DNA from: Thermoplasmatales archaeon BRNA1
GTDB taxonomy: Archaea; Thermoplasmatota; Thermoplasmata; Methanomassiliicoccales; Methanomethylophilaceae
Length of the DNA: 64,000 nucleotides
NCBI GenBank assembly: GCA_000350305.1
Contig: CP002916.1
Span: 930,001-994,000 of the forward strand
Direction of reading: 5' to 3'
The notes under the pieces are model-generated. The model had not been told where the DNA came from. It saw nothing but the letters and a program-made list of their open reading frames with translations, and ran no database searches. The translations under genes were made by a program, and so were the position numbers. The first letter of the stretch is position 1. Each line of letters begins with the position of its first letter. Positions 1 through 64,000 of the stretch are shown one piece after another.

Positions 1-1
1 C

Positions 2-2587
2 GGGATGCTTCAGTACGAGGTCCTCGGCGGAGCCATTCTCACAGACGTGGAGATCGTCCGCAGGATCCAGAAGGAACTTGATGACAGGGGTTTCAAGTGG
101 GGTTTCGCAGAGATTTACAACGAGATACTGAACATCCGCGAGATCAGGAGATACAAATCCGAAGTGGACAAGTACCTTCACGGACGCGAAAAGAGAGTCT
201 ATGAGGTTTACCAGACCCTCCGTACCAGGGAAGCCCTCCAAAACAACTGCAACGACGAAATCATGGGCAGGTTCTATGCGGGCAAGAAGGTCGCCGTCGT
301 CAATGACGAGGACTTCGACCAGCTGGACCGCCATATTCTGCCGCCCATCGGCACGTACGTCAACATCGAACCGATGAAGATGGGTGAAAAGGTCTCGATT
401 GAGAAGATCTATCCCATTGGGAATGACAGACAGATAGCCGAGAACGTTGTCGATCTGATAGATGCCGACCACGCCACGGATGTCGCCATCGTCATGAACT
501 CCGACGGGGCCATAGCCGATGCGATCCGTGCCATGCTGTACAGGAAGAGGATTCCTTTCAAGAACAAGCTCAGCGTGAGGGATGTCGCTCAGATCAGAGA
601 TTATCTTCAATTCATCACTCTGGCACTTTCCTTTGACACTCTACGTGTCAGCGATGTCAGAACGATGCTCCAGTCATACGGAGCATCCGGCGTCTACGGT
701 CTGAACAACAAGATCGACAACCTTTCCCTCAGCAAGGTCTACTCCTCGATCGATTCGATTCTTGCGAATCCGGATGACCGTACCCTCGAACTCCTCGGAA
801 TCATGTCTGACATCCGCGGTTTCACATTTGACGAGGTCAGGAAGAAACTGGATTTCCGCGGCACGACCTCTTCGGTCAGCATCCAGCTCGAGAGCATGGG
901 GTTGTTAGGCCGCAGAATCAATGACAAAGATGTCACGGAACTTGCCTATGCAATATCCAACGTTCAGGACTTGCGTCACAACGAACAGATCCCCGAGTTC
1001 GAGAAGAAAGGAGTGCTTCTGGCAGACTGCAGGAACTCAGTCTATATCGACCGTCCCGTAGTCGTTTTCGTCGGCATGGGAACGGATTGGGACATGACTC
1101 CTGCTGGCAAACCGTATATCGACCGTTTGGAACTCGAGGAGTTCAATGCGAGACGCATGACCGTACTCCTGCAGCAGGGACAGTCCCGCATCTATGCGGT
1201 TAAACCGTTCACCGATGGCAAGACAACGATACCCTGCGAGACCCTCGATTCCGTCTTCGGAACCAGGGTCTCTGATTTCTCCGTCATCTGCGGAGAAGAG
1301 CAGTATGATGTGGGAACATGGGCGGAGAGCAGGAACGAAGGTTCCCTCTTCGAGGAATCGACCGGAGATGACCTCAGCACCGCCGACCATCCGGATCCGG
1401 AACTCGTTTTCTCCAAGAGCACCTACAACCTCTGGGCAACCTGCCCGGTTTCGTTCCTCTTCAGAGAGGCACTCCCCTTCGGGAGCACCGAGGACAATCA
1501 GCGCAGCCTCTACGGCAGCGTCTTCCACTGGTTCACGGAATTCGCATATTGTTATCCGGAGGAAGTGCTGAAACACAAAGACGATCCCGACTACTATGTT
1601 GCCAAACTTATGGCCCTTTATGAACCTATGATCGAATCCGGGAACGTAGAGGTCGAGAGGACCAGACTCCGTTCGAATATCCTTCAGATGATGCAGTTCC
1701 TGGAAGAAGAGATACTCCCGATCGACACCAAGGGTGCTGTGAAACCCGTCGAAAAAAACGAACGCAATCCCCTCTTTGCGTGGGAGGGGCATGACGAGAA
1801 GTTCGACAACGTGGAAAAGACGGAGTATTGCTGCGATAAGCATGCTAGTGCACAATACGACCTGTCCTTCGGCAACAGGGTCATTGACTACAAGACGGGT
1901 AAGAAGAAGGGATCGCAATCCGTATACAACCACCTGTCGCTCATCAAAGACTTCGAATCCCAACCCCTGTTCTACTTGTACGTGAGATCAAGACTTCATG
2001 GCGACATGAACACTCCGACGGAGTTCACACTATTCTTCGTGACCAGTCAACCATCGGACATCAAGGCATATCTGACCAGCGAATCGTACCCTCTGGAAAA
2101 CCTTCTGGTCAAGGTGATTTACAACCCAGGCATGAAGGCCGCCAACCTTGATGCGATCAGGCGCGGGATAACTTCACCCCGTGCCATAAACAAGAAGAAA
2201 TTCGCACCCAAGGTGGATCAGGTAATGGAACTGCTGTCATCGCTCTTCAACGACCCCGACAAATGCTCCTACGAGAACGTCTCGAGACTCCTTGCGGTTG
2301 CAGAACTGGAAGATGATGAAACCGCCCGTAAACATGCTTACGATATCATCGGAGAACTGAGACCCATAAAGTATTCCAAGAAAGAAAGGACGGTGGAGGT
2401 ATCCCGCGAATATCTGGAAAGTTTCGCAGACCAAGTCAGCATGGACTGGAATGATGCCAGTTCCGCGATGTTCGGGCCCATCTACCGCAGACCCAACATC
2501 ATCCGTGAATGCAAGAAATGCGATTACAAGAAATACTGTCTGAGCGCGAACGTCAGCATTGAAACCGGAGGTGATGACGATGAGTGA
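2..2587 (+). CDS. AddB-like nuclease subunit of a helicase-nuclease (5' partial)
   Basis: Probable B subunit of an AddAB/RecBCD-like double-strand break processing complex. The reading frame is open to the window edge, so the true start lies upstream; the first internal ATG is at base 5. The middle resembles the inactive helicase fold of AddB. The C-terminal third (counted from that ATG) is a PD-(D/E)XK nuclease: a QLDLSF-like strand, then VIDYKTG with D628 and K630. The Fe-S cysteines of the AddB type are visible: one in ATCPVS (about C480) and three near the C-terminus in ECKKCDYKKYC. The gene overlaps the downstream helicase by 8 bp, which fits translational coupling of two partners. Family membership is inferred from motifs and pairing. 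A stand-alone Cas4/RecB-like nuclease is less likely because of the length (over 860 residues) and the cysteine layout. Confidence 0.75.
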   Translation, partial: GMLQYEVLGGAILTDVEIVRRIQKELDDRGFKWGFAEIYNEILNIREIRRYKSEVDKYLHGREKRVYEVYQTLRTREALQNNCNDEIMGRFYAGKKVAVVNDEDFDQLDRHILPPIGTYVNIEPMKMGEKVSIEKIYPIGNDRQIAENVVDLIDADHATDVAIVMNSDGAIADAIRAMLYRKRIPFKNKLSVRDVAQIRDYLQFITLALSFDTLRVSDVRTMLQSYGASGVYGLNNKIDNLSLSKVYSSIDSILANPDDRTLELLGIMSDIRGFTFDEVRKKLDFRGTTSSVSIQLESMGLLGRRINDKDVTELAYAISNVQDLRHNEQIPEFEKKGVLLADCRNSVYIDRPVVVFVGMGTDWDMTPAGKPYIDRLELEEFNARRMTVLLQQGQSRIYAVKPFTDGKTTIPCETLDSVFGTRVSDFSVICGEEQYDVGTWAESRNEGSLFEESTGDDLSTADHPDPELVFSKSTYNLWATCPVSFLFREALPFGSTEDNQRSLYGSVFHWFTEFAYCYPEEVLKHKDDPDYYVAKLMALYEPMIESGNVEVERTRLRSNILQMMQFLEEEILPIDTKGAVKPVEKNERNPLFAWEGHDEKFDNVEKTEYCCDKHASAQYDLSFGNRVIDYKTGKKKGSQSVYNHLSLIKDFESQPLFYLYVRSRLHGDMNTPTEFTLFFVTSQPSDIKAYLTSESYPLENLLVKVIYNPGMKAANLDAIRRGITSPRAINKKKFAPKVDQVMELLSSLFNDPDKCSYENVSRLLAVAELEDDETARKHAYDIIGELRPIKYSKKERTVEVSREYLESFADQVSMDWNDASSAMFGPIYRRPNIIRECKKCDYKKYCLSANVSIETGGDDDE

Positions 2588-5500
2588 CCTCAACGACTCC
2601 CAGCAGAGGATAGTCGACACCACCGAAGGCATCGTCGTCGTGGATGCCGGCCCCGGTACCGGAAAGACCGCCACCGTCACCGAGCGCTGCATCAGGATCC
2701 TTCAGAAGAACATCGAGGGGAAGGACGTCATCATGATGACGTTCACTAACAACGCCGCGGAGGAGATGAGGCAGAGGATCGCCAAAAAGATCGCCGAGAA
2801 GAAGGCCGAGCAGGAGAGGATCATCGACACCCTCGACAAGAAGGACATCGTCGACTACGACCTCATCCTCAGGAAATCCCGCGAGATGATGGTGTGCACG
2901 TTCGACTCGTTCTGTATGACCGTGCTCTCCCAGTATCCTGCGCCTGCATCCAAGGAGCTCGGCCTTTCGTCCGTCCTCAGCCACCATGCTTCCGTTTCCA
3001 CTAACGATGCTCTCAACCACCTGTATTTCTGCAAGTTCCTGAACGAGTATCTTGCGGAGAACGACCTCGGAGAATTCGCCCCCATATTCTCCTCCGATCC
3101 GAAGAGCCTGCAGGCCATCATCGAAAGGCTGCTGTCCATCTGTGTCATCCCCACCAAGAACATCTGGTTCTGGCGCGATGGAATCCTCGTCGATGACGAT
3201 GGGGGAAAGACGGAGATAGACCATCTGTCAGGATGCAGGGAACTCCTTAGGGATGAACTGCTGAAGAAGGATCTATCTTATCTTAGAAAGAATGTGGACA
3301 CCCTTCCCCCGGAATACAGAAAGAGCGATGACAAGGATGCTCCAGCCGAGGATGAAACCTATGTCAAGAGCTCTCTCGTGGAAAACGCGCTGACCGACAG
3401 TCAGCAGAAAAAGCTCATCGATGCCATCCACGACCTGATGTTCGCATATATCGACAGATGTGTAAAGGACAATCACCTGACGTTCTCGCTAATCAAGTGT
3501 CTGGCACTTGTAACTCTCTACAAGCTCAGAACCCCTGATTCCGACAGCATCTACGATGAGATTCAGTCCGAGAGCTTCAAGTTCAAGTACGTCACCGTTG
3601 ACGAATTCCAGGACACCAACCCTGCGGACATGTCAATCACTCTGATGATTCTCGATCTGTACAAGGACTCATACAACCTCTGCGTCGTCGGCGACTGGAA
3701 ACAGGGAATCTACGAGTTCAGGAACACCGACATCAGGAACCTCATGTTCTTTGACCACAACGTCCAGCAGATCCTGTATCACCTGAAGAAGGCAATCAAA
3801 CATCCGTCCCTCCTCGAGACCTGCGGGAATAAACTCCCTCTTGACATCAACTACCGCAGCTCCTCGCTCATAATCAGGTGCTCATTCCATTCCCTCATCA
3901 TAGACTGCGGCGAAAACAAGCACACATATGAGGAAGCCGACATTCACAAGATTGTCGCCTCCGACGCCAACACCGTCCTCGAGGAGAACACGTCTTTCGA
4001 AAGGATCCAATGCAATAACAAGGATGAGCAGATCAGAGCCGTCCTGTCCTCCGTCATGGGCTATGTCCGCGGCGGCAAATACCAAGTTTGGGGAGCGGAC
4101 AAGGACGGGAACATGGTACTCCGCAAACCGGAATACTCGGACATCGCCGTGCTCTGCAGAACCAATCCCGAGTGCAGGGCAGTCAAAACTGCATGTGATG
4201 AGTTCGGGATTCCCTCGTACATCAACGGGGACCAGGAGGTCATGAACACCCCTGAGGCTAAGATGCTTCTTGCATGGCTCCGTTTCGTCGAGAACCAGGC
4301 CGATCCGGTGGGATACATCCCGATCATGGCGGCCATGGGAATATCCGCATATGACATACGCACCAAATACAGGCCCTCCAAGAAGACGGGCGGTGCCCTC
4401 CCTGACCAGATCGTTAGGATAAGGAAGGACCTGGTGAAGAAGAAGTCCAGAATAATCAACCTGGTCTCATCCATATTCGCCGTATGCGGATATGACAATG
4501 ACATCACCCAGACCATCCTGTCCGAAATAGCATCAATGCACAGGAATAACCTCCTGACGATCTCGGACATCATCAAGATCATCGAGTACGATATCGACGA
4601 GGAATCCGACTACAACGTCGACAGCATCCCCGAAGACAACGTAATCACCATCCAGACCCTTCACAAATCCAAGGGTCTGGAGTATCCCATCGTCATAATC
4701 CCTTACGTGAACAAGAAGGGAAGCAAATTCCCCCTCAACCAGGGCGACAGGATCAACTATGTACTGAACGACTTGGCCGGGCTCAGATGCAAGAAGATTG
4801 TCGAAGGTGACGGCAACAACTTCTGGAACCTGGAGAATTGGAGGACTTATGTCGCAAACAAGTACAAGCCCGACTCCTACAACGAGGAACGCAGACTCCT
4901 GTTCGTCGGCATCTCCAGAGCGAAACAGTACGTTACCATGATTGCCCATGAACCTTCCGATTTCTTCACAGATTTCGACAGCGTCGAAGGTACGGAACCA
5001 ATCCTCACCTTCGATCCCAAGGCGAAAATACCCAATCCCAAAGACGAGAACAGGAAGAAGACCGTCGAAAAGCCCGTTATTCCCCCATACAAACCCAGAA
5101 GGATCGGGATTTCCGTCCATGACATCCTTTGCTTCGGCGAATGCGAACCCTCTGAGGATTCCTGCAACGTGAGGTTCAGCGAGGACGACCGTTCCTCCAA
5201 GGGGATGGAGAGGGGAATAGAGGTGCATCTCCGTGCACAGAGGCTATCCGAAGGCGGATCGGTTGCTGCGGACGATTATCTCGATTATCCCGAACTGAAA
5301 AACGTGGAAGCCGTGCTTGCTAACCTTCCGGACACGGACCCTGGACTGAGGAAATCCGAGATCCCCTGCTTCCTTCCGATAGCCACGGAGAAACACTCGA
5401 ACAGGAAAGTCACCCTCAGGGGTATCATAGACATGCTCTACGTGGACAGGGATGTGATCGAGATCCATGACTGGAAGACCGATGTCTCCGATCGCTTCCG

Positions 5501-5753
5501 TGAGGAGTACATGGTGCAGCTCAGCATCTACGCATATGCGGCCAAGGGATTCTTCGAGATGCAGTCCGGGAAGGAGAGAAAGATCACCTGCGTCATCGAT
5601 TGGCTGAACCCGAAGAACCCTGCCTTCCCGAGGACCGAGTTCGAACCAGTGCCGATGGAGAGGATAATCTCCCGTGTCGATGATTATCTTGACTTCAAGG
5701 ATCTCGACTCTAGCACTGTTGAGGAAGAGTACCTCGACGACGATTCGGATTGA
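2580..5753 (+). CDS. UvrD/AddA-like superfamily 1 helicase with C-terminal nuclease domain
   Basis: ATP-dependent DNA helicase-nuclease, likely the A subunit partnering the preceding AddB-like protein in recombination-coupled break resection. Walker A is AGPGTGKT at about residues 23-30. Motif II is DEFQDTNP, motif III is VVGDWKQGIYEFR, and motifs V/VI are TLHKSKGLEYPIV and RRLLFVGISRAK. The C-terminal part carries RGIIDMLY, then IHDWKTD, the spacing of an active RecB-family nuclease. I chose the ATG at 2580 because GGAGGTG lies 7 nt upstream; ATGs at 2559 and 2574 are alternatives. About 1,057 residues, normal for AddA. The gene ends at a strong GC-rich hairpin shared with the convergent operon. 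Confidence 0.85.
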   Translation: MSDLNDSQQRIVDTTEGIVVVDAGPGTGKTATVTERCIRILQKNIEGKDVIMMTFTNNAAEEMRQRIAKKIAEKKAEQERIIDTLDKKDIVDYDLILRKSREMMVCTFDSFCMTVLSQYPAPASKELGLSSVLSHHASVSTNDALNHLYFCKFLNEYLAENDLGEFAPIFSSDPKSLQAIIERLLSICVIPTKNIWFWRDGILVDDDGGKTEIDHLSGCRELLRDELLKKDLSYLRKNVDTLPPEYRKSDDKDAPAEDETYVKSSLVENALTDSQQKKLIDAIHDLMFAYIDRCVKDNHLTFSLIKCLALVTLYKLRTPDSDSIYDEIQSESFKFKYVTVDEFQDTNPADMSITLMILDLYKDSYNLCVVGDWKQGIYEFRNTDIRNLMFFDHNVQQILYHLKKAIKHPSLLETCGNKLPLDINYRSSSLIIRCSFHSLIIDCGENKHTYEEADIHKIVASDANTVLEENTSFERIQCNNKDEQIRAVLSSVMGYVRGGKYQVWGADKDGNMVLRKPEYSDIAVLCRTNPECRAVKTACDEFGIPSYINGDQEVMNTPEAKMLLAWLRFVENQADPVGYIPIMAAMGISAYDIRTKYRPSKKTGGALPDQIVRIRKDLVKKKSRIINLVSSIFAVCGYDNDITQTILSEIASMHRNNLLTISDIIKIIEYDIDEESDYNVDSIPEDNVITIQTLHKSKGLEYPIVIIPYVNKKGSKFPLNQGDRINYVLNDLAGLRCKKIVEGDGNNFWNLENWRTYVANKYKPDSYNEERRLLFVGISRAKQYVTMIAHEPSDFFTDFDSVEGTEPILTFDPKAKIPNPKDENRKKTVEKPVIPPYKPRRIGISVHDILCFGECEPSEDSCNVRFSEDDRSSKGMERGIEVHLRAQRLSEGGSVAADDYLDYPELKNVEAVLANLPDTDPGLRKSEIPCFLPIATEKHSNRKVTLRGIIDMLYVDRDVIEIHDWKTDVSDRFREEYMVQLSIYAYAAKGFFEMQSGKERKITCVIDWLNPKNPAFPRTEFEPVPMERIISRVDDYLDFKDLDSSTVEEEYLDDDSD

Positions 5754-5769
5754 TGATTAAATTGTTTCA

Positions 5770-5787
5770 GGGCCCCTCGCGGGGCCC
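5770..5787. terminator. Bidirectional hairpin between convergent genes
   Basis: GGGCCCC-TCGC-GGGGCCC, a perfect 7-bp stem with a 4-nt loop. It lies between the end of the helicase gene (5753) and the end of the minus-strand surface-protein gene (5797), so it can serve both transcripts. Confidence 0.6.
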
Positions 5788-5796
5788 CGGATGGTT

Positions 5797-7161
5797 TCAC
5801 TTGGACCACTTCGGCCTCAGTCCCGAAAGACCGAGGAGAGCGAACGGGATCACACAGAGGACGACCGCGAGCACCGCGAATGCGGGTGCCGCGCTGTCGG
5901 AATCCGATTCACCAGTCACGGAATACTTCAGTTCCGCATACAGCGGAGGATTGTTGCTGTAATGCCTGGTATCCACCGAGATGGAATACTCGTTAGCCTG
6001 TCCGTACTCGAAGTTGTACACGTATCCGGATGCAAGAGCGATTTCCTCATCATAGCCGTTGCGTTCCATGATTACCACGTAGGCGCTCATGTCATATTCC
6101 ACACACACCGAGAACGAGGAGTTCGCGGGAACGAAAAAGCGGAACGAGCGGTCGTAGTTGTCATAGACGGTGCACCTCTGCGAATTAGCATTTCCCGATG
6201 CGGAATTACGTTCATAGTAGAGGGTGCAGTCCTCGGCGTCCGAATTCTCCCACCCTATCCTGTACATGGTGCAGTTTCCTCCGCTCAGAGCTATCGTTCC
6301 GATATCTGCCCTATATGCATCATACGCAGAGGGAACATCCGAAAGGTTGTTCAGGACTATGTCATTGAGGAACGACCTTTCCGCGTCGCTGTTTGGCTCG
6401 AATATGTACGAGATCTGCCCGTTGAACCTGTAATCTCCGGCGGACAGGTAGTAATCGTTCGCTACCCAGCAATAGCCCAGCGACAGCTTGATGCTGTTTT
6501 CCCCTGTTCCCTTCTCTGGGGTGCTTATCTCCTTGCTGGAGGTGAAGGAAACAGTCGAGGAGCACGCACGCGAGTTGTCTGGATTTTTGAAGTAGAGGGT
6601 CGTGGGAGAAACAAAGTAGACCGTTTCCTCCTCGTTGATCTCGAACTCCTTGATCCTGTCCCCGTCAAGGGAATATGCGGTCACATCGGACTCGATTGAA
6701 TTGGTCCCGACCCTGACGCCGGTGACTTTTATCGTGTACATCCCGGGATCCATCACCAAGAGGTCAGTGCCTTTAGTGGGCACGAACGGAGTGCTCTCAT
6801 ATCCCTGGTACGTGGTCTCCGATGAATATTCCGGCTTCATCCAGTAGACATAGTAGTCGTCACCCCCCGCGCTCCACGGGACGGAAGTAACGAAACCCGT
6901 CAATTCGTCGATCAGTTTCTCCCCGTCCACGAACTTCTGGAACTCTGAGTCCCTGTCATCGGTGGAAAGCAGTTCATTCCTGCTGGACGGGGAGAAGGAG
7001 TTGTAATGGATCTTCTCAACCGTTCTGTACCATGTTTGGCTCTCAGAAACGGCGACGTATTCGTAGGCCGCATCGGAGTCGTCAGCGACAGCGATGCAAA
7101 TGATGGGGGCCGAGAGTAGCAAAGCAAGGGCAATAACTCCCATTTTAGCTTTCATCATCAC
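5797..7161 (-). CDS. Secreted, C-terminally membrane-anchored protein linked to an ABC transporter
   Basis: 454 residues. The N-terminus is a signal peptide (MMMKAKMGVIALALLLSAP..., hydrophobic to about residue 26). The body is a polar, Tyr/Ser/Asp-rich extracellular domain. The C-terminus has one transmembrane helix (AVLAVVLCVIPFALLGLSGL) followed by a short basic tail. I recognise no catalytic motif or named domain. It is the last gene of a three-gene operon: its ATG overlaps the permease stop by 4 bp. It may therefore be the exported partner, a substrate-capture component or an assembly factor of the ABC system. Function is unknown. Confidence 0.75.
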   Translation of the reverse strand: MMMKAKMGVIALALLLSAPIICIAVADDSDAAYEYVAVSESQTWYRTVEKIHYNSFSPSSRNELLSTDDRDSEFQKFVDGEKLIDELTGFVTSVPWSAGGDDYYVYWMKPEYSSETTYQGYESTPFVPTKGTDLLVMDPGMYTIKVTGVRVGTNSIESDVTAYSLDGDRIKEFEINEEETVYFVSPTTLYFKNPDNSRACSSTVSFTSSKEISTPEKGTGENSIKLSLGYCWVANDYYLSAGDYRFNGQISYIFEPNSDAERSFLNDIVLNNLSDVPSAYDAYRADIGTIALSGGNCTMYRIGWENSDAEDCTLYYERNSASGNANSQRCTVYDNYDRSFRFFVPANSSFSVCVEYDMSAYVVIMERNGYDEEIALASGYVYNFEYGQANEYSISVDTRHYSNNPPLYAELKYSVTGESDSDSAAPAFAVLAVVLCVIPFALLGLSGLRPKWSK

Positions 7162-8120
7162 ATGTCCCTCCTGCCGATAATCCTGTTACCTAGATGCAAG
7201 AACAGAAGTCCTAACGCAATGGAAACTGCCACCATGATCACGTAATTCGTCCCCACGGCGAATCCGGGAATCAGCATGGAAATTGCTGACCCCATGATGC
7301 CCATGAACGAGAATGTGATGCCTATGAAGGGGATTCCCAGCATGTTCATCGACATGTCCGTAGCAAATACAGGAACGTATCCCAGTGCGTTCGCCCCGGC
7401 CTCAAAACCGACCTTGTTCATTCCGTACGCCAAAACCGTACAGATCACAGGTATGATGACGAGCATCATGATGAGGGGGAGCATGGATGACCCCCTGGCG
7501 GATCTGGAACTCAGGAAATAGGTGAACGCACAGTAATTGAACACCGCGGCGATGGACACGATGTACGAAACGAACAAATCGGCGGTGTATGCGACATCCG
7601 TCCTCTGCATACCGAGGAACACGGCGATCCCGTAAGCGGCGGAGATGACGCCTACCGTCAGTGTGAGTCCCGCCATGAACTTTCCGATGAAGAAGATCTT
7701 CCTGTCCAGCGGAAGCGGGAGAGAAAGATAGACCGTTCTCTCGTTGAATTCCTGGGGGAGCATCGCTCCGCAGGAGATGGATGCTATCAGCATAGACATC
7801 AGAGGCAGGAGACACAGGATTCCCGCCATGTACATGTTCAGCACGTGCGTGGTTCCGAATGCATCGGCGCTCAGCGATGTGAGGGAGAAATACACCACGG
7901 GGATTAAGAGAAGGAAAACCAGCATGACCCACATGGCTCTCTGCCTGGTGAATCTCTTCATCTGGGTCATGTATACGACCCACATCTGCCTGAACTGGGA
8001 CGGGAGGCTGTAGACGACGTCGCGGTGGGCGTCCTCGACGGACAGGGTCCTCTCGGAATCGTCGTACGCATCCTGTACTTCGACGGCCTGCTCCTTGACC
8101 TTCTTCTGCTTCCTGCTCAT
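7158..8120 (-). CDS. ABC-2 type transporter permease
   Basis: 320 residues with about six hydrophobic helices after a polar N-terminal region of roughly 65 residues. It matches the ABC-2 pattern: a first helix (WVMLVFLLLIPVVYF), a large external loop, then LPLPLDRKIFFIGKF, the typical coupling-helix region. It overlaps the ATPase gene upstream and the surface-protein gene downstream by 4 bp each, so all three are probably made together. The likely role is export of an unknown substrate or envelope maintenance. The substrate cannot be read from the sequence. Confidence 0.85.
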   Translation of the reverse strand: MSRKQKKVKEQAVEVQDAYDDSERTLSVEDAHRDVVYSLPSQFRQMWVVYMTQMKRFTRQRAMWVMLVFLLLIPVVYFSLTSLSADAFGTTHVLNMYMAGILCLLPLMSMLIASISCGAMLPQEFNERTVYLSLPLPLDRKIFFIGKFMAGLTLTVGVISAAYGIAVFLGMQRTDVAYTADLFVSYIVSIAAVFNYCAFTYFLSSRSARGSSMLPLIMMLVIIPVICTVLAYGMNKVGFEAGANALGYVPVFATDMSMNMLGIPFIGITFSFMGIMGSAISMLIPGFAVGTNYVIMVAVSIALGLLFLHLGNRIIGRRDM

Positions 8121-9139
8121 TTCACGTTCACCTCCCCGTCGTCGGTGAGCTTCATGTACAGGGATTCGAGGTCCGCTCCGGTCTCGTTCATGCAGAGGAG
8201 CCTAAGCTTGTGGCTGTAGACCAGGTCGACGATGTCGGCCTGCTGCTCGTCGTTACCCAGGAATTTGAACTTACAGGACCTCTCTCCGGTCCTCTCCACG
8301 TCGGAGACACCGGCCATCGCTCCGAGGTTGGTGTAGAAGTCGGAGGTGAGGGAACCGATGGTCCTCAGGTCGATGGTGACGCTCTTCTCGTCCCTGGCCA
8401 CGGAGTGGATGAGGGAGTTGACGTCTCCGCTGATGACCTGCTTCCCGTGATTGATCATGGTCACGGAGGTGCACATCTCGGAGACCTCCTTCAGGATGTG
8501 GGTGCTGATCATGAGGGTGAGTCCTCTCTGCTTCAGGCCGTTGAGGATCTGCCTGATTTCGATCATTCCCCTGGGGTCGAGACCTGAGGTGGGCTCGTCG
8601 AGGAGGATGACGTCCGGGTTGGGCAGGAGGGCTGCCGCCAGGGCGACCCTCTGCTTCATTCCCTTGGAGAAACCCCCGATGTTCTTTCCGCGCCACGGCC
8701 ACATGCGGAGCTCCTCGAGGACGTCCCTGGAACGTATCTGGATCTCGGACTTGCTCAGTCCGTGGATCTGTCCCACGTACTCCAGCATCTCCGCGGGGGA
8801 GAATTTGGGATAGCACTGGGGGGTCTCGATGACGCATCCCACGTGACACATGGCCTCGCGGTGCTTCCTCGCATCAATTCCGTTGACGAAGATCTCGCCC
8901 GAAGTGGGGGTGAGAAGTCCGGTGATCGCCTTCAGGGTCGTGGATTTCCCGGCACCGTTAGGTCCCAGGATCCCCATAAACTCCCCTTTCTTCACCGAGA
9001 GGGAAAGATTGTCGACCGCGGTGAAATTCCCGTAGCGCTTGACAAGGTTCCTCACATCGATGACCGGGGTTTCGCTCTCGGCGACCGTTTCTTCCTGCGG
9101 GACGGGGACCGTCCCGGATTCGACAATCTCGTCGGTCAT
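8117..9139 (-). CDS. ABC transporter ATP-binding protein
   Basis: 340 residues. A polar leader of about 25 residues precedes the ATPase domain. Walker A is GPNGAGKST, the signature region is GFSKGMKQRVALAAALL, and Walker B is VILLDEPTSGLDP, followed by the H-loop ISTHIL. The C-terminal 100 residues form the extra domain seen in ABC-2 exporters of the CcmA/DrrA/NatA type. First gene of the operon: GGAG lies 8 nt before the ATG, and an AATTATAAA TATA-like box sits at 9188-9196. Confidence 0.9.
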   Translation of the reverse strand: MTDEIVESGTVPVPQEETVAESETPVIDVRNLVKRYGNFTAVDNLSLSVKKGEFMGILGPNGAGKSTTLKAITGLLTPTSGEIFVNGIDARKHREAMCHVGCVIETPQCYPKFSPAEMLEYVGQIHGLSKSEIQIRSRDVLEELRMWPWRGKNIGGFSKGMKQRVALAAALLPNPDVILLDEPTSGLDPRGMIEIRQILNGLKQRGLTLMISTHILKEVSEMCTSVTMINHGKQVISGDVNSLIHSVARDEKSVTIDLRTIGSLTSDFYTNLGAMAGVSDVERTGERSCKFKFLGNDEQQADIVDLVYSHKLRLLCMNETGADLESLYMKLTDDGEVNVK

Positions 9140-9290
9140 TCAGAAATCTCCGATTGGTTGAAGTATGCAGCCTCGAAACATCGCCTGTTTATAATTGTTA
9201 CTTGAATTGGCGAAAATGCCAGCAATTATATTAATCGCGACGGCATTCGAGAACTCATAAGGGGCGCTGAGCCCCATAACTGGTGAACAA
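9140..9290. promoter_or_regulatory. Divergent promoter region
   Basis: Two back-to-back TATA-like boxes. AATTATAAA (minus strand, 9188-9196) drives the ABC operon. TTATATTAA (plus strand, 9226-9234) drives the small membrane-protein gene at 9291. I see no palindromic operator between them. Confidence 0.5.
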
Positions 9291-9557
9291 ATGAACGCGA
9301 AAATCATGATTGCCGCCCTCGCGGTCGTCTTCATCGCAGCCGGATCCGCATCCCTCTTCGCGGACGACTCCGCCGCTGACGGAGAGAACATCGCCGCCGA
9401 CAACGACAGCGGATGGGAGTTCTACAACGACGACGTCGACCACGACTACGAGATCAACTACAAGATCCTCCACATCCTGCTGACCATCGGAATCCTCGCC
9501 TTCGCAGCATACTGCGTGTACCTCGCAATCTACGCGAAGCTGTACGGACCGTTCTGA
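9291..9557 (+). CDS. Small membrane protein with signal sequence
   Basis: 88 residues. An N-terminal hydrophobic segment (IMIAALAVVFIAAGSASLFA) looks like a signal peptide or first helix. A very acidic spacer (DDSAADGENIAADNDSG) follows. A second helix (ILLTIGILAFAAYCVYLAIYA) ends near the C-terminus, with a short LYGPF tail. The predicted topology places the acidic segment outside the cell. It has its own TATA box and a following GC-rich palindrome, so it is probably a real single-gene transcript. No known family is recognised. Confidence 0.65.
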   Translation: MNAKIMIAALAVVFIAAGSASLFADDSAADGENIAADNDSGWEFYNDDVDHDYEINYKILHILLTIGILAFAAYCVYLAIYAKLYGPF

Positions 9558-9582
9558 TCTGGCACTTTCAAACTGCCCCCGT

Positions 9583-9596
9583 CTCCCCGCGGGGAG
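9583..9596 (+). terminator. GC-rich palindrome after small membrane-protein gene
   Basis: CTCCCCGCGGGGAG is a perfect 14-nt palindrome 26 nt after the stop codon, followed by GCGTTCCCTTTTC. Confidence 0.45.
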
Positions 9597-9682
9597 GCGT
9601 TCCCTTTTCAATGCTCCGCTTGGGGCCGATGGCTCTGTTTTTTTGACATAATATAATAAATGCGTAAACTCTCCACCATCGC

Positions 9683-12298
9683 ATGCAGTTGACGGGTCTC
9701 ACCGAGCAGGAGGTGCAGGAACGCTCCAAGGCGGGAATGCGCAACGGTGAGGAGGGCAGGGCCAGTCAGTCCTACCTGTCCATATTCCTCAGGAACCTGC
9801 TGACCCCGTTCAACATCATCCTTTTCGTCATCGGCGCCGCACTGCTTGCATTCCACGACGTCATGAGCGCCGTCGCCGCCACGGGAGTGATAGCCTTCAA
9901 CATCATCGTCTCCACCTTCCAGGAGTTCAAGGCCAAGAGGAGGCTGGACAAGATCGCCCTCCTGTTCCGCCCGAAGGCGACCGTCGTCAGGGACGGGAAG
10001 GACACCGTCATCGACCGTGCGGACATCGTCATGGGGGACATCGTCCACCTCTGCGCCGGCGACCAGGCACAGGTGGACGGGGAGATCATCGAGGAGAGGT
10101 CCATCGAGATGGACGAGTCCCTCCTCACGGGAGAGTCCAACACCGTCCGCAAGCACCCCGGGGAGGTCATCTACTCGGGATCGGTCTGCGTCACCGGCGA
10201 ATGCTGGTTCCAGGTCAACAAGGTGGGGAACGAGACCTTCTCCTCCAACATGACCGCGGCCGCCAAGAAGGTCGAGAGGAAGACCACCCCCCTCCAGAAG
10301 GAGACCAACGCCGTCACGGAGTTCCTGATCATCGTGGCGTTCTTTTTCATGTTCGTCCTGGCGATCCTTGACGCCGTCCGCGGGGACTTCGAGATCGACG
10401 GTTTCATCAGGCAGGCCGTCATCGTCCTGGACATCGTCCCCATCGCCCTGTTCCTTCTGATCACTCTCACATACATGATCGCGGCGGTCCACATGGCGGA
10501 CTCGGGGGTGCTTCTCCAGAACTCCTCCTCCGTGGAGAGCATGAGTCACGTGGACACCGTCTGCATGGACAAGACCGGCACGATCACCACCAACAACCTC
10601 GTCTTCGAGGATGTCTTCTACTACACGGACGACAGGGAGAGGTCCGACAGGCTCATCAGGGAATTCGCGAGCACGACCGGAAGCAGGAACAAGACCGTCA
10701 TCGCCATCCAGGAACACTTCGGCGAGGCCGAATGCGAGCTCCTGGACGAGATCCAGTTCTCCTCCGAGAGGAAGTTCTCCGCCGTCAGAGTAAAGAGCGA
10801 GGACCATGAGGACACCATCGTCATGGGTGCCTGGTCGGTCCTCAAGAAGCACACAAAGAACACCGGCGGCGTGGAGGAGAAGATCGACGAACTCTCCGCC
10901 GCCGGACTGAGGAGCGTCGTCCTCTTCGACGGGGGGAGATCCGTCCTCCACATGAACGACGAGATCTATCTTCCCGAACTCACCGTCTTCGCCGTCATCG
11001 CCATAAGGGATGAGGTCCGCCCCGACTGCAAGGAGATCATACACCAGTTCACCTCCAACGGCATGGACGTCAAGGTCATCTCGGGCGACAACCCCGACAC
11101 CGTCGAGGCGCTGTTCTCCCTGGCGGAGATCCCCGGCGAGAGGAAGAGGATCTCCGGGGACGAACTGTCCCAGATGTCCGAAGAGATGTTCGACAAGACC
11201 GTTCTGGAAACCAACATCTTCGGGCGCATGAAGCCCGAGCAGAAGGAACGCGTCATAGATTCCCTCAAGAGGAACGGGAGGTACGTCGCAATGGTCGGGG
11301 ACGGTGTCAACGACGTCCGCTCCATCAAGAAGGCCCAGGTCGGAGTGTCCATGGAGACCGCCTCCGGGGCTGCCAGGGGAGTGGCCGACATGATCCTCAT
11401 GAAGGACGATTTCACCGCCCTCCCCAAGGCCATCGTGGAGGGGAAGAGGACGGTCAGCAGCATGAGGGACATCCTCAGGCTGTACCTGGCCAGGAACTTC
11501 GTCCTGATGTTCATCGTGCTGGTGCTCCTCATCGGCCTCGACAAGGTCCCCCTGCTGCCGATCCAGAACACCCTCTACGCGTTCATCACCGTGTCCATCG
11601 CGGCGTTCTTCATGACCCTGTTCGCGAAACCCACGGAGGGCAGCGACATGGTCCTGCCGGGCGTGCTCAGATACGTCCTGCCCACAACTTTTACCATCGT
11701 AGCCTTCGGAATCGCGATCTACTTCGGCGTCTACTACGCGATCGGGTCGGACTTCCTCGACATCGACGACCTGTACCAGGAGATGTTCGAGGCGGTCAAC
11801 GGCGGATACTACGGCCACTTCGACACCTTCGCCCAGATGACCGACAGCATCCACATCTACAACATGGAGACCGACAGGGAGATCGTCGCCCACAACGCGA
11901 TGCTCCTGTTCCTCATGATGGCGGGGATCGCGCAGCTGGTAATCTGCTTCCCGATAGTCAGGTGCCTTTCCGTGGACAAGCAGTTCGTGAGGAGGTACCT
12001 CCCTACGATGCTCGCCCTCCTTATGTTCGCCAGCCTCGTCGCGGTCTACTTCGCCGTACCTTACCTGGCCTGCAAGTTCCTGGCACTCGTGGTATTCCCG
12101 CCTTGGTTCTTCATACTCATGATGGGCATCACCGTAGTTTGGGCTGTCGCGGACATCATCATCCTCAAGAGCAGGCGGATGGACCGTTTCAACGACCGCA
12201 CCGAGGAACTCGTCAGGAAGCTCCTGCTCAGGAGCTACGAGAAACGCGAGAGGCGTGCGCGTGCGAAGGCCGAGAAGGATAGGAAAGCCAAGGATTGA
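9683..12298 (+). CDS. P-type cation-transporting ATPase
   Basis: 871 residues, a complete P-type pump. In order: actuator domain with LLTGESNTVRKH, membrane helix M4, phosphorylation motif CMDKTGTITT with catalytic Asp296, nucleotide-binding domain, hinge MVGDGVNDVRSIKKAQVGVSM, then C-terminal helices. The architecture and the M1 region (LLTPFNIILFVIGAALL) look closest to the CtpE-like group of P-type ATPases. The usual M4 PEGL signature reads VPIAL, so the ion-coordinating Glu is absent and the transported ion is uncertain. A TATA-like stretch ATAATATAATAAA lies at 9649-9661, giving a short leader. Confidence 0.88.
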   Translation: MQLTGLTEQEVQERSKAGMRNGEEGRASQSYLSIFLRNLLTPFNIILFVIGAALLAFHDVMSAVAATGVIAFNIIVSTFQEFKAKRRLDKIALLFRPKATVVRDGKDTVIDRADIVMGDIVHLCAGDQAQVDGEIIEERSIEMDESLLTGESNTVRKHPGEVIYSGSVCVTGECWFQVNKVGNETFSSNMTAAAKKVERKTTPLQKETNAVTEFLIIVAFFFMFVLAILDAVRGDFEIDGFIRQAVIVLDIVPIALFLLITLTYMIAAVHMADSGVLLQNSSSVESMSHVDTVCMDKTGTITTNNLVFEDVFYYTDDRERSDRLIREFASTTGSRNKTVIAIQEHFGEAECELLDEIQFSSERKFSAVRVKSEDHEDTIVMGAWSVLKKHTKNTGGVEEKIDELSAAGLRSVVLFDGGRSVLHMNDEIYLPELTVFAVIAIRDEVRPDCKEIIHQFTSNGMDVKVISGDNPDTVEALFSLAEIPGERKRISGDELSQMSEEMFDKTVLETNIFGRMKPEQKERVIDSLKRNGRYVAMVGDGVNDVRSIKKAQVGVSMETASGAARGVADMILMKDDFTALPKAIVEGKRTVSSMRDILRLYLARNFVLMFIVLVLLIGLDKVPLLPIQNTLYAFITVSIAAFFMTLFAKPTEGSDMVLPGVLRYVLPTTFTIVAFGIAIYFGVYYAIGSDFLDIDDLYQEMFEAVNGGYYGHFDTFAQMTDSIHIYNMETDREIVAHNAMLLFLMMAGIAQLVICFPIVRCLSVDKQFVRRYLPTMLALLMFASLVAVYFAVPYLACKFLALVVFPPWFFILMMGITVVWAVADIIILKSRRMDRFNDRTEELVRKLLLRSYEKRERRARAKAEKDRKAKD

Positions 12299-13057
12299 TC
12301 ATTCCCTGCGGGAATGGCGACCGGAGAAGTCCATCGGATCGTACAGTCCGTTCCTGTAGAGTTCTGTCATCACGTAGGAGGCGACCTTCGCGTCCGATAG
12401 TGCGCGGTGGTCCTGCACCCCGTCTATCCCCGCGGGATCCTCCCCTTTCAGGATGGTCTCGTAGGCGTAGTCGAGTTTCGGATAACGGTATTCCTTGACC
12501 CCGTACAGGGGAGACTCCAGCTTGCAGACGTCCCTGGCGGAGAACATGATGTCCCTGCATTCCATGAAGGAGTCCTTCAGGTTCCACGGGAACCTGTAGA
12601 TGAACAGGTCGAGATCGAACTGTACGTTGTACGTTGTGAGCCATCTTCCCTTGACGATGGAGGCGATGTCCTTCTTGACCTTGGAAAATCTGGGGGCGGA
12701 AGACACCTGCCCTACGGTAAGGTCCGAATTATCGAAGATCCATGAGTGGAGCATCTCCTCCGGCCAGTTCTCGGTGTCGTAACCGACGATGGAGGAGTAC
12801 ACCTCCTTCACCTCGCCGGTGGAGAGGCAGACCTCGCAGATCCCGATGTCCACGACGAGGTCCCCGTACCTCGTCCAATCCAGGGAATCGTAACCGGATC
12901 CCCCTCTGTCGTCGAGACGGCTGCGCCTGAAGAACGGGTCGGCGTTGGGGTCCCTGTCGTAGAGTCCCCCCTTGAGGCCGGTTGTCTCGGTGTCGAGGAC
13001 GAGGATCCTGTCCGGGGCATCGAAACCGAACGAGCCTCCCGCCGTGAATTCGTTCAT
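12299..13057 (-). CDS. DEDDh-family 3'-5' exonuclease (DnaQ-like)
   Basis: 252 residues with an RNase H-fold exonuclease domain. Exo I is VLDTETTGLKGG (Asp22 and Glu24), Exo II is TTYNVQFDLDLFIYRF, and Exo III is DHRALSDAKVASYV, carrying the His-Asp pair of the DEDDh class. An inserted segment between Exo I and Exo II makes it longer than a minimal epsilon domain. Probably DNA repair, proofreading in trans, or RNA trimming. It is convergent with the P-type ATPase; the two stop codons abut at 12298/12299. Confidence 0.8.
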   Translation of the reverse strand: MNEFTAGGSFGFDAPDRILVLDTETTGLKGGLYDRDPNADPFFRRSRLDDRGGSGYDSLDWTRYGDLVVDIGICEVCLSTGEVKEVYSSIVGYDTENWPEEMLHSWIFDNSDLTVGQVSSAPRFSKVKKDIASIVKGRWLTTYNVQFDLDLFIYRFPWNLKDSFMECRDIMFSARDVCKLESPLYGVKEYRYPKLDYAYETILKGEDPAGIDGVQDHRALSDAKVASYVMTELYRNGLYDPMDFSGRHSRRE

Positions 13058-13528
13058 CGTACGGCACCAAGGATTCTAGATTAATCAATCTGCGGTTGTT
13101 ATCGCGGTGATGCTGCAGCGGAAACCGGGACCGCGGAAGATAACTGCACTCTCACACCTTTGTTACGTGGAATAACCGTGAATGGACGCCGGGACAGGAA
13201 GGACGCGGTCTGCCGCTTCTTCCCAGACGGGCAGACATTGTCATCGAATACAGAGGATGTAGTAGTAACGGATGTTACCATCAGAATCCCCGCTGGAGTG
13301 TCCGGGCCATTGTCTGCGGTGGCTCGGTTGTCGTCGTTATCGACATCAACTGACCGTAACCCCAGCTAAAGATCGCTGAAAGGTGACCAGACCCCTTCCG
13401 CAAGGAGAGGGTCGAACTCTCGTACTCGGCATTTATCCATGCACAAATGCGATGTTTATAGAAATTGGCTAAATTCACATCCTGATGGAGAAGATAGGTT
13501 GTTATCCTCGGAACGTATCGTCAGCCGG
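13058..13528. other. Intergenic region with promoter of the ubiquitin-like gene
   Basis: About 470 bases without a convincing gene. The only clear element is a TATA-like TTTATAGAAA near 13454-13463, suitable for the gene starting at 13529. The rest shows no tRNA, no RNase P or SRP RNA core and no good protein; short open frames here lack plausible composition. Confidence 0.4.
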
Positions 13529-13720
13529 ATGAGCACTGTCACCGTCAACGGGAAAACCATCGAGGCCGCCGTCGGGGAGACCATCGAGGACACCATTAGG
13601 AACTCGGGTTTCAATCCCGACGCGTTCCTTTTCGTGCTCGACGGGAAACCCGTTCCCATGGATTCCCCCATCGAAGACGGGTGGAATGTCAGGGCCATCA
13701 AGGTGGCGTCAGGCGGATAA
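13529..13720 (+). CDS. Ubiquitin-like / ThiS-MoaD-like small protein ending in Gly-Gly
   Basis: 63 residues, starting MSTVTVNGKTIEAAVGETI and ending IKVASGG, with the C-terminal di-glycine exposed. This is the size and pattern of a beta-grasp sulfur carrier (ThiS/MoaD) or an archaeal SAMP-type protein modifier. I start at 13529 rather than the upstream ATG at 13439 because the beta-grasp fold begins there and the extra 30 residues look random. No E1-like activating enzyme is in the window. The 3' end overlaps the convergent CobQ-like gene by 12 bp. Confidence 0.65.
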   Translation: MSTVTVNGKTIEAAVGETIEDTIRNSGFNPDAFLFVLDGKPVPMDSPIEDGWNVRAIKVASGG

Positions 13721-14542
13721 ACCGTCGATCATATCGAAGTCGACGCCGGCCTTCTCCGCATCCACGAGCATCCTGTCGAGGTTCTTCACGAACTCCTCGT
13801 GGATATCGCCGTCGCCGATGGATCCGCCCCTGTGACTCATGCTGTCCTCCTCAGGGAATCTGAGGGTCTCGTAGGGGACCACTCCCGCACACTTCATGCC
13901 GGTGAGCTCCTCGATCCTGTCGATACCGGATTTGAGGATGGACGCATCCCCGCGGAACCTATTGATGATGAATGCCTTCATGAGATGGCGGACATCCTCC
14001 GGTATCAGGAGCCAGGTGCCGTAGATGGCGGCGAACACCCCGCCCCTCTCGATATCAGCGACCAGAACGCAGGGGATGTTCCTCGCCCTCATCATGCCGA
14101 CGTTGGCGAGGTCCCTTGCCTGGAGGTTCAATTCGGCGGGAGAACCCGAACCCTCGCACACGACCACGTCGTATTCCGATAGGAGCCTGTCATAGCTCTC
14201 GGCCGCCTTCTCCATGATCGCGTCGCGGTCGAAGTCCTTCCCCTGACCGATGTCCATGAAGAGCTCTCCCCTCAGGACGACCTGCATACGGCCGTTGCCG
14301 GAGGGCTTGAGGAGCACAGGGTTCATGTCCCCGGTGGGCTCGATCCCTGATGCCCAGGCCTGGAACGCCTGACCCATCCCGATCTCCTTCCCGTCCTCGG
14401 TGACATAGGAGTTGAGCGACAGGTTGGAGGCCTTGAAGGGGGCGACCTTCTTCCCCTTCTTCACGAGGTGCCTGCAGTAGACCGCATCGAGGGTGGTCTT
14501 GCCCGCGCCAGAGGAGGTGCCGAGGAAGAGGATCGAGCTCAT
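13709..14542 (-). CDS. CobQ-like amidoligase domain protein lacking the glutaminase domain
   Basis: 277 residues. The P-loop is GTSSGAGKTT, then PFKASNLSLNS (the CobQ PFKSQNMSLNS motif), VVCEGSGSPAELNL and VLVADIERGGVFAA. These are the ATP-dependent dethiobiotin-synthetase-like half of cobyric acid synthase. The C-terminal glutamine amidotransferase half is missing; the protein stops soon after the VVPYETLRFPEEDS segment. It overlaps the full-length CobQ gene upstream by 4 bp. It could amidate a different corrinoid or tetrapyrrole carboxylate using ammonia or a glutaminase in trans, or regulate CobQ. The exact reaction is unknown. Confidence 0.7.
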   Translation of the reverse strand: MSSILFLGTSSGAGKTTLDAVYCRHLVKKGKKVAPFKASNLSLNSYVTEDGKEIGMGQAFQAWASGIEPTGDMNPVLLKPSGNGRMQVVLRGELFMDIGQGKDFDRDAIMEKAAESYDRLLSEYDVVVCEGSGSPAELNLQARDLANVGMMRARNIPCVLVADIERGGVFAAIYGTWLLIPEDVRHLMKAFIINRFRGDASILKSGIDRIEELTGMKCAGVVPYETLRFPEEDSMSHRGGSIGDGDIHEEFVKNLDRMLVDAEKAGVDFDMIDGLSA

Positions 14543-16362
14543 TCCTTCACCCCCGCGATCCTGAGGAACGCATCCACGTCCATATTATGCTCGAAACCGT
14601 CGGCGAGGATATCGAGGTTGCGGTCGACCATCTCGTCGTAATCCTCTACGTCTGGCACTTCTACAGTCTTACCGTTATGCTTTATGTGCGAGAGGAAGAA
14701 CTTCCTGAACGCGGGCTTGTCGAGGACACCGTGTATGTACGTGCCGTACAGCATCTCGTCCTCCCTGACGGAACCCTCGGTGTCGCCCTTCCTTCCCACG
14801 TTGGTGATTCTGAACAGGGGCTTCTCGCGGATCTCGGACATCCCCATGTGGATCTCGTAGCCCTCGATCTGTCCGCCGCCCTCGATCATCTCCGCGTGGT
14901 CGCGGATGACCCTCTTCTTGTATTCTCCCCAGTATGACTCGTTGTCGAAGAATCCCAGGCCCTCGGTATCGCCAGCGACCCTTCCCTCGATGCCGTTGGG
15001 GTCGTGGAGGACCTTTCCCATCATCTGATATCCTCCGCAGATCCCGAGGATCGGGACCTTACCCTTCATCCTCTTGATCGCATCGAAGATGCCGGTCTCC
15101 TTCATCCATCCGAGGTCGTCGATGGTGTTCTTGGTACCGGGAATGACGATGGCGTCCGCAGATTCGATCTCCGCCGGGGTCTCGGCATAGATGACGGTGG
15201 TGTCCTCGGTGTACAGGGGATCCAGATCGGTGAAGTTCGCGATGCGCGGCAGCTTCACTACGGATATCCTCAGGGCGCCCTGTCCCCTGGACATCTTGGA
15301 ACGGAATGCCTCCGAGTCCTCGGAGGGCAGCTGGAGGTCCATGTGCGGGATGATGCCGATGACGGGGATGCCTGCGATCCTCTCCAGTTCGTCGGCGCCC
15401 GACCTCATCTTGGAGACGTCGCCGCGGACGTTGTTGAGGATGATCCCCTTGATGCGTTTCCTGTCCTCCTCGGGCATGAGCCTGGCGGTCCCGAGGGCGT
15501 AGGCGAAAGAACCTCCCCACTCGACGTTCACAACGAGGATGCAGTTGGCATCGGCGATCCTTGCCGCACCCATGTTGGCGATGTCCTTGTCGTAGATGTT
15601 AATCTCGGCAGGGGAACCTGCCCCCTCCATGACCACCAGGTCGTAGTGGCGCTTGAGGAATTCGACGTTCCTCCTTACGATCTCCACTCCTTCGTTGGGG
15701 ACGAACTTACCGTAGTAGTCGGCGACATCGTAGTCTCCGAAGGGCTTCCCCTCCACCATGACCTGTGAGACGGTGTTGCCCTTGGGCTTCAGGAGAATGG
15801 GGTTCATGTGCATGTCTGGCACTGTCAATCCCATTGCCTGTGCCTGCAGCATTTGGATCATGGCCATCTCCCCTCCGCGGACGGAGACCTTGGAGTTGAG
15901 GCTCATGTTCTGCGATTTAAACGGGGCTGCCAGGTATCCCCTGCGGTGCAGGATCCTTCCGAGTGCCGCGACGGTGAGGGACTTCCCCGCGTCGGAGGTC
16001 GCACCCACGACCATGACGGCCCTGCCGGGTCTGTAGAACCTCTTCTTCGCCTCGGGAAGAACCTCGGAAACGAATCTCGGGTCACCTGCCTTGAGGCCCA
16101 GCTCCCTGATCTTCTCGAAGGTGAACTCCACCACCTCGTTGCGGTGGCAGAACAGACAGTCGTCGCACGCCCAGACCGGGTTCCCGCCGTGGCGGGACTC
16201 CATGAAGTACCCTAGGTCCTCGTCCTCGCAGGGATAGAACGGGCAGTAGCAGAAAGAGCAGTTCTGGCCCTTGAAGTGGCAGGGATGGTAATCGCACTCC
16301 CTGTTGCAGTGGATGTTCCCCGCGGCAATCTCGGACTCGACCTTCTTGAGGATGTTCTTCAT
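14539..16362 (-). CDS. cobQ: Cobyric acid synthase with N-terminal cysteine-rich domain
   Basis: Catalyses glutamine-dependent amidation of adenosylcobyrinate a,c-diamide in corrinoid synthesis. About 607 residues, longer than a standard CobQ (about 490), because of a Cys-rich N-terminal module of about 70 residues (CNRECDYHPCHFKGQNCSFC..., likely metal-binding) also found next to cobamide genes in archaea. Then P-loop VVGATSDAGKS, PFKSQNMSLNS, VVMEGAGSPAEI. The C-terminal class I-like glutaminase has nucleophile region LGICGGYQMMG and His in GTYIHGVLD. I chose ATG 16362; a TTG at 16377 would add five residues. Corrinoid supply fits the methyltransferase biology at the far end of the window. 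Confidence 0.88.
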   Translation of the reverse strand: MKNILKKVESEIAAGNIHCNRECDYHPCHFKGQNCSFCYCPFYPCEDEDLGYFMESRHGGNPVWACDDCLFCHRNEVVEFTFEKIRELGLKAGDPRFVSEVLPEAKKRFYRPGRAVMVVGATSDAGKSLTVAALGRILHRRGYLAAPFKSQNMSLNSKVSVRGGEMAMIQMLQAQAMGLTVPDMHMNPILLKPKGNTVSQVMVEGKPFGDYDVADYYGKFVPNEGVEIVRRNVEFLKRHYDLVVMEGAGSPAEINIYDKDIANMGAARIADANCILVVNVEWGGSFAYALGTARLMPEEDRKRIKGIILNNVRGDVSKMRSGADELERIAGIPVIGIIPHMDLQLPSEDSEAFRSKMSRGQGALRISVVKLPRIANFTDLDPLYTEDTTVIYAETPAEIESADAIVIPGTKNTIDDLGWMKETGIFDAIKRMKGKVPILGICGGYQMMGKVLHDPNGIEGRVAGDTEGLGFFDNESYWGEYKKRVIRDHAEMIEGGGQIEGYEIHMGMSEIREKPLFRITNVGRKGDTEGSVREDEMLYGTYIHGVLDKPAFRKFFLSHIKHNGKTVEVPDVEDYDEMVDRNLDILADGFEHNMDVDAFLRIAGVKE

Positions 16363-16479
16363 TCGGCGCACGCTCAATGGATGGATATGTCAACCAACCA
16401 TTTAATTACATTCCAGGTCCCGATATAACATTTATAACAATGTAGGGTTTAAATCCGATGGAAACCATATCTCCTCCTT

Positions 16480-17124
16480 ATGTCAGAGATCAAATGCCCC
16501 CACTGCGGGACCGTTTTCCAGATCGACGAGAACGATTACAGCAAGATCGTCAGCCAGGTCCGCGATGCGGAGTTCTCCAAGGAGATGGAGTTCCGCGTCC
16601 AGCACTACGAGAGGGAGAAGGAGGATGCGATCTCCCTCACCAAGGCCGAGGGAGAGAGGATCCACGCCGAGCTCCTGAACAAGACCAGGGAGCAGCTCAC
16701 CTGCGAGATAAACTCCAGGGACCGGCAGATCGCCGATCTGAAGGCGAAGATCGACCAATTCGAGTTGGAGAAGTCCATGGCCGTCAAGAAAGTCGAGGAT
16801 GCAAAGGACAGGGAGATCGCAGACCTTGTGGCGAAGCAGTCCAACTGGGAGAACGAGAAGAGACTGGCACTGTCCGAGGCAGAGAAGGAGAAGATCGAAC
16901 AGATCAACTCCAAGGACAGGGAGATCGACGACCTCAGACACCAGATGGACCAGGAGAAGATCACCAAGAAGATCGAACAGGAGAACATGAAGAACCTCTA
17001 CGAGGCCCAGCTCAAGGCCAAGGACGACGAGGTCGAGTTCTACACGGACCGCCATCCGGACCCTCACTTCCCCGAGGACGAGGACGACATGGGCGGGATG
17101 TTCCGTTTCGAGAAGGTAATGTGA
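16480..17124 (+). CDS. DUF2130-like coiled-coil protein, apparently truncated
   Basis: 214 residues. It begins with a zinc-ribbon half (IKCPHCGTVFQIDENDYSKI) followed by VRDAEFSKEME and about 150 residues of heptad-like, Lys/Glu-rich coiled coil. This matches the start of DUF2130 proteins, which normally continue into a C-terminal nuclease-like domain after a KDEEIxYYKD motif. Here the equivalent KDDEVEFYTD is followed by a short acidic unrelated tail, then the stop. It is therefore either a shortened paralogue or a decayed gene. A TATA box ATTTATAAC lies at about 16430-16438. Confidence 0.6.
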   Translation: MSEIKCPHCGTVFQIDENDYSKIVSQVRDAEFSKEMEFRVQHYEREKEDAISLTKAEGERIHAELLNKTREQLTCEINSRDRQIADLKAKIDQFELEKSMAVKKVEDAKDREIADLVAKQSNWENEKRLALSEAEKEKIEQINSKDREIDDLRHQMDQEKITKKIEQENMKNLYEAQLKAKDDEVEFYTDRHPDPHFPEDEDDMGGMFRFEKVM

Positions 17125-17319
17125 CTCTATGCCGGGACCGGTTGCATTCCCAGATGGCGACGGGAGTCTTCCCGGCGATCGACGACGCAGAATGTCCGAG
17201 GGAAAAAAGACCCAGATGACTGGTTCCGTGGAAGGCATCTCTCACACGTAAAACGCACTGAACGAACGCACTTCAGACTATTCCAACCCATGCTGCTGGC
17301 CCATCCCCATCCAACCAAA
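17125..17319. other. Gap downstream of the DUF2130-like gene
   Basis: About 195 bases. I see no coding continuation of the DUF2130 domain in any frame and no RNA gene. It ends at the suf control region. Confidence 0.4.
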
Positions 17320-17346
17320 TTTAGGTGGCACCTAAACTTTATAAAC
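17320..17346 (+). promoter_or_regulatory. suf promoter with DtxR-like palindrome
   Basis: TTTAGGTG-G-CACCTAAA (17320-17336) is a perfect 8+1+8 inverted repeat directly abutting the TATA-like CTTTATAAAC (17337-17346), 22 nt before sufC. The TTAGGT...ACCTAA core resembles operators of DtxR/IdeR-family metal-dependent repressors. Its position over the TFB/TBP site suggests metal-dependent repression of Fe-S assembly. This is inferred; the regulator gene is not in the window. Confidence 0.6.
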
Positions 17347-17368
17347 TTCTTTTGTCATCGCGGGCACG

Positions 17369-18097
17369 ATGTCACTTCTCGAAATCAGAGACCTGCATGT
17401 CGAGGCAGGCGGCAGGGAGATCCTCAAAGGGGTCACCATGAACCTCGAGGAAGGGGAGACCTGCGTCCTGTTCGGTCCCAACGGGTCCGGAAAATCGACG
17501 CTTCTCGCCAGTATCATGGGATACGGCATGACCAAGGTAACCTCCGGAACGATCACCTTCAAAGGCACGGACATCACCCACATGCCCGTAGACCAGCGTG
17601 CCAAGCTCGGCATCGGCATGATGATGCAGAGGCCCCCGAACGTCATCGGAGTCACCCTCGGCAGTCTTGTCGCCGCCACCGCAAAGAACGGAAAGGGGAA
17701 GGCAGGAAAGGAGAACGAGTTCAAGATGCAGGATTTCATGAACCGTGATGTCAACGTAGGTTTCTCCGGAGGGGAGATCAAGAGGTCCGAGCTGCTCCAG
17801 CTCTCGGCACAGTCCCCCGACTTCGTGATGCTCGACGAACCCGAGTCCGGGGTGGACCTGGAGAACATCGGTCTCATCGGAAGGAAGGTCCACGAGCTCA
17901 TCTACGGCAACGAGGACGCGGTCGAGAGGGAGAAGGGAGTCTCTGCCTTCGTCATCACCCACACGGGACAGATCATGGACTACATCGGCGCGGACAAGGC
18001 GTTCGTGCTCATCCACGGGAAGATCGCGAGAGAAGGCGACCCGATGGAGATACTCGAGGACATCAAGAACAACGGCTACGGAGTTGAGGACGAATGA
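17369..18097 (+). CDS. sufC: Fe-S cluster assembly ATPase SufC
   Basis: 242 residues. ABC-type ATPase that drives the SufBC(D) scaffold in cytoplasmic Fe-S cluster assembly. Walker A is FGPNGSGKST, the signature is GFSGGEIKRSELLQL, and Walker B is FVMLDEPESGVDLENI, the SufC-specific form of the D-loop. It begins at the ATG 22 nt after a TATA box, so the transcript has almost no leader. It overlaps sufB by 4 bp. A methanogen with many Fe-S proteins, including the ferredoxins and RamA in this window, needs it heavily. Confidence 0.93.
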   Translation: MSLLEIRDLHVEAGGREILKGVTMNLEEGETCVLFGPNGSGKSTLLASIMGYGMTKVTSGTITFKGTDITHMPVDQRAKLGIGMMMQRPPNVIGVTLGSLVAATAKNGKGKAGKENEFKMQDFMNRDVNVGFSGGEIKRSELLQLSAQSPDFVMLDEPESGVDLENIGLIGRKVHELIYGNEDAVEREKGVSAFVITHTGQIMDYIGADKAFVLIHGKIAREGDPMEILEDIKNNGYGVEDE

Positions 18098-19311
18098 GCA
18101 GATACGACGAAGCCGACATCGAGGAGGCATTGAAGAAGAAGGCCGCCTACGGCGCGGACGTAGACCTCGATAAGTACGAGGAGGGGGACAAGGAGGTCGA
18201 GCAGATCGAGAACATCCGCGACACCCCCGAGGAACTCAGGAAGAGGATGATCAACGTCGGAGTCGAGGCGGACGACGACGGGAAGGAAGGAACCATCCTG
18301 TTCATCGACAACGCCATGAGTCACTGCTCCAACAAGGCGCAGGAGGGACTCATCATCATGAGCACCCAGAAGGCCCTGGAGACCTACTCCTGGGTTAAGG
18401 ACTTCTACTGGGCGTCCATGGATCCCACCAAGGACAAGTACACCGCCAAGACATATCAGGAGGAGTCCGACGGATACTTCGTGTACGTCAAACCGGGACA
18501 CCGCCTGAAGATGCCCGTCCAGACCTGCATGATGCTGGCGAAGAACAAATCCATCCAGAACCTCCACAACATCATCATCGTCGGAGACGATGCGTCCTGC
18601 GACATGGTCACCGGATGCACCACCGTCCACCACGCCAACGATTCCCTCCACGTGGGGGTCTCCGAGATGTACATCGGGAACAACGCGTCCCTGTCGTTCA
18701 CCATGGTCCACAGCTGGTCCAACCAGACCGCCGTCAGGCCCAGGACCAACGTCATCATGGGCAAGAACTCCAACTACGTGAACAACTACGTGGTGCTGGA
18801 CCCAGTCGGGACCATCCAGTCGTTCCCCAACGCGTTCCTCAACGGGGAGAACTCCAGGTGCAGCTTCAACACCATGTGCATCGCGCACGAGAACTCCAAC
18901 ATCGACACCGGAGGATGCGCGATCCTCAATGCCCCCAACACGGGAGCCGAGATCGTCAGCAGGAACATCTCCTACGGCGGCAAGATGATCGCCAGGGGGA
19001 AGCTCGTCGGCAACGCTCCGGGAGCTAAGGCCCACCTGGAGTGCAAGTCCATCATCCTAAAGGACGGAGGCATCACCCACGCCATCCCCGAGCTGGAAGC
19101 CACCTGCGCGGACGTCGACATGACCCACGAGGCGGCGGTCGGTAAGATCGCCCAGGACCAGATCGACTACCTCATGACCCGCGGCCTTTCCCAGGACGAG
19201 GCGGTCTCCATGATCGTGCGCGGATTCCTGGTCGGAGGCATCAGCGGACTGCCAACCAACCTCCAGTCCGAGATCGACGCCGCGATCGAGAAGGCCAACG
19301 AAGGCGACTGA
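18094..19311 (+). CDS. sufB: Fe-S cluster assembly scaffold SufB/SufD
   Basis: 405 residues, the archaeal-size SufB/SufD protein that pairs with SufC. An N-terminal helical segment is followed by the right-handed beta-helix core (repeating short strands such as AVRPRTNVIMGKNSNYVNNY and GAEIVSRNISYGGKMIARGK). The end, AVGKIAQDQIDYLMTRGLSQDEAVSMIVRGF, is the diagnostic SufB/SufD C-terminal motif. Archaea usually carry one such protein in a minimal SufBC system, and no second copy is seen here. Confidence 0.92.
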   Translation: MSRYDEADIEEALKKKAAYGADVDLDKYEEGDKEVEQIENIRDTPEELRKRMINVGVEADDDGKEGTILFIDNAMSHCSNKAQEGLIIMSTQKALETYSWVKDFYWASMDPTKDKYTAKTYQEESDGYFVYVKPGHRLKMPVQTCMMLAKNKSIQNLHNIIIVGDDASCDMVTGCTTVHHANDSLHVGVSEMYIGNNASLSFTMVHSWSNQTAVRPRTNVIMGKNSNYVNNYVVLDPVGTIQSFPNAFLNGENSRCSFNTMCIAHENSNIDTGGCAILNAPNTGAEIVSRNISYGGKMIARGKLVGNAPGAKAHLECKSIILKDGGITHAIPELEATCADVDMTHEAAVGKIAQDQIDYLMTRGLSQDEAVSMIVRGFLVGGISGLPTNLQSEIDAAIEKANEGD

Positions 19312-19324
19312 AACTTCACTCCCG

Positions 19325-19339
19325 GGCACTTCCCGTGCC
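19325..19339 (+). terminator. Hairpin after suf operon
   Basis: GGCAC-TTCCC-GTGCC, 13 nt after the sufB stop, followed by the pyrimidine-rich TGGCATCCTTTTCACTTTCC. Confidence 0.5.
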
Positions 19340-19374
19340 TGGCATCCTTTTCACTTTCCGACGTCTGGCACTGT

Positions 19375-20841
19375 TCAGTCTCTGTCCTTGCGGTCGAACA
19401 GTCCTCCGGTGATTATCGACTTCGCCCAGACGGAGGTCGGGGGCACCTCTTCCCCGAACGGAGTGTAGAACTTCCTGATCTCGGAGGAGAACAGCATGAC
19501 ACCGATAACCGCTATAGCGAGGGCGATGGAGACCGCCGGGCCTATCTCGAACATGGAGATATACTTCCCGGAGCTGAACGCGAAGGCCCCCAGGACCGAC
19601 AGGGCGGCGAAGGTGATGCAGGAGAAGGTGACCTTCTTCCACGCCGCGGGTTTTCTCGATGGGATCCCCGCCATGGAATACACTATCAGGACGAGGTTCA
19701 GGATGTAGAAGAACGTCATGAGGACCCTGGCCATGGCATCGTAGAAGTCCATGTCCGCCGGGAAGAACCCGTCCAGAGGTATGGAGTAATAATCCGGACG
19801 GTCGTAGATATCGCAGGCGATACCGAACAGCCTGAGCATGTTGACGGCGCAGACGACCAGGAAGAACAGCTCCGCGATGAGCAGTCCGCTGGGCATACGG
19901 CAGGACACGACATCCCTCCTGACGACCCTCGGAGAAGGCATGACGCGGTCGAACAACGAGCGGACCATCCCCTTGTCCTCCTTCACGACGGTGCGCTTGC
20001 CTTCCAGGACCTCAACCAGCTCCTGCTCGAACGTCCACTGCTTCTTGATGTGCGCGTTCATGCTGTCGAAGGCCAGGAAGACCAGGAACAGACCGAGGGT
20101 GACGATGGTCAGGATGATGTCGATGGCCACGTCGGTGCCGCTCTTCGCATTCATCCTGGGGACGTTTAACCCCTTCTCCCCCATGGCCTTCTGGAACTCC
20201 CTGGTGAACTCCCCCTGGCGGCTCTCGTGCCAATGGGGGTAGATCAGGATCTTGAGGATGCTCAGGAGGACGATGAGGGTACAGACCGCCCACCCCCCGA
20301 ATATGAAGACGGACGAGGAGCCTCCGAAACCGTCGAATCCGAGCCTGAAGATCGAGGGGTCGTCGTAGTATTCGGGGATGAAGAAGAAAAAGACCCAGAT
20401 GACGTAAACCGTGATCAGGATCAGAAGGAGTCTGATGACCGCGATCCATACGAACCCCCCTTCCTTCCTGCACTTCGCGTCGATACTCTTCATCGGGGAC
20501 GTCCTTGCCCCGCGGCTCTCCGCGATGCGGATGAGGTCCTCCCTCCAGCGGTCGTCGCGTATGGAGTGGTCGCGAAGCCTGTTGTACATGCAGTACGCGA
20601 CCGAGGATATCACCAGGCACTCGACGGGATAGAACACGAGGACGACGACCATCCCGAAGGAGCCTATGCTGTCAAGGTCGTCCAGGCCGTCAACCCTGAG
20701 GAAGGCCGCCACAGCGACGATGATCGGGAGGATCACCATGAGGAGCGTGACCTTGCCGTTAATGACGGTGTCATAGAGGTAACGGCGGGAAACGCAGTCG
20801 TGCAGGTCCTCCGTGGGGTCGCTGAGTCTGACGGTCTTCAT
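19375..20841 (-). CDS. Multi-pass membrane protein of unknown function
   Basis: About 488 residues from the ATG at 20841 (MKTVRLSDPTEDLHDC). The longer open frame running upstream would enter the tRNA-Ile region and is unlikely. There are about ten hydrophobic segments, in pairs separated by cytoplasmic stretches. One stretch (TIVTLGLFLVFLAFDSMNAHIKKQWTFE) resembles DUF4234-type membrane proteins. The halves look loosely similar, which may mean an internal duplication. No catalytic motif is evident. Confidence 0.65.
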   Translation of the reverse strand: MKTVRLSDPTEDLHDCVSRRYLYDTVINGKVTLLMVILPIIVAVAAFLRVDGLDDLDSIGSFGMVVVLVFYPVECLVISSVAYCMYNRLRDHSIRDDRWREDLIRIAESRGARTSPMKSIDAKCRKEGGFVWIAVIRLLLILITVYVIWVFFFFIPEYYDDPSIFRLGFDGFGGSSSVFIFGGWAVCTLIVLLSILKILIYPHWHESRQGEFTREFQKAMGEKGLNVPRMNAKSGTDVAIDIILTIVTLGLFLVFLAFDSMNAHIKKQWTFEQELVEVLEGKRTVVKEDKGMVRSLFDRVMPSPRVVRRDVVSCRMPSGLLIAELFFLVVCAVNMLRLFGIACDIYDRPDYYSIPLDGFFPADMDFYDAMARVLMTFFYILNLVLIVYSMAGIPSRKPAAWKKVTFSCITFAALSVLGAFAFSSGKYISMFEIGPAVSIALAIAVIGVMLFSSEIRKFYTPFGEEVPPTSVWAKSIITGGLFDRKDRD

Positions 20842-20922
20842 CCGTACCGCAATCCCCGAGGTCGGATAAATCACATTGCACAGAAAAGACCCAGGTCGGA
20901 AGAGAGTGTGAAAAACGTGCAG

Positions 20923-21000
20923 TGGTGGGCCCAACCGGATTTGAACCGGTGACCTTCCGATTATCAGTCGGACGCTCGAGCCGTGCTAAGCTATGGGCCC
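20923..21000 (-). tRNA. tRNA-Ile (GAU)
   Basis: 78 nt including an encoded CCA. The acceptor stem GGGCCCA pairs with TGGGCCC, discriminator A. The anticodon loop CTGATAA presents GAT. The T arm CCGGTTCAAATCCGG is canonical. No intron. Confidence 0.93.
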
Positions 21001-21099
21001 ACTTATTCTGCCCAATAGGCACATACGATATAAACGTTGTGGGCTGGCCGTCTGAAGCAGTCGAAAAGACATTTTAAGGGGCCCGCCGATTACAATCCG

Positions 21100-21570
21100 A
21101 TGGCAGCAGAATACGAAGAGGTCCAGGACTATTTCCAGCGCATACCTCTGCTGATTTTGGACGGTTGTCTGATAGCCACCGACGTCTTCATCGTCATCTG
21201 CTACCTGATGGATTGGGTGAAGGAGCTCTGGGAACCCGCCGTATGGATCGCCCTGTCCATCGCCGCCATGGTCTTCGCGCAGTTCTACAAGCTCCGCATC
21301 ACCCTGGGGGACGGTGCCATCACCGTCAGGACCATCAGGACACGCGTATACGCCTACGAGCGCATCATAGATGCCAAGAAGGGCGACATAGACATCATGA
21401 GGGACTACTCCGGATGGGGAAGGGGGAAGGTCAAGTTCCGCACCTACGCGGTCCCCGGGATCGAGGATGCCGTTTCTGTCAAACTCGCCGGAAGGGAGGT
21501 CCTCACCGTGACCACCGTTAACGTGGACGAGCTCTACGACCTCATCATCTCCCACAGGAGGGAGGATTGA
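21100..21570 (+). CDS. Small membrane protein with PH-like domain
   Basis: 156 residues. Two hydrophobic helices near the N-terminus (LLILDGCLIATDVFIVICYL and AVWIALSIAAMVFAQFY) precede a soluble beta-rich domain (ITLGDGAITVRTIRTRVYAYERI...). This arrangement resembles bacterial/archaeal PH-domain (bPH2) membrane proteins. Function is unknown. The stop TGA shares its last base with the ATG of the RNA-binding gene that follows, so the two are likely co-expressed. Confidence 0.65.
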   Translation: MAAEYEEVQDYFQRIPLLILDGCLIATDVFIVICYLMDWVKELWEPAVWIALSIAAMVFAQFYKLRITLGDGAITVRTIRTRVYAYERIIDAKKGDIDIMRDYSGWGRGKVKFRTYAVPGIEDAVSVKLAGREVLTVTTVNVDELYDLIISHRRED

Positions 21571-22028
21571 TGCAGGCCACCTTCCACTGGCTCCGCGTGG
21601 AGACATTCTGCTACGCGACCGAGAAGGAGGACCTCGTCGCCGAGACGTTCGCTTCCGTTTCCGGGACCGACGAGTTCCGCACCGACATCAGCGAGAGCGA
21701 GCACGGCAACCAGATGCTCATCCTCCAGGCCATGATGACCAAGCAGAGGGAGCAGGACGCCGTATTCGTCAACCTCGGTCAGAAGCTCACCGGGGAAATC
21801 TCCGAGAAGGCCGAGGACATGGTGGACGACGACTGCGTCTTCTACCTCAGACTCGACAAGCAGAAGGCCGTATGCGGCGAATACGCGATCGCACACCACG
21901 GGGACGTCATATCAGTCACTGGGAAGATCGCTTCAAATCCCGCCAGAAAGGAAATCGCCGTGGAGAACCTCAGGAAGTTCCTCGGAGGGCTCTTCTCCTC
22001 TCCGATCACTCCTCAGGCTTCTGAGTGA
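21570..22028 (+). CDS. Archaeal RNA-binding protein (COG1325 / exosome-associated type)
   Basis: About 152 residues. HWLRVETFCYATEKEDLV followed by alternating alpha/beta segments is typical of the archaeal RNA-binding family once annotated as a predicted exosome subunit (PF01877). The likely role is RNA metabolism or stable-RNA processing. I chose ATG 21570 with AGGAGGGAGG just upstream; TTG 21567 would be an alternative. Its 3' end overlaps the convergent CNNM gene by 23 bp. Confidence 0.65.
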   Translation: MQATFHWLRVETFCYATEKEDLVAETFASVSGTDEFRTDISESEHGNQMLILQAMMTKQREQDAVFVNLGQKLTGEISEKAEDMVDDDCVFYLRLDKQKAVCGEYAIAHHGDVISVTGKIASNPARKEIAVENLRKFLGGLFSSPITPQASE

Positions 22029-23289
22029 GGTCCTCGTCGATAACGAAAGTGACCTCCCTGATGCGGCGGTTCCTGATGGACTTGACGATCATCCTGACGT
22101 TGCCCGCATCCACCTCGTCCCCGACCTGGGGGATCCTCTGCTCCTTGTAATAGATGTAGCCGCCGACGCTGACCGAATCGTACTCGTCCTCGTCGAACCG
22201 CTGGCCCAACTTCTCCATGACCTCGAAGATGTTGGCGTCCCCCAGAACGGTGTAGGTGCCGTCGGGCTCCTTGGCGATGGGATACCTGACCACGTCCCCC
22301 TCGTCGTAGATCTCGCCCACGAGCTCCTCCAGGACATCCTCCATGGTGACCATTCCGACGGTGCCGCCGTAGTCATCGAGGACTATGGCGAGATGGAGCT
22401 TGGCCTTCTGGAGGTCGTTCAGTACGGTGGAGAGCATGGTGCTTGCGGGGACGAACTTCACCGGGCGGATGATGTCGGTGACCCTGAACTTCTTGCCCGC
22501 GGCATATTTGGAGAAGAAATCCTTCAGGAACACCGCGCCGATGACACGGTCGATGGTCCCCTCGTACACGGGGATACGGGAATACTGCGTCTCCGCGAAG
22601 ACCTCCTTCATGCTTTCCATGTCGATGGTCACGGGAACCGCGGTCATGTCCACTCTGGGGGTGCAGATCTCCTCCACGCGCTTGTCGTCGAACTCCATGG
22701 CGGACTTGATGAGTTCGGACTCGCTCTTCTCGAGGGTGCCTTCCTGCTGGATCTCGTCGATCATGACGGCGAGCTCGTCCTCGGTGATGGTTGGCTCCTC
22801 CACGCCGTCAGCTCCCGCCACACGGGAAACGCCGTGGGTGAGCTTCAGGAACACCCACGTGATGGGGGAGAGTATGACCATAACCCAATGGACAGTGCCG
22901 GACACCCTTATCGAGAACCTCTCGGCGTTCTTCTTGGCGAAGGTCTTCGGGGTGATCTCCCCGACGACAAGCAGGACTGTGATCATCAGCACTGTAGCGT
23001 AGATGACCCCCCACTCGGGCCCGAAGACCTCCGACAGGATGGCTGTACATATTGTGGAGGACGCGATGTTGACGATGTTGTTCCCCACGAGGATGGTGGT
23101 GAGGAACCTGTCGAAATCCTCGCTGTTCGCAAGGGCCCTTTGGACCTTGCGGTTCTCACCGTCGGGGTCCATGCTCTTGAGCCTTGTGCGCGACATGCTC
23201 GAATACGCGGTCTCTGTGGCGGAGAAGAAAGCGGACAGTGCCAGAAGCACAACCATCAGAAAGATCAGCACGATCGTTAGAAGTTCCAT
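22006..23289 (-). CDS. CNNM/CorC (TlyC-type) membrane transporter protein
   Basis: 427 residues. DUF21/CNNM transmembrane domain (four helices, residues 1-170, including FFSATETAYSSMSRTR), two CBS domains (about residues 200-325, with ICTPRVDMTAVPV and IVLDDYGGTVGMVTMEDVLEELVGEIYDE), then the CorC_HlyC C-terminal domain (SVGGYIYYKEQRIPQVGDEV). Members are implicated in Mg2+/Co2+ homeostasis. The hemolysin label of older annotations is not informative here. Confidence 0.9.
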   Translation of the reverse strand: MELLTIVLIFLMVVLLALSAFFSATETAYSSMSRTRLKSMDPDGENRKVQRALANSEDFDRFLTTILVGNNIVNIASSTICTAILSEVFGPEWGVIYATVLMITVLLVVGEITPKTFAKKNAERFSIRVSGTVHWVMVILSPITWVFLKLTHGVSRVAGADGVEEPTITEDELAVMIDEIQQEGTLEKSESELIKSAMEFDDKRVEEICTPRVDMTAVPVTIDMESMKEVFAETQYSRIPVYEGTIDRVIGAVFLKDFFSKYAAGKKFRVTDIIRPVKFVPASTMLSTVLNDLQKAKLHLAIVLDDYGGTVGMVTMEDVLEELVGEIYDEGDVVRYPIAKEPDGTYTVLGDANIFEVMEKLGQRFDEDEYDSVSVGGYIYYKEQRIPQVGDEVDAGNVRMIVKSIRNRRIREVTFVIDEDLTQKPEE

Positions 23290-23534
23290 TTCGACCTACA
23301 GACTCCGCCGGCCCGATAACGGGTCCCGAACTGACATATGTATCCAGTGCTGTAATAAATATTCTGGGCAGTAATCGGGCCGTGTAATACAGACCGTCTG
23401 CGAAGGGAATGACTCCGCACATGTGGAGATTATTGTCCCTGCCGGGTGCAGGATGATGTCTCGAAACCCCGAGTTTTCTTATTTATATTATAAGTTTTAA
23501 TATAACTAAGACGATTCCAAAACTAGGTAAGAAC
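23290..23534. promoter_or_regulatory. Divergent upstream region
   Basis: 245 bases between the divergent CNNM and PC4-like genes. A very AT-rich stretch at about 23471-23511 (TTTTCTTATTTATATTATAAG...) contains the TATA box of the PC4-like gene. Confidence 0.45.
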
Positions 23535-23762
23535 ATGCCCACCGAATTCAAGTACGAAATCGTAGAGAACATCGCGCTCCTCTCCGAGTCTTCCAAGGGA
23601 TGGAAGAAAGAGCTCAACCTCGTTTCCTGGAACGGCCGCGAGCCCAAGTACGACATCCGCGAGTGGTCCCCCGACGGATCCAAGATGGGAAAGGGAATCA
23701 CCCTCTCCGCGGAAGAGGCAGCCGTCCTCAAGAAGGCTCTTGAGGGCAGGTCCGACATCTGA
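23535..23762 (+). CDS. YdbC/PC4-like ssDNA-binding protein
   Basis: 75 residues: MPTEFKYEIVENIALLSES, then GWKKELNLVSWNGREPKYDIREW and KMGKGITLSAEEAAVLKKAL. This is the whole PC4/p15-like fold (four strands plus a helix) seen in bacterial YdbC, which binds single-stranded DNA and RNA. The likely role is transcription or ssDNA metabolism. It is monocistronic: its own TATA box, AAGAAC before the ATG and a strong hairpin after the stop. Confidence 0.8.
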   Translation: MPTEFKYEIVENIALLSESSKGWKKELNLVSWNGREPKYDIREWSPDGSKMGKGITLSAEEAAVLKKALEGRSDI

Positions 23763-23771
23763 ATCTCCTTA

Positions 23772-23788
23772 GCCCGGGTCTGCCGGGC
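23772..23788 (+). terminator. Intrinsic-type hairpin after PC4-like gene
   Basis: GCCCGG-GTCTG-CCGGGC followed by ATTCTTTTCC, 9 nt after the stop. Confidence 0.65.
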
Positions 23789-23849
23789 ATTCTTTTCCAT
23801 CATGCTTGTGACGGACAGATTCCCGTCAATGTTCTGAAAATAAAAAGGA

Positions 23850-23864
23850 GGGGCCTAGGGCCCC
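23850..23864 (-). terminator. Intrinsic-type hairpin after rubrerythrin
   Basis: On the minus strand GGGGCC-CTA-GGCCCC followed by TCCTTTTTATTTTC, 16 nt after the rubrerythrin stop. A good hairpin plus U-tract. Confidence 0.65.
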
Positions 23865-23880
23865 GCTGGGTTTGAAAGAA

Positions 23881-24420
23881 TCACCAGTTGTTGCCCTGGA
23901 TCTCGAAGTAGCTCTGGGGGTGCTTGCACACGGGGCAGACCTTGGGAGCTTCCTTTCCGACGTGGATGTGTCCGCAGTTGCGGCACTTCCAGACGACGAC
24001 CTCGTCCTTCTTGAAGACGACTCCGTCCTCGATGTTCTTGAGAAGCTGGAGGTACCTCTCCTCGTGGTGGGCCTCGATCTTTCCGACGGCCTCGAAGAGG
24101 TTGGCGATCTGGTCGAATCCCTCCTTGCGGGCGGTCTCGGCGAACTCCTTGTACATGGTGGTGTGCTCGTAGTTCTCTCCGGATGCGGCGTCCTTCAGGT
24201 TGGTGATGGTGTCGGGAACGCTTCCGTCGTGAAGAGCCTTGAACCAGATCTTGGCGTGCTCCTTCTCGTTCTCCGCGGTCTCCAGGAAGAGGTCGGCGAT
24301 CTGCTCGTAGCCCTCTTTCTTTGCCTGGGATGCGAAGTAGGTGTACTTGTTCCTGGCCTGGGACTCTCCGGCGAATGCTGCCTGGAGGTTAGCTTCGGTC
24401 TTGGATCCTTTTAGTTCCAT
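23881..24420 (-). CDS. Rubrerythrin
   Basis: 179 residues. Non-haem di-iron peroxidase that reduces hydrogen peroxide in anaerobes, with electrons from rubredoxin. The N-terminal ferritin-like four-helix bundle carries Glu ligands in [28 protein letters not shown] and [12 protein letters not shown]. The C-terminal rubredoxin-like Fe(SCys)4 site is [25 protein letters not shown]. The start is ATG 24420. The rubredoxins at 50.3-50.9 kb are possible electron donors. Confidence 0.95.
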
Positions 24421-24541
24421 GATAATCCTCGTTACAATGTAGCGTTTCCTATCTAGTTAAGGATTATGTTTTGCGAAATCAAACGTTCCGAAACCTTCCT
24501 GGGACAGATATTTATTGCATCTTATGCATCCCTCCGGCATA

Positions 24542-25390
24542 ATGTCAAGCGCGTCCGGAATCATCGGTGGGCTGAAGTCCTCGCAGACCACGCTCAGGGG
24601 TCTGTCGTTCCATATGGATCTCCCCTACACCACCGATGAGATCAAGGGTCATCTCGTGGATATCATCGTGTCCAAGGAGGCCATAGCCCCGCTCCCGGTT
24701 GTCGTCTATTTCAACCGCGGGACCATGGCAAGGCACGCCAGGGCCGCGGCAGTTGACATGTGCCAGATGTTCGCAAAACGCGGATATGCGGTGATCAATG
24801 CCGACGTGCGCGCCATCGATTCGAAGACCCGCTTCGAGGACATCCTCGACGACATCAACAGGCTTCTCTGCTGGATTCCCACCGTTGCGGAAGAATACGG
24901 CCTCGACATGAACCGCGTGTATGCGGCAGGAACATTCAGAGGGTCTCCCCCCGCTCTGTGGGCCGCACTCATCTGCAACGGCAACCGCATCCGTGAACTG
25001 ATGGACGTCAAGGCTTTCCCAGATTACGAAATCAGAGGTCTGGGTCTTTTCAGTCCCGTGTATATGGGAACCGAACTGGACCACAAACTCGTGAAGGCGC
25101 TGAAGACCCTCTACAGGCAGAATCCAGAGCTTTTACAGGCCGCCATCCCCGCCAGGAACCACAACCTCGAGGTCCTCCCCCCGGTGTTCATCTCCGCCAG
25201 CGACCGCGAGCTCACCGCTTCCCCCGCCGAGAGGCTGAGGAGACTGCTCTCGAAGAACAGGGTCGACTGCGAGCTCATGATGTTCGAGAACGCATACCTC
25301 AGCAGGGGGTTCGCAGAGAAGGCCCCCATGTCCGCCGAATCCATCCGTTCGGTATCAAGGATGCTGATGTTCCTGGACAGCCGTCAGTGA
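24542..25390 (+). CDS. Alpha/beta-hydrolase-fold protein with degenerate active site
   Basis: 282 residues from ATG 24542. The core fold is visible: PVVVYFNRGT (strand and oxyanion turn), RGYAVINADVRA, then the nucleophile elbow region VYAAGTFRGSPPALWAA, the acid strand VFISASDREL, and the end FENAYLSRGF. In active S15/esterase relatives the elbow is GxSxG and the last loop carries His. Here the Ser position is Phe in GTFRG and the His position appears replaced (SRGF), while the Asp in ASDREL remains. Probably a non-catalytic or differently acting member. Its 3' end overlaps the TPR gene by 7 bp. Confidence 0.6.
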   Translation: MSSASGIIGGLKSSQTTLRGLSFHMDLPYTTDEIKGHLVDIIVSKEAIAPLPVVVYFNRGTMARHARAAAVDMCQMFAKRGYAVINADVRAIDSKTRFEDILDDINRLLCWIPTVAEEYGLDMNRVYAAGTFRGSPPALWAALICNGNRIRELMDVKAFPDYEIRGLGLFSPVYMGTELDHKLVKALKTLYRQNPELLQAAIPARNHNLEVLPPVFISASDRELTASPAERLRRLLSKNRVDCELMMFENAYLSRGFAEKAPMSAESIRSVSRMLMFLDSRQ

Positions 25391-26040
25391 CGCCCGAACA
25401 GCCTCTCCTTGAGGGATTTCTTGGGATTGCCGTCGGCGTCGAACTTCTCCCTCATGAGGCGTTCGTAATTGTTCCTGACCGAAAGATTGTTCGGCTTCAG
25501 ACGCAGGACCTCCTCGAGCTCGTGCTTCGCCTTGACGTAATCGCGCAGATCGTTTAGGAGGAGGACCGCATAGTCCTGATGGTATTCGTAGCGGTCGGGA
25601 TCGGCCCTGGTGGCCTTCTCGTAGTACTCAGCGCTCTTCTTGAAATCGGTCATCTGCTTGCGCAGGAACACGGCGTACTGGGCCGCAACGGCTGCATACT
25701 CCTTGGGATCCTTCCTCTTGGCCACAAGCGGCAGGAGGCGCTGGAAGATCTCATCGGTCTCCCTGTTGAACCTCTTGTTCTGCATCTTGATGGTGGTCAT
25801 CGCCTTGAGGGCATCGACGTTCTCAGGTTCCAGGTCCAGGACGATGTCCAGCTGGAAAAGTCCCTGGTTCTTGTCGTTTAGGGAATAGCAGTAGACACGG
25901 GCCAGCTCGATGCGGGGCGCGACGTTGTGGGGATCCTCCTGGAGGTATTTCTCCAGCGTATCGGCGGCACCCTGGGGGTTGCCGCTCTCCTCCTGTCTCC
26001 TCGCCTTGGCGATCGCATCGTATGCCGGGTCCTTGGCCAT
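25384..26040 (-). CDS. TPR-repeat protein
   Basis: 218 residues made mostly of tetratricopeptide helices. Recognisable repeats include ESGNPQGAADTLEKYLQEDP, LFQLDIVLDLEPENVDALKA, FKKSAEYYEKATRADPDRYE and AKHELEEVLRLKPNNLSVRN. No signal peptide, so cytoplasmic. It probably acts as a protein-interaction scaffold. The partner is unknown; it is co-oriented with the membrane protein upstream. Confidence 0.8.
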   Translation of the reverse strand: MAKDPAYDAIAKARRQEESGNPQGAADTLEKYLQEDPHNVAPRIELARVYCYSLNDKNQGLFQLDIVLDLEPENVDALKAMTTIKMQNKRFNRETDEIFQRLLPLVAKRKDPKEYAAVAAQYAVFLRKQMTDFKKSAEYYEKATRADPDRYEYHQDYAVLLLNDLRDYVKAKHELEEVLRLKPNNLSVRNNYERLMREKFDADGNPKKSLKERLFGRH

Positions 26041-26076
26041 GAACTGTAACCCGCATCCTCGGATAAAATGGTACGT

Positions 26077-27180
26077 TCACCTCAGGTCCTTCGCGCATCT
26101 GAAGTAGTACTCGATGAGGTCCCTGAACTTGGGATAGAAGGAGTTGACGTAAATGAACGAGACCAGGGATGACATCAGGAGCATGTAGAGCAGATATCCT
26201 ATGTAGGATGCCCCGATCCTGATGAAGTCCTCTCCAGTGAACAGGCACACCCACAGGAGTGTGAGGAACAGTGCCAGATAGAATCCCGCATGGAACAGCC
26301 TGTTCTTCATCCCCTTCCACAGGATGTACGGGCGGGGTGCATCGGAGTAGGCCTCGGCATTGAGGGAGTGCACGATGCTGACCGGAATGATCAGGGTGCA
26401 GATGAACAGGGACAGCATGGTCATGATGAACATCATGTCCACCAGGGTGATGGATTCCAGGAACACCGGGTTGAGGAACAGGTAGGATGCGATCACCAGA
26501 CCGACGATGACTGTGTACTTCATCAGGCGCATGAACAGCGCCTTATCGAACCCCTCGCACCTGTCGGGCTCTATGGTGACGTTTTTGACATCTATGATAT
26601 CAGGCACCATGAACATCTTCGTGGCGGTGCGCTTGAGCTTGCCGTCCCCGGGCTTCTCAAGAGAGAGAAGAATCCTGTGGTAATTATTGCCGAAGTAGGC
26701 GGTGACGACCTCTAGGATGCCGTAAGATGCGGTGACGATGATCAGGAATATGGCGTAGGTGCCAATCAGAACGGATGTCATGTCCGCTTCGTCCACCGCC
26801 CAGTTGATGATGTACAGGAAACCCGTGACGAACTTGTTGGGGCTGTCCTGATCGTCCCCAAACGATAACCAGAGGATGAGCCCTATCGCGGTGGCCAGAA
26901 TCACGCATACCAGAGTGATCTTCCAGCGGCCGAATGCACCCCTGCGGTTGACGGCCATGGCCGGAATCCCCAGGATCATGAAACCGGCAGTGTAGGAACA
27001 GCATAAGCTGTGCATGAAATGCCCGAATGTCATGGATCCCCTGAAGAACACGAAGAATATAACCAGGGAGAGAAGGCCGAATGCTATCACGAAAGCGGGG
27101 AAAATCCTCATCGTGAAGGCGTCTAGCCTGGCATGCGGGGCAGATATAGGAACGCCTGCATTGCCGTCCTCCTGTGCCAT
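26077..27180 (-). CDS. Multi-pass membrane protein of unknown function
   Basis: About 367 residues from ATG 27180 (MAQEDGNAG); an upstream ATG at 27213 would place the start over the TATA-like GTTTATAAA (27201-27209), so it is less likely. Six to eight hydrophobic segments, with a soluble loop of about 60 residues in the middle (NNYHRILLSLEKPGDGKLKR... to EPDRCEGFDK). No family recognised. Confidence 0.6.
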   Translation of the reverse strand: MAQEDGNAGVPISAPHARLDAFTMRIFPAFVIAFGLLSLVIFFVFFRGSMTFGHFMHSLCCSYTAGFMILGIPAMAVNRRGAFGRWKITLVCVILATAIGLILWLSFGDDQDSPNKFVTGFLYIINWAVDEADMTSVLIGTYAIFLIIVTASYGILEVVTAYFGNNYHRILLSLEKPGDGKLKRTATKMFMVPDIIDVKNVTIEPDRCEGFDKALFMRLMKYTVIVGLVIASYLFLNPVFLESITLVDMMFIMTMLSLFICTLIIPVSIVHSLNAEAYSDAPRPYILWKGMKNRLFHAGFYLALFLTLLWVCLFTGEDFIRIGASYIGYLLYMLLMSSLVSFIYVNSFYPKFRDLIEYYFRCAKDLR

Positions 27181-27428
27181 GGTATCGGATATATCGCTTC
27201 GTTTATAAAACAATGGAAAGCAGCCGGGAAATATGATTTTTCAGCATGCCCTTAATGTCTGTAGAGAGAACCCTTTGTCATGAGCAAATCCGGAGGTGAG
27301 TTCATGAATCAAAATCACCACCGACGAATCTTTTCATACTTAGATTCGACACTCCTGCATAACTTAATAATCCGCCTCAGCAATCATCGAATCGGACCGG
27401 GTAGACCGGACCAAAGAGGTAATGGAAA

Positions 27429-27605
27429 ATGGCATACGGCGGCTACAGGGACCAGCGTCCCAGGGAGACCTTCAAAACGACCTGCAGCGAGTGCGGGAAG
27501 GAGTGCGAGGTCCCGTTCAAGCCCACCGAGGGACGTCCGGTCTACTGTCGCGACTGCTTCCCCAAGCACCGTGAGGACAGGGGACCCAGGGGCAGAAGGT
27601 ACTAA
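27429..27605 (+). CDS. Small CxxC...CxxC zinc-ribbon protein
   Basis: 58 residues: a basic, Gly/Arg-rich N-terminus (MAYGGYRDQRPRETFKTTC), a zinc ribbon C19-x2-C22 ... C40-x2-C43 (CSECGKEC, VYCRDC) and a basic tail ending RRY. This matches the CxxC-x17-CxxC small protein type common in archaea and Chloroflexi; a nucleic-acid-binding role is plausible. AGAGGT lies 4-9 nt before the ATG. Confidence 0.75.
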   Translation: MAYGGYRDQRPRETFKTTCSECGKECEVPFKPTEGRPVYCRDCFPKHREDRGPRGRRY

Positions 27606-27654
27606 CCCTTTCACAATCACTTACCCGGGACCGCGTCCCGGGGATCCATCTTCT

Positions 27655-28053
27655 TCAGACGATCTTCTGTCCGGTGGTGGGAGTTATTCCCTCGTCCGTG
27701 ACGGACTGGGGAGTGAATATCCACACCGAATCGGCCTTCATATCCATCTTGTCGAGGGCCTCGTTGATGAGCTCCACCTCTGCCGCGTCATCCGAGGTGC
27801 GGGACAGCACGACCTGGACCGAGAATGCGTACTTGCCCTGCCAGACGAGGAACTCCGCCCGGGGATCCCTTGCGAGATTGTCCGCGGTGGTCTTGAACCA
27901 CACCCTGCCGACACCTATTGTTTCATCGTCTGGCACATGTAATACTCCGCAGACGACGGAGTGGGGGGTACCGTCGCAGTTGATGGTAGTTAGGACCTTC
28001 ACAGAATCCGGGCGTCTCAGCAGTTCGGTGACCTGGGGCGGTAGATGGACCAT
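27655..28053 (-). CDS. Pyridoxamine 5'-phosphate oxidase-like flavin split-barrel protein
   Basis: 132 residues. The split-barrel pattern is LLRRPDSVKVLTTINCDGTPHSVVCGVLHV ... IGVGRVWFKTTADNLARDPRAEFLVWQ. The family binds FMN or F420 and includes reductases and haem-binding proteins; the substrate is not evident. It is a diverged paralogue of the next gene (28115-28513) with the same length and order of elements. Confidence 0.75.
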   Translation of the reverse strand: MVHLPPQVTELLRRPDSVKVLTTINCDGTPHSVVCGVLHVPDDETIGVGRVWFKTTADNLARDPRAEFLVWQGKYAFSVQVVLSRTSDDAAEVELINEALDKMDMKADSVWIFTPQSVTDEGITPTTGQKIV

Positions 28054-28086
28054 GGTTCTGAACCTGTGTCAAAGAATATAAAAGAG

Positions 28087-28102
28087 CCGCCCCGAAGGGC
28101 GG
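28087..28102 (-). terminator. Hairpin after second split-barrel gene
   Basis: Minus strand CCGCCC-TTCG-GGGCGG, a UUCG tetraloop, followed by CTCTTTTATATTC, 12 nt after the stop at 28115. Confidence 0.65.
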
Positions 28103-28114
28103 AAATGGATTTGT

Positions 28115-28513
28115 TCAAGCGATCTTGGTGCCGGCTCCAGGGTGTGCTCCCTCGTCGCAGACACAGCAGACATCGAAGACCCACATGGCTCCGGCGTGGA
28201 GGTTCATTCCCGCGAGAACCTTGTTCATTCCGTCTAGCTCGGGTCCGGAGGTCAGACGCACCTTGGCGCGGACGTTGATCTCGTAGGACTCGGTCCCCTT
28301 GCTGATCAGGAACGCAGCCTTGGGGTTGGCCTGGAGATTGGCGGATGCCCTCTTCATGAGGACCTCCCCGATGACCATGGTCTCGGGGGAGGGTGCGGCG
28401 ATGGTGCCGGCGACGATCGCGTGGGGGCGTCCGCCCTTGCTTGCGGTCACGAGAACCTTGACGGTTGCGGGGTCGTTGAGCAGGTCAAGAACTTTCTGGG
28501 GAATTGCTGCCAT
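28115..28513 (-). CDS. Pyridoxamine 5'-phosphate oxidase-like flavin split-barrel protein
   Basis: 132 residues from ATG 28513 (MAAIPQKVLDLLNDPATVKVL), chosen over an upstream frame extension because the paralogue at 27655-28053 begins at the equivalent place and AAGGTGAAACT precedes it. Core: VLVTASKGGRPHAIVAGTIAAPSPETMVIGEVLMKRASANLQANPKAAFLIS. Both proteins end in a conserved segment after the CDEGAHPGAGTKI / TDEGITPTTGQKI motif. Probably a flavin- or F420-binding protein. Confidence 0.78.
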   Translation of the reverse strand: MAAIPQKVLDLLNDPATVKVLVTASKGGRPHAIVAGTIAAPSPETMVIGEVLMKRASANLQANPKAAFLISKGTESYEINVRAKVRLTSGPELDGMNKVLAGMNLHAGAMWVFDVCCVCDEGAHPGAGTKIA

Positions 28514-28592
28514 AGTTTCACCTTGATTGCGAAACGCAAAATGAGAATTAATAATCTCCCACAAACAAGGCCGCCAAATCGGGCTGGAGCAA

Positions 28593-31500
28593 TCATGCCG
28601 GCGGATATGTGTATGTTCCCGCTTCCAACTGAGCCTTGTATGTGTCGATATTTTCGTTCATGCTGTTGACTGTCGGAGCCCTGATCTTCACTCCGTAAAC
28701 TGTGAACGTGTAATCCGTCAATCCGCCTGTCTCAGTATCGTAAATCCACAACCCCTCCCTAATCGGGTCCAAAATTCCGAACCCGATCACCTGGGCAATG
28801 CTGTAGGAGTCCTTGTAATATGCATCAACTCCAGCATCTGTGGTATTCCTCACATGGTCGATAGTCCTGAACAACAACACGGTATTGTCGATTGTTCCTG
28901 AAACGTTGGAATGATGATATCCTGAACCTATGTCTGCGGCGTACAGTCCTCCGCGGGCACGTATGTCGGAGCCGTTTGTGATGGAGATCACACAGCTGCC
29001 CTGCTCGTAAAGGTGCTTATCGCTCTTTACGGCACAATGAGTGTCATAACCGGATCCTATGCCCGCACCATACTTCCCTCCGGTCGCGTCTATGACGGAG
29101 TGGCGTATGGCAATCGTAACCGTAATGCTGCTTACATCTTCGCTTTCCTGGGGCTGACGGCTTCCTCCTATTCCAGCGGAATACGAACCTCCGGTCGAAG
29201 TGACGTTGGAATCTTCGATTGTGATTGCGACGGACCTGTGATACATCGCACCGATACCTGCGGCCTTTTGACCGCCGTACGCGGTTATGGTGGAGCGTTG
29301 GATGGTAACAGTTGCCCCTCCGATTCCGGGCCCTCCTTCGAATTCATCGGTACTGCCGCTTCCCCCGTTTGCCTCGACAACGGAATCCATGATTGTCACG
29401 GTTGCGCCGTTACCGCCTATACCGTAAGCGTGAGCGCCGGTTCCGTATGCGGTCAGATCGGATGTGTTAATGATTATGGTTCCGACACTATTGTCCACAT
29501 AACCGATTCCGCTTCCGCTGTTGCCATTGTTTTCTGCGAAACCGTTTCCGGCCACAGTAAGAGTTCCTGAACCTACGATAGTCAGTGTGACATTGCTGCC
29601 TACCCTGATTCCGTCAGCTCCGACTCCTCCCACAAGGGAACAGTCACCGTTCACGATTATGGTTACGGTGTAATTGCCGTTCACGGCCCCGTTACCGTAA
29701 AGGTCTATCGCAGGAATACCATTGCCACCTTCGATATCGGCATCGTTAAGGATGATCCTGACGTGATCTCCGGGGGACACGCCTTCGATGTCCTCGATGC
29801 TGACGGGGTCATCCTCTCCGTTGATCTCTATGACGAAATCGCAATCGTCAACACCTACATTTACGGAAGAGTGGAAGTCGGCCATTACCGACAGCATTCC
29901 GTTGATCAAGGTGATGTTATAGTTGCCTGTAACATCGGTGCTGGACCTCGTTACAGTAACCGAGTTCAGAACATTCGCTACGGTACCGATATCGGTGATT
30001 GCCGATCCGGCAGTTGTAGCAGAACTTCCATAACTGTCCGTGGAAGCCAGTCCGATCAGTGTGCAGCCGCTGTCACGATGTTCTTCGCCGTCGTATGTCC
30101 AGATATGGCTGTCGGCAACAGCGTACAGATTGCGGGGCGTAATGGTGAAACTGATGCTTCCAGGCATTCCTACCGTCTGGTTGTGGATATCGGACAACAC
30201 TGCGTAGTAATAGGTGACAGCTGGAACCACATTGCCTCCGCCGTTACGTATGACGTCGACGAAATCCACATGCACGTTGGGAGAGACCTGGTTGTAGTTC
30301 TGGTCCGTCAGTTCAACATTGTTGTAGTACACCGTGGCGGTCTGCAGGTTAGACAGCACAATTTCCGCATGGTGGGCGTTTCCGTCGTACAGGGTATCCG
30401 AAGACACCTTGACCATCCAGACGGCATGGAGTTCCAAGACCGCAGAGTATGAGTCAAGCTCGAGTTCGGCCTCGTCGAAGTAGTATATGTTACCGTACTG
30501 GCTAACCGCCCATCCGGCGAAGACCCTGTTTCCGCCACCGCTGAACGGATTGGCGTTCAGACTCTCCCAGACACCGTACTCGTCGAATTCCTGGTCGTAC
30601 TGCGAATAATAAACTCCATCGTTGAAGAAGTGGACCTCGTATGGAAGACCCTGGGACTCAGTATACAGGTTGAGGTTTGGATTGGTGATATAGAGGCTGT
30701 AGTATTCACCCTCATCTACGCTATCATCGACCTGTACCGTGCAGGCACGATCGGTGTACCACGGACTGGAGCTGTATCCGTCCATGATGAACCATCCGAG
30801 TTCGTCGTAGGAGTTTCCGTTGACGTTGATCACGTTAAAAATCTCGTCATTAAGATACAGAGAGATTGTGTGCTGAGAGGCGACAGACTCGATATTTATG
30901 GTGACGTTGCTCACCATCGTGAACGATATCGTGTAATGCTGGCGGTCGACTCCGATGACCGGGTTCTTGCCGTCCAGTGTACTGCTGGACTCATTCAAGG
31001 TATATCCGTCACTGAACACGAGGGATACGATAACGAACTTCCCGTACGAAACCTGACCCACTACATTGATGGACGATGAGTCCACGGTAGCTCCCACGGA
31101 TACGTGCCCATCATAGGTGATACTGAGATTGTACGGAGTCGCAACCCAGACGAGATAACACGTATCATCATGGTTAGGCATGGTGGCCGGCACGACGGTA
31201 TTCTCGGTATCGAGCTGGAATTGTGCCAGGTTGACTCCATTTACCTTCCAGTCGCCTGCCATAAGGGTCGCCAAGTCAAGGGATTGACCTACATTATACA
31301 GGAAATCCATCCTCGACTGCCCGTTGCTGAAAAGCCCCTGGGGAGTGATGACCGTCATCGTGTACTGGGTGTTGGTGAATACGGCAAAGATGGTAAACGG
31401 TTGGGAATCCACCCCCTCGTAAGTGTAAGGTGAAGTGATCGTCGTCTCGCCGATGGTCCACCTGAGGAAGGTATATCCATCCTTGGAGACAGTCGGAAGG

Positions 31501-34500
31501 GCGATGGACTCTCCATACCATACAGTCTTGGTGTATATTCCGTCTTCGAGAGACCATGCGTTCATGTTTCCGGAGACGTTATTGGTATTGGGATTGAGGG
31601 TCGCAGTGGCATAGCACCTCGTGTACTCTATCGTAATCACGGAACCGTCCGTCGCACCTGTGAATGATAGGGTGTTTCCCTCCACAGTTCCGGACATGCC
31701 AGCAGAGTATGAGATTGTGTCGCGGTTGAATCCTGTGAATACATATCCCGCGGCAGACAAATCGATGGATCCCGCGCCCTGAACGGAGTTGACATTGTAT
31801 ATCACTTCAGGATTGACGGAATAATTGCCTCCGATGTTCATCTTGTAGATGTGAACGAGCACGTTGTTGGTTATGACCGTGATGCTTCCCTTTAGGATCA
31901 GGCTTCCCGTTCCGGAGATGTTATCGAACTGGACCTGTGTCTCCGACTGCCAAATGGTTATGCTCCTATTGAAACCCGGAGAAACCGTCACGCTTACGGT
32001 GCCTCCCTCCAGGACGACCTCGGTGTATGATGTAAGACCTGTGGACGGCCCCGCATCATCCTGGGTGTTCCCGACCTTGATCTGGCTCGATACTGTGTAG
32101 ACGGAAAGATCGGTAAGGACAGTCCCCTCCTGAACGGTGAATGAGGATATGTCGTACAGCGTTCCGGAGCCTCCCTGGAGGACGAAATGATAGTCTCCGA
32201 GAGGAACCACAGCGGAATACACTGCATAGTTGTCCTCGTCCCATCCCCTGAAGGTGGCCGATATGTCGGGAGTGGTCCCGTCAACACTGAAATATGCGGA
32301 GAGGTAACTGTCCTCCGACCCTCCGTTGTACTTTACATATGCCTTTACCACCTGCGGACCGATGGCGCTGACCATAATGGAACAGTTACCTCCGACGATG
32401 AAGGTCGTCGACTGAGTGTTTCCGTTCAGAGTCGCCTCTCCGGATACGATCCATCTAATGAACTGGTATCCCTCGTCCGGAGTAAACCTGACGGTGACGG
32501 TCTCGCCGTAATATGCATTGAACGAAGATGGTGCCATTCCTCCGTAGAATGCATCGACATGTCCGTAACTGGGCTGGATTATGGTAACAGCGTACTGATT
32601 CCTGTCCCAGTGAGCATAGTAGGTGATGCTGAGCATCCTTGCAGGGTTGTTGATGATAAGGTCTTCGAAATCCTCAACATCCTCGGTCCCGGACTCGGTA
32701 ACAATCTTGAAGTACTGCAGGAACCCGTCGACTACCGGCTGGCCGTCAGTACCGTCATTGAGAATCACCTGGATGGTGCCGTTGGAAAGTTCCTCAACGA
32801 TCTTTGTGATCTGCCCATTCGCATCGGAATAAATGTGAAGCTTGATGCTGGTACCTGATCCATATCTGGCGTCACCGTCTGATACCATCGCCCACCCGTC
32901 AAGGGTCCATCCGACCCTGGATGCTCCGCTGAGCGCATAACCGATGACATAGTATCCGTTCTGCGGATCTCCCTGATCCAGATCAGGGTAAGTCAGGAAG
33001 GTCTCGGGACAGAGGACCTGTGCCGTAAGGTCGTTGCCGCCGTTAGCCTCCATCGTAATCTTCAGGGCAACTTTGGAGGGCACGGCATACAGGACAATGC
33101 TGCTGGAACCGTCAGTACGGAGGAAGTTGACCGCGGTATCATCGTATACCTCTGTGTCTGCGCCGTTAACCGTGGCCGACCAGCGTATGAAATCCACCTT
33201 GACTGCGGAAGGAAGGATGTCCTTCGCATGGTCAAGATACGTGCTCAGTCCATGACTCACACTCCAGTCCGCATCGACCACTCCGAACGTTCCGCCGTAT
33301 GTGACATTGTAGGTGAACGGATTCCCATCGACCCTGAGAGTCTGAAGCCCGAGCTCCGGATCGGTATAGGTAAATGTTACGGCAATCGTTGCACCCGTCC
33401 ATTTCGCGTACAGCGTGATGTCGCCGGTGACCTTGTCTGTGTTATCCACCCATTGGTTCGTGCAAAGCTGATCCTTGAACCAGCCACCGGCATCATACCC
33501 TTCTCTGGTGCCCTGGTCAATGGTGCTGATCTTGACTCCTCCTTCGACCTGGTTAACGTACATGGTCGAGGTGGTACCGTCCATCCTGTCGAAGGTGACC
33601 ACATAGCTGTATCTCGCGAGCAGGATTATGTTCTGTGTCAGCTGCGTGGAAAAGTCGTAGGCCTTGGTGAACTTCTTGTCCTCCTCGCTGGCAGACTCGA
33701 TTATGTACCATCCGATAAAGTTGGCCTCGGTGGATGGGGTATCGACGAGCTCCATGTACGAGCCGAAGGTGAATGACCTGACGGAACTGGTCCCCTTCTT
33801 GTCATCGATAAACGTTACTTCGACGTCCGGCAGTCTCTGTACCGTGACGAGAACGGTGAACGTCTCCGTCCCTCCGCCGGCCTTCTCGATAGACATCGTG
33901 AACGTGTATGTGATGGGACTTCCGGTGAATCCTGTCACCGAGAAGGAGACAAGGGCGGAATATGCTCCCTGGAGCGTTCCTACCAGTGTCTGAGAGTTAT
34001 CGCCCCTGTGATATATGGTGCCTGCTATGGAGTCCGTCCATCCGGAGGTGTTGTTGACGTTCTTTATAGACTGTACAGTGATTCCATCGTTGCCCGACCC
34101 CGTCATCGAGGTAACGTACACCCTCGCACCAGAGTAGTACTGGACGTTGGACGGGATTGTGACGGATGAGCTTCCGGAACCGTCAGCGGTTCCGATGGTG
34201 ATGCTGATGGTCTTGCCGTTGATGGAAGATTCACCCACCGTGTAAAGTGAGACGGTCACCCTGACGGTGTTTGTGATGACGTCGGCATAGCTGCCTCCTC
34301 CTAGATCGACCCTGGTGTACTCCTGGAAGTAGAGGACGACATAACCCACATAACTGCTGGTATTCCCGATGGTACCGGAGAATGTAAGGTGGAGATGTCC
34401 GCTGGTCCATGATTCGGGTTGATCCTCGCGGTCGGCCGCTATCGCATCAGCCAATGGGGTCTCGGAGTAGTTCACCCCGGATCCGGAGTTCATGACGATC

Positions 34501-37307
34501 TCATCAGCCCTTCCCTGAGTATTCTTTCCAATGTTGAGCGTAAAAATCTGCTTTCCGGAGATATCCCCTTGATTGAAAGTGTAGGTGTCAGCGGACGAAG
34601 GGGTGAAGTCCCCTCCCATGTATTGCAGATCAGTGGTCGTGAGGATCTTACGTATCTCAAGATCCGCATCTGTGCTCTTCGCCGCGGGACTGTTGCCTGT
34701 GTTGGTGAGGGTCATACTGACGGACGAACTCATCATTCCGGTGATGAACCACAAGTAGCAGTCGTCATCGTATTCCGCCTTATCCGCCTCGGTGAAAACA
34801 CCGTTCCTCATGAGGATGAAGCCTCCGGTGGATTCCAGGGAACCCAACGCATATCCTCCGTACGCCTTCTCCGCACTCTTTAGCTCGATGATTGAATAAC
34901 CCGTAACCATTCCGTACACAGGGGGATTATGGCTGCTGTCGTAGTCCCTGATGAGATACCTGTAACCATACGAGAAGAACAGCTTGTTCAGAGGGGCGGA
35001 GGATGTGGTGGGGTTGCCGTCCTGATTCAGACTCCTGTACTCGCCGATATCGTCCACGGCTTCCTGAATGGTTATGATGGAACCGCCCTTGACCGTAAGG
35101 AGATCGATTCCGTAAATGGAGTATATGTTGGTCTCCCCCGTTACATCCAAAGTACCCCTTCCGTCCAGGGATATCTGAGATTCGATGACAGTGACATTGG
35201 TGGCCCGCATCACGCTTTCCATCGTGACCGCGTTGATGAAATTGTCAAGGACAATACTGGTTGGAGAGCGATGATAGGTCTTGCCGTCCACCACGTATGG
35301 GTGCGTATCCGTGTTGCAGGAGTTTCCGCTTCCCATTATGCTTCCGCTGATGGAAATCTGGATACGGGTTGCCGAACCTCCGTCAACAGATCCGCCACCG
35401 TAAATGTAGATGGAACCTCCGTTATGGGCTAATGCGCTCGAGAACGGGATAAACGCCTGCTCTTCGGCCGCAGAACCCACATCTCCTCCCACGAATACCG
35501 AACCGCCGATCGTGATTGTCCGGTTGTCGCCGACACCGAGGACCTCCAGCTTGGAACTGTCGTTACAGTTCGTATATCCGATCCATATCCTGTTTGCTCC
35601 ATAGGTGTGACCCTGGAAACCTCCCCCGAAGACGGAACCGTCCACGGTCACCCCGTTCTCGATGATGATGTCCGAGTTGGAAACCATAGTATCGTAGGTG
35701 CCGGTTACACCATCATCTCCGATGGCAGAACCTCCGTAGACAGAACCATGGATTGTTACATCCTTTAGGGTCAGCTTCCTGGTTCCGCTGACGGCCTTGT
35801 TAGACGCAACTCCAAAACCTCCGGCATAGGCGTTTCCGTAGATCGTTCCGCCGGTGATTACCGTCTCAATATTGCCTCCGATAAGCCCGTTCTCAGCTCC
35901 TCCGTATACTCCGGTGGGGTTGTTTTGGGTTCCGATCGTTCCACCGGAAATCTCAAGGTGGACATTGTTCGTGACAGAGATAATTCCTGCCACACCCAGT
36001 CCGCCTCCGAACACTGAACCTGAAATTGAACCGTCTGTTATGGCGACCGAGGTGCTGGATACGATACCGTTCTTGGCACCCCCGTAGAGGGAACCCCCGA
36101 CCTCATCGCCCGAGAAGGAGACTGAAGAAGAGCCCGTTACGGAATGCTTACCTGCCTCACCCAATCCGCCTCCGAACACATCGCAATCGATGCTTCCGCC
36201 CGTAATAGTCACCGATGTGTTCGAAACTGATGTAATGGAGACGTTTTGTCCATTCTTCGAGATTCCCCCGACGACTCCGTTCTTAGAGCCCCCGTACACA
36301 GAACCCGAGATGTTTCCGTCGGAAATCGTTACCGAGGTGGATCCGAGGACCGAACTGCTGTCAATGACTCCGAGTCCTCCTCCGTAAACGTCTCCATATA
36401 TCATCTTGTCTGCGGAGCCGTCCGTGATATTGACGGTGACGGATGTGACGACTGCGGAACTGCCCTTGGTGCCGGCATCGACAAGTCCGATCTGACCTCC
36501 CCCGTACACCGAGGCTGAAACCAGCGAGGTACCGATCTTTCCTCCCGTGACGGCGACGTGGGAACCTCCGAGACTGACGACGACGTCTTCCACCACCTTG
36601 TCCTTCGCAGTGACCTTGGCATAGTTCCCGTAATCGGCAGAATAGTTTTCGAAAGTGACGAACGAGGCGCCGCTGTTATTGTAGATGAGAGGGATGAACT
36701 TGAACCCGTCTCCGCAATACTGCACCATGGCCGCATAGTACGGTATGGACGTTATGGTCATGTTACCTTGGTTGTTCTTGAACCCATCATATTCCGGGAC
36801 GTCGAACGTTCTGCTCAGATCGACCTTATTTGAATTCTCTGGGTCGACCGATATGCCCTTACCGGCACCGTACACGGAACCGGCTATGGTTCCCCCTTGG
36901 ATTTTGACCTGTATGCTACCGCTGACTGTGGCGACGTTCAATGCATGTCCACTCCCACTGAACCCCGGAAGCTTAGAAATCGCAGGCAATGATTCTCCGC
37001 CGCCGTAAACAGAACCGCCAATGGAGGCGGTTCCGCTTATGGTTATCGCAATGTCTCCAAACACCCTGGAATAACCGGTACTGTTCGTGGAACCTATGCT
37101 ACCGGTCGTACCCGCCTTGTCATAACGGCCCATCCTTCCGTCAGGATTGATGTACAATTCCTGTGTTCCATCCCTGTCGTAAGCTGCATGGTGAGCCTTG
37201 TCGAGACCTCCGCGGCCGCCGCCGAAAACATCGTACTCAACAGTTCCACCGGAGATTGTAATGGAAATATCGACATGCATGGAGTCGGTACCTACGGTTC
37301 CACGCAT
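28593..37307 (-). CDS. Giant repeat-rich surface protein, 3' part (downstream of a frameshift)
   Basis: 2,904 codons from the first ATG after the shift. This is probably not a separate gene but the continuation of the open frame at 37237-39435. Four regions follow each other. About 650 residues are short Gly/Ser/Thr repeats around SGSVYGGS / DVFGGGLG, likely a parallel beta-helix. A long Ig-like and Listeria-Bacteroides/InlB-B type region follows, with TLYAKW, YAHW and GWTLDGWAM units. A single MBG-like domain comes next (ITPRNLYAVADSHIWTYDG). The last region is a repeated GIGGNGATVTI / GAGIGSG beta-helix. No C-terminal membrane helix or sorting motif is visible. Codon use is weaker in GC than the neighbours. 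Likely an adhesin or envelope protein for host or microbe contact. Confidence 0.7.
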   Translation of the reverse strand: MRGTVGTDSMHVDISITISGGTVEYDVFGGGRGGLDKAHHAAYDRDGTQELYINPDGRMGRYDKAGTTGSIGSTNSTGYSRVFGDIAITISGTASIGGSVYGGGESLPAISKLPGFSGSGHALNVATVSGSIQVKIQGGTIAGSVYGAGKGISVDPENSNKVDLSRTFDVPEYDGFKNNQGNMTITSIPYYAAMVQYCGDGFKFIPLIYNNSGASFVTFENYSADYGNYAKVTAKDKVVEDVVVSLGGSHVAVTGGKIGTSLVSASVYGGGQIGLVDAGTKGSSAVVTSVTVNITDGSADKMIYGDVYGGGLGVIDSSSVLGSTSVTISDGNISGSVYGGSKNGVVGGISKNGQNVSITSVSNTSVTITGGSIDCDVFGGGLGEAGKHSVTGSSSVSFSGDEVGGSLYGGAKNGIVSSTSVAITDGSISGSVFGGGLGVAGIISVTNNVHLEISGGTIGTQNNPTGVYGGAENGLIGGNIETVITGGTIYGNAYAGGFGVASNKAVSGTRKLTLKDVTIHGSVYGGSAIGDDGVTGTYDTMVSNSDIIIENGVTVDGSVFGGGFQGHTYGANRIWIGYTNCNDSSKLEVLGVGDNRTITIGGSVFVGGDVGSAAEEQAFIPFSSALAHNGGSIYIYGGGSVDGGSATRIQISISGSIMGSGNSCNTDTHPYVVDGKTYHRSPTSIVLDNFINAVTMESVMRATNVTVIESQISLDGRGTLDVTGETNIYSIYGIDLLTVKGGSIITIQEAVDDIGEYRSLNQDGNPTTSSAPLNKLFFSYGYRYLIRDYDSSHNPPVYGMVTGYSIIELKSAEKAYGGYALGSLESTGGFILMRNGVFTEADKAEYDDDCYLWFITGMMSSSVSMTLTNTGNSPAAKSTDADLEIRKILTTTDLQYMGGDFTPSSADTYTFNQGDISGKQIFTLNIGKNTQGRADEIVMNSGSGVNYSETPLADAIAADREDQPESWTSGHLHLTFSGTIGNTSSYVGYVVLYFQEYTRVDLGGGSYADVITNTVRVTVSLYTVGESSINGKTISITIGTADGSGSSSVTIPSNVQYYSGARVYVTSMTGSGNDGITVQSIKNVNNTSGWTDSIAGTIYHRGDNSQTLVGTLQGAYSALVSFSVTGFTGSPITYTFTMSIEKAGGGTETFTVLVTVQRLPDVEVTFIDDKKGTSSVRSFTFGSYMELVDTPSTEANFIGWYIIESASEEDKKFTKAYDFSTQLTQNIILLARYSYVVTFDRMDGTTSTMYVNQVEGGVKISTIDQGTREGYDAGGWFKDQLCTNQWVDNTDKVTGDITLYAKWTGATIAVTFTYTDPELGLQTLRVDGNPFTYNVTYGGTFGVVDADWSVSHGLSTYLDHAKDILPSAVKVDFIRWSATVNGADTEVYDDTAVNFLRTDGSSSIVLYAVPSKVALKITMEANGGNDLTAQVLCPETFLTYPDLDQGDPQNGYYVIGYALSGASRVGWTLDGWAMVSDGDARYGSGTSIKLHIYSDANGQITKIVEELSNGTIQVILNDGTDGQPVVDGFLQYFKIVTESGTEDVEDFEDLIINNPARMLSITYYAHWDRNQYAVTIIQPSYGHVDAFYGGMAPSSFNAYYGETVTVRFTPDEGYQFIRWIVSGEATLNGNTQSTTFIVGGNCSIMVSAIGPQVVKAYVKYNGGSEDSYLSAYFSVDGTTPDISATFRGWDEDNYAVYSAVVPLGDYHFVLQGGSGTLYDISSFTVQEGTVLTDLSVYTVSSQIKVGNTQDDAGPSTGLTSYTEVVLEGGTVSVTVSPGFNRSITIWQSETQVQFDNISGTGSLILKGSITVITNNVLVHIYKMNIGGNYSVNPEVIYNVNSVQGAGSIDLSAAGYVFTGFNRDTISYSAGMSGTVEGNTLSFTGATDGSVITIEYTRCYATATLNPNTNNVSGNMNAWSLEDGIYTKTVWYGESIALPTVSKDGYTFLRWTIGETTITSPYTYEGVDSQPFTIFAVFTNTQYTMTVITPQGLFSNGQSRMDFLYNVGQSLDLATLMAGDWKVNGVNLAQFQLDTENTVVPATMPNHDDTCYLVWVATPYNLSITYDGHVSVGATVDSSSINVVGQVSYGKFVIVSLVFSDGYTLNESSSTLDGKNPVIGVDRQHYTISFTMVSNVTINIESVASQHTISLYLNDEIFNVINVNGNSYDELGWFIMDGYSSSPWYTDRACTVQVDDSVDEGEYYSLYITNPNLNLYTESQGLPYEVHFFNDGVYYSQYDQEFDEYGVWESLNANPFSGGGNRVFAGWAVSQYGNIYYFDEAELELDSYSAVLELHAVWMVKVSSDTLYDGNAHHAEIVLSNLQTATVYYNNVELTDQNYNQVSPNVHVDFVDVIRNGGGNVVPAVTYYYAVLSDIHNQTVGMPGSISFTITPRNLYAVADSHIWTYDGEEHRDSGCTLIGLASTDSYGSSATTAGSAITDIGTVANVLNSVTVTRSSTDVTGNYNITLINGMLSVMADFHSSVNVGVDDCDFVIEINGEDDPVSIEDIEGVSPGDHVRIILNDADIEGGNGIPAIDLYGNGAVNGNYTVTIIVNGDCSLVGGVGADGIRVGSNVTLTIVGSGTLTVAGNGFAENNGNSGSGIGYVDNSVGTIIINTSDLTAYGTGAHAYGIGGNGATVTIMDSVVEANGGSGSTDEFEGGPGIGGATVTIQRSTITAYGGQKAAGIGAMYHRSVAITIEDSNVTSTGGSYSAGIGGSRQPQESEDVSSITVTIAIRHSVIDATGGKYGAGIGSGYDTHCAVKSDKHLYEQGSCVISITNGSDIRARGGLYAADIGSGYHHSNVSGTIDNTVLLFRTIDHVRNTTDAGVDAYYKDSYSIAQVIGFGILDPIREGLWIYDTETGGLTDYTFTVYGVKIRAPTVNSMNENIDTYKAQLEAGTYTYPPA

Positions 37308-39435
37308 GCTTCCGCCGTAGACGAACCCGACAGATTCCTCCTTTCATGTCGATGGTTATCTTACCCCCCTTCATCGAGGTGTACTCAGACACGGTCCACG
37401 TATCGTAACCGGCACCGAACAGCATTCCGATGTGTGGGTCCTCGTCTACCAGTATGTGAACCGAGTCGGCGGCACTCCTGTCCTTGTCCTTTACCCCGTC
37501 GGTAATAGTTCCGCAGGCGACATGTCTCACTTCCGACTTTCCGGTGATCTCCAGATAAGTGGACTTCGTAACGGAATCGTACTGACGGCCACCTCCCTGC
37601 ACATCAAAAACAGACGACTTCCCGGTGATGAACAGGTGGGAAGAACCGTAGAGTGTCTTGCTGTACGAACCGCCGAGGACCATGCTAGACTCGTCTAGGT
37701 ACCAATTATCAGGATGTTCGTGTCCGACCGCCCGGTCCTCATATCTGTCCCCGACCGAGTTGAGACCGGTCGCGTAGACGTACGAACCGCCGTCCAATTC
37801 GGGCGGATTCGAATACTTATTGTCCTTTACACCATAGTGAACACTGTTCGAAGCACTTCCGTAAAGTGCACCGATGACGGTGGCTTTCTTGATTACTATG
37901 TATGTCGACAGAGGATTATTATTGCTTCCTACATCGCCTCCGGCCCCTGCTATATGGCAGAATGTTCCGGAATGGATGATTAAATATGACGCAATCTTCG
38001 TCTTTGTATTGCCGAGAGCCTCATTCGACTCGGATACAATCTTCTTGTCCACCTCGATGGACTGAGTAACGGAGTTTGTTCCGCCATAGATTGACGGAGC
38101 ACCGAGCAGGTTGACCACATGCCCCTTCAGCGAGGTGATACCAACTCCGACGATTAAACGGTGATACTTCGCATCGATGATCTTGCCTGGTGAACTGCCG
38201 ACCCTGTTACCACAATCTGCCCCCTGCTTGAGATTAACGTTATCGATAGTGACGTCTCCGCCCATCGTCAGACTGTAGGCCGTAATACCAATCGTGACGG
38301 GTCTGTTGATGTTCAGACTGCGATAAGTCCCCGTAGGCAGATTGTCCGAAGTCGCAGAAACATTCCCATTGAGCACATAAATGGTGGCGAACATACTCTT
38401 GGCATTAGACACCTGGTACGAGCTGCCGTTCCATGTGTAATGGGTGCCGGCAGTGAATTGTGCGTTACTCAGTGATCCGATCTCCCTATAGGGGTTCAGA
38501 CCCTCGAACATGATAGAGGTCTTCAGGGCCCCGTCAACGACGTCGGTGACAGCGTCCTTACGTTGAACCGTGTTGTCTACGAAAAGATCTGGAACGACCC
38601 AATCGGCATACAGATTAGTGACGGTCGAGGGCACGACATCCCCCGGATACACCAGATTGGACTTGGTGGTAACTATTCCATCCTCGATTACGTCAGCGTT
38701 GACGTTGGTTGCAGAAGTGGAGTTGGTATGCCAACCTGCGAACACCTTGTTCACGACAATCTTGCTGAAATCAAGGGTAAATTCAATATTCAGATTGCCC
38801 GTGGCGGAGATATCGGTAGAACTGCACTCTCCGCTGTAGATCTTTCCCACGATATCGTATTCGCCGACCGGCTTGGAGACTTCGATAATGACGGTGTCGA
38901 ACTTGTAGTAGGCTGTCGTGAAGACACCTATATCGAACCTATCCGATGAGATTCTGAAAACCTCGGTTCCAGAGTTAAGTTCCGATATGTCCTCGATACC
39001 TCCGATGGATATCTTTCCATCATTCTCGGACATGTTGTAAGAAACCGAAACGTTCCCGTTGAGACCCGCTAGATTGACTCCGACGTCCGCCGGATTGACG
39101 GTCACACGGTCACCGACCCAGTTGGAGACTGTCCCGACGGGTTCATCTACGTTTCCCTTCCAGTACGTCGGATTGTACTCTGTGGCTGCAATCCCATAGT
39201 ACCTTGCCACCATTGTCACGGCTGGGTGTTGGCCCTCCCCGTTGCCCTCATCCTGGTATTTGTGGTACGTGATGGACTTCTGCCCGTTACCTGCGATGAC
39301 ATCATTATCGGAACCTGACGAACCTCCATGGGCAAAAATAACGAGCCCGGCGCTGAGGAGGAGCACAGCTACCAATAGGACGGATGCGTACTGCATCTTC
39401 CTCTTGTTGGATCCGGATCCGGTAGCTCTCGTCAT
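37237..39435 (-). CDS. Giant repeat-rich surface protein, 5' part with signal peptide
   Basis: 732 codons. A clear signal sequence (KRKMQYASVLLVAVLLLSAGLVIFA) shows export. An Ig/InlB-like segment (YKFDTVIIEV..., VFAGWHTNSTSATNV) and a pectate-lyase-like region (TGTYRSLNINRPVTIG...) follow. After IDMKGG the reading frame leaves the repeat pattern and ends in a basic out-of-character tail (CRVRLRRKHAWNRRY). The +1 frame continues the repeats directly (VGFVYGGSMRG). The whole locus 39435-28593 would encode about 3,610 residues if one base were removed. Confidence 0.7.
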   Translation of the reverse strand: MTRATGSGSNKRKMQYASVLLVAVLLLSAGLVIFAHGGSSGSDNDVIAGNGQKSITYHKYQDEGNGEGQHPAVTMVARYYGIAATEYNPTYWKGNVDEPVGTVSNWVGDRVTVNPADVGVNLAGLNGNVSVSYNMSENDGKISIGGIEDISELNSGTEVFRISSDRFDIGVFTTAYYKFDTVIIEVSKPVGEYDIVGKIYSGECSSTDISATGNLNIEFTLDFSKIVVNKVFAGWHTNSTSATNVNADVIEDGIVTTKSNLVYPGDVVPSTVTNLYADWVVPDLFVDNTVQRKDAVTDVVDGALKTSIMFEGLNPYREIGSLSNAQFTAGTHYTWNGSSYQVSNAKSMFATIYVLNGNVSATSDNLPTGTYRSLNINRPVTIGITAYSLTMGGDVTIDNVNLKQGADCGNRVGSSPGKIIDAKYHRLIVGVGITSLKGHVVNLLGAPSIYGGTNSVTQSIEVDKKIVSESNEALGNTKTKIASYLIIHSGTFCHIAGAGGDVGSNNNPLSTYIVIKKATVIGALYGSASNSVHYGVKDNKYSNPPELDGGSYVYATGLNSVGDRYEDRAVGHEHPDNWYLDESSMVLGGSYSKTLYGSSHLFITGKSSVFDVQGGGRQYDSVTKSTYLEITGKSEVRHVACGTITDGVKDKDRSAADSVHILVDEDPHIGMLFGAGYDTWTVSEYTSMKGGKITIDMKGGICRVRLRRKHAWNRRYRLHACRYFHYNLRWNC
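37335..37336 (-). other. Frameshift position in the giant surface-protein gene
   Basis: Minus-strand GGAGGAATCTG. Removing one of the two A residues restores a continuous frame reading IDMKGGSVGFVYGGS, which matches the repeat consensus. It is either a real inactivating or phase-variable indel, or a sequencing or assembly error. The site AAAGGAGG also resembles an internal Shine-Dalgarno sequence, so programmed shifting cannot be excluded. Confidence 0.65.
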
Positions 39436-39630
39436 ACTCCCACCACGAAAAGGTTTGCGCGCGTAATATATTCAAGAGAAGATACTCACTATTTATAGGT
39501 TGCTCAGTACAACCCCAGTCAAAATCGTATTGTGTACAAGTATTCGGTCCAAACATTGTATTGTGTAAAATATTATGACACGTTCGGAAACAATGTGAGG
39601 AATGTGCCAGAAGGGACAAAATGTTTCAGA
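39436..39630. promoter_or_regulatory. Region upstream of the giant surface-protein gene
   Basis: 195 bases, AT-rich. It holds several A/T stretches (for example GTAATATATTC near 39464-39474 and TATTTATAGG near 39490-39499) that could be the promoter of the minus-strand giant gene. One TCTGGCAC octamer lies at 39604-39611 (minus orientation). Confidence 0.4.
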
Positions 39631-39648
39631 CCGGCCGAAGCCGGCCGG
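39631..39648 (-). terminator. Hairpin after the 32-residue membrane peptide
   Basis: Minus strand CCGGCCG-GCTT-CGGCCGG, a perfect 7-bp stem 1 nt after the stop codon at 39650-39652. Confidence 0.6.
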
Positions 39649-39649
39649 A

Positions 39650-39748
39650 TCAGCGTTTTTTCTTGCTCGCGTTGACGATGAATATGCAGGCAAGATAGGC
39701 CGCGGATGCGATCAGGAGGACCCCGAAGGATGCGAAATCGATTCCCAT
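39650..39748 (-). CDS. Single-span membrane micropeptide (32 residues)
   Basis: A short Asp-containing N-terminus, a single hydrophobic helix (ASFGVLLIASAAYLACIFIV) and a basic C-terminal tail NASKKKR: a textbook N-out/C-in membrane peptide. Support for a real gene comes from context. GGAG lies 3-6 nt before the ATG, a TATA-like GATATATACC lies at about 39769-39778, and a strong hairpin follows the stop. Function unknown; no similar peptide is recognised. Confidence 0.55.
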   Translation of the reverse strand: MGIDFASFGVLLIASAAYLACIFIVNASKKKR

Positions 39749-39937
39749 GCTCCTGCATCCTGCTGTTGGTATATATCCTTGCTTATTCGGTTTCCAGCAA
39801 TTATTCGCCGATAAACGCAGACTGCATACGAAATTCGTAGAAATACGTGGATATTCGTAACAAAACTGGCAGTTTTCCAGCAAAAAATGGATTATTTCGT
39901 GCACAACGTTTTATAGCGAAAAAAGATGGGGGTGGCA

Positions 39938-40873
39938 ATGGTCTACGATGTCATCATAATCGGCGCCGGTCCGGCTGGACTCACCGCAGGGATCTACGCC
40001 AGGTCAAAAATGATGAAGACTCTGATCCTCGACTCCGGAAGGGTCGGCGGTCAGCTCGTCGCGCTCTATCCCGAGAAGGGTATCCACAACTACCCCGGGT
40101 TCGAGACCATCCAGGCCAGAAAGCTTTCCGACAAGCTCTACGCCCAGGCGGAGTCGCTGGAATGCGACATCCGCGAGAACGAGCCCGTGGACACCATCGA
40201 GAACGGGGACCAGAAGCTCCTGGTCACCACCCCGAACGGCACCTATGAGGGAATGTCCGTCATCGTCGCCATCGGAATGGGGAGGTTCACCCCCAAGAGG
40301 ATGGGTGCCGAGGGAGAGGACAGGCTCGAGGGCAAGGGGGTCTCCTATATCCTCCCCGTGAAGGAGGAGCTCGTAGGTAAGAAGGTCGTCCTTTTCGGCG
40401 GAGGGAATTCCGCCATCGACATGTCCCTCATCGCAGACTCCGTCACCGACACCACCATCGTGCACCGCCGCGCTGAGTTCAGGGCGGACGAGATCAGCGT
40501 CAAGAACCTCGACGAAAGCAATGTCCGCAAGATCATGAACGCCAGTGTCAAGTCCTTCAACGGAGAGGAGAAGCTGGAGAGCATCACCCTCGAGCAGGAG
40601 GGCAAGGAGCTCGTCATCCCCGCGGACCTCGCTGTCGTCAACATCGGGATCACCGCGGACCTCGGGGTCCTTAAGAAGTGGAACCTCGACCTCACCGAGA
40701 ACGGCTACATCAAGACCGGGCTCGACATGAGCACCAGCAGGCCCGGCATCTTCGCATGCGGCGATGCCGTTGACTACCCCGGCAAGTACAAACAGATCAT
40801 CACCGCCTGCGGTGAGGCCGCGACGGCAACCGTCGCCGCCTACAAATTCGTGAAGAAGCCTTATTGGGCCTGA
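39938..40873 (+). CDS. Thioredoxin-reductase-like FAD/NADP oxidoreductase without redox cysteines (ferredoxin-NADP reductase type)
   Basis: 311 residues from ATG 39938 (GGGGGTGG upstream); ATG 39926 is an alternative. FAD-binding GAGPAGLTAGIYA at the N-terminus, NAD(P)-binding FGGGNSAIDMS in the middle, and FAD motif GIFACGDAVDYPGKYKQIITACGEA near the end. The active-site CxxC expected in thioredoxin reductase just before the NADP domain is absent; the segment reads GVSYILPVKEELVGKK. The protein is therefore not a disulfide reductase. It resembles the TrxR-like ferredoxin/flavodoxin-NADP reductases (YumC type), and three ferredoxin genes follow on the other strand. Confidence 0.75.
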   Translation: MVYDVIIIGAGPAGLTAGIYARSKMMKTLILDSGRVGGQLVALYPEKGIHNYPGFETIQARKLSDKLYAQAESLECDIRENEPVDTIENGDQKLLVTTPNGTYEGMSVIVAIGMGRFTPKRMGAEGEDRLEGKGVSYILPVKEELVGKKVVLFGGGNSAIDMSLIADSVTDTTIVHRRAEFRADEISVKNLDESNVRKIMNASVKSFNGEEKLESITLEQEGKELVIPADLAVVNIGITADLGVLKKWNLDLTENGYIKTGLDMSTSRPGIFACGDAVDYPGKYKQIITACGEAATATVAAYKFVKKPYWA

Positions 40874-40891
40874 CTCATAAAATTAATGTCT

Positions 40892-40920
40892 GGCACATCT
40901 CTTTTTCTGTGAGATGTGCC
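40892..40920. terminator. Bidirectional terminator between the FNR-like and ferredoxin genes
   Basis: GGCACATCTC (40892-40901), a 9-nt loop, and GAGATGTGCC (40911-40920) form a perfect 10-bp stem, followed by TGTTTTTCTG on the plus strand. The minus strand also has a T-rich flank. One TCTGGCAC octamer overlaps the left arm. Confidence 0.7.
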
Positions 40921-40935
40921 TGTTTTTCTGCTGTT

Positions 40936-41106
40936 TCAGTCGCTGGGTTCGATTGCGCCGGACGGACACTCGTCGACGCAGGCATCGCACTCGACGCATT
41001 TTGCCTCGTCGATGACTGCGACGTCCTTGATCTCGATGGCATCGTTCGGACAGACATCCGCACAATTGCCGCACCCTACGCATTTGTCCTCAATCACTTT
41101 GGGCAT
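40936..41106 (-). CDS. 2[4Fe-4S] ferredoxin
   Basis: 56 residues, [20 protein letters not shown] ... [13 protein letters not shown]. The cysteines are C9, C12, C15, C19 and C37, C40, C43, C47, the full ligand set for two clusters. First of three tandem ferredoxin genes reading leftwards, ending at a shared bidirectional terminator. Low-potential electron carrier, possibly for reductive corrinoid activation and anabolic reductases. Confidence 0.92.
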
Positions 41107-41165
41107 GAGGGAAGAATCGGGTTCAAATTATAAAACAAATCCGCGAGGGTAAATAGGAAAAAGAA

Positions 41166-41181
41166 GGCATCCGGAGATGCC
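41166..41181 (-). terminator. Hairpin and U-tract after second ferredoxin gene
   Basis: Minus strand GGCATC-TCCG-GATGCC followed by TTCTTTTTCC, 15 nt after the stop of the ferredoxin ending at 41197. Confidence 0.7.
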
Positions 41182-41196
41182 TAGGTTTATTGAGAA

Positions 41197-41361
41197 TCAG
41201 TTCTCGATAGCGTCGGAGTTGCACTCGTCGACGCAGGCGCCGCAGTCGACGCACTTGGAGTCGTCGATGACTGCGACATCGTCGATGGTGATTGCTCCCT
41301 CGGGGCACACATCGGCGCATGCTCCGCAGGCAACACAGTTCTCAGCGATGATCTTAGGCAT
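41197..41361 (-). CDS. 2[4Fe-4S] ferredoxin
   Basis: 54 residues, MPKIIAENCVACGACADVCP ... KCVDCGACVDECNSDAIEN, with all eight cluster cysteines. It is nearly identical to the third copy (41371-41535) except for a few positions, which points to a recent tandem duplication. The next gene is only 9 nt upstream. Confidence 0.92.
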   Translation of the reverse strand: MPKIIAENCVACGACADVCPEGAITIDDVAVIDDSKCVDCGACVDECNSDAIEN

Positions 41362-41370
41362 TTTGTTCCC

Positions 41371-41535
41371 TCAGTTCTCGATGGCGTCGGAGGAGCACTC
41401 GTCGACGCAGGCTCCGCAGTCGATGCATTTGGAGTCGTCGATGACTGCAACGTCCTCCATGGTGATTGCTCCCTCGGGGCAGGCGTCTGCGCATGCTCCG
41501 CAGGCAACACAGTTCTCAGCGATGATCTTAGGCAT
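41371..41535 (-). CDS. 2[4Fe-4S] ferredoxin
   Basis: 54 residues, MPKIIAENCVACGACADACP ... KCIDCGACVDECSSDAIEN. Promoter-proximal copy of the three. Start at ATG 41535 by alignment with its tandem paralogues; an upstream ATG at 41556 would add seven unrelated residues. All eight cluster-ligand cysteines are present. Confidence 0.92.
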   Translation of the reverse strand: MPKIIAENCVACGACADACPEGAITMEDVAVIDDSKCIDCGACVDECSSDAIEN

Positions 41536-41681
41536 TGGTATACACCTATCGAACAATTATTCTTTCCAGTATTTAGGTGTTGGCTGGGTTTAGTTTTGAT
41601 TAAATTCGGTCTGCCTAATTATTTTATAAGTATTTCGGTAAGAAAACTAGTTTTTTATAAGGCCTAAATGATGGAAACCAC

Positions 41682-42719
41682 ATGATTTCGGTCGACGGAT
41701 ACGTGTGGGTGGAGGGCGGTTTTATCCGCGGGCATGCGTATTCCGACGGGAGTTCCCTGGAGATATCCGAAGGCCCCCTGGGAGGATCCCCGGATATCAG
41801 AGGCATCATCGTCCCGTCATTTGTCGACTGCCACACGCACTGCGCGGATGCGGGGGCCCGTCCATCACAGGGGATGTCCCTCGAGGAACTGGTCGCTCCT
41901 CCAGACGGACTTAAGCACAGATATTTGAGGGAAACGCCCCGCAGCAAACTTGTGAATGACATGTGCCAGTATGGAAAGGATGCTTTCAGGAACGGCGTAT
42001 CCGCCTTCATCGATTTCCGCGAAGGAGGCGTTGACGGATGCCGGATGCTGAGGGAGTCGGGGGCACAGGCCGCCGTATACGGAAGGCCGTCCTCCGCCGA
42101 AACCGACCCGAACGAGATAAGGGACATCCTGACCGTCGCCGACGGCATAGCGATATCGTCGGTATCCGACATCCCCCGCAGGACGGCTGAGATGATCGCT
42201 GACGTCTGCCGTAAGGAACGCAGACCGTTCGCCCTCCACGCAAGCGAAAGGGTCCGCGAGGACATCGATTTCATCCTGTCCCTGGAGCCCGCCTTCGTCG
42301 TCCACATGACCGAGGCGACCGCTGCTGACATGCGTGCCTGCGCCGAGAACGATGTCCCCATCGTAGCATGCCCCCGCTCCAATGCCTTCTTCGGTAAAAC
42401 GCCGAATCTGGCACTTATGATGGATTCCGGTGCGGAGATCTCATTGGGCACAGACAACGCGATGCTCTGCGACCCGGACATGAGGAAGGAGGCCCTGCTG
42501 GCCTCTGGCATTCTGGGTACCGGAGGCAGAAATGCCTCCGACGTCTGGAACTGTCTCTTCGGGTGTTCGAAGAAGATATTAAATCGCTCGGGAACGTATG
42601 TTACCAAAGTAGCGGAGGGCAGGACGATGGCTGTGCTGCCGTTCGAGGGGAGCGATCCGCTGAGCGCGCTCCGTTCGGATGCGTCCGTGACCCTTTTCCG
42701 CCGAGAGGAATCACCATGA
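41682..42719 (+). CDS. Amidohydrolase-superfamily protein (cytosine deaminase/chlorohydrolase type)
   Basis: 345 residues. Metal-dependent hydrolase fold: VDCHTHCADAG carries the HxH metal pair; ALHASE and FVVHMTEATA supply further His; SLGTDNAM has the catalytic Asp. An ATP-grasp or deaminase partner is not nearby, so the substrate (a deaminated or hydrolysed amine or cyclic amide) cannot be named. A TATA-like TTTTTATAAG lies at 41650-41659. The stop overlaps the UspA start by 4 bp (ATGA). Confidence 0.8.
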   Translation: MISVDGYVWVEGGFIRGHAYSDGSSLEISEGPLGGSPDIRGIIVPSFVDCHTHCADAGARPSQGMSLEELVAPPDGLKHRYLRETPRSKLVNDMCQYGKDAFRNGVSAFIDFREGGVDGCRMLRESGAQAAVYGRPSSAETDPNEIRDILTVADGIAISSVSDIPRRTAEMIADVCRKERRPFALHASERVREDIDFILSLEPAFVVHMTEATAADMRACAENDVPIVACPRSNAFFGKTPNLALMMDSGAEISLGTDNAMLCDPDMRKEALLASGILGTGGRNASDVWNCLFGCSKKILNRSGTYVTKVAEGRTMAVLPFEGSDPLSALRSDASVTLFRREESP

Positions 42720-43165
42720 GTTTCACCAAGATCCTGCTGCCCACCGACGGCCGCGTCTATACCAGTGCGGCGATCGGCAAGGGAATCGAGCTGGCGAAGA
42801 TATCCGGGGGCACAATTACCGCCCTGTACATACTCGACCAGTCCGTCTACTCGAACATGCCGATGGATGCCGCCATCGTCAACGTGTATCAGACCCTCGA
42901 GAAGGAGGGTCACGATGCCATGGACTACGTCAGGAAGAAGGCCGAGGAGGCCGGGGTCCAGTTCGAGGAGAAGATCGTCGAGGGCGTGCCCGCGGCGACC
43001 ATCAACTCCCTGTCCGCCGATTACGACATCGTCGTCATGGGCACCCTCGGCAGGACCGGCGTCAGCAAGGCACTCATGGGCAGCGTGGCGGAGAAGGTCA
43101 TAGAGGGCGCCAAGTGCCCCGTGATGGTCGTGCGCCCCTCCAAGGGAGAGCGAGCCTGCGCATAA
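42716..43165 (+). CDS. Universal stress protein (UspA family)
   Basis: 149 residues, start ATG 42716 overlapping the amidohydrolase stop. UspA fold: FTKILLPTDGR at the start, and the ATP-binding consensus GTLGRTGVSKALMGSVAEKVIEGAKCPVMVV (G-2x-G-9x-G-S type) near the end. A longer internal insertion (VYQTLEKEGHDAMDYVRKKAEEAG) distinguishes it from the next copy. Stress or nucleotide-responsive regulator. Confidence 0.9.
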   Translation: MSFTKILLPTDGRVYTSAAIGKGIELAKISGGTITALYILDQSVYSNMPMDAAIVNVYQTLEKEGHDAMDYVRKKAEEAGVQFEEKIVEGVPAATINSLSADYDIVVMGTLGRTGVSKALMGSVAEKVIEGAKCPVMVVRPSKGERACA

Positions 43166-43209
43166 GATAAGAATAAGAAGGCAATAAGGGGAAAACAGAA
43201 GGTTGCACC

Positions 43210-43593
43210 ATGGACTTCCAGAACATCCTAGTTCCGACAGACGGCAGCGACAACACCAGGGCCGCCATCGAGAAGGCGTTCGAACTCGCCAGGATCGCTG
43301 GAGGACGCATAACGGCCCTCTACGTGAAGGACAAGGGTTCCTCGGACGGCACGGCATCCTCTGCCGTGTCCAAGGTCTCTCAGCTCGGGGAGCAGTACGG
43401 CGTCCCCGTCGAGGAGAGGATCGAATCCGGATCGCCCGCCGCCGTCATCGCCGGCATGTCCTCGGAATTCGACGTTATCGTCATGGGCACCCTCGGCAGG
43501 ACCGGTTTCAAGAAGGTCCTCGTCGGAAGCGTGGCCGAAACCGTCGTCAAGAACGCGGTCTGCCCGGTCATCGTGGTGAGAAAGACGGAGTGA
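43210..43593 (+). CDS. Universal stress protein (UspA family), second copy
   Basis: 127 residues: FQNILVPTDGSDNTRAAIEK and GTLGRTGFKKVLVGSVAETVVKNAVCPVIVV. Shorter paralogue of the preceding UspA with the same ATP-binding consensus. A purine-rich stretch (GGGGAAAACAGAAGG) lies upstream. Only 7 nt separate it from the CBS-domain gene that follows. Confidence 0.9.
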   Translation: MDFQNILVPTDGSDNTRAAIEKAFELARIAGGRITALYVKDKGSSDGTASSAVSKVSQLGEQYGVPVEERIESGSPAAVIAGMSSEFDVIVMGTLGRTGFKKVLVGSVAETVVKNAVCPVIVVRKTE

Positions 43594-43600
43594 ATTTAAG

Positions 43601-44446
43601 ATGAAGACTGTAGCAGACATCATGACGCCGGCACCCATCGTTGTTGAGGTGCCCGGCAACCGCAGCGACGCGATCAACCTAATGGTCAGGAACAAGCTCA
43701 CCGGACTCCCGGTGGTCCGCACCTCAGACGGCAAGCTCATGGGAATCGTATCCCGCCGCGACATCTTCCGCAAGTTCGATGAGGAACAGCTCTCCCTCAT
43801 CATGAAGAAGAACTGCGTCACCATCGGCCCCAACGAGCCCATCGAGGAGGCTGCGAGGAGATTCGCCATCAACAGGTTCCACAGACTCCCCGTCGTCGAC
43901 GGAGGGAAGCTCGTCGGGATCATCACTCCCACCGACCTGCTCAAGGAGATCAAGAACATGAAGACCGAGATGACCGCCGAGGACGTCATCTCCACCACCT
44001 GCGTCACCGCCTACGAAGGCGACCCCCTCGCATACATGGTGTCCGCCATGAGGATCAGCGATGTCTCCGCGATGCCCGTCCTGGACTCCAAGGGGGACCT
44101 CAGCGGAATCATCACCGACCGTGACCTGTTCAGCGACCAGCTGAACGATGAGGATGCCGCCCAGAAGCTCGGGATCAACGACCGCGAGCTCGTCGGCCTT
44201 AGGAACGTCCTCCCCCTCTTCTACACCGCAACCGGCAACTACTCCGCCGCGGAGGAGAAGACCGTCAGCGACTACATGGTCAGGTCCCCCACCACCGTCT
44301 TCCGCAAGACCCCCCTCAACGAGGTCGCCCGCATAATGCTCAAGTTCGACTTCGGACAGGTCCCCGTCCACGGAACCAAGGACGAGCTCGTCGGCATGAT
44401 CTACGACGTCGACGTTCTCCGCGCCATGTTCAAGGTGAACGAATGA
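43601..44446 (+). CDS. Four-CBS-domain protein
   Basis: 281 residues, essentially nothing but four CBS motifs (MTPAPIVVEVPG..., CVTIGPNEPIEEAA..., STTCVTAYEGDPLAYM..., MVRSPTTVFRKTPLNEVA...). These proteins bind adenine nucleotides or SAM and act as energy or metabolite sensors. The ATGA overlap with glyS (44443) suggests translational coupling to glycyl-tRNA synthetase. Confidence 0.88.
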   Translation: MKTVADIMTPAPIVVEVPGNRSDAINLMVRNKLTGLPVVRTSDGKLMGIVSRRDIFRKFDEEQLSLIMKKNCVTIGPNEPIEEAARRFAINRFHRLPVVDGGKLVGIITPTDLLKEIKNMKTEMTAEDVISTTCVTAYEGDPLAYMVSAMRISDVSAMPVLDSKGDLSGIITDRDLFSDQLNDEDAAQKLGINDRELVGLRNVLPLFYTATGNYSAAEEKTVSDYMVRSPTTVFRKTPLNEVARIMLKFDFGQVPVHGTKDELVGMIYDVDVLRAMFKVNE

Positions 44447-46155
44447 GCGATTCCAAACTGTCGGACGACATGATGTCCCTGTTCAAGCGCAGGGGCTTCG
44501 TGTGGCCGTCCTACGACATCTACGGCGGCGTGGCCGGCATGTACGACTACGGCCCCCTGGGGTTCAGTCTCAGGAACAACATCGTCGAGATCTGGAGGGA
44601 CCTCTACAAGGGCCGCGAGGGCTTCGTGGAGATAGACTCCGAAACCGTCAACCCCGCCGAGGTCTTCAAGGCCTCCGGACACGTGGAGAAGTTCGCCGAC
44701 AAGATCACCTACTGCACCCAGTGCGGCGCCCCCTGGAGGGCGGACCACCTGGTCAAGGAATTCTACGAGAACCCCGACACCATGACCGAGGCGGAGCTGG
44801 ACCAGGCCTTCGTAGACCACAACATCGTCTGCGCCAGCTGCGGCGGCAAGCTGGGCCCCGTCTCCGACTTCAACCTTATGTTCAAGACCAACATCGGCCC
44901 GGGCTCCGACAGGGTCGGATACATGAGGCCCGAGACCGCCCAGGGAATCTTCGTCAACTTCCTCAACCTCTACCGCTACAACCGCGAGAAACTCCCCATG
45001 GGGGTCATGCAGACCGGCCGCGGATACAGGAACGAGATCGCCCCCAGGCAGGGAATGATCCGCATGAGGGAGTTCAACATGATGGAGGTCGAGCTCTTCG
45101 TCGACCCCGGGGACAAATCCTGGCCCCGCTGGGAGGAGATGAAGGACGAGCCCCTCGTCCTCGTACCCAACACCGGCGAGGGGACCCTGAGGATGACCGT
45201 CGGAGAGGCGGTCGCCAAGAAGGTCATCGCCAACGAGGTCCTGGGATACTTCGTCGGAACCACCAAGCAGCTACTCGTCAGGGCGGGTGTGGACCCCGAG
45301 AGGCTCCGCTTCCGCCAGCACCTGCAGGACGAGATGGCCCACTACGCTAACGACTGCTGGGACGCCGAGGCCCTCCTGTCCATCGGATGGACGGAGATCA
45401 CAGGTATCGCCGACAGGGGCGCATGGGACCTGAGCCGCCACGGACAGTTCTCCGGCACCGACCTCAGCCACTTCAAGAAGTTCGACGAGCCCCGCGAGGA
45501 GGAGGTCGACAGGGTCAAGGCTAACCACAAGCTCCTGGGTCCGACCTTCAAGGGGAAGGCCAAGCAGGTCTCCGAGGCCATCGAGGCATGCAGGCCCGAG
45601 GACATCAGGGACGGGAAGCTCACTATCACCGTCGACGGCGAGCAGATGACCCTGGAGTCGGACATGTTCTCCGTACAGAAGGTCAGGGAGAAGGTCTCCG
45701 GGGAGAGGATCATCCCCAACGTCATCGAGCCCTCTTCCGGACTGGACAGGATCTTCTACACCGTCCTGGAGCACTCCTACTCCCATGACGACAAGGAGGA
45801 CTACACCGTCCTGCACCTGACCCCCGAGGTCGCCCCCATCAAGGTCGGCGTCTTCCCGCTCATGGCCAAGGACGGTCTTGACGACGTCGCCAGGAAGCTC
45901 TGCGACGACATCCACACCCACCGCGCCGAGGCGTACTACGACGAGGCGGGGAACATCGGACGCCGCTACGCGAGGATGGACGAGGCGGGCACCCCCTGGT
46001 GCATCACCGTCGACTACGACACCCTCAGCGGAGACAACAAGGGCACCGTCACCATAAGGGATAGGGACACCAAGGACCAGAAGCGCATCAGGATGGAGGA
46101 TGCACCCAACATCATCTCCGACCTGATCGCCGGAAAGCCCTTCTCCGAGCTCTGA
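44443..46155 (+). CDS. glyS: Glycyl-tRNA synthetase
   Basis: 570 residues, the archaeal/eukaryotic alpha2-type class II GlyRS. It opens with FKRRGFVWPSYDIYGGVAGMYDYGPLG, the family signature. Motif 2 is QTGRGYRNEIAPRQGMIRMREF, with a Cys-rich zinc-like insertion (CTQCGAPWRADH... CASCGG) before it. Motif 3 is SSGLDRIFYTVLEH. The C-terminal anticodon-binding domain (APIKVGVFPLMAKDG... RYARMDEAGTPWCITVDYD) is intact. tRNA-Gly(GCC), its substrate, lies at 54542. Confidence 0.96.
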   Translation: MSDSKLSDDMMSLFKRRGFVWPSYDIYGGVAGMYDYGPLGFSLRNNIVEIWRDLYKGREGFVEIDSETVNPAEVFKASGHVEKFADKITYCTQCGAPWRADHLVKEFYENPDTMTEAELDQAFVDHNIVCASCGGKLGPVSDFNLMFKTNIGPGSDRVGYMRPETAQGIFVNFLNLYRYNREKLPMGVMQTGRGYRNEIAPRQGMIRMREFNMMEVELFVDPGDKSWPRWEEMKDEPLVLVPNTGEGTLRMTVGEAVAKKVIANEVLGYFVGTTKQLLVRAGVDPERLRFRQHLQDEMAHYANDCWDAEALLSIGWTEITGIADRGAWDLSRHGQFSGTDLSHFKKFDEPREEEVDRVKANHKLLGPTFKGKAKQVSEAIEACRPEDIRDGKLTITVDGEQMTLESDMFSVQKVREKVSGERIIPNVIEPSSGLDRIFYTVLEHSYSHDDKEDYTVLHLTPEVAPIKVGVFPLMAKDGLDDVARKLCDDIHTHRAEAYYDEAGNIGRRYARMDEAGTPWCITVDYDTLSGDNKGTVTIRDRDTKDQKRIRMEDAPNIISDLIAGKPFSEL

Positions 46156-46176
46156 AACCTGTTCTATTTAATGGTT

Positions 46177-46198
46177 CGCAGGATTCGAAGGTCCTGCG
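46177..46198 (+). terminator. Hairpin after glyS
   Basis: CGCAGGA-(8 nt)-TCCTGCG, 22 nt after the glyS stop, followed by a pyrimidine-rich tract CTCACCCCTTTTCC. Confidence 0.5.
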
Positions 46199-46310
46199 GA
46201 CCTCTCACCCCTTTTCCCCGTCTGGAACATTCCCGGAAAACCCGGAATCGAACAAGTTGCGACTAACATTTATATTGACTCCAATCGATTTGTAATATCG
46301 GTGAGTAAGA

Positions 46311-47486
46311 TTGGGAATTAAGGACCTTGAAGACCTGAAGAAGCTTTCTATGCTGAAGTCGCAGATCGATGCCGTCTCCGTCGGGGACATCATCGTGAAG
46401 GACTTCCCGTCGCTCAACCCTGAGGACACGGTGTCCGACAGCCTCGCGCTGATGCGCCGCACCGGTTTCCAGGAGATACCCGTAGCAAAGGATGGAGAAT
46501 ACATTGGAATGATGCGCTACGGCACCATTCTCAGAAAGAAGAGCGCCACGCCCGACACCAAGATCAAGACCTTGGTATCGAGCCTGCCCACCATCGACGA
46601 AGAGACCGAGATCACCAAGATCGCGGAACTGATGGTCACCAACAACTGCAGGCAGCTGGCGGTGCTCACCGGCAAGAAGGTCACCGGGATCGTTTCCAGG
46701 ACCGCTCTGATCCAGATCGCAGCCGAGATGAAGTCTCTCAAGAACATCAAGGTCTGGGAGATCATGACCACCCCCGTCGTCTACGTGAACGACAACGACA
46801 TGCTGGCGGTGGCCGTGGACAAGATGAGGGACCTAGACATCCGTACCCTCCCCGTGGTCGACAGCGCCGGCAAGCTGAACGGCGTGGTCGGAATGAAGGA
46901 GGTCATCGACAACGGATGGAAGGCCGGAGAGAAGTCCATCGGTGCGCTTTCCAAGGCACCTAGCAGCCAGATCCCCGTATCCAGCGTCTCCGTCACCTCG
47001 GTTCTCACCATCAACTGGGAGGACAGCATGGAGGCAGCGTCCGACATCATGTCGAGCAAGAAGATCTCCACGCTGCCCGTCCTCGACGACGGCGAACTGG
47101 TGGGAGTCCTCACCGAGTACGACATAATCGAGCTCATGAGCTCCTGCCGCGAGAGGGACCAGCTGTACGTCCAGATCTCCGGACTGGAGGATGACGACAA
47201 GATTTACGCGGATGCCATGTACGACGACATCGCCAACGAGATGAGCAAGATCGCGAAGATCTACAGGCCCGAGTCCCTGACCATCCACGTGACCCGCTAC
47301 AACGAGGGAGGCGACAAGAAGAAGTACAGCCTCATCGGGAAGCTGTTCGTGGACGGACGCGTCGTGAACGCGAAGGTCGTCGGATGGGACCTCGTGCAGA
47401 CCAACAACGACCTCATCAAGAAGATCGGTTACGAAGTGAAGGATATCAAGGACTCCAACGTCACCTTCAGGAAGAGGAAGAAGTGA
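46311..47486 (+). CDS. Four-CBS protein with C-terminal HPF/S30AE-like domain
   Basis: 391 residues. Four CBS motifs occupy residues 20-280 (VKDFPSLNPEDTVSDSLA..., SSLPTIDEETEITKIA..., MTTPVVYVNDNDMLAV..., VTSVLTINWEDSMEAA...). The last 105 residues change character: a strand LYVQISGL, a helix YADAMYDDIANEMSKIAKI, three strands (LTIHVTRY, KYSLIGKLFVDG, VVNAKVVGWD) and a helix QTNNDLIKKIGYEV. This beta-alpha-beta-beta-beta-alpha order matches ribosome-hibernation factors. Start is TTG 46311; the upstream frame is closed. It sits between glyS and valS. Confidence 0.75.
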   Translation: MGIKDLEDLKKLSMLKSQIDAVSVGDIIVKDFPSLNPEDTVSDSLALMRRTGFQEIPVAKDGEYIGMMRYGTILRKKSATPDTKIKTLVSSLPTIDEETEITKIAELMVTNNCRQLAVLTGKKVTGIVSRTALIQIAAEMKSLKNIKVWEIMTTPVVYVNDNDMLAVAVDKMRDLDIRTLPVVDSAGKLNGVVGMKEVIDNGWKAGEKSIGALSKAPSSQIPVSSVSVTSVLTINWEDSMEAASDIMSSKKISTLPVLDDGELVGVLTEYDIIELMSSCRERDQLYVQISGLEDDDKIYADAMYDDIANEMSKIAKIYRPESLTIHVTRYNEGGDKKKYSLIGKLFVDGRVVNAKVVGWDLVQTNNDLIKKIGYEVKDIKDSNVTFRKRKK

Positions 47487-47633
47487 TTCGAATCCTGATA
47501 TCTGGCACATTTGTGTGCCGATGATAAACGCCATCGGCGGTCCGCGAAGGACCGCCCCTTTTCCCTTATTCTTTACCCGTTCCCGCGCGCATGAACGCTT
47601 TTATAATGCGTACAACTACCCAGCCCCGTTAAC

Positions 47634-50255
47634 ATGGCCTACGATTCATCTTCAATCGAGAAAAAGTGGGAGGACATGTGGAGGGAGGAGAAGGTCTACC
47701 GCTTCGACCCCAAGTCCGACAAGCCCATCTACAGCATCGACAACCCTCCGAGATACACCTCCGGTTCCCTGCACCTGGGACACGCTACCGGATACTCGCT
47801 CATCGACTTCGCCGCAAGGTACCACCGCATGAAGGGGAACAACGTCTTCTTCCCCCTCTGCTTCGACGTCAACGGTACCCCCATCGAGGTCCGCGTCGAG
47901 AAAAAGTTCGGCATCAACAAGCTCGACACCCCCCGCGAGGAGTACCGCAAGCTCTGCAGCGACTACGCCAACGGATTCATCAAGGAGATGACCCATGACT
48001 TCGAGATCCTCGGAGAGTCCATGGACCCCTCCATCTACTACCAGACCGACGCCCCCTACTACAGGAGCATCACCCAGCTGTCCTTCGTGAAGCTGTTCAA
48101 CCGCGGCCTGGTCTACAAGGCGAACTTCCCAGTCAACTGGTGCCCCCACTGCATGACCGCCCTCGCCGATGCCGAGGTCGAGTACAAGGACAACGTCAAC
48201 AAGCTCAACTACCTCAAATTCCAGATCGCCGGCGAGGACGGCTACGTCATGGTGGCCACCACCCGCCCCGAACTACTATGCACCTGCAAGGTCGTCGCCG
48301 TCCACCCCGACGACAAGGAGAAGGCGCACCTTGTCGGCAAGGAGCTCATCACCCCCATCTACGGCAGGCACGTCAAGATCATCGCCGACCCCAAGGTCGA
48401 GAAGGACTACGGTACCGGAAACGTCATGATCTGCACCATCGGGGACAAGAGCGACCTAGAGTGGATCATGAAGTACCACCTGGAGCTCGAGAAGGGGATC
48501 GACGAGACCGGATGCATGACCGAACTCGCAGGCAAGTACGCCGGCATGCCCGTCGCGGAGGCGCGCGCGCAGGCGATCGAGGACCTTAAGGCCATGGGCG
48601 TCCTCGACCACCAGGAAGACAACCCCCAGCAGGTTTCCGTCTGCTGGAGATGCAAAGCACCCATCGAGTACCTCCAGGTCCCCCAGTGGTTCCTCAAGAC
48701 CACCACATTCCGCGACGCTATCCTGAAGCGCGCGGACGAGATCAACTGGTTCCCTGAGTTCATGAAGATCCGTCTCCAGGACTGGACCAAATCCCTGGAG
48801 TGGGACTGGGTCCTCTCCAGGCAGAGGATCTTCGCCACCCCCATCCCCGTGTGGGAGTGCAAGAAGTGCGGACACGCCGTCTGCGCCACCGAGGCACAGG
48901 CCAGGGCATACGTGGACCCCACACTCGACGCTGCACCGGTGGACAAGTGCCCCGAGTGCGGCGGGGAGCTCGAGGGGTGCACCGACGTTTTCGACACCTG
49001 GATGGACTCCTCCGGATCCTCCCTCTACAACTGCTTCTGGGAGCGCGACGAGGAGATGTTCAGGAAGATGTACCCCATGTCCCTGAGGCCCCAGTCCCAC
49101 GACATCATCAGGAGCTGGGCGTTCTACTCCATCCTCAGGGCGGAGCAGATTGCGGACTCCCGTCCCTGGGACAACATCATGATCCACGGATTCATCATGG
49201 CCCCCGACGGGACCCCCATGCACACCTCCGCCGGAAACGTCATCGACCCTATCCCGATCCTCGAGAAATACGGTGCGGATGCCCTCAGGTACTACGCTGC
49301 ATCCTGCTCCCTCGGGACCGATCACGCCTTCCGCGAGGAGACCGTGGTCCGCGGAAAGAAGATCTGCATCAAGGTCTACAACCTCGGACAGTTCGTGTCC
49401 AGGTATTTCGAGGGCCTGAAGGCGGCACCCGCTCAGCCCAAGGACCTCAGGACCGCCGACAGGTGGATCCTCGGACGCCTCTGGAAGACCGTCAGGTCCG
49501 TCACCGAGAGCATCGAGGTCTACCAGTTCGACAAGGCCATGAAGTCCGTCGAGGACTTCATCTGGCACGTCTTCGCGGACGACTACGTCGAGATGGTCAA
49601 GGGAAGGGATGACGACGCGGTGAAGTACACCCTGTACACCGTCTTCCTCAACGCCGTCAAGATCCTCGCCCCGTTCATGCCCCACATCACCGAGGAGGTC
49701 TACCAGACCCACTTCCGCCAGTTCGACGGATGCAGGTCGGTCCACCTCACCGAGTGGCCCGTTCCCGGAGAGATCGACTGTGACGCCGTGAAGGCCGGAG
49801 ACGCTGCGGCCGAGATCATCGCCACCGTACGCGCATGGAAGGCCGAGCAGAAGCTCAACATCAACGCCGACATCGAGAAACTCGAGGTCATCGGGGGCGA
49901 CTCAGACCTGTTCAAGAAGTCCGAGGAGGACATCAGGCAGGGAGTCAGGGCAAAGACGGTCGTCATCGCGGCCAAAGCAGACCTGACAGAGAAGGTCGAG
50001 GCCGTCAAACCCGTCTACGGCAAGCTCGGACCCGCCTTCAAGGCACAGGCAAAGGCCGTCGTCGCTGCGCTCAATGCAGCCGACCCCGAGGATATCGCGT
50101 CCCAGATCGCCGGCGGAAAGGTCGTCCTCGACATCGAGGGCGGAAAGGTCGAGCTCGGACCTGAGTTCTTCGAGATCAGGAAGAGCCTGACCCTCGAGGG
50201 AAGGGAGGTCGCCACCGTTCAGTGCGGCGATGCCCTTCTCGCCATTCAGCAGTAA
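47634..50255 (+). CDS. valS: Valyl-tRNA synthetase
   Basis: 873 residues, class I synthetase. HIGH motif is SGSLHLGHATG at about residue 45. The editing domain follows (VMVATTRPELLCTCKVVAVHPDD). There are two zinc-like knots (CKKCGHAVC, CPECGGELEGC). The catalytic end is WALKMIHGF-like MIHGFIMAPDGTPMHTSAGNVIDPIPIL, where the KMSKS loop reads PMHTSAG: both lysines are replaced. The anticodon domain (RTADRWILGRLWKTVRSVTE) and the C-terminal tail are intact. A TATA-like CTTTTATAA at 47602-47610 gives a short leader. Confidence 0.93.
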   Translation: MAYDSSSIEKKWEDMWREEKVYRFDPKSDKPIYSIDNPPRYTSGSLHLGHATGYSLIDFAARYHRMKGNNVFFPLCFDVNGTPIEVRVEKKFGINKLDTPREEYRKLCSDYANGFIKEMTHDFEILGESMDPSIYYQTDAPYYRSITQLSFVKLFNRGLVYKANFPVNWCPHCMTALADAEVEYKDNVNKLNYLKFQIAGEDGYVMVATTRPELLCTCKVVAVHPDDKEKAHLVGKELITPIYGRHVKIIADPKVEKDYGTGNVMICTIGDKSDLEWIMKYHLELEKGIDETGCMTELAGKYAGMPVAEARAQAIEDLKAMGVLDHQEDNPQQVSVCWRCKAPIEYLQVPQWFLKTTTFRDAILKRADEINWFPEFMKIRLQDWTKSLEWDWVLSRQRIFATPIPVWECKKCGHAVCATEAQARAYVDPTLDAAPVDKCPECGGELEGCTDVFDTWMDSSGSSLYNCFWERDEEMFRKMYPMSLRPQSHDIIRSWAFYSILRAEQIADSRPWDNIMIHGFIMAPDGTPMHTSAGNVIDPIPILEKYGADALRYYAASCSLGTDHAFREETVVRGKKICIKVYNLGQFVSRYFEGLKAAPAQPKDLRTADRWILGRLWKTVRSVTESIEVYQFDKAMKSVEDFIWHVFADDYVEMVKGRDDDAVKYTLYTVFLNAVKILAPFMPHITEEVYQTHFRQFDGCRSVHLTEWPVPGEIDCDAVKAGDAAAEIIATVRAWKAEQKLNINADIEKLEVIGGDSDLFKKSEEDIRQGVRAKTVVIAAKADLTEKVEAVKPVYGKLGPAFKAQAKAVVAALNAADPEDIASQIAGGKVVLDIEGGKVELGPEFFEIRKSLTLEGREVATVQCGDALLAIQQ

Positions 50256-50263
50256 AACAGTCC

Positions 50264-50283
50264 ACCGGGGGGAAACCCCCGGT
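50264..50283 (+). terminator. Hairpin after valS
   Basis: ACCGGGGG-GAAA-CCCCCGGT, a perfect 8-bp stem with a GNRA tetraloop, 8 nt after the stop, followed by ATTTCATAT. Confidence 0.7.
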
Positions 50284-50312
50284 ATTTCATATATCTGGCA
50301 CTTTCGAAGGAC

Positions 50313-50471
50313 TCACCCGATCAGAGTGAAGTCCTCCTTCTTCAGTCCGCAATCGGGACACTCGAAATCGTCGGGGACGTCCTCCCATTTGGTTCCGGGG
50401 GCGATGCCCTGGGAGGGGCATCCTTTCTCCTCGTCGTAGATATATCCGCAGACGCACTCGTATTTCGCCAT
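50313..50471 (-). CDS. Rubredoxin
   Basis: 52 residues, [17 protein letters not shown] ... [17 protein letters not shown]. The Fe(SCys)4 ligands are C6, C8, C38 and C41; the first pair is C-x-C (CVC) rather than the usual C-x2-C, a feature worth checking. Conserved [15 protein letters not shown] core. Likely electron donor for rubrerythrin. Same orientation as the double rubredoxin upstream. Confidence 0.88.
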
Positions 50472-50520
50472 ACGTAATCAAACGGATATCTTTGATAAAA
50501 TACAATGCCCGAACCTGGTA

Positions 50521-50856
50521 TCAGAGGGTCTCGTCGTGATAATCCCTGAAAACGGTTTTCGGGCATCCGCATACGGGACATGTGAAGGTGTCGGAGACGT
50601 CGTCCCAAACAGTGCCAGGCGCGATGTTCGCCCTCGCGTTTCCCCTGTCCTCCTCGACACGGAACCCGCACATAGAGCATACATGGACCTTGCATCTCTC
50701 GGCCTTGGAGAACGATTCCTTAGGGGCGCCGCAGTCGGGGCATTCCCAATCATCCGGCAGATCCGCCCACGGCGTTCCCGGGGCCACCCCGGAATCCCCG
50801 TCGCCGGACGCTTCGGAATAAACGCGGCCGCACTCGCCGCAGACGTATCTGTCCAT
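50521..50856 (-). CDS. Two-domain rubredoxin-like protein
   Basis: 111 residues from ATG 50856 ([18 protein letters not shown]). Two rubredoxin folds in tandem: first CGECGRVY ... [21 protein letters not shown], second CSMCGFRV ... [21 protein letters not shown]. Each keeps four cysteines. The domains are joined by a short KVHV linker with an acidic background. Redox carrier; a multi-domain form is unusual. Confidence 0.85.
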
Positions 50857-50968
50857 GGTTCCGTGTATCGGCCTCCCAATATAATAGTCGCGCGCGTGCA
50901 TACATATATAACCGCACCCTCGATACGGAACCTCAGAGACGACTAGTTGTCTGCGACCGTCGCAGGCT

Positions 50969-52432
50969 GTGTCAGATCACGTGATGAAAATGATCTCCAA
51001 ATTCTTAGACCTCGGACTGACCGAGGATATCGCCAAAGCGCTTGACGAGATGGGCTGGGACGCACCCACCCCCATCCAGGAAGAGGCCGTCCCCCGCGGA
51101 CTCAACGGATACGACCTCATCGCACAGGCCCAGACCGGAACCGGAAAGACCGGAACCTTCGGAACCATCATTCTCAGCAAGGTCCCTGCGAAGCAGAGGA
51201 CCCCTTCAGCCATCGTCCTCACCCCGACCCGCGAACTGGCCCTCCAGGTCGCGGAGGAGATCGGACGCATGTCAAAGTACACCGGCCACGTCTGCCTCCC
51301 CATCTACGGAGGAAGCGGCGGAGCCGCATCCATCGAGAGGCAGGTCGACATGCTCGAGAAGGGCGTCGACATCGTTGCCGGAACCCCCGGAAGGGTCAGG
51401 GACCTCATCGAGAGGGAGTACCTGAACCTCTCCGCCATCAGGGTCATCGTCATGGACGAGTCCGACAGGATGCTCGACATGGGGTTCATGGAGGACGTGA
51501 AGTTCATCTTCGACGCCTGCCCCGCGGAGAGACAGATGATGATGTTCTCCGCCACCATGCCCGAGGACATCAAGATGATCGCCGCGGACTACATGAAGAA
51601 GCCGCGCGAGATCAACGTCTCCCAGGACGAGGTCGTCCTGGACAACATTAAGCAGTACTACATCTCCGTCGGCCGTAGGAACAAGTCCTGGGCACTCGCT
51701 AGGATCATCGACATAGACAATCCCAAGGCACTGATCTTCTGCCAGACCATCAAGATGGTCGACATGCTCGAGGACAGGCTGAAGGAATACCACTACAAGG
51801 TGGAGGCCCTCCACGGCGACATGCCCCAGAAGAAGAGGGAGCGCGTCATGGACGACTTCCGCGACGGCAAGGTGGACATCCTCATCGCCACCGACGTCGC
51901 CGCCAGGGGTCTCGACGTGGACGACGTGAACTACGTCGTCAACTACGACATGCCGGACATGCTCGACACCTACATCCACCGCATCGGAAGGACAGGCAGG
52001 GCCGGAAAGGAGGGTATCGCGGTATCATTCGTCACCTCCCAGGAGGAGTATCTCGTCCGCGAATTCGAGCGCCGCACCGGCATGGACATCGTCAAGAGGG
52101 ATGTGCCGGAGGCCGAGGAGGGCACCAAGGACACCATCCGCAAGGTCACCGACTACGACCAGCTCTCCGACCCCTTCGGGATGGTCAGGTTCGAGATCTC
52201 CCTCGGGAAGGACGATAACATCGGCAAGGTCAAGCTCGCGGATTACATAATGAGGGCGGGACGCATCATGGACAATGCCATCGGCAAGATCCAGCTCGGC
52301 AAGACCAAATCCATGGTCGAGGTCCACAAAGACTTCGGCAACCGCATGCTCATGGATGTCCCCAAGATGACCTTCCGCGGGAAGAAGGTCCGCATCCGCC
52401 CGCTCGAGCGCGGGGAAGAACTCAACGAGTGA
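50969..52432 (+). CDS. DEAD-box ATP-dependent RNA helicase
   Basis: 487 residues. Q motif with QEEAVPRGL, Walker [19 protein letters not shown], motif [14 protein letters not shown], and motifs V/VI in [17 protein letters not shown] and [13 protein letters not shown]. The C-terminal 70 residues ([37 protein letters not shown]) form a DbpA/CsdA-like RNA-binding domain. The start is uncertain: GTG 50969, GTG 50981, ATG 50984 and ATG 50990 are all in frame. Likely RNA remodelling or ribosome assembly. It shares 11 bp of 3' overlap with the YbaK gene. Confidence 0.92.
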
Positions 52433-52889
52433 TGTCCGCCGAACGGTAATCCAGGACCTTTCTCAGGTCCGCGGGGTCCAATTCGACCTGGACCCCGACC
52501 TTTCCCCCGCTCACGTATATCCTCTCGCCCTTGTCGGCGGTTTCGTGGAACACCGTGGTGAGATGTTTCCTCATTCCTAGAGGCGAGCATCCACCGTGGA
52601 CGTAACCGGTTGTGGAAAGTAGATCCTTGGATCTGATCATACAGATAGACTTCTCGCCCACGGCGGCCGCGGCCTTCTTGAGGTCCAGCTCACGGTTCAC
52701 CGGGATCACGAAGACATAGAAACGGTCGGACTTGCCCTGGGTGACAAGGGTCTTGAAACACCTGTCCGGGTCTTCTCCCAAAAGCGAGGCAATGTCGGTG
52801 CCGGTCATCTCGGGCGTGGCATCGTATTCGTGGACCGAATAGACCACCCCTGCCCGGTCGAGGATGCGCATGGGGTTCGTCTTGTCCAT
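52422..52889 (-). CDS. YbaK/EbsC-family Cys-tRNA(Pro) deacylase
   Basis: 155 residues from ATG 52889 (MDKTNPMRILDRAGVVYSVHEY). Signature elements TLVTQGKSDRFYVFVIPVNRELDLKKAAAAVGEKSICMI and TGYVHGGCSPLGMRKHLTTVF match the YbaK trans-editing deacylases, which clear mischarged Cys-tRNA(Pro). The catalytic-site Lys in TLVTQGKS (family KxL) is present. An upstream in-frame ATG at 52955 would add 22 unrelated residues. Confidence 0.85.
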   Translation of the reverse strand: MDKTNPMRILDRAGVVYSVHEYDATPEMTGTDIASLLGEDPDRCFKTLVTQGKSDRFYVFVIPVNRELDLKKAAAAVGEKSICMIRSKDLLSTTGYVHGGCSPLGMRKHLTTVFHETADKGERIYVSGGKVGVQVELDPADLRKVLDYRSADITR

Positions 52890-52998
52890 GAGGGACACAT
52901 ACATCACTTCATAATAGATTATATTTTCCCGACCTACACCGAACATCATGTTCATGGCAACCTTTTAACCGAATGCACACCCTTACTACGGCGTTACA

Positions 52999-54489
52999 AT
53001 GACCGGAAAGATCGGGTTTGACAGTCAGAAGTACTACGATGAGCAGTCGGGCGCCATCCTCAAGAGGATGCAGGAATTCGGAGGGAAGCTCTACCTCGAG
53101 GTCGGAGGGAAGATCTTCGACGATCTCCACGCCTCCCGCGTCCTCCCCGGGTTCACACCGGATTCCAAGATCCGCATGATCGCCGCCCTCAAGGACAAGG
53201 TGGAGGCTATCGTCGCTGTCAACTGCAACGACATCGAGAAGTCCAAGATCAGGGGCGACTACGGCATCACCTACGACGCCGAGGCCCTCCGCATGCTCGA
53301 CGAATACCGCTCCTACGGCATCGAGGCCAACGTCATCGTCCTCACGATGTACGCCCACCAGCCCCACGCCGATGCCTTCCGCAGGCTCCTGGACAGCCGC
53401 GGCATCAAATCGTTCCTCCACTACCCGATCGAGGGATACCCCAACGACACCGCCACCATCGTCAGCGACGAAGGATACGGAAAGAACGAGTTCGTCGAGA
53501 CCGACAAGCCTGTCGTCGTCGTTTCCGGACCCGGTCCCGGAAGCGGAAAGATGGCCGTATGCATGTCCCAGGTCTACCTGGACAACAAGAAGGGCATCAA
53601 GTCCGGATACGCCAAGTACGAGACCTTCCCCGTCTGGAACCTTCCACTCAACCACCCGGTCAACATCGCCTACGAGGCCGCCACCGCTGACCTCGGCGAC
53701 ATCAACGCCATCGACCCTTGGCATATGGAAGCCTACGGGAAGATCGCCATCAACTACAACAGGGACATCGAGTCATTCCCCGTCCTTAAGGCCCTCCTCG
53801 AGAAGATCTACGGCGAGTGCCCCTACAAGTCGCCGACGGACATGGGTGTCAACATCGTCGGGTCCTGCATCACCGATGACGATGCCGTGTGCATAGCGTC
53901 CAAGAGGGAGATCGTTAGGCGCTTCTTCAAGTACGCCGTCGACGGCCTCGAGGGCAAGACCATGCCGGTTGTCGTCGAGAGGGCGGAGGCCCTCATGAGG
54001 AAAGCTGGAACCTCCCCCAACGACTTCGAACTCTACAGGAGGGTCCACGAGGAATCCGCCAACACCGCATGCCGCATCGCAGGCCTGGAGCTCCCCGACG
54101 GAACCGTCGTCACCGGCAAGGCGACCTCGCAGCTTTCCGCGGTCTCGGCCGTCATGATCAACGGACTGAAGCACCTCGCGGGCATCGACTACAAACAGGA
54201 CATCATCGCCGAGAGCATAATCCGCCCCATCCAGATGCTCAGGACCGAGATCTTCGGATCGGATTCCAAGAGACTCAGGCTTGACGAGATGCTCACCGCC
54301 CTCGCGGTCTCCGCGGAGACCAATCCCGATGCGGCAAAAGCACTGTCCCAGATCGGCAAACTGAGGGGTTGCGACATTCACGCATCCACCACTATGTACG
54401 CCCAGGGAAGGACCGCCCTCAGGAAGCTCGGCATCAATGCCACCAGCGAACCGGTGCTCCAGACGAGGCTCCTGTACCAGAGTAAATGA
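52999..54489 (+). CDS. DUF1846 family protein
   Basis: 496 residues. GFDSQKYYDEQSGAILKRM at the start and the P-loop-like VVSGPGPGSGKMAVCMSQ at about residue 173 are diagnostic of DUF1846 (UPF0371) proteins, usually 490-500 residues. Function is not established; the family is widespread in anaerobic bacteria and may have reached archaea by transfer. It ends 52 nt before tRNA-Gly. Confidence 0.88.
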   Translation: MTGKIGFDSQKYYDEQSGAILKRMQEFGGKLYLEVGGKIFDDLHASRVLPGFTPDSKIRMIAALKDKVEAIVAVNCNDIEKSKIRGDYGITYDAEALRMLDEYRSYGIEANVIVLTMYAHQPHADAFRRLLDSRGIKSFLHYPIEGYPNDTATIVSDEGYGKNEFVETDKPVVVVSGPGPGSGKMAVCMSQVYLDNKKGIKSGYAKYETFPVWNLPLNHPVNIAYEAATADLGDINAIDPWHMEAYGKIAINYNRDIESFPVLKALLEKIYGECPYKSPTDMGVNIVGSCITDDDAVCIASKREIVRRFFKYAVDGLEGKTMPVVVERAEALMRKAGTSPNDFELYRRVHEESANTACRIAGLELPDGTVVTGKATSQLSAVSAVMINGLKHLAGIDYKQDIIAESIIRPIQMLRTEIFGSDSKRLRLDEMLTALAVSAETNPDAAKALSQIGKLRGCDIHASTTMYAQGRTALRKLGINATSEPVLQTRLLYQSK

Positions 54490-54541
54490 GCAACGACAAT
54501 CTTTATATGTGAAGTATCAATCCTCGTAATACTACACATGT

Positions 54542-54614
54542 GTGGACGTGGTGTAGCTGGTTATCACTTAACCTTGCCAAGGTTAGAACTCGGGTTCGAA
54601 TCCCGGCGTCCGCA
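54542..54614 (+). tRNA. tRNA-Gly (GCC)
   Basis: 73 nt to the discriminator A. The acceptor stem GTGGACG pairs with CGTCCGC (one G-U). The anticodon stem TAACC/GGTTA encloses TTGCCAA with anticodon GCC. The T arm is TCGGGTTCGAATCCCGG. CCA is not encoded and no intron is present. Confidence 0.93.
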
Positions 54615-54987
54615 CCTCATACCTTTATCAGGCTCTTGATTTCAGCAGCATACATCTTATCCCGATAAGCCACTGAATTCGCAGGAAGAGATGACGGCTC
54701 CCGAAGGAGCCGGATTCCTTAGGGAAATCGGTCCTCGGCACCCCTTACGGGATGTCGATCACGATAGCAACCTCACGGGTCACAATCATCAAACGGAACG
54801 CGTGGTCCCGACATTTGGTGATGAACACCATCCTCTCACCCCATATCGGAAGCGGTTCCGCGCATGCCGGTGTTCGAGAAAGTTCGGCATGCGCGAATTT
54901 CCCGTTTCCGGCACTATCTTTTAGACACTGATGGTTTATCAAACGGACAGACTACAGTCAGTTTCCGAGAACACTGAAGAATGATGG
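54615..54987. other. Intergenic gap downstream of tRNA-Gly
   Basis: About 370 bases with no credible gene. A perfect 7-bp hairpin CGGCTCC-CGAA-GGAGCCG (54695-54712) followed by GATTCCTT could end the tRNA transcript or an unrecognised small RNA in 54615-54695. The rest shows nothing. Confidence 0.4.
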
Positions 54988-55005
54988 GCCCGGGTTTCCC
55001 CGGGC
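54988..55005 (-). terminator. Hairpin after DEAD-box helicase 2
   Basis: Minus strand GCCCGGG-GAAA-CCCGGGC with a GNRA tetraloop, 9 nt after the stop at 55015. Confidence 0.65.
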
Positions 55006-55014
55006 AAAGGAATT

Positions 55015-56826
55015 TCAGAGCCTCTTGTCGGAGAGGTTAGTGATGAGAACGCGGCGCTTGTCGTTGAAGGTCTGTCCGAAGACCTCGTCGACGACCTCCT
55101 GGGAGCGCCACCTCACGACCTGGACCCTGGACTTGTCGGCATACACATGAATGTTGCCGATGTCCTTGGGGGCGATACCTGCGACCCTGACGATGAACTT
55201 CGCCAGGTTGTCGACGGTGACGCCGTCGTTGGATCCGATGGAGAGCTCGAGACGGTCCATTGTCATGTCCTTCTCTGGGGCGGGCGCCCTGTCGATCTGG
55301 ACGTAAGCATGGAGGGGCCTGGGGTTCTTGGGAACGCCCTGGGGGGTGTAGACGAACCTCCCCCCGGTCTCCTGGACGGGCTCGGGCTTGGGCTCCTCCC
55401 TGGGCGGCTCTTTAACGACTTTCTTGACCTCTGGCTCTTTTACCCTGACGGGGGCCTTTGGCTCTTCCCTGGGCTGCTCCCTCTGGGCTTTCTTGGCCTT
55501 TCCCTTGACGGGCCTGTCGAGGGCTCCGGAGAGGGTACGGGCGGTCTTCTTCCTTCCTCCCTCCTCCGCTGCCTCCACGGTTTTCCTGAGCCTAGCGGCC
55601 TTCTCCGGGGCCTTGGCAGCGGTCTCCGCGGCAACCTTCTTAGCAGCGTTGCGCTGCTTGATCTCCTTGGCTCTCTTCTTGGGCTCCTCGACGGGCACGT
55701 ACTCGTACTTATCGGAAGTGAACGGGAGCTCGACGATGCGCCTGCCGACAGCCTTCTCGATGGCGTTCAGCTGCTTGATGTCGTCTTCGGTGACGAAGGT
55801 GATCGCCCTTCCGGTGTTCCCTGCTCTGCCGGTCCTTCCGATGCGGTGGATGTAGGTCTCGGGATCGACGGGGATATCGAAGTTCACCACCACATCGACG
55901 CCGTCGATGTCCAGTCCCCTGGATGCTACATCGCTGGCGATAAGGACCTTCAGGTCCCCGTCCTTGAACTCCTGGATGATGCGTTCGCGCTTGCTCTGCC
56001 CCACGTCGCCGTGGATCCCCTCGACGCTGTACTTGTCCCTCTTCATCTTGCGGGTGAGGAAGTCTACCTTGCGCTTGGTCCTGCAGAACACCATCATCTT
56101 CGGGTATCCGTCCTCGATGATGTGGATGAGCTCGTCCCTCTTGGAATCGCGGTTGGTCATGATGAAGTACTGCGCGGTCAGGTCCAGGGTGGGCTCGTCC
56201 TTGGAGACGAGGATCTCCCTGTAGTTGATCATGTACTTCACGGCCATTTTGCGGACGTCGTCCGGCATGGTGGCGGAGAACATCATCGTCTGCCTTTTCT
56301 TGGGGAGACGGTTGAGGATCATGTTGACGCTGGGTGCGAATCCCATGTCGAGCATCCTGTCCGCCTCATCGAGGACGACGATGGATATCTCCGAGAGGTT
56401 CACGGATTTGCGTTCGATGAGGTCCTTGAGCCTGCCGGGGGTGGCGACGATGACGTCGGCCCCCTTCTTGAGCTCCTTGACCTGGTTCTCAATGCTGACC
56501 CCTCCGTAGATGGGGAGGGACGTGTGCCTGCTGTACTTGGACAGCCTGTCGAGCTCCTCCGCGACCTGGGTCGCGAGCTCGCGGGTGGGCACGAGGATCA
56601 GCGAGGTGGGGCCGGCGGAACCGGCCTCCGTCCTGCTGAGTATGATCGAACCGTATGTCCCTGTCTTACCGGTCCCGGTCTGTGCCTGGGCGAAAAGGTC
56701 CTCGCCGTTGAGGCCGACGGGAATGGCAGCGGTCTGAACAGGGGTGGGTTCGGTCCATCCTGCGGATCTGACGGCCCTCAACACTTTCTCGGAGATGCCT
56801 AGATCCTCAAATCTGCCTGTCGTCAT
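55015..56826 (-). CDS. DEAD-box ATP-dependent RNA helicase with basic linker and DbpA-like RNA-binding domain
   Basis: 603 residues. Helicase core: [78 protein letters not shown] and [13 protein letters not shown]. After residue 385 there is about 120 residues of very basic low-complexity linker (KKRAKEIKQRNAAKKVAAETAAK...), then a Pro-rich stretch, then a C-terminal RNA-binding domain (RLELSIGSNDGVTVDNLAKFIVRVAGI). CsdA-like cold-shock or ribosome-assembly helicases have this layout. Second DEAD-box gene in the window. Confidence 0.92.
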   Translation of the reverse strand: MTTGRFEDLGISEKVLRAVRSAGWTEPTPVQTAAIPVGLNGEDLFAQAQTGTGKTGTYGSIILSRTEAGSAGPTSLILVPTRELATQVAEELDRLSKYSRHTSLPIYGGVSIENQVKELKKGADVIVATPGRLKDLIERKSVNLSEISIVVLDEADRMLDMGFAPSVNMILNRLPKKRQTMMFSATMPDDVRKMAVKYMINYREILVSKDEPTLDLTAQYFIMTNRDSKRDELIHIIEDGYPKMMVFCRTKRKVDFLTRKMKRDKYSVEGIHGDVGQSKRERIIQEFKDGDLKVLIASDVASRGLDIDGVDVVVNFDIPVDPETYIHRIGRTGRAGNTGRAITFVTEDDIKQLNAIEKAVGRRIVELPFTSDKYEYVPVEEPKKRAKEIKQRNAAKKVAAETAAKAPEKAARLRKTVEAAEEGGRKKTARTLSGALDRPVKGKAKKAQREQPREEPKAPVRVKEPEVKKVVKEPPREEPKPEPVQETGGRFVYTPQGVPKNPRPLHAYVQIDRAPAPEKDMTMDRLELSIGSNDGVTVDNLAKFIVRVAGIAPKDIGNIHVYADKSRVQVVRWRSQEVVDEVFGQTFNDKRRVLITNLSDKRL

Positions 56827-57000
56827 TTTCTGTTCACTGTTTGGGGTTTGTTGAATGGAAAACTAATCATACAACCGGCGACGGCCGCCGGCCACAGTAA
56901 TTTTCTGATGGGGGTGTATGATTGCAGGTATAAATACCCGCGCGCGCGGGAATATAAAGGCGGACTGCCCGAAATGAAAAGAGCCAGATCGTGAAAAGGT

Positions 57001-57016
57001 CCCGCCTTTCGGCGGG
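57001..57016 (-). terminator. Hairpin after ramA
   Basis: Minus strand CCCGCC-GAAA-GGCGGG with a GNRA tetraloop, 9 nt after the ramA stop, followed by ACCTTTTCAC. It closes the pyl-ramA transcript. Confidence 0.7.
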
Positions 57017-57025
57017 AAAGTGATT

Positions 57026-58654
57026 TCAGAGCTGGAGGACCAGGTTGTCCATGTGGAGGACATTCTTGGGGCATGCCCTCTCGCAGCGCCTGCATGCGGT
57101 TCCGGCACAGCGGTCGGACATGCAGTATGCGACGGACACGTCGCCCTCCTTCCTGATCTCGAGGGCCTGTTCGGGGCACTCCTTCATGCACTTCTTGCAG
57201 AAGACGCAGCCGTCGATCTCTCCCTTCAGGAAGGTTCCGGATGCAACGACCTTGACGGGGCACTTGTCAGTGTCGGGGAGGTCGGTCATGGACTTCCTCT
57301 CGACGGTGACCTTCCCCTGTGGCTCGGTCATAGCGGGGAGTCCGTACATCTCCAGCATCTCGTTGTACATGGACATGGGCATGCTGGAGCACCAGACGGA
57401 GTACTCGATGGAGTAGATGTTCTTGAAGACCTCGGAGGTTGCGAACATGCAGTGCTCGGCCTTCAGGGACTCGGCGAAGGACCTGAGGAAGTCCAGATCG
57501 ACCTTGTTCATAGCGATCCTGCGGGCCATCTCGATGGAGGTGTTTCCGAACTGGATGAGCTTGGTGGCTCCGGGAACCACCATTCCGATCTGCTGGGCCT
57601 TGATGGCGTCGACGTACAGTCCGGATGCCCCGGACATGTAGGCGGTCTTCACATCCCCGGTCCACATCCCTGCGGCGTTCAGGAGGGTGAGGAATCCCGC
57701 CCTCATGGCGCCGATGGCCTTTCCGGCCTCGTCCACGTCGTGGGAGGTGATGTCGATGCCGTTCTGAAGGTGGAGCCTTCCGTCCTCGGTCTTGATCTCG
57801 GGCGGGTTGATGATCCCCTTCTGGATACCGCAGTAGAGGGCGGCGACGGTTCCGGTTCCGGTGATCCCGATCGCGTCGACCTCTCCCTTCTTTACGGTCT
57901 TGCCGGTCATGGGGTCGATGAGGTCCCCGGTGCGGTCGATCATGTTGTCGTCGAGGACGGTGCACTGCCATCCCTCGTCGGTGATGTCGATGTCGGAGAT
58001 GGCTCCGGGGGCTGCTAGCATTCCCCTCTCGATCTCCTGTCCCTCCATGGCGGGTCCCGCCGCGGCGGAACCGGTGATGATCCTGCCGTCTCCGCAGATG
58101 AGCGCCATCTCGGCATTGGTTCCGTAGTCGACGACGAGGCAGGGCTCCTTGGACTTGTGGACGTTGGTCATCAGGAGCATCGCGATTGCGTCCGCTCCGA
58201 TCTCGTGCCTGACCGCGGGAGGAATGATGACCACGCATTCGGGGGATACGTCGGTGATGCCGACATCCTTGGCGGGGAGGACCACGCCGTCCCTCTTGGG
58301 GGGAACGACGCCGAGCCTGTCGAGCATGTTCTGTCCGGCGAATGCCAGATCCCTGATCTCGATGCCCTGGAAGAGGGACATCTGGAAGGTGTTTCCGCAC
58401 ACTCCGATGCGGACTACCTTGGAGAGGTCGACACCGAGGGCGTGGAAGAGCTGGTTGGCAGCGGTCCTGATGAGTCCGGTGGCGTTCTCCTCTCCGGATT
58501 TCATCGCGTAGTTGACGTGGTCGATGACGTTCATCCCGGGGATGGGGTGGCGCTGGGTGATGGCAGTCGCCACGGTCTCCTCGGTCTCGAGATCGATCGC
58601 CTGACAGCGGAGACCGCTGGTTCCAATGTCTAGTGCAATTCCGTATGTGGTCAT
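57026..58654 (-). CDS. ramA: Methylamine methyltransferase corrinoid protein reductive activase
   Basis: 542 residues. ATP-dependent activation of the Co(II) corrinoid protein of methylamine methyltransferases. The N-terminal ASKHA-type domain starts MTTYGIALDIGTSGLRCQAIDL, and ACLVVDYGTNAEMALICGDG is a second phosphate-binding loop. The C-terminus carries two cluster motifs, CVFCKKCMKECPEQALEI and CMSDRCAGTACRRCERACPKN. Start at ATG 58654 because GAGG lies 7 nt upstream; ATG 58660, which overlaps the pylD stop, is the alternative. It follows pylD directly, so it is probably co-transcribed with pyrrolysine synthesis. The known partner is MtmB/MtmC. Confidence 0.93.
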   Translation of the reverse strand: MTTYGIALDIGTSGLRCQAIDLETEETVATAITQRHPIPGMNVIDHVNYAMKSGEENATGLIRTAANQLFHALGVDLSKVVRIGVCGNTFQMSLFQGIEIRDLAFAGQNMLDRLGVVPPKRDGVVLPAKDVGITDVSPECVVIIPPAVRHEIGADAIAMLLMTNVHKSKEPCLVVDYGTNAEMALICGDGRIITGSAAAGPAMEGQEIERGMLAAPGAISDIDITDEGWQCTVLDDNMIDRTGDLIDPMTGKTVKKGEVDAIGITGTGTVAALYCGIQKGIINPPEIKTEDGRLHLQNGIDITSHDVDEAGKAIGAMRAGFLTLLNAAGMWTGDVKTAYMSGASGLYVDAIKAQQIGMVVPGATKLIQFGNTSIEMARRIAMNKVDLDFLRSFAESLKAEHCMFATSEVFKNIYSIEYSVWCSSMPMSMYNEMLEMYGLPAMTEPQGKVTVERKSMTDLPDTDKCPVKVVASGTFLKGEIDGCVFCKKCMKECPEQALEIRKEGDVSVAYCMSDRCAGTACRRCERACPKNVLHMDNLVLQL

Positions 58655-58656
58655 TT

Positions 58657-59493
58657 TCATTCCTCTTTCCTTAAGAAACAATCCTCGGGCAGGCTGAATG
58701 CGATTGCCTGCGCGACCATGGGCGCTGTGCCTATGGCAAGCGGATCGTGTATGAACTTGGCTTTCTTCAGAGTCTCCTCATCGTACACGTGGGGGATACC
58801 CGGCGTGGAGATGATTGCTCCCTCCCTCACGTACTGTCCCGGGATGGGCGACGGGGATGCATTCAACAGGAGATGGGCCGCGTATGTGGCCTCGTCGATA
58901 TCGTCTGCGACACATGTGCCAGGATTGGCTTTTGCGACTGCTTCCGCCTTCTCCTTGATGACGTCTCCGACGGTCACCCTTGCGCCTGCGGCGCGGAGAA
59001 GGGCGACCATGTTGCTGCCCACCCTTCCCGCTCCTCTGACGAACACGTCCTTGCCCTCCAGGCCGTCCGCGGCGCCCCTGAGGGCCTCCACGTATCCTGC
59101 CGCGGTGCAGTACGAGTTGTTGGAGTATTTCCCGGCGGCGACGCTGTACGCCATGTACTGCTCGTCGTCGGCCATGAGTATGATGTCGGCCCCGCGGTCG
59201 ATGGCCTCGCCGAATCCCCAGACATCCGTACGCTCGGTTACGAAGCACTCCATGCCCATGTCGCGGACGATGTCCGCCACACTCTTCGAGAATCCTCCGA
59301 TGACCCCGAGACCCGAGGTGATCGGAACAGACGCGGCCTTGTATTTCGTGATATCCACCTTGGTCGGATCCACACCTATGGCGCGGAACCCCAGGGTGCG
59401 GATGTCCATGCCTGTGGCGCCGATGAGATACTTGTCCAGGGCGCTGAGCTCGTCGGAGAGCCCGTCGATCATAGCGGGGGTGAGCCTGGTCAT
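58657..59493 (-). CDS. pylD: Pyrrolysine biosynthesis protein PylD
   Basis: 278 residues. NAD-dependent oxidative deamination and ring closure, the last step giving pyrrolysine from L-lysine-Ne-3R-methyl-D-ornithine. The Rossmann motif VRGAGRVGSNMVALLRAAGARVTVGD and the PylD region TSGLGVIGGFSKSVADI are clear. The C-terminal STPGIPHVYDEETLKKAKFIHDPLAIGTAPM is highly characteristic. It abuts pylC without a gap (pylC stop 59494, pylD ATG 59493). Confidence 0.95.
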   Translation of the reverse strand: MTRLTPAMIDGLSDELSALDKYLIGATGMDIRTLGFRAIGVDPTKVDITKYKAASVPITSGLGVIGGFSKSVADIVRDMGMECFVTERTDVWGFGEAIDRGADIILMADDEQYMAYSVAAGKYSNNSYCTAAGYVEALRGAADGLEGKDVFVRGAGRVGSNMVALLRAAGARVTVGDVIKEKAEAVAKANPGTCVADDIDEATYAAHLLLNASPSPIPGQYVREGAIISTPGIPHVYDEETLKKAKFIHDPLAIGTAPMVAQAIAFSLPEDCFLRKEE

Positions 59494-60654
59494 TCACACC
59501 ACCTTCGGGGTGCTGTCGATGAAGTCCTCGATCTCGCAGTCGCGGATGATCTCGTTGATGGCGTCCTTCCTCTTCCAGAAGAGCTCCTCCTTGTCCTTAC
59601 CGCTGTTGATCATGGTGACGTACCACTCGTTCTTGCCCGGCTCGTAGTCCGTGATCATCTCGTCGGCACCGAACATGCCGCGGAGGATCCGGGGGTGGTC
59701 CACGTGGGAGAACACCTTCTCTCCGCAGGATTTCATGACGGGTCCGTTGATGTGGAAGTGCTCGTATGAGGACCATCTGCGGGTGTTCTTAGCGCTGCTC
59801 TCCTGGCCGGATGCGGCGCGGTAGAGCTCGTCGAGGAGGTTGATGGACGTTCCCGCAAGGATACAGGCGGGGGTCTGGCTGGGGATCCTCGCATCGATCT
59901 CGAGTACGCGGAACCCGTTCTTGTCGCCGATAGCCTCCATGTCCATCAGTCCGTTGAGGTGGATCGCCTCGGCAACCTGTTTGATGCACATGCCGAAGCG
60001 GGTGTCCTCCTCGTCCGACAGTATGCCGGGCTGGCAGAGGACCTGTTTGCAGTCGTAGTTCTCGTCGAGGACGACCTCGGTGGTGATGTAGGCCTGGGCG
60101 GTCTTCCCGTTGCCGATGGTCTCGATGGAGAGGCTCTTCCCATGGACGAACTCCTGGATGACCGGGGTGTCGTTCAGGTCCTTGACCTTCTGGAGGGCCA
60201 TCTCCATCTCCTCCTCGTTGTTGACTTCGGACACCCCGACGCTGCCGCTCTGTCCGGAGGGCTTCACGATTATCGGGAAGCCGCACTCCGGATACGGCCT
60301 GGGAAGGGGAACCCCGAGGTCCGCCATGATCTGATTGGACCTCTCCTTGGAGCATGAGATATCATACGCGTTAAGATCGAAAAGGAACGGCCCGCCGAAG
60401 CCGGATTTCATGGAATCCAGTTTCTGAAGGGCGTCCAGATTCTCCAGCGCAGGTATGACGGCGTCGCAGTCGGAAAGGAGTTTCATAGCCTTCTCGGGCT
60501 CGGCAACGACATCTATAGTCGCCGAAGAATCCGAGATGCTGCGTGCGGGCGCGTCCTCTCTCCTGTCCAGAACGAAGGTCTCATAACCTGCCTTCTGGGC
60601 GAGATAAACGGCCTCAATACCCTGTAGGGCACCTCCCACTATCCCTAGTCTCAG
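59494..60654 (-). CDS. pylC: 3-methylornithine-L-lysine ligase PylC, probable CTG start
   Basis: About 386 residues. ATP-grasp ligase that joins 3-methyl-D-ornithine to lysine. Core motifs: VGGALQGIEAVYLAQKAG at the N-terminus; IVKPSGQSGSVGVSEV for ATP binding; VIQEFVHGKSLSIETIG; and FRVLEIDARIPSQTPACILAGTSINLL near the C-terminus. The usual start (GTG 60639) would cut off the first beta strand of the fold. A perfect GGAAGGAGGG Shine-Dalgarno site (60661-60670) sits 6 nt before CTG 60652-60654, giving MRLGIVGG, the normal PylC beginning. No ATG, GTG or TTG precedes it in frame. Confidence 0.9.
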   Translation of the reverse strand: MRLGIVGGALQGIEAVYLAQKAGYETFVLDRREDAPARSISDSSATIDVVAEPEKAMKLLSDCDAVIPALENLDALQKLDSMKSGFGGPFLFDLNAYDISCSKERSNQIMADLGVPLPRPYPECGFPIIVKPSGQSGSVGVSEVNNEEEMEMALQKVKDLNDTPVIQEFVHGKSLSIETIGNGKTAQAYITTEVVLDENYDCKQVLCQPGILSDEEDTRFGMCIKQVAEAIHLNGLMDMEAIGDKNGFRVLEIDARIPSQTPACILAGTSINLLDELYRAASGQESSAKNTRRWSSYEHFHINGPVMKSCGEKVFSHVDHPRILRGMFGADEMITDYEPGKNEWYVTMINSGKDKEELFWKRKDAINEIIRDCEIEDFIDSTPKVV

Positions 60655-60725
60655 TCTACTCCCTCCTTCCGACCATTGTAATCATTCCATATGGTTATAC
60701 TTAAGAAATTTCACATCTGGCACTG

Positions 60726-61547
60726 TCAGTTTATCTTCGCGCCGTTCAGGTAGCTGACGCTGGCTCCCGCCTTGCGGACGGTGCTGTACTTCTCCCTGAG
60801 TGCGAGAAGGCGCTCCAGGCCGAATCCCGCCCCGGACCACGGCTCGTGGACATCGTGAGCTGCATCCAGGTAGTGGGGTCCGACGGCTGCGGAGCAGACC
60901 TCCTGGCCGTTGATCTCCACATCGATTGTCTCCTTGTAGACGTCCGACTCCTCCTGGACAAGATCGTAATTCTCGAGACCCACGACCTTCATGACGACGT
61001 CGATGTACTTCTTCAGGGTCTCGATGGCATCCTCGTTGGGTCCCATGTCCACGAGGTTGAGCATGGTGAACTCCTCGAGATGCATCCCGGAGTGGGACTC
61101 CCTGCGGAAGCAGGGCCCCATCTCAAATATCTTCACGGGGCCGTCGGTGTGGTCGCGAAGGCTCCTCATGACAGAATAAAGCGAAGGTGCCAGCATGGGC
61201 CTGAGGGCCCTGTTGTCATCGATCCAGAACACCTGCTTGTAGAGGGGACGGCCAGGGGTGATGGTCATCCTGGTGAGGGCGTCCTTGGTGATCATGATAG
61301 GGGTGCGGACCTCTATGAATCCCTCGGCGGTGAGCGCCGCTGCGATGTCAGCCATGAGCCTGGTGAGGGCGGGCCTGTCGGGCTTTGAGAACATTGCCTG
61401 GATCTTGGCCTCGTTGTCCTTGGTGGCCGCCGACATGTCCCTGGAAAAAGCCTTGTCCCTGGCGGACGCATCGTCAAACTCGGCACCGGAGTAGTCACCG
61501 TTGCCATATTCCCTGAGTTTCTGAATCTGTGCATCGGTGTACTTCAT
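60726..61547 (-). CDS. pylS: Pyrrolysyl-tRNA synthetase, N-domain-less (deltaPylSn) class
   Basis: 273 residues. Class II synthetase that charges tRNA-Pyl with pyrrolysine. It starts directly with the catalytic region (MKYTDAQIQKLREYGNG) and lacks the PylSn tRNA-binding domain of Methanosarcina. The motif 2 region CFRRESHSGMHLEEFTMLNLVDMG and the motif 3 region GAGFGLERLLALREKYSTV are intact, and GPHYLDAAHD carries the active-site loop tyrosine. The deltaPylSn class is typical of Methanomassiliicoccales. It is 25 nt downstream of pylT and likely co-transcribed. Confidence 0.96.
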   Translation of the reverse strand: MKYTDAQIQKLREYGNGDYSGAEFDDASARDKAFSRDMSAATKDNEAKIQAMFSKPDRPALTRLMADIAAALTAEGFIEVRTPIMITKDALTRMTITPGRPLYKQVFWIDDNRALRPMLAPSLYSVMRSLRDHTDGPVKIFEMGPCFRRESHSGMHLEEFTMLNLVDMGPNEDAIETLKKYIDVVMKVVGLENYDLVQEESDVYKETIDVEINGQEVCSAAVGPHYLDAAHDVHEPWSGAGFGLERLLALREKYSTVRKAGASVSYLNGAKIN

Positions 61548-61572
61548 GATGACCCTTCGTGGATGAAATGAA

Positions 61573-61643
61573 TGGCGAGAGACCGGGGTGTCGATCCCCG
61601 CTGGCTAGGTTTTAGAGACCCGCTGATCGCCGGATCGTCCCCC
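61573..61643 (-). tRNA. pylT: tRNA-Pyl (CUA, amber suppressor)
   Basis: 71 nt with encoded CCA. Acceptor GGGGGAC pairs with GTCTCTC (two G-U). The D stem GATC/GATC has a very small loop, CGGC. The anticodon loop CTCTAAA presents CTA. The anticodon stem GCGGGT/ACCTAGC needs a bulged A, the broken stem known in Methanomassiliicoccales. Variable region 3-4 nt. T stem CGGGG/CCCCG with loop ATCGACA, which begins with A instead of the usual T54. A TATA-like CTTTTTAGG lies about 30-37 nt upstream. Confidence 0.95.
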
Positions 61644-61722
61644 ATTCAGTAATTGTATATGGTAGCGGTACCTAAAAAGGTTTCTTACCATAGCTGGATG
61701 TATGTGCCAGATTGTAGGGCCC

Positions 61723-63102
61723 TCATATTCTGAGACCGCACTTATTGAGGGTCTCGATGACTTTGTCGTAGATGTCCATGTACTCTTTGGACGGCGTCAC
61801 GGTTGTGACATCGTAGCAGTCCTGGAACCTCTTTCCCGGCGGGGGTCTTGCGAAATCCTTCTCGTAAAGACTGATGATGTTGTCAAGCACCGCGTTGGCC
61901 TCCCCGACATCCATTCCGGCAGCGGCGATGGCCGCTTCACCCATCATCCTGGCCTCCATCCCGGTGGTCTTGTCCTTTACGACCCCCTTCGCAGCGGCGG
62001 GACCGGATATGAGCTCCCTTCCAGAAACGGTGTCCGCTACCGCCTGTGCGGCGGTCTCCAGGAGGCACATCTCGGTGCAGGGGCCGGCCAGGGTGTAGTA
62101 CTGGTTACCCAGAAGGAGATCGGTATTGAGGTCTACGGCGGCCGCCACATGAGCCGCGATCTTCAGGGTCTCCCTAGTGGTGGTGGAACCCCATCTGATG
62201 TGGATGGGTCCGTCCAGGTGCAGGTCGCAGTCCATCATGCTGAAGGATGCCAGAGTACATGCGATGTCGCAGATCGCGGTCTCCTCCATCCCTCCGCTGT
62301 ATCCTCCGAAGATGGGCATCTGCTCGACCATGATGATGTCGCCGTTTGTCTTCCATCCGGCAATCATGTTCATCAGATTGGTGTCGATCTTCAGCTCGTT
62401 CAGCTGGGAGCACTCGTGGAGGTCCTCCTTGCGCATACCCCATTCGGTGAGATCTGCGCTGAGACGTCCCGCGGATGACAGCGGGGTCTCCGGGCCCTAG
62501 ATCCCCATCCCGGGGCGTCCGCATAGGGAACATGCTTCGCGTATGTGCCTGATCTCGGCAAGGGTGGCGCGGATCTCCCAGGGAGTGTTGGTCGAAGATG
62601 CCTGATGGCAGACGGTATCGAGGACGCCGCTGACGATGGTATCGACGACAGGCTCCTGTGCGTAGGACCGGATCATCTCGGAGAATATGTCCTCGGAAAC
62701 GGGGGCACCGGTAGGTCCGGCCTCGATTATCGGGGCCTTGGGGACGTTACCCTGTCTGGCCTCACAGACCACCATGTCCTTCCCGCTCCCCAGTCTGAGG
62801 CGCTTGGGGGCACGGCGGATCCCCTCGAGGATCTCGTCCTCGGTTAGATACAGGACCCTTCCGAGCGTGGTGTTGTAGAATCCGGTGGTAACGAGCATGT
62901 CCAGGCCTGCCTGGAACAGGCGATCGCAGAGGTCCTCGTCCTCCGGTACGATATCGTCGGTGAAGTTGATGTCGTATTTCTCCTTCATCGCCAGGGCGTT
63001 GGTGGGTACGGTAACGTAATCCCAGGCATCCTCGCGCACCTTTTTCCCGTTGTTGAAACGAGTATATGCATCGAAAATATCAACACATTTGGGCGCGGTC
63101 AT
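61723..63102 (-). CDS. mtmB: Monomethylamine methyltransferase MtmB with in-frame pyrrolysine (UAG) codon
   Basis: 459 residues when amber codon TAG (62499-62497) is read as pyrrolysine. It methylates the MtmC corrinoid protein from monomethylamine. The N-terminal half MTAPKCVDIFDAYTRFNNGKKV ends CGRPGMGI; then TAG at residue 202, the known Pyl202 of MtmB; then GPETPLSSAGRLSADLTEWGM. The core has DLLLGNQYYTLAGPCTEMCLLETAAQAV and the end has GKRFQDCYDV. Reading TAG as a stop would give two half proteins with no second start region. pylT and pylS lie immediately downstream. Confidence 0.95.
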
Positions 63103-63277
63103 TCAGAGTCCTCTTTCGACAGTGCGGGTACCTTGGTATCGGGCGATTGGCGTTCCATGCTATGACCTGTTAAATGGGAGAATGCCCCCAGAGAAAGGGG
63201 GCGAGATGGCTTTCCCCGGGGTCGAGAGGAGAAGGCCCCGGGGGTAAATGGTTTCCGAAGGTAGTGTTTCTTGACGA
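63103..63277. other. Gap between the two mtmB genes
   Basis: 175 bases. It holds GC-rich inverted repeats (around 63185-63201, and CCCCGGGG at 63216-63223 pairing with CCCCGGGG at 63236-63243) that can form a hairpin after the upstream mtmB copy. A purine-rich AAAGAGGACTCTG precedes the next ATG. No other gene. Confidence 0.5.
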
Positions 63278-64000
63278 TCAGTGCTTGATGGGCAGTCCGG
63301 CGTCGCGGAGGTGCTGCATTGCCTTGTCGTAGACGTCCAGGTACTCCTGGGTCGGCTTGACGGTGAGGACATCGTAGCACTCCTGGAACCTCTTTCCGGC
63401 AGGAGCGTCGTTGTAGTGCTGCTCGTACTCGGAGACGAGGGTCTCGATGATCTCGTTGAGGTCGGAGACCTTCATTCCGGCTGCGGTCATTGCGGCGACT
63501 CCCATTGCGCGGGCTTCCATTCCGGTGGTCTTGTCCTGGACGACTCCCTTTGCGGCTGCGGATCCGGAGAGGAGCTCCCTTCCGGAACCGGTGTCGTTGA
63601 TCGCCTGGACGGCGGTCTCGATGAGGCACATCTCGGTGCAGGGTCCAGCCATCGGGTAGTACTGGTTGGCCAGCAGCAGGTCGGTGTTGTTGTCGACTGC
63701 GGCGCAGGCGTGTGCTGCGATCTGCAGGGACTCCCTGTTGGTGGTGGTTCCCCAGCGGATGTGGATAGGTCCGTCGAGGTGGAAGTTTCCGTTGAAGAGT
63801 GCGAAGGATGCAAGGGTGGTTGCAACGTCGCAGATTGCGGTCTCCTCCATTCCTCCGGTGTATCCACCGAAGATGGGCATCTGCTCGATCATGATGGTGT
63901 CTCCGTTGACGGTCCATCCGGCGAGCATGTTCAGTCCGCACATGTCCATCTTGAGCTCGTTGAGCTGGGAGCACTCGTGGGCGTCGGTGACGCGGTGTCC
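63278..64000 (-). CDS. mtmB: Monomethylamine methyltransferase MtmB, second copy (5' end outside the window)
   Basis: Partial: about 240 C-terminal residues, open to the window edge. They are homologous to the part after Pyl202 of the neighbouring copy (HECSQLNELKMDMCGLNMLAGW..., GPCTEMCLIETAVQAIND, GKRFQECYDVLTVKPTQEY). By alignment the amber codon should lie only about 15-20 codons beyond the edge. The two copies are roughly 60% identical, so they are old paralogues and not a fresh duplicate. Multiple mtmB genes are common in methylamine users. Confidence 0.9.
   Translation of the reverse strand, partial: GHRVTDAHECSQLNELKMDMCGLNMLAGWTVNGDTIMIEQMPIFGGYTGGMEETAICDVATTLASFALFNGNFHLDGPIHIRWGTTTNRESLQIAAHACAAVDNNTDLLLANQYYPMAGPCTEMCLIETAVQAINDTGSGRELLSGSAAAKGVVQDKTTGMEARAMGVAAMTAAGMKVSDLNEIIETLVSEYEQHYNDAPAGKRFQECYDVLTVKPTQEYLDVYDKAMQHLRDAGLPIKH

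Follow-up and report, generated by a model that had tools for sequence, protein, structure and literature searches.

A probable hibA gene in a conserved tRNA synthetase neighbourhood of Methanomassiliicoccales

The gene located between glyS and valS in the genome of a Methanomethylophilaceae archaeon (Methanomassiliicoccales) encodes a protein with four CBS stretches followed by a separate C-terminal domain. The locus raises the question of whether this protein is a ribosome hibernation factor and whether its position beside two tRNA synthetase genes is conserved. The window analyzed here comprises 64,000 nucleotides (bases 930001–994000 of a single-contig genome of 1,461,105 bases). An earlier note, made from the sequence of the window, had proposed a reading frame for a CBS sensor fused to a hibernation-factor-like domain, flanked by glyS and valS and close to two UspA genes. 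The reading frame (391 aa, stop codon at 47484–47486), both synthetase genes, and two upstream universal stress protein genes were all recovered (Table 1). The TTG start of the gene is supported by the alignments of its relatives, which begin at the same residue. In the family (35 loci), the codon at this position was ATG in 15, TTG in 13, GTG in 5, and ATA in 2. The two ATA rows show just that translation starts elsewhere than at the aligned first residue in these loci. Most of the 35 loci display a similar GGTG 5' of the gene, as judged by eye and without a tally.

Table 1. Features of the window around hibA.
Feature	Coordinates	Strand	Basis
Amidohydrolase, upstream end of the conserved cluster	41682..42719	+	PF01979 E 7.2e-9; NF005552 E 6.7e-52, below cut-off
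Universal stress protein 1, start within the end of the amidohydrolase gene	42716..43165	+	PF00582 E 1.7e-26; start read from sequence
Universal stress protein 2	43210..43593	+	PF00582 E 5.4e-27
Stand-alone four-CBS module, 281 aa, HhpR-like; 4-base overlap with glyS	43601..44446	+	NF053603, PDB match
glyS, glycine--tRNA ligase, 155 bases 5' of hibA	44443..46155	+	TIGR00389 E 8.8e-197
TATA-like box TTTATAT, 42 bases 5' of the hibA start codon	46269..46275	+	Sequence
GGTGA, Shine-Dalgarno-like, directly 5' of the TTG start	46300..46304	+	Read from sequence
Probable hibA, four-CBS module and HPF/RaiA-like domain, 391 aa, TTG start	46311..47486	+	ORF; match over almost the whole length to chain 9sr9_H, P. 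abyssi HibA
CBS module, residues 22–281, four CBS in two pairs (limits set by us)	46374..47153	+	PF00571, fold
Equivalent of the PTC loop of HibA by alignment, residues 206–220	46926..46970	+	Alignment; loop position as described in PMC13324472
CBS4 nucleotide motif G265-V-L-T268-E-Y-D271	47103..47123	+	45-member alignment
HPF/RaiA-like domain, residues 283–391, basic tail at end	47157..47483	+	Predicted structure, fold searches, tail charge
valS, valine--tRNA ligase, next gene 3'	47634..50255	+	NF009687 E 7.1e-277

Homology to HibA and predicted fold

Searched against the PDB, the full-length protein matched chain 9sr9_H best (E 1.4e-21 with the single sequence, residues 24–375). A profile of 22 sequences retrieved the same chain as the best match (E 1.8e-52), positions 22–390 being aligned with positions 4–380 of the chain, so that both the CBS and C-terminal parts were covered. 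This chain of 392 residues was solved on the P. abyssi ribosome and is called just 'Dehydrogenase' in the file; its entry code occurs in the paper describing HibA (PMC13324472). As described there, HibA combines a module of four CBS domains with an HPF/RaiA domain and is found on the ribosomes of stressed P. abyssi, where the C-terminal domain occupies the mRNA channel of the 30S subunit and the CBS module touches the 50S subunit at three places (PMC13324472). The same paper reports that HibA inhibits translation in extracts, that T. barophilus deleted for hibA has a lag of 4 h instead of 2 h and about 60% fewer 70S ribosomes in stationary phase, and that HibA occurs in 47% of archaeal genomes (PMC13324472). 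The earlier interpretation of the locus is supported, and the idea on which it had drawn, of a CBS protein acting as an archaeal ribosome hibernation factor, holds for a characterized homologue of the window protein. Based on homology, predicted fold, and analogy with the published factor, the gene is very probably the hibA gene of this archaeon, with a ribosome role like that of HibA. Its product would then block translation on the idle ribosome and hold the 70S particle together, which may allow the particle to survive and to restart fast.

The C-terminal domain was difficult to recognize from the window sequence. The last 105 residues matched no Pfam family, and single-sequence searches of Pfam, NCBIfam, and the PDB returned nothing useful, the best PDB match of the domain being an unrelated inhibitor (E 0.45). 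PF02482 matched neither the window domain nor anything else in the genome. At E <= 1, this model detected 15 of the 31 aligned C-terminal domains, the best at 6.9e-7. When these 31 domains were searched as a profile, the HPF chain 8rd8_D came first in the PDB (E 9.4e-4), followed by unrelated VPS4B chains at 0.025, above HibA 9sr9_H at 0.24.

Structure prediction was more informative. The AlphaFold2 model of the window protein, computed with 44 relatives (mean pLDDT 84.4, pTM 0.67), displays in its C-terminal part a strand (286–290), a helix (294–315), three strands (320–330, 338–347, and 350–358), and a second helix (361–390). This is the beta-alpha-beta-beta-beta-alpha order of S30AE/HPF domains that the earlier note had read in the last 105 residues. 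That note had also proposed a comparison of the predicted structure with S30AE. Within the whole model, residues 285–386 matched E. coli HPF 6h4n_x (Z 13.4, rmsd 2.1, 94 aligned residues) and residues 283–391 matched the chloroplast small-subunit factor 5mmj_y (Z 13.1, rmsd 2.8, 107 aligned residues). Since the CBS module filled the Foldseek list of the whole model with CBS proteins only, the domain was also predicted and searched alone (109 residues, 31 sequences, pLDDT 87.5, pTM 0.77). Foldseek returned 25 matches at E <= 0.001, each of them an HPF/RaiA/pY chain. Ranks 1 to 33 of VIA-align were all hibernation-factor chains (Z 13.4 to 8.7), the first unrelated chain appearing at Z 8.3. P. 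abyssi HibA 9sr9 was absent among the fold-search matches listed, the structure set ending on 8 April 2026. The comparison thus returned an HPF-like fold and not a confident structure of another type. As modeled, the C-terminal domain of the window protein is S30AE/HPF-like, and sequence matches extend this assignment to its relatives.

Conservation of the domain was assessed in the order. K338 and Y339 were present in 49 of 49 tabulated main-copy HibA proteins, and position 359 was Trp in 45 and Tyr in 4. G334, K338, and S340 are near-invariant across Methanomassiliicoccales and differ in P. abyssi HibA. In comparison to the latter protein, the loop at the place of the second archaeal insertion of the domain comprises 11 rather than 12 residues, and the region of the first is about two residues shorter according to our reading of the alignment; both would be candidate equivalents of the insertions of HibA. 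The last 14 residues are basic, with a net charge of at least +3, in 59 of 66 proteins. The C-terminus of HibA sits at the mRNA exit channel in the published complex (PMC13324472), and it is therefore plausible, by analogy, that the basic tail of the window protein contacts rRNA at this site.

The N-terminal part contains four PF00571 stretches (E 1.7e-39), and its fold matches that of the archaeal four-CBS proteins SriA/B/C/D, Dri, and MJ1225 and that of AMPK gamma. The G-x-x-T/S-x-x-D motif of CBS4 was found in 45 of 45 aligned proteins (Thr in 43, Ser in 2, and D271 in all 45). The CBS3 equivalent of the Thr/Ser position was Gly in 44 of them. In P. abyssi HibA, the nucleotide site is located at the CBS3/CBS4 interface (PMC13324472). 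Since the CBS4 motif is kept, we infer that adenylate binding is also kept, through CBS4, and the CBS3/CBS4 pair of the window protein probably binds AMP or another adenylate, the Thr/Ser-x-x-Asp motif of CBS4 holding the ribose. As reported, P. abyssi HibA binds AMP, ADP, and ATP, and its isolated CBS module binds AMP best, with a Kd of 12 µM; neither AMP nor ATP clearly changed the binding of HibA to ribosomes (PMC13324472). The proposal of a 'nucleotide-sensing brake' on translation is thus supported in part, by the nucleotide binding of the published factor and not clearly by an effect of AMP or ATP on ribosome binding.

The stretch equivalent to the PTC loop, in the second CBS pair, is present in the window protein. 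It comprises 15 residues, versus 18 in P. abyssi (190–207), and is modeled with low confidence by AlphaFold2 (pLDDT 62–66). The span from G191 to S225 comprises 35 residues, versus 38 in P. abyssi HibA, and ranges from 31 to 39 among 66 proteins.

Conserved gene order, duplicates, and absences

Gene neighbourhoods were compared in 40 genomes that all contained a hibA match, of which 37 belonged to the order (a chosen sample out of 60 relatives) and three to more distant Thermoplasmatota. In all 37 loci of the order, hibA lies downstream from, and in the same orientation as, the amidohydrolase gene, the gene for the CBS protein of 281 residues, and glyS. A uspA gene was seen in 35 of these loci, and valS was the next gene after hibA in 34. 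A count under strict spacing gave 35 for glyS, 34 for the CBS gene, and 32 for valS out of 37, instead of 37, 37, and 34 by listing, partly because the mechanically called ORFs were over-long. The outer flanks are less stable, the genes for a DEAD-box helicase and a thioredoxin reductase being absent or inverted in many loci of the order. The cluster was absent from all three of the more distant Thermoplasmatota loci, where hibA is present without linkage to glyS. The tRNA synthetase neighbourhood of hibA is therefore real and conserved in the order. Neither synthetases, UspA, nor operons are mentioned in the main text of the HibA paper (PMC13324472).

In the window, the start of the first universal stress protein gene overlaps the stop codon of the amidohydrolase gene by 4 bases (42716–42719), and the cluster upstream from glyS therefore looks like an operon at the sequence level. 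For hibA itself, a TATA-like hexamer was found between –65 and –25 in 26 of the 35 loci of the family (there –37 to –44 from the start), versus 5 of 35 for a comparison stretch of equal width (–160 to –120). In the family of the window, hibA therefore probably has its own promoter, as judged from these hexamers, despite travelling with glyS. In another family, five loci (L167, L171, L174, L177, and L182) have a gap of just 22–35 bases between glyS and hibA.

The stand-alone CBS protein encoded upstream from glyS matches the HhpR model NF053603 over residues 4–278 (E 1e-38) with 133 bits, far below the cut-off of 520. Its best PDB match is 2yzq, PH1780 (E 6.8e-30). By our reading, a full-length match below the cut-off to the HhpR model occurs in 19 of 21 genomes and fragments alone in the other two. 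HhpR is described as a transcription regulator of the CM-3 family (PMC13324472).

Scanning of genomes with a single-protein query confirmed 0 of 20 stretches, and an alignment query kept 80 loci. According to our reading of a table of matches, 56 of 61 genomes of the same genus, family, and order contain a strong hibA match. The five others are G009, G052, G054, G010, and G014. Absence of hibA cannot be judged in four of these because the contig ends at the glyS piece (G009 and G052), no glyS was found (G054), or a glyS piece is all there is (G010). In G014 (locus L193), 475 bases separate glyS from valS and hibA is absent from this interval; the family of this genome otherwise keeps the gene.

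Duplications were also found. Tandem hibA pairs occur in six of the 37 loci of the order (L166, L173, L175, L178, L179, and L183), all in one family. In the same family, a tandem second copy was also seen at L123, L126, L135, L138, and L139. The branch of P. abyssi HibA is very long (2.75) in a tree of 77 rows. This tree unites all second copies (eight rows) in a single clade (support 100/99) beside the first copies. The tandem duplication is therefore old, and both copies have been kept. The four second copies that were tabulated retain all of the tabulated residues. Genome G033 contains two extra, fast-evolving copies side by side and away from glyS (L049:3424-4590 and L049:4732-5994), in which K338, Y339, and W359 are lost. 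A homologue of SBDS is encoded elsewhere in the genome of the window (G000:C1:292679-292939, minus strand); aSBDS accompanied HibA on idle P. abyssi ribosomes. The window protein had no match in a phage collection.

It is conceivable, although in our estimation rather unlikely, that the HhpR-like CBS module, the universal stress protein, GlyRS, and HibA constitute one dedicated unit in Methanomassiliicoccales. As adenylate sensors, a transcription regulator and a ribosome brake would then jointly tune tRNA charging and ribosome parking to the energy state, and in the family with tandem hibA copies the paralogs would have split the roles of the brake.

Other readings of the protein and significance

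The protein might instead be one of the other archaeal CBS ribosome factors, such as Dri or a stand-alone CBS module of the SriA–SriD type, to which an unrelated C-terminal domain has been added. Structural matches of the CBS part to SriA/B (9znf_4, E 4.3e-20) and Dri (9e6q_3, E 1.1e-17) agree with this reading. However, these matches are confined to the CBS part. The fold of the C-terminal domain resembles that of HPF, and the best sequence match, over both parts, is to HibA. In addition, Dri as described has two CBS modules and no HPF domain (PMC13324472). The single CBS module of the window protein, the fold of its C-terminal domain, and the match to HibA led us to reject an assignment to the Dri type, and we regard this reading as exceedingly improbable. 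A chance resemblance, the protein being a CBS protein with an unrelated alpha/beta domain at its C-terminus, would account for the failure of the single sequence of the window domain to retrieve a significant match. It would not account for the profile match to 9sr9_H, for the HPF folds retrieved by Foldseek and VIA-align, or for the detection of PF02482 in about half of the relatives. Chance was rejected for practical purposes, based on the 9sr9_H profile match and the HPF/RaiA/pY matches of Foldseek, and retains next to no probability.

A protein with the architecture of HibA might also do another job: it might sense adenylates and regulate the neighbouring tRNA synthetases or DNA-bound machinery, its RNA-binding domain having lost the ability to bind ribosomes. 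The order-wide linkage to glyS would fit such a role, as would the reported association of P. abyssi HibA in pull-downs with proteins of replication and recombination (PMC13324472). Against this, the HPF-like domain has its full secondary-structure plan and strongly conserved residues at positions 338, 339, and 359, and the three distant Thermoplasmatota loci keep hibA away from glyS. We consider this alternative very unlikely and retain the assignment to HibA.

The HibA family has already been described (in print, April 2026), and what is new here is the evidence at the level of the lineage together with the conserved cluster. Methanomassiliicoccales are not named in the main text of the HibA paper (PMC13324472), and a literature search combining this order with ribosome hibernation found no paper. 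Sequence, fold, and gene order extend this recently described family of archaeal hibernation factors to an order of methanogens from the gut and rumen. The stable cluster may reveal how hibA is controlled, and the tandem duplicates and the one natural absence provide further entry points. The constant position of the gene next to glyS and to another sensor gene offers a minor new lead, and the overall significance is modest.

Comparison with known systems

The four-CBS module fold is common to the window protein, to Dri of Pyrobaculum, and to SriA–SriD of Methanosarcina, names taken for the latter from PDB titles (a literature search for SriA found no paper). Unlike the window protein, Dri and SriA–SriD have no described HPF domain, and Dri contains two CBS modules (PMC13324472) where the window protein has one module of four CBS stretches. 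The HhpR-like neighbour is likewise a four-CBS protein, as is HibA, but is devoid of the C-terminal domain. The bacterial and chloroplast factors HPF, RaiA, and pY (PF02482, PSRP1) share the C-terminal fold (Z 13.4 to 5mmj_y for the domain alone) but lack the CBS module, and the window domain falls outside recognition by PF02482. The same order of four CBS followed by an HPF/RaiA-like domain is found in HibA of P. abyssi (Q9UYR4; PDB 9sr9-9srf and 9t7h) and of T. barophilus (F0LKU5). In comparison to P. abyssi HibA, the window protein is distant in sequence, has a shorter equivalent of the PTC loop, and displays the order-specific KYS and G334. The two proteins nevertheless are similar in length (391 versus 392 residues), are homologous over both parts, and have the Thr and Asp of CBS4 in common.
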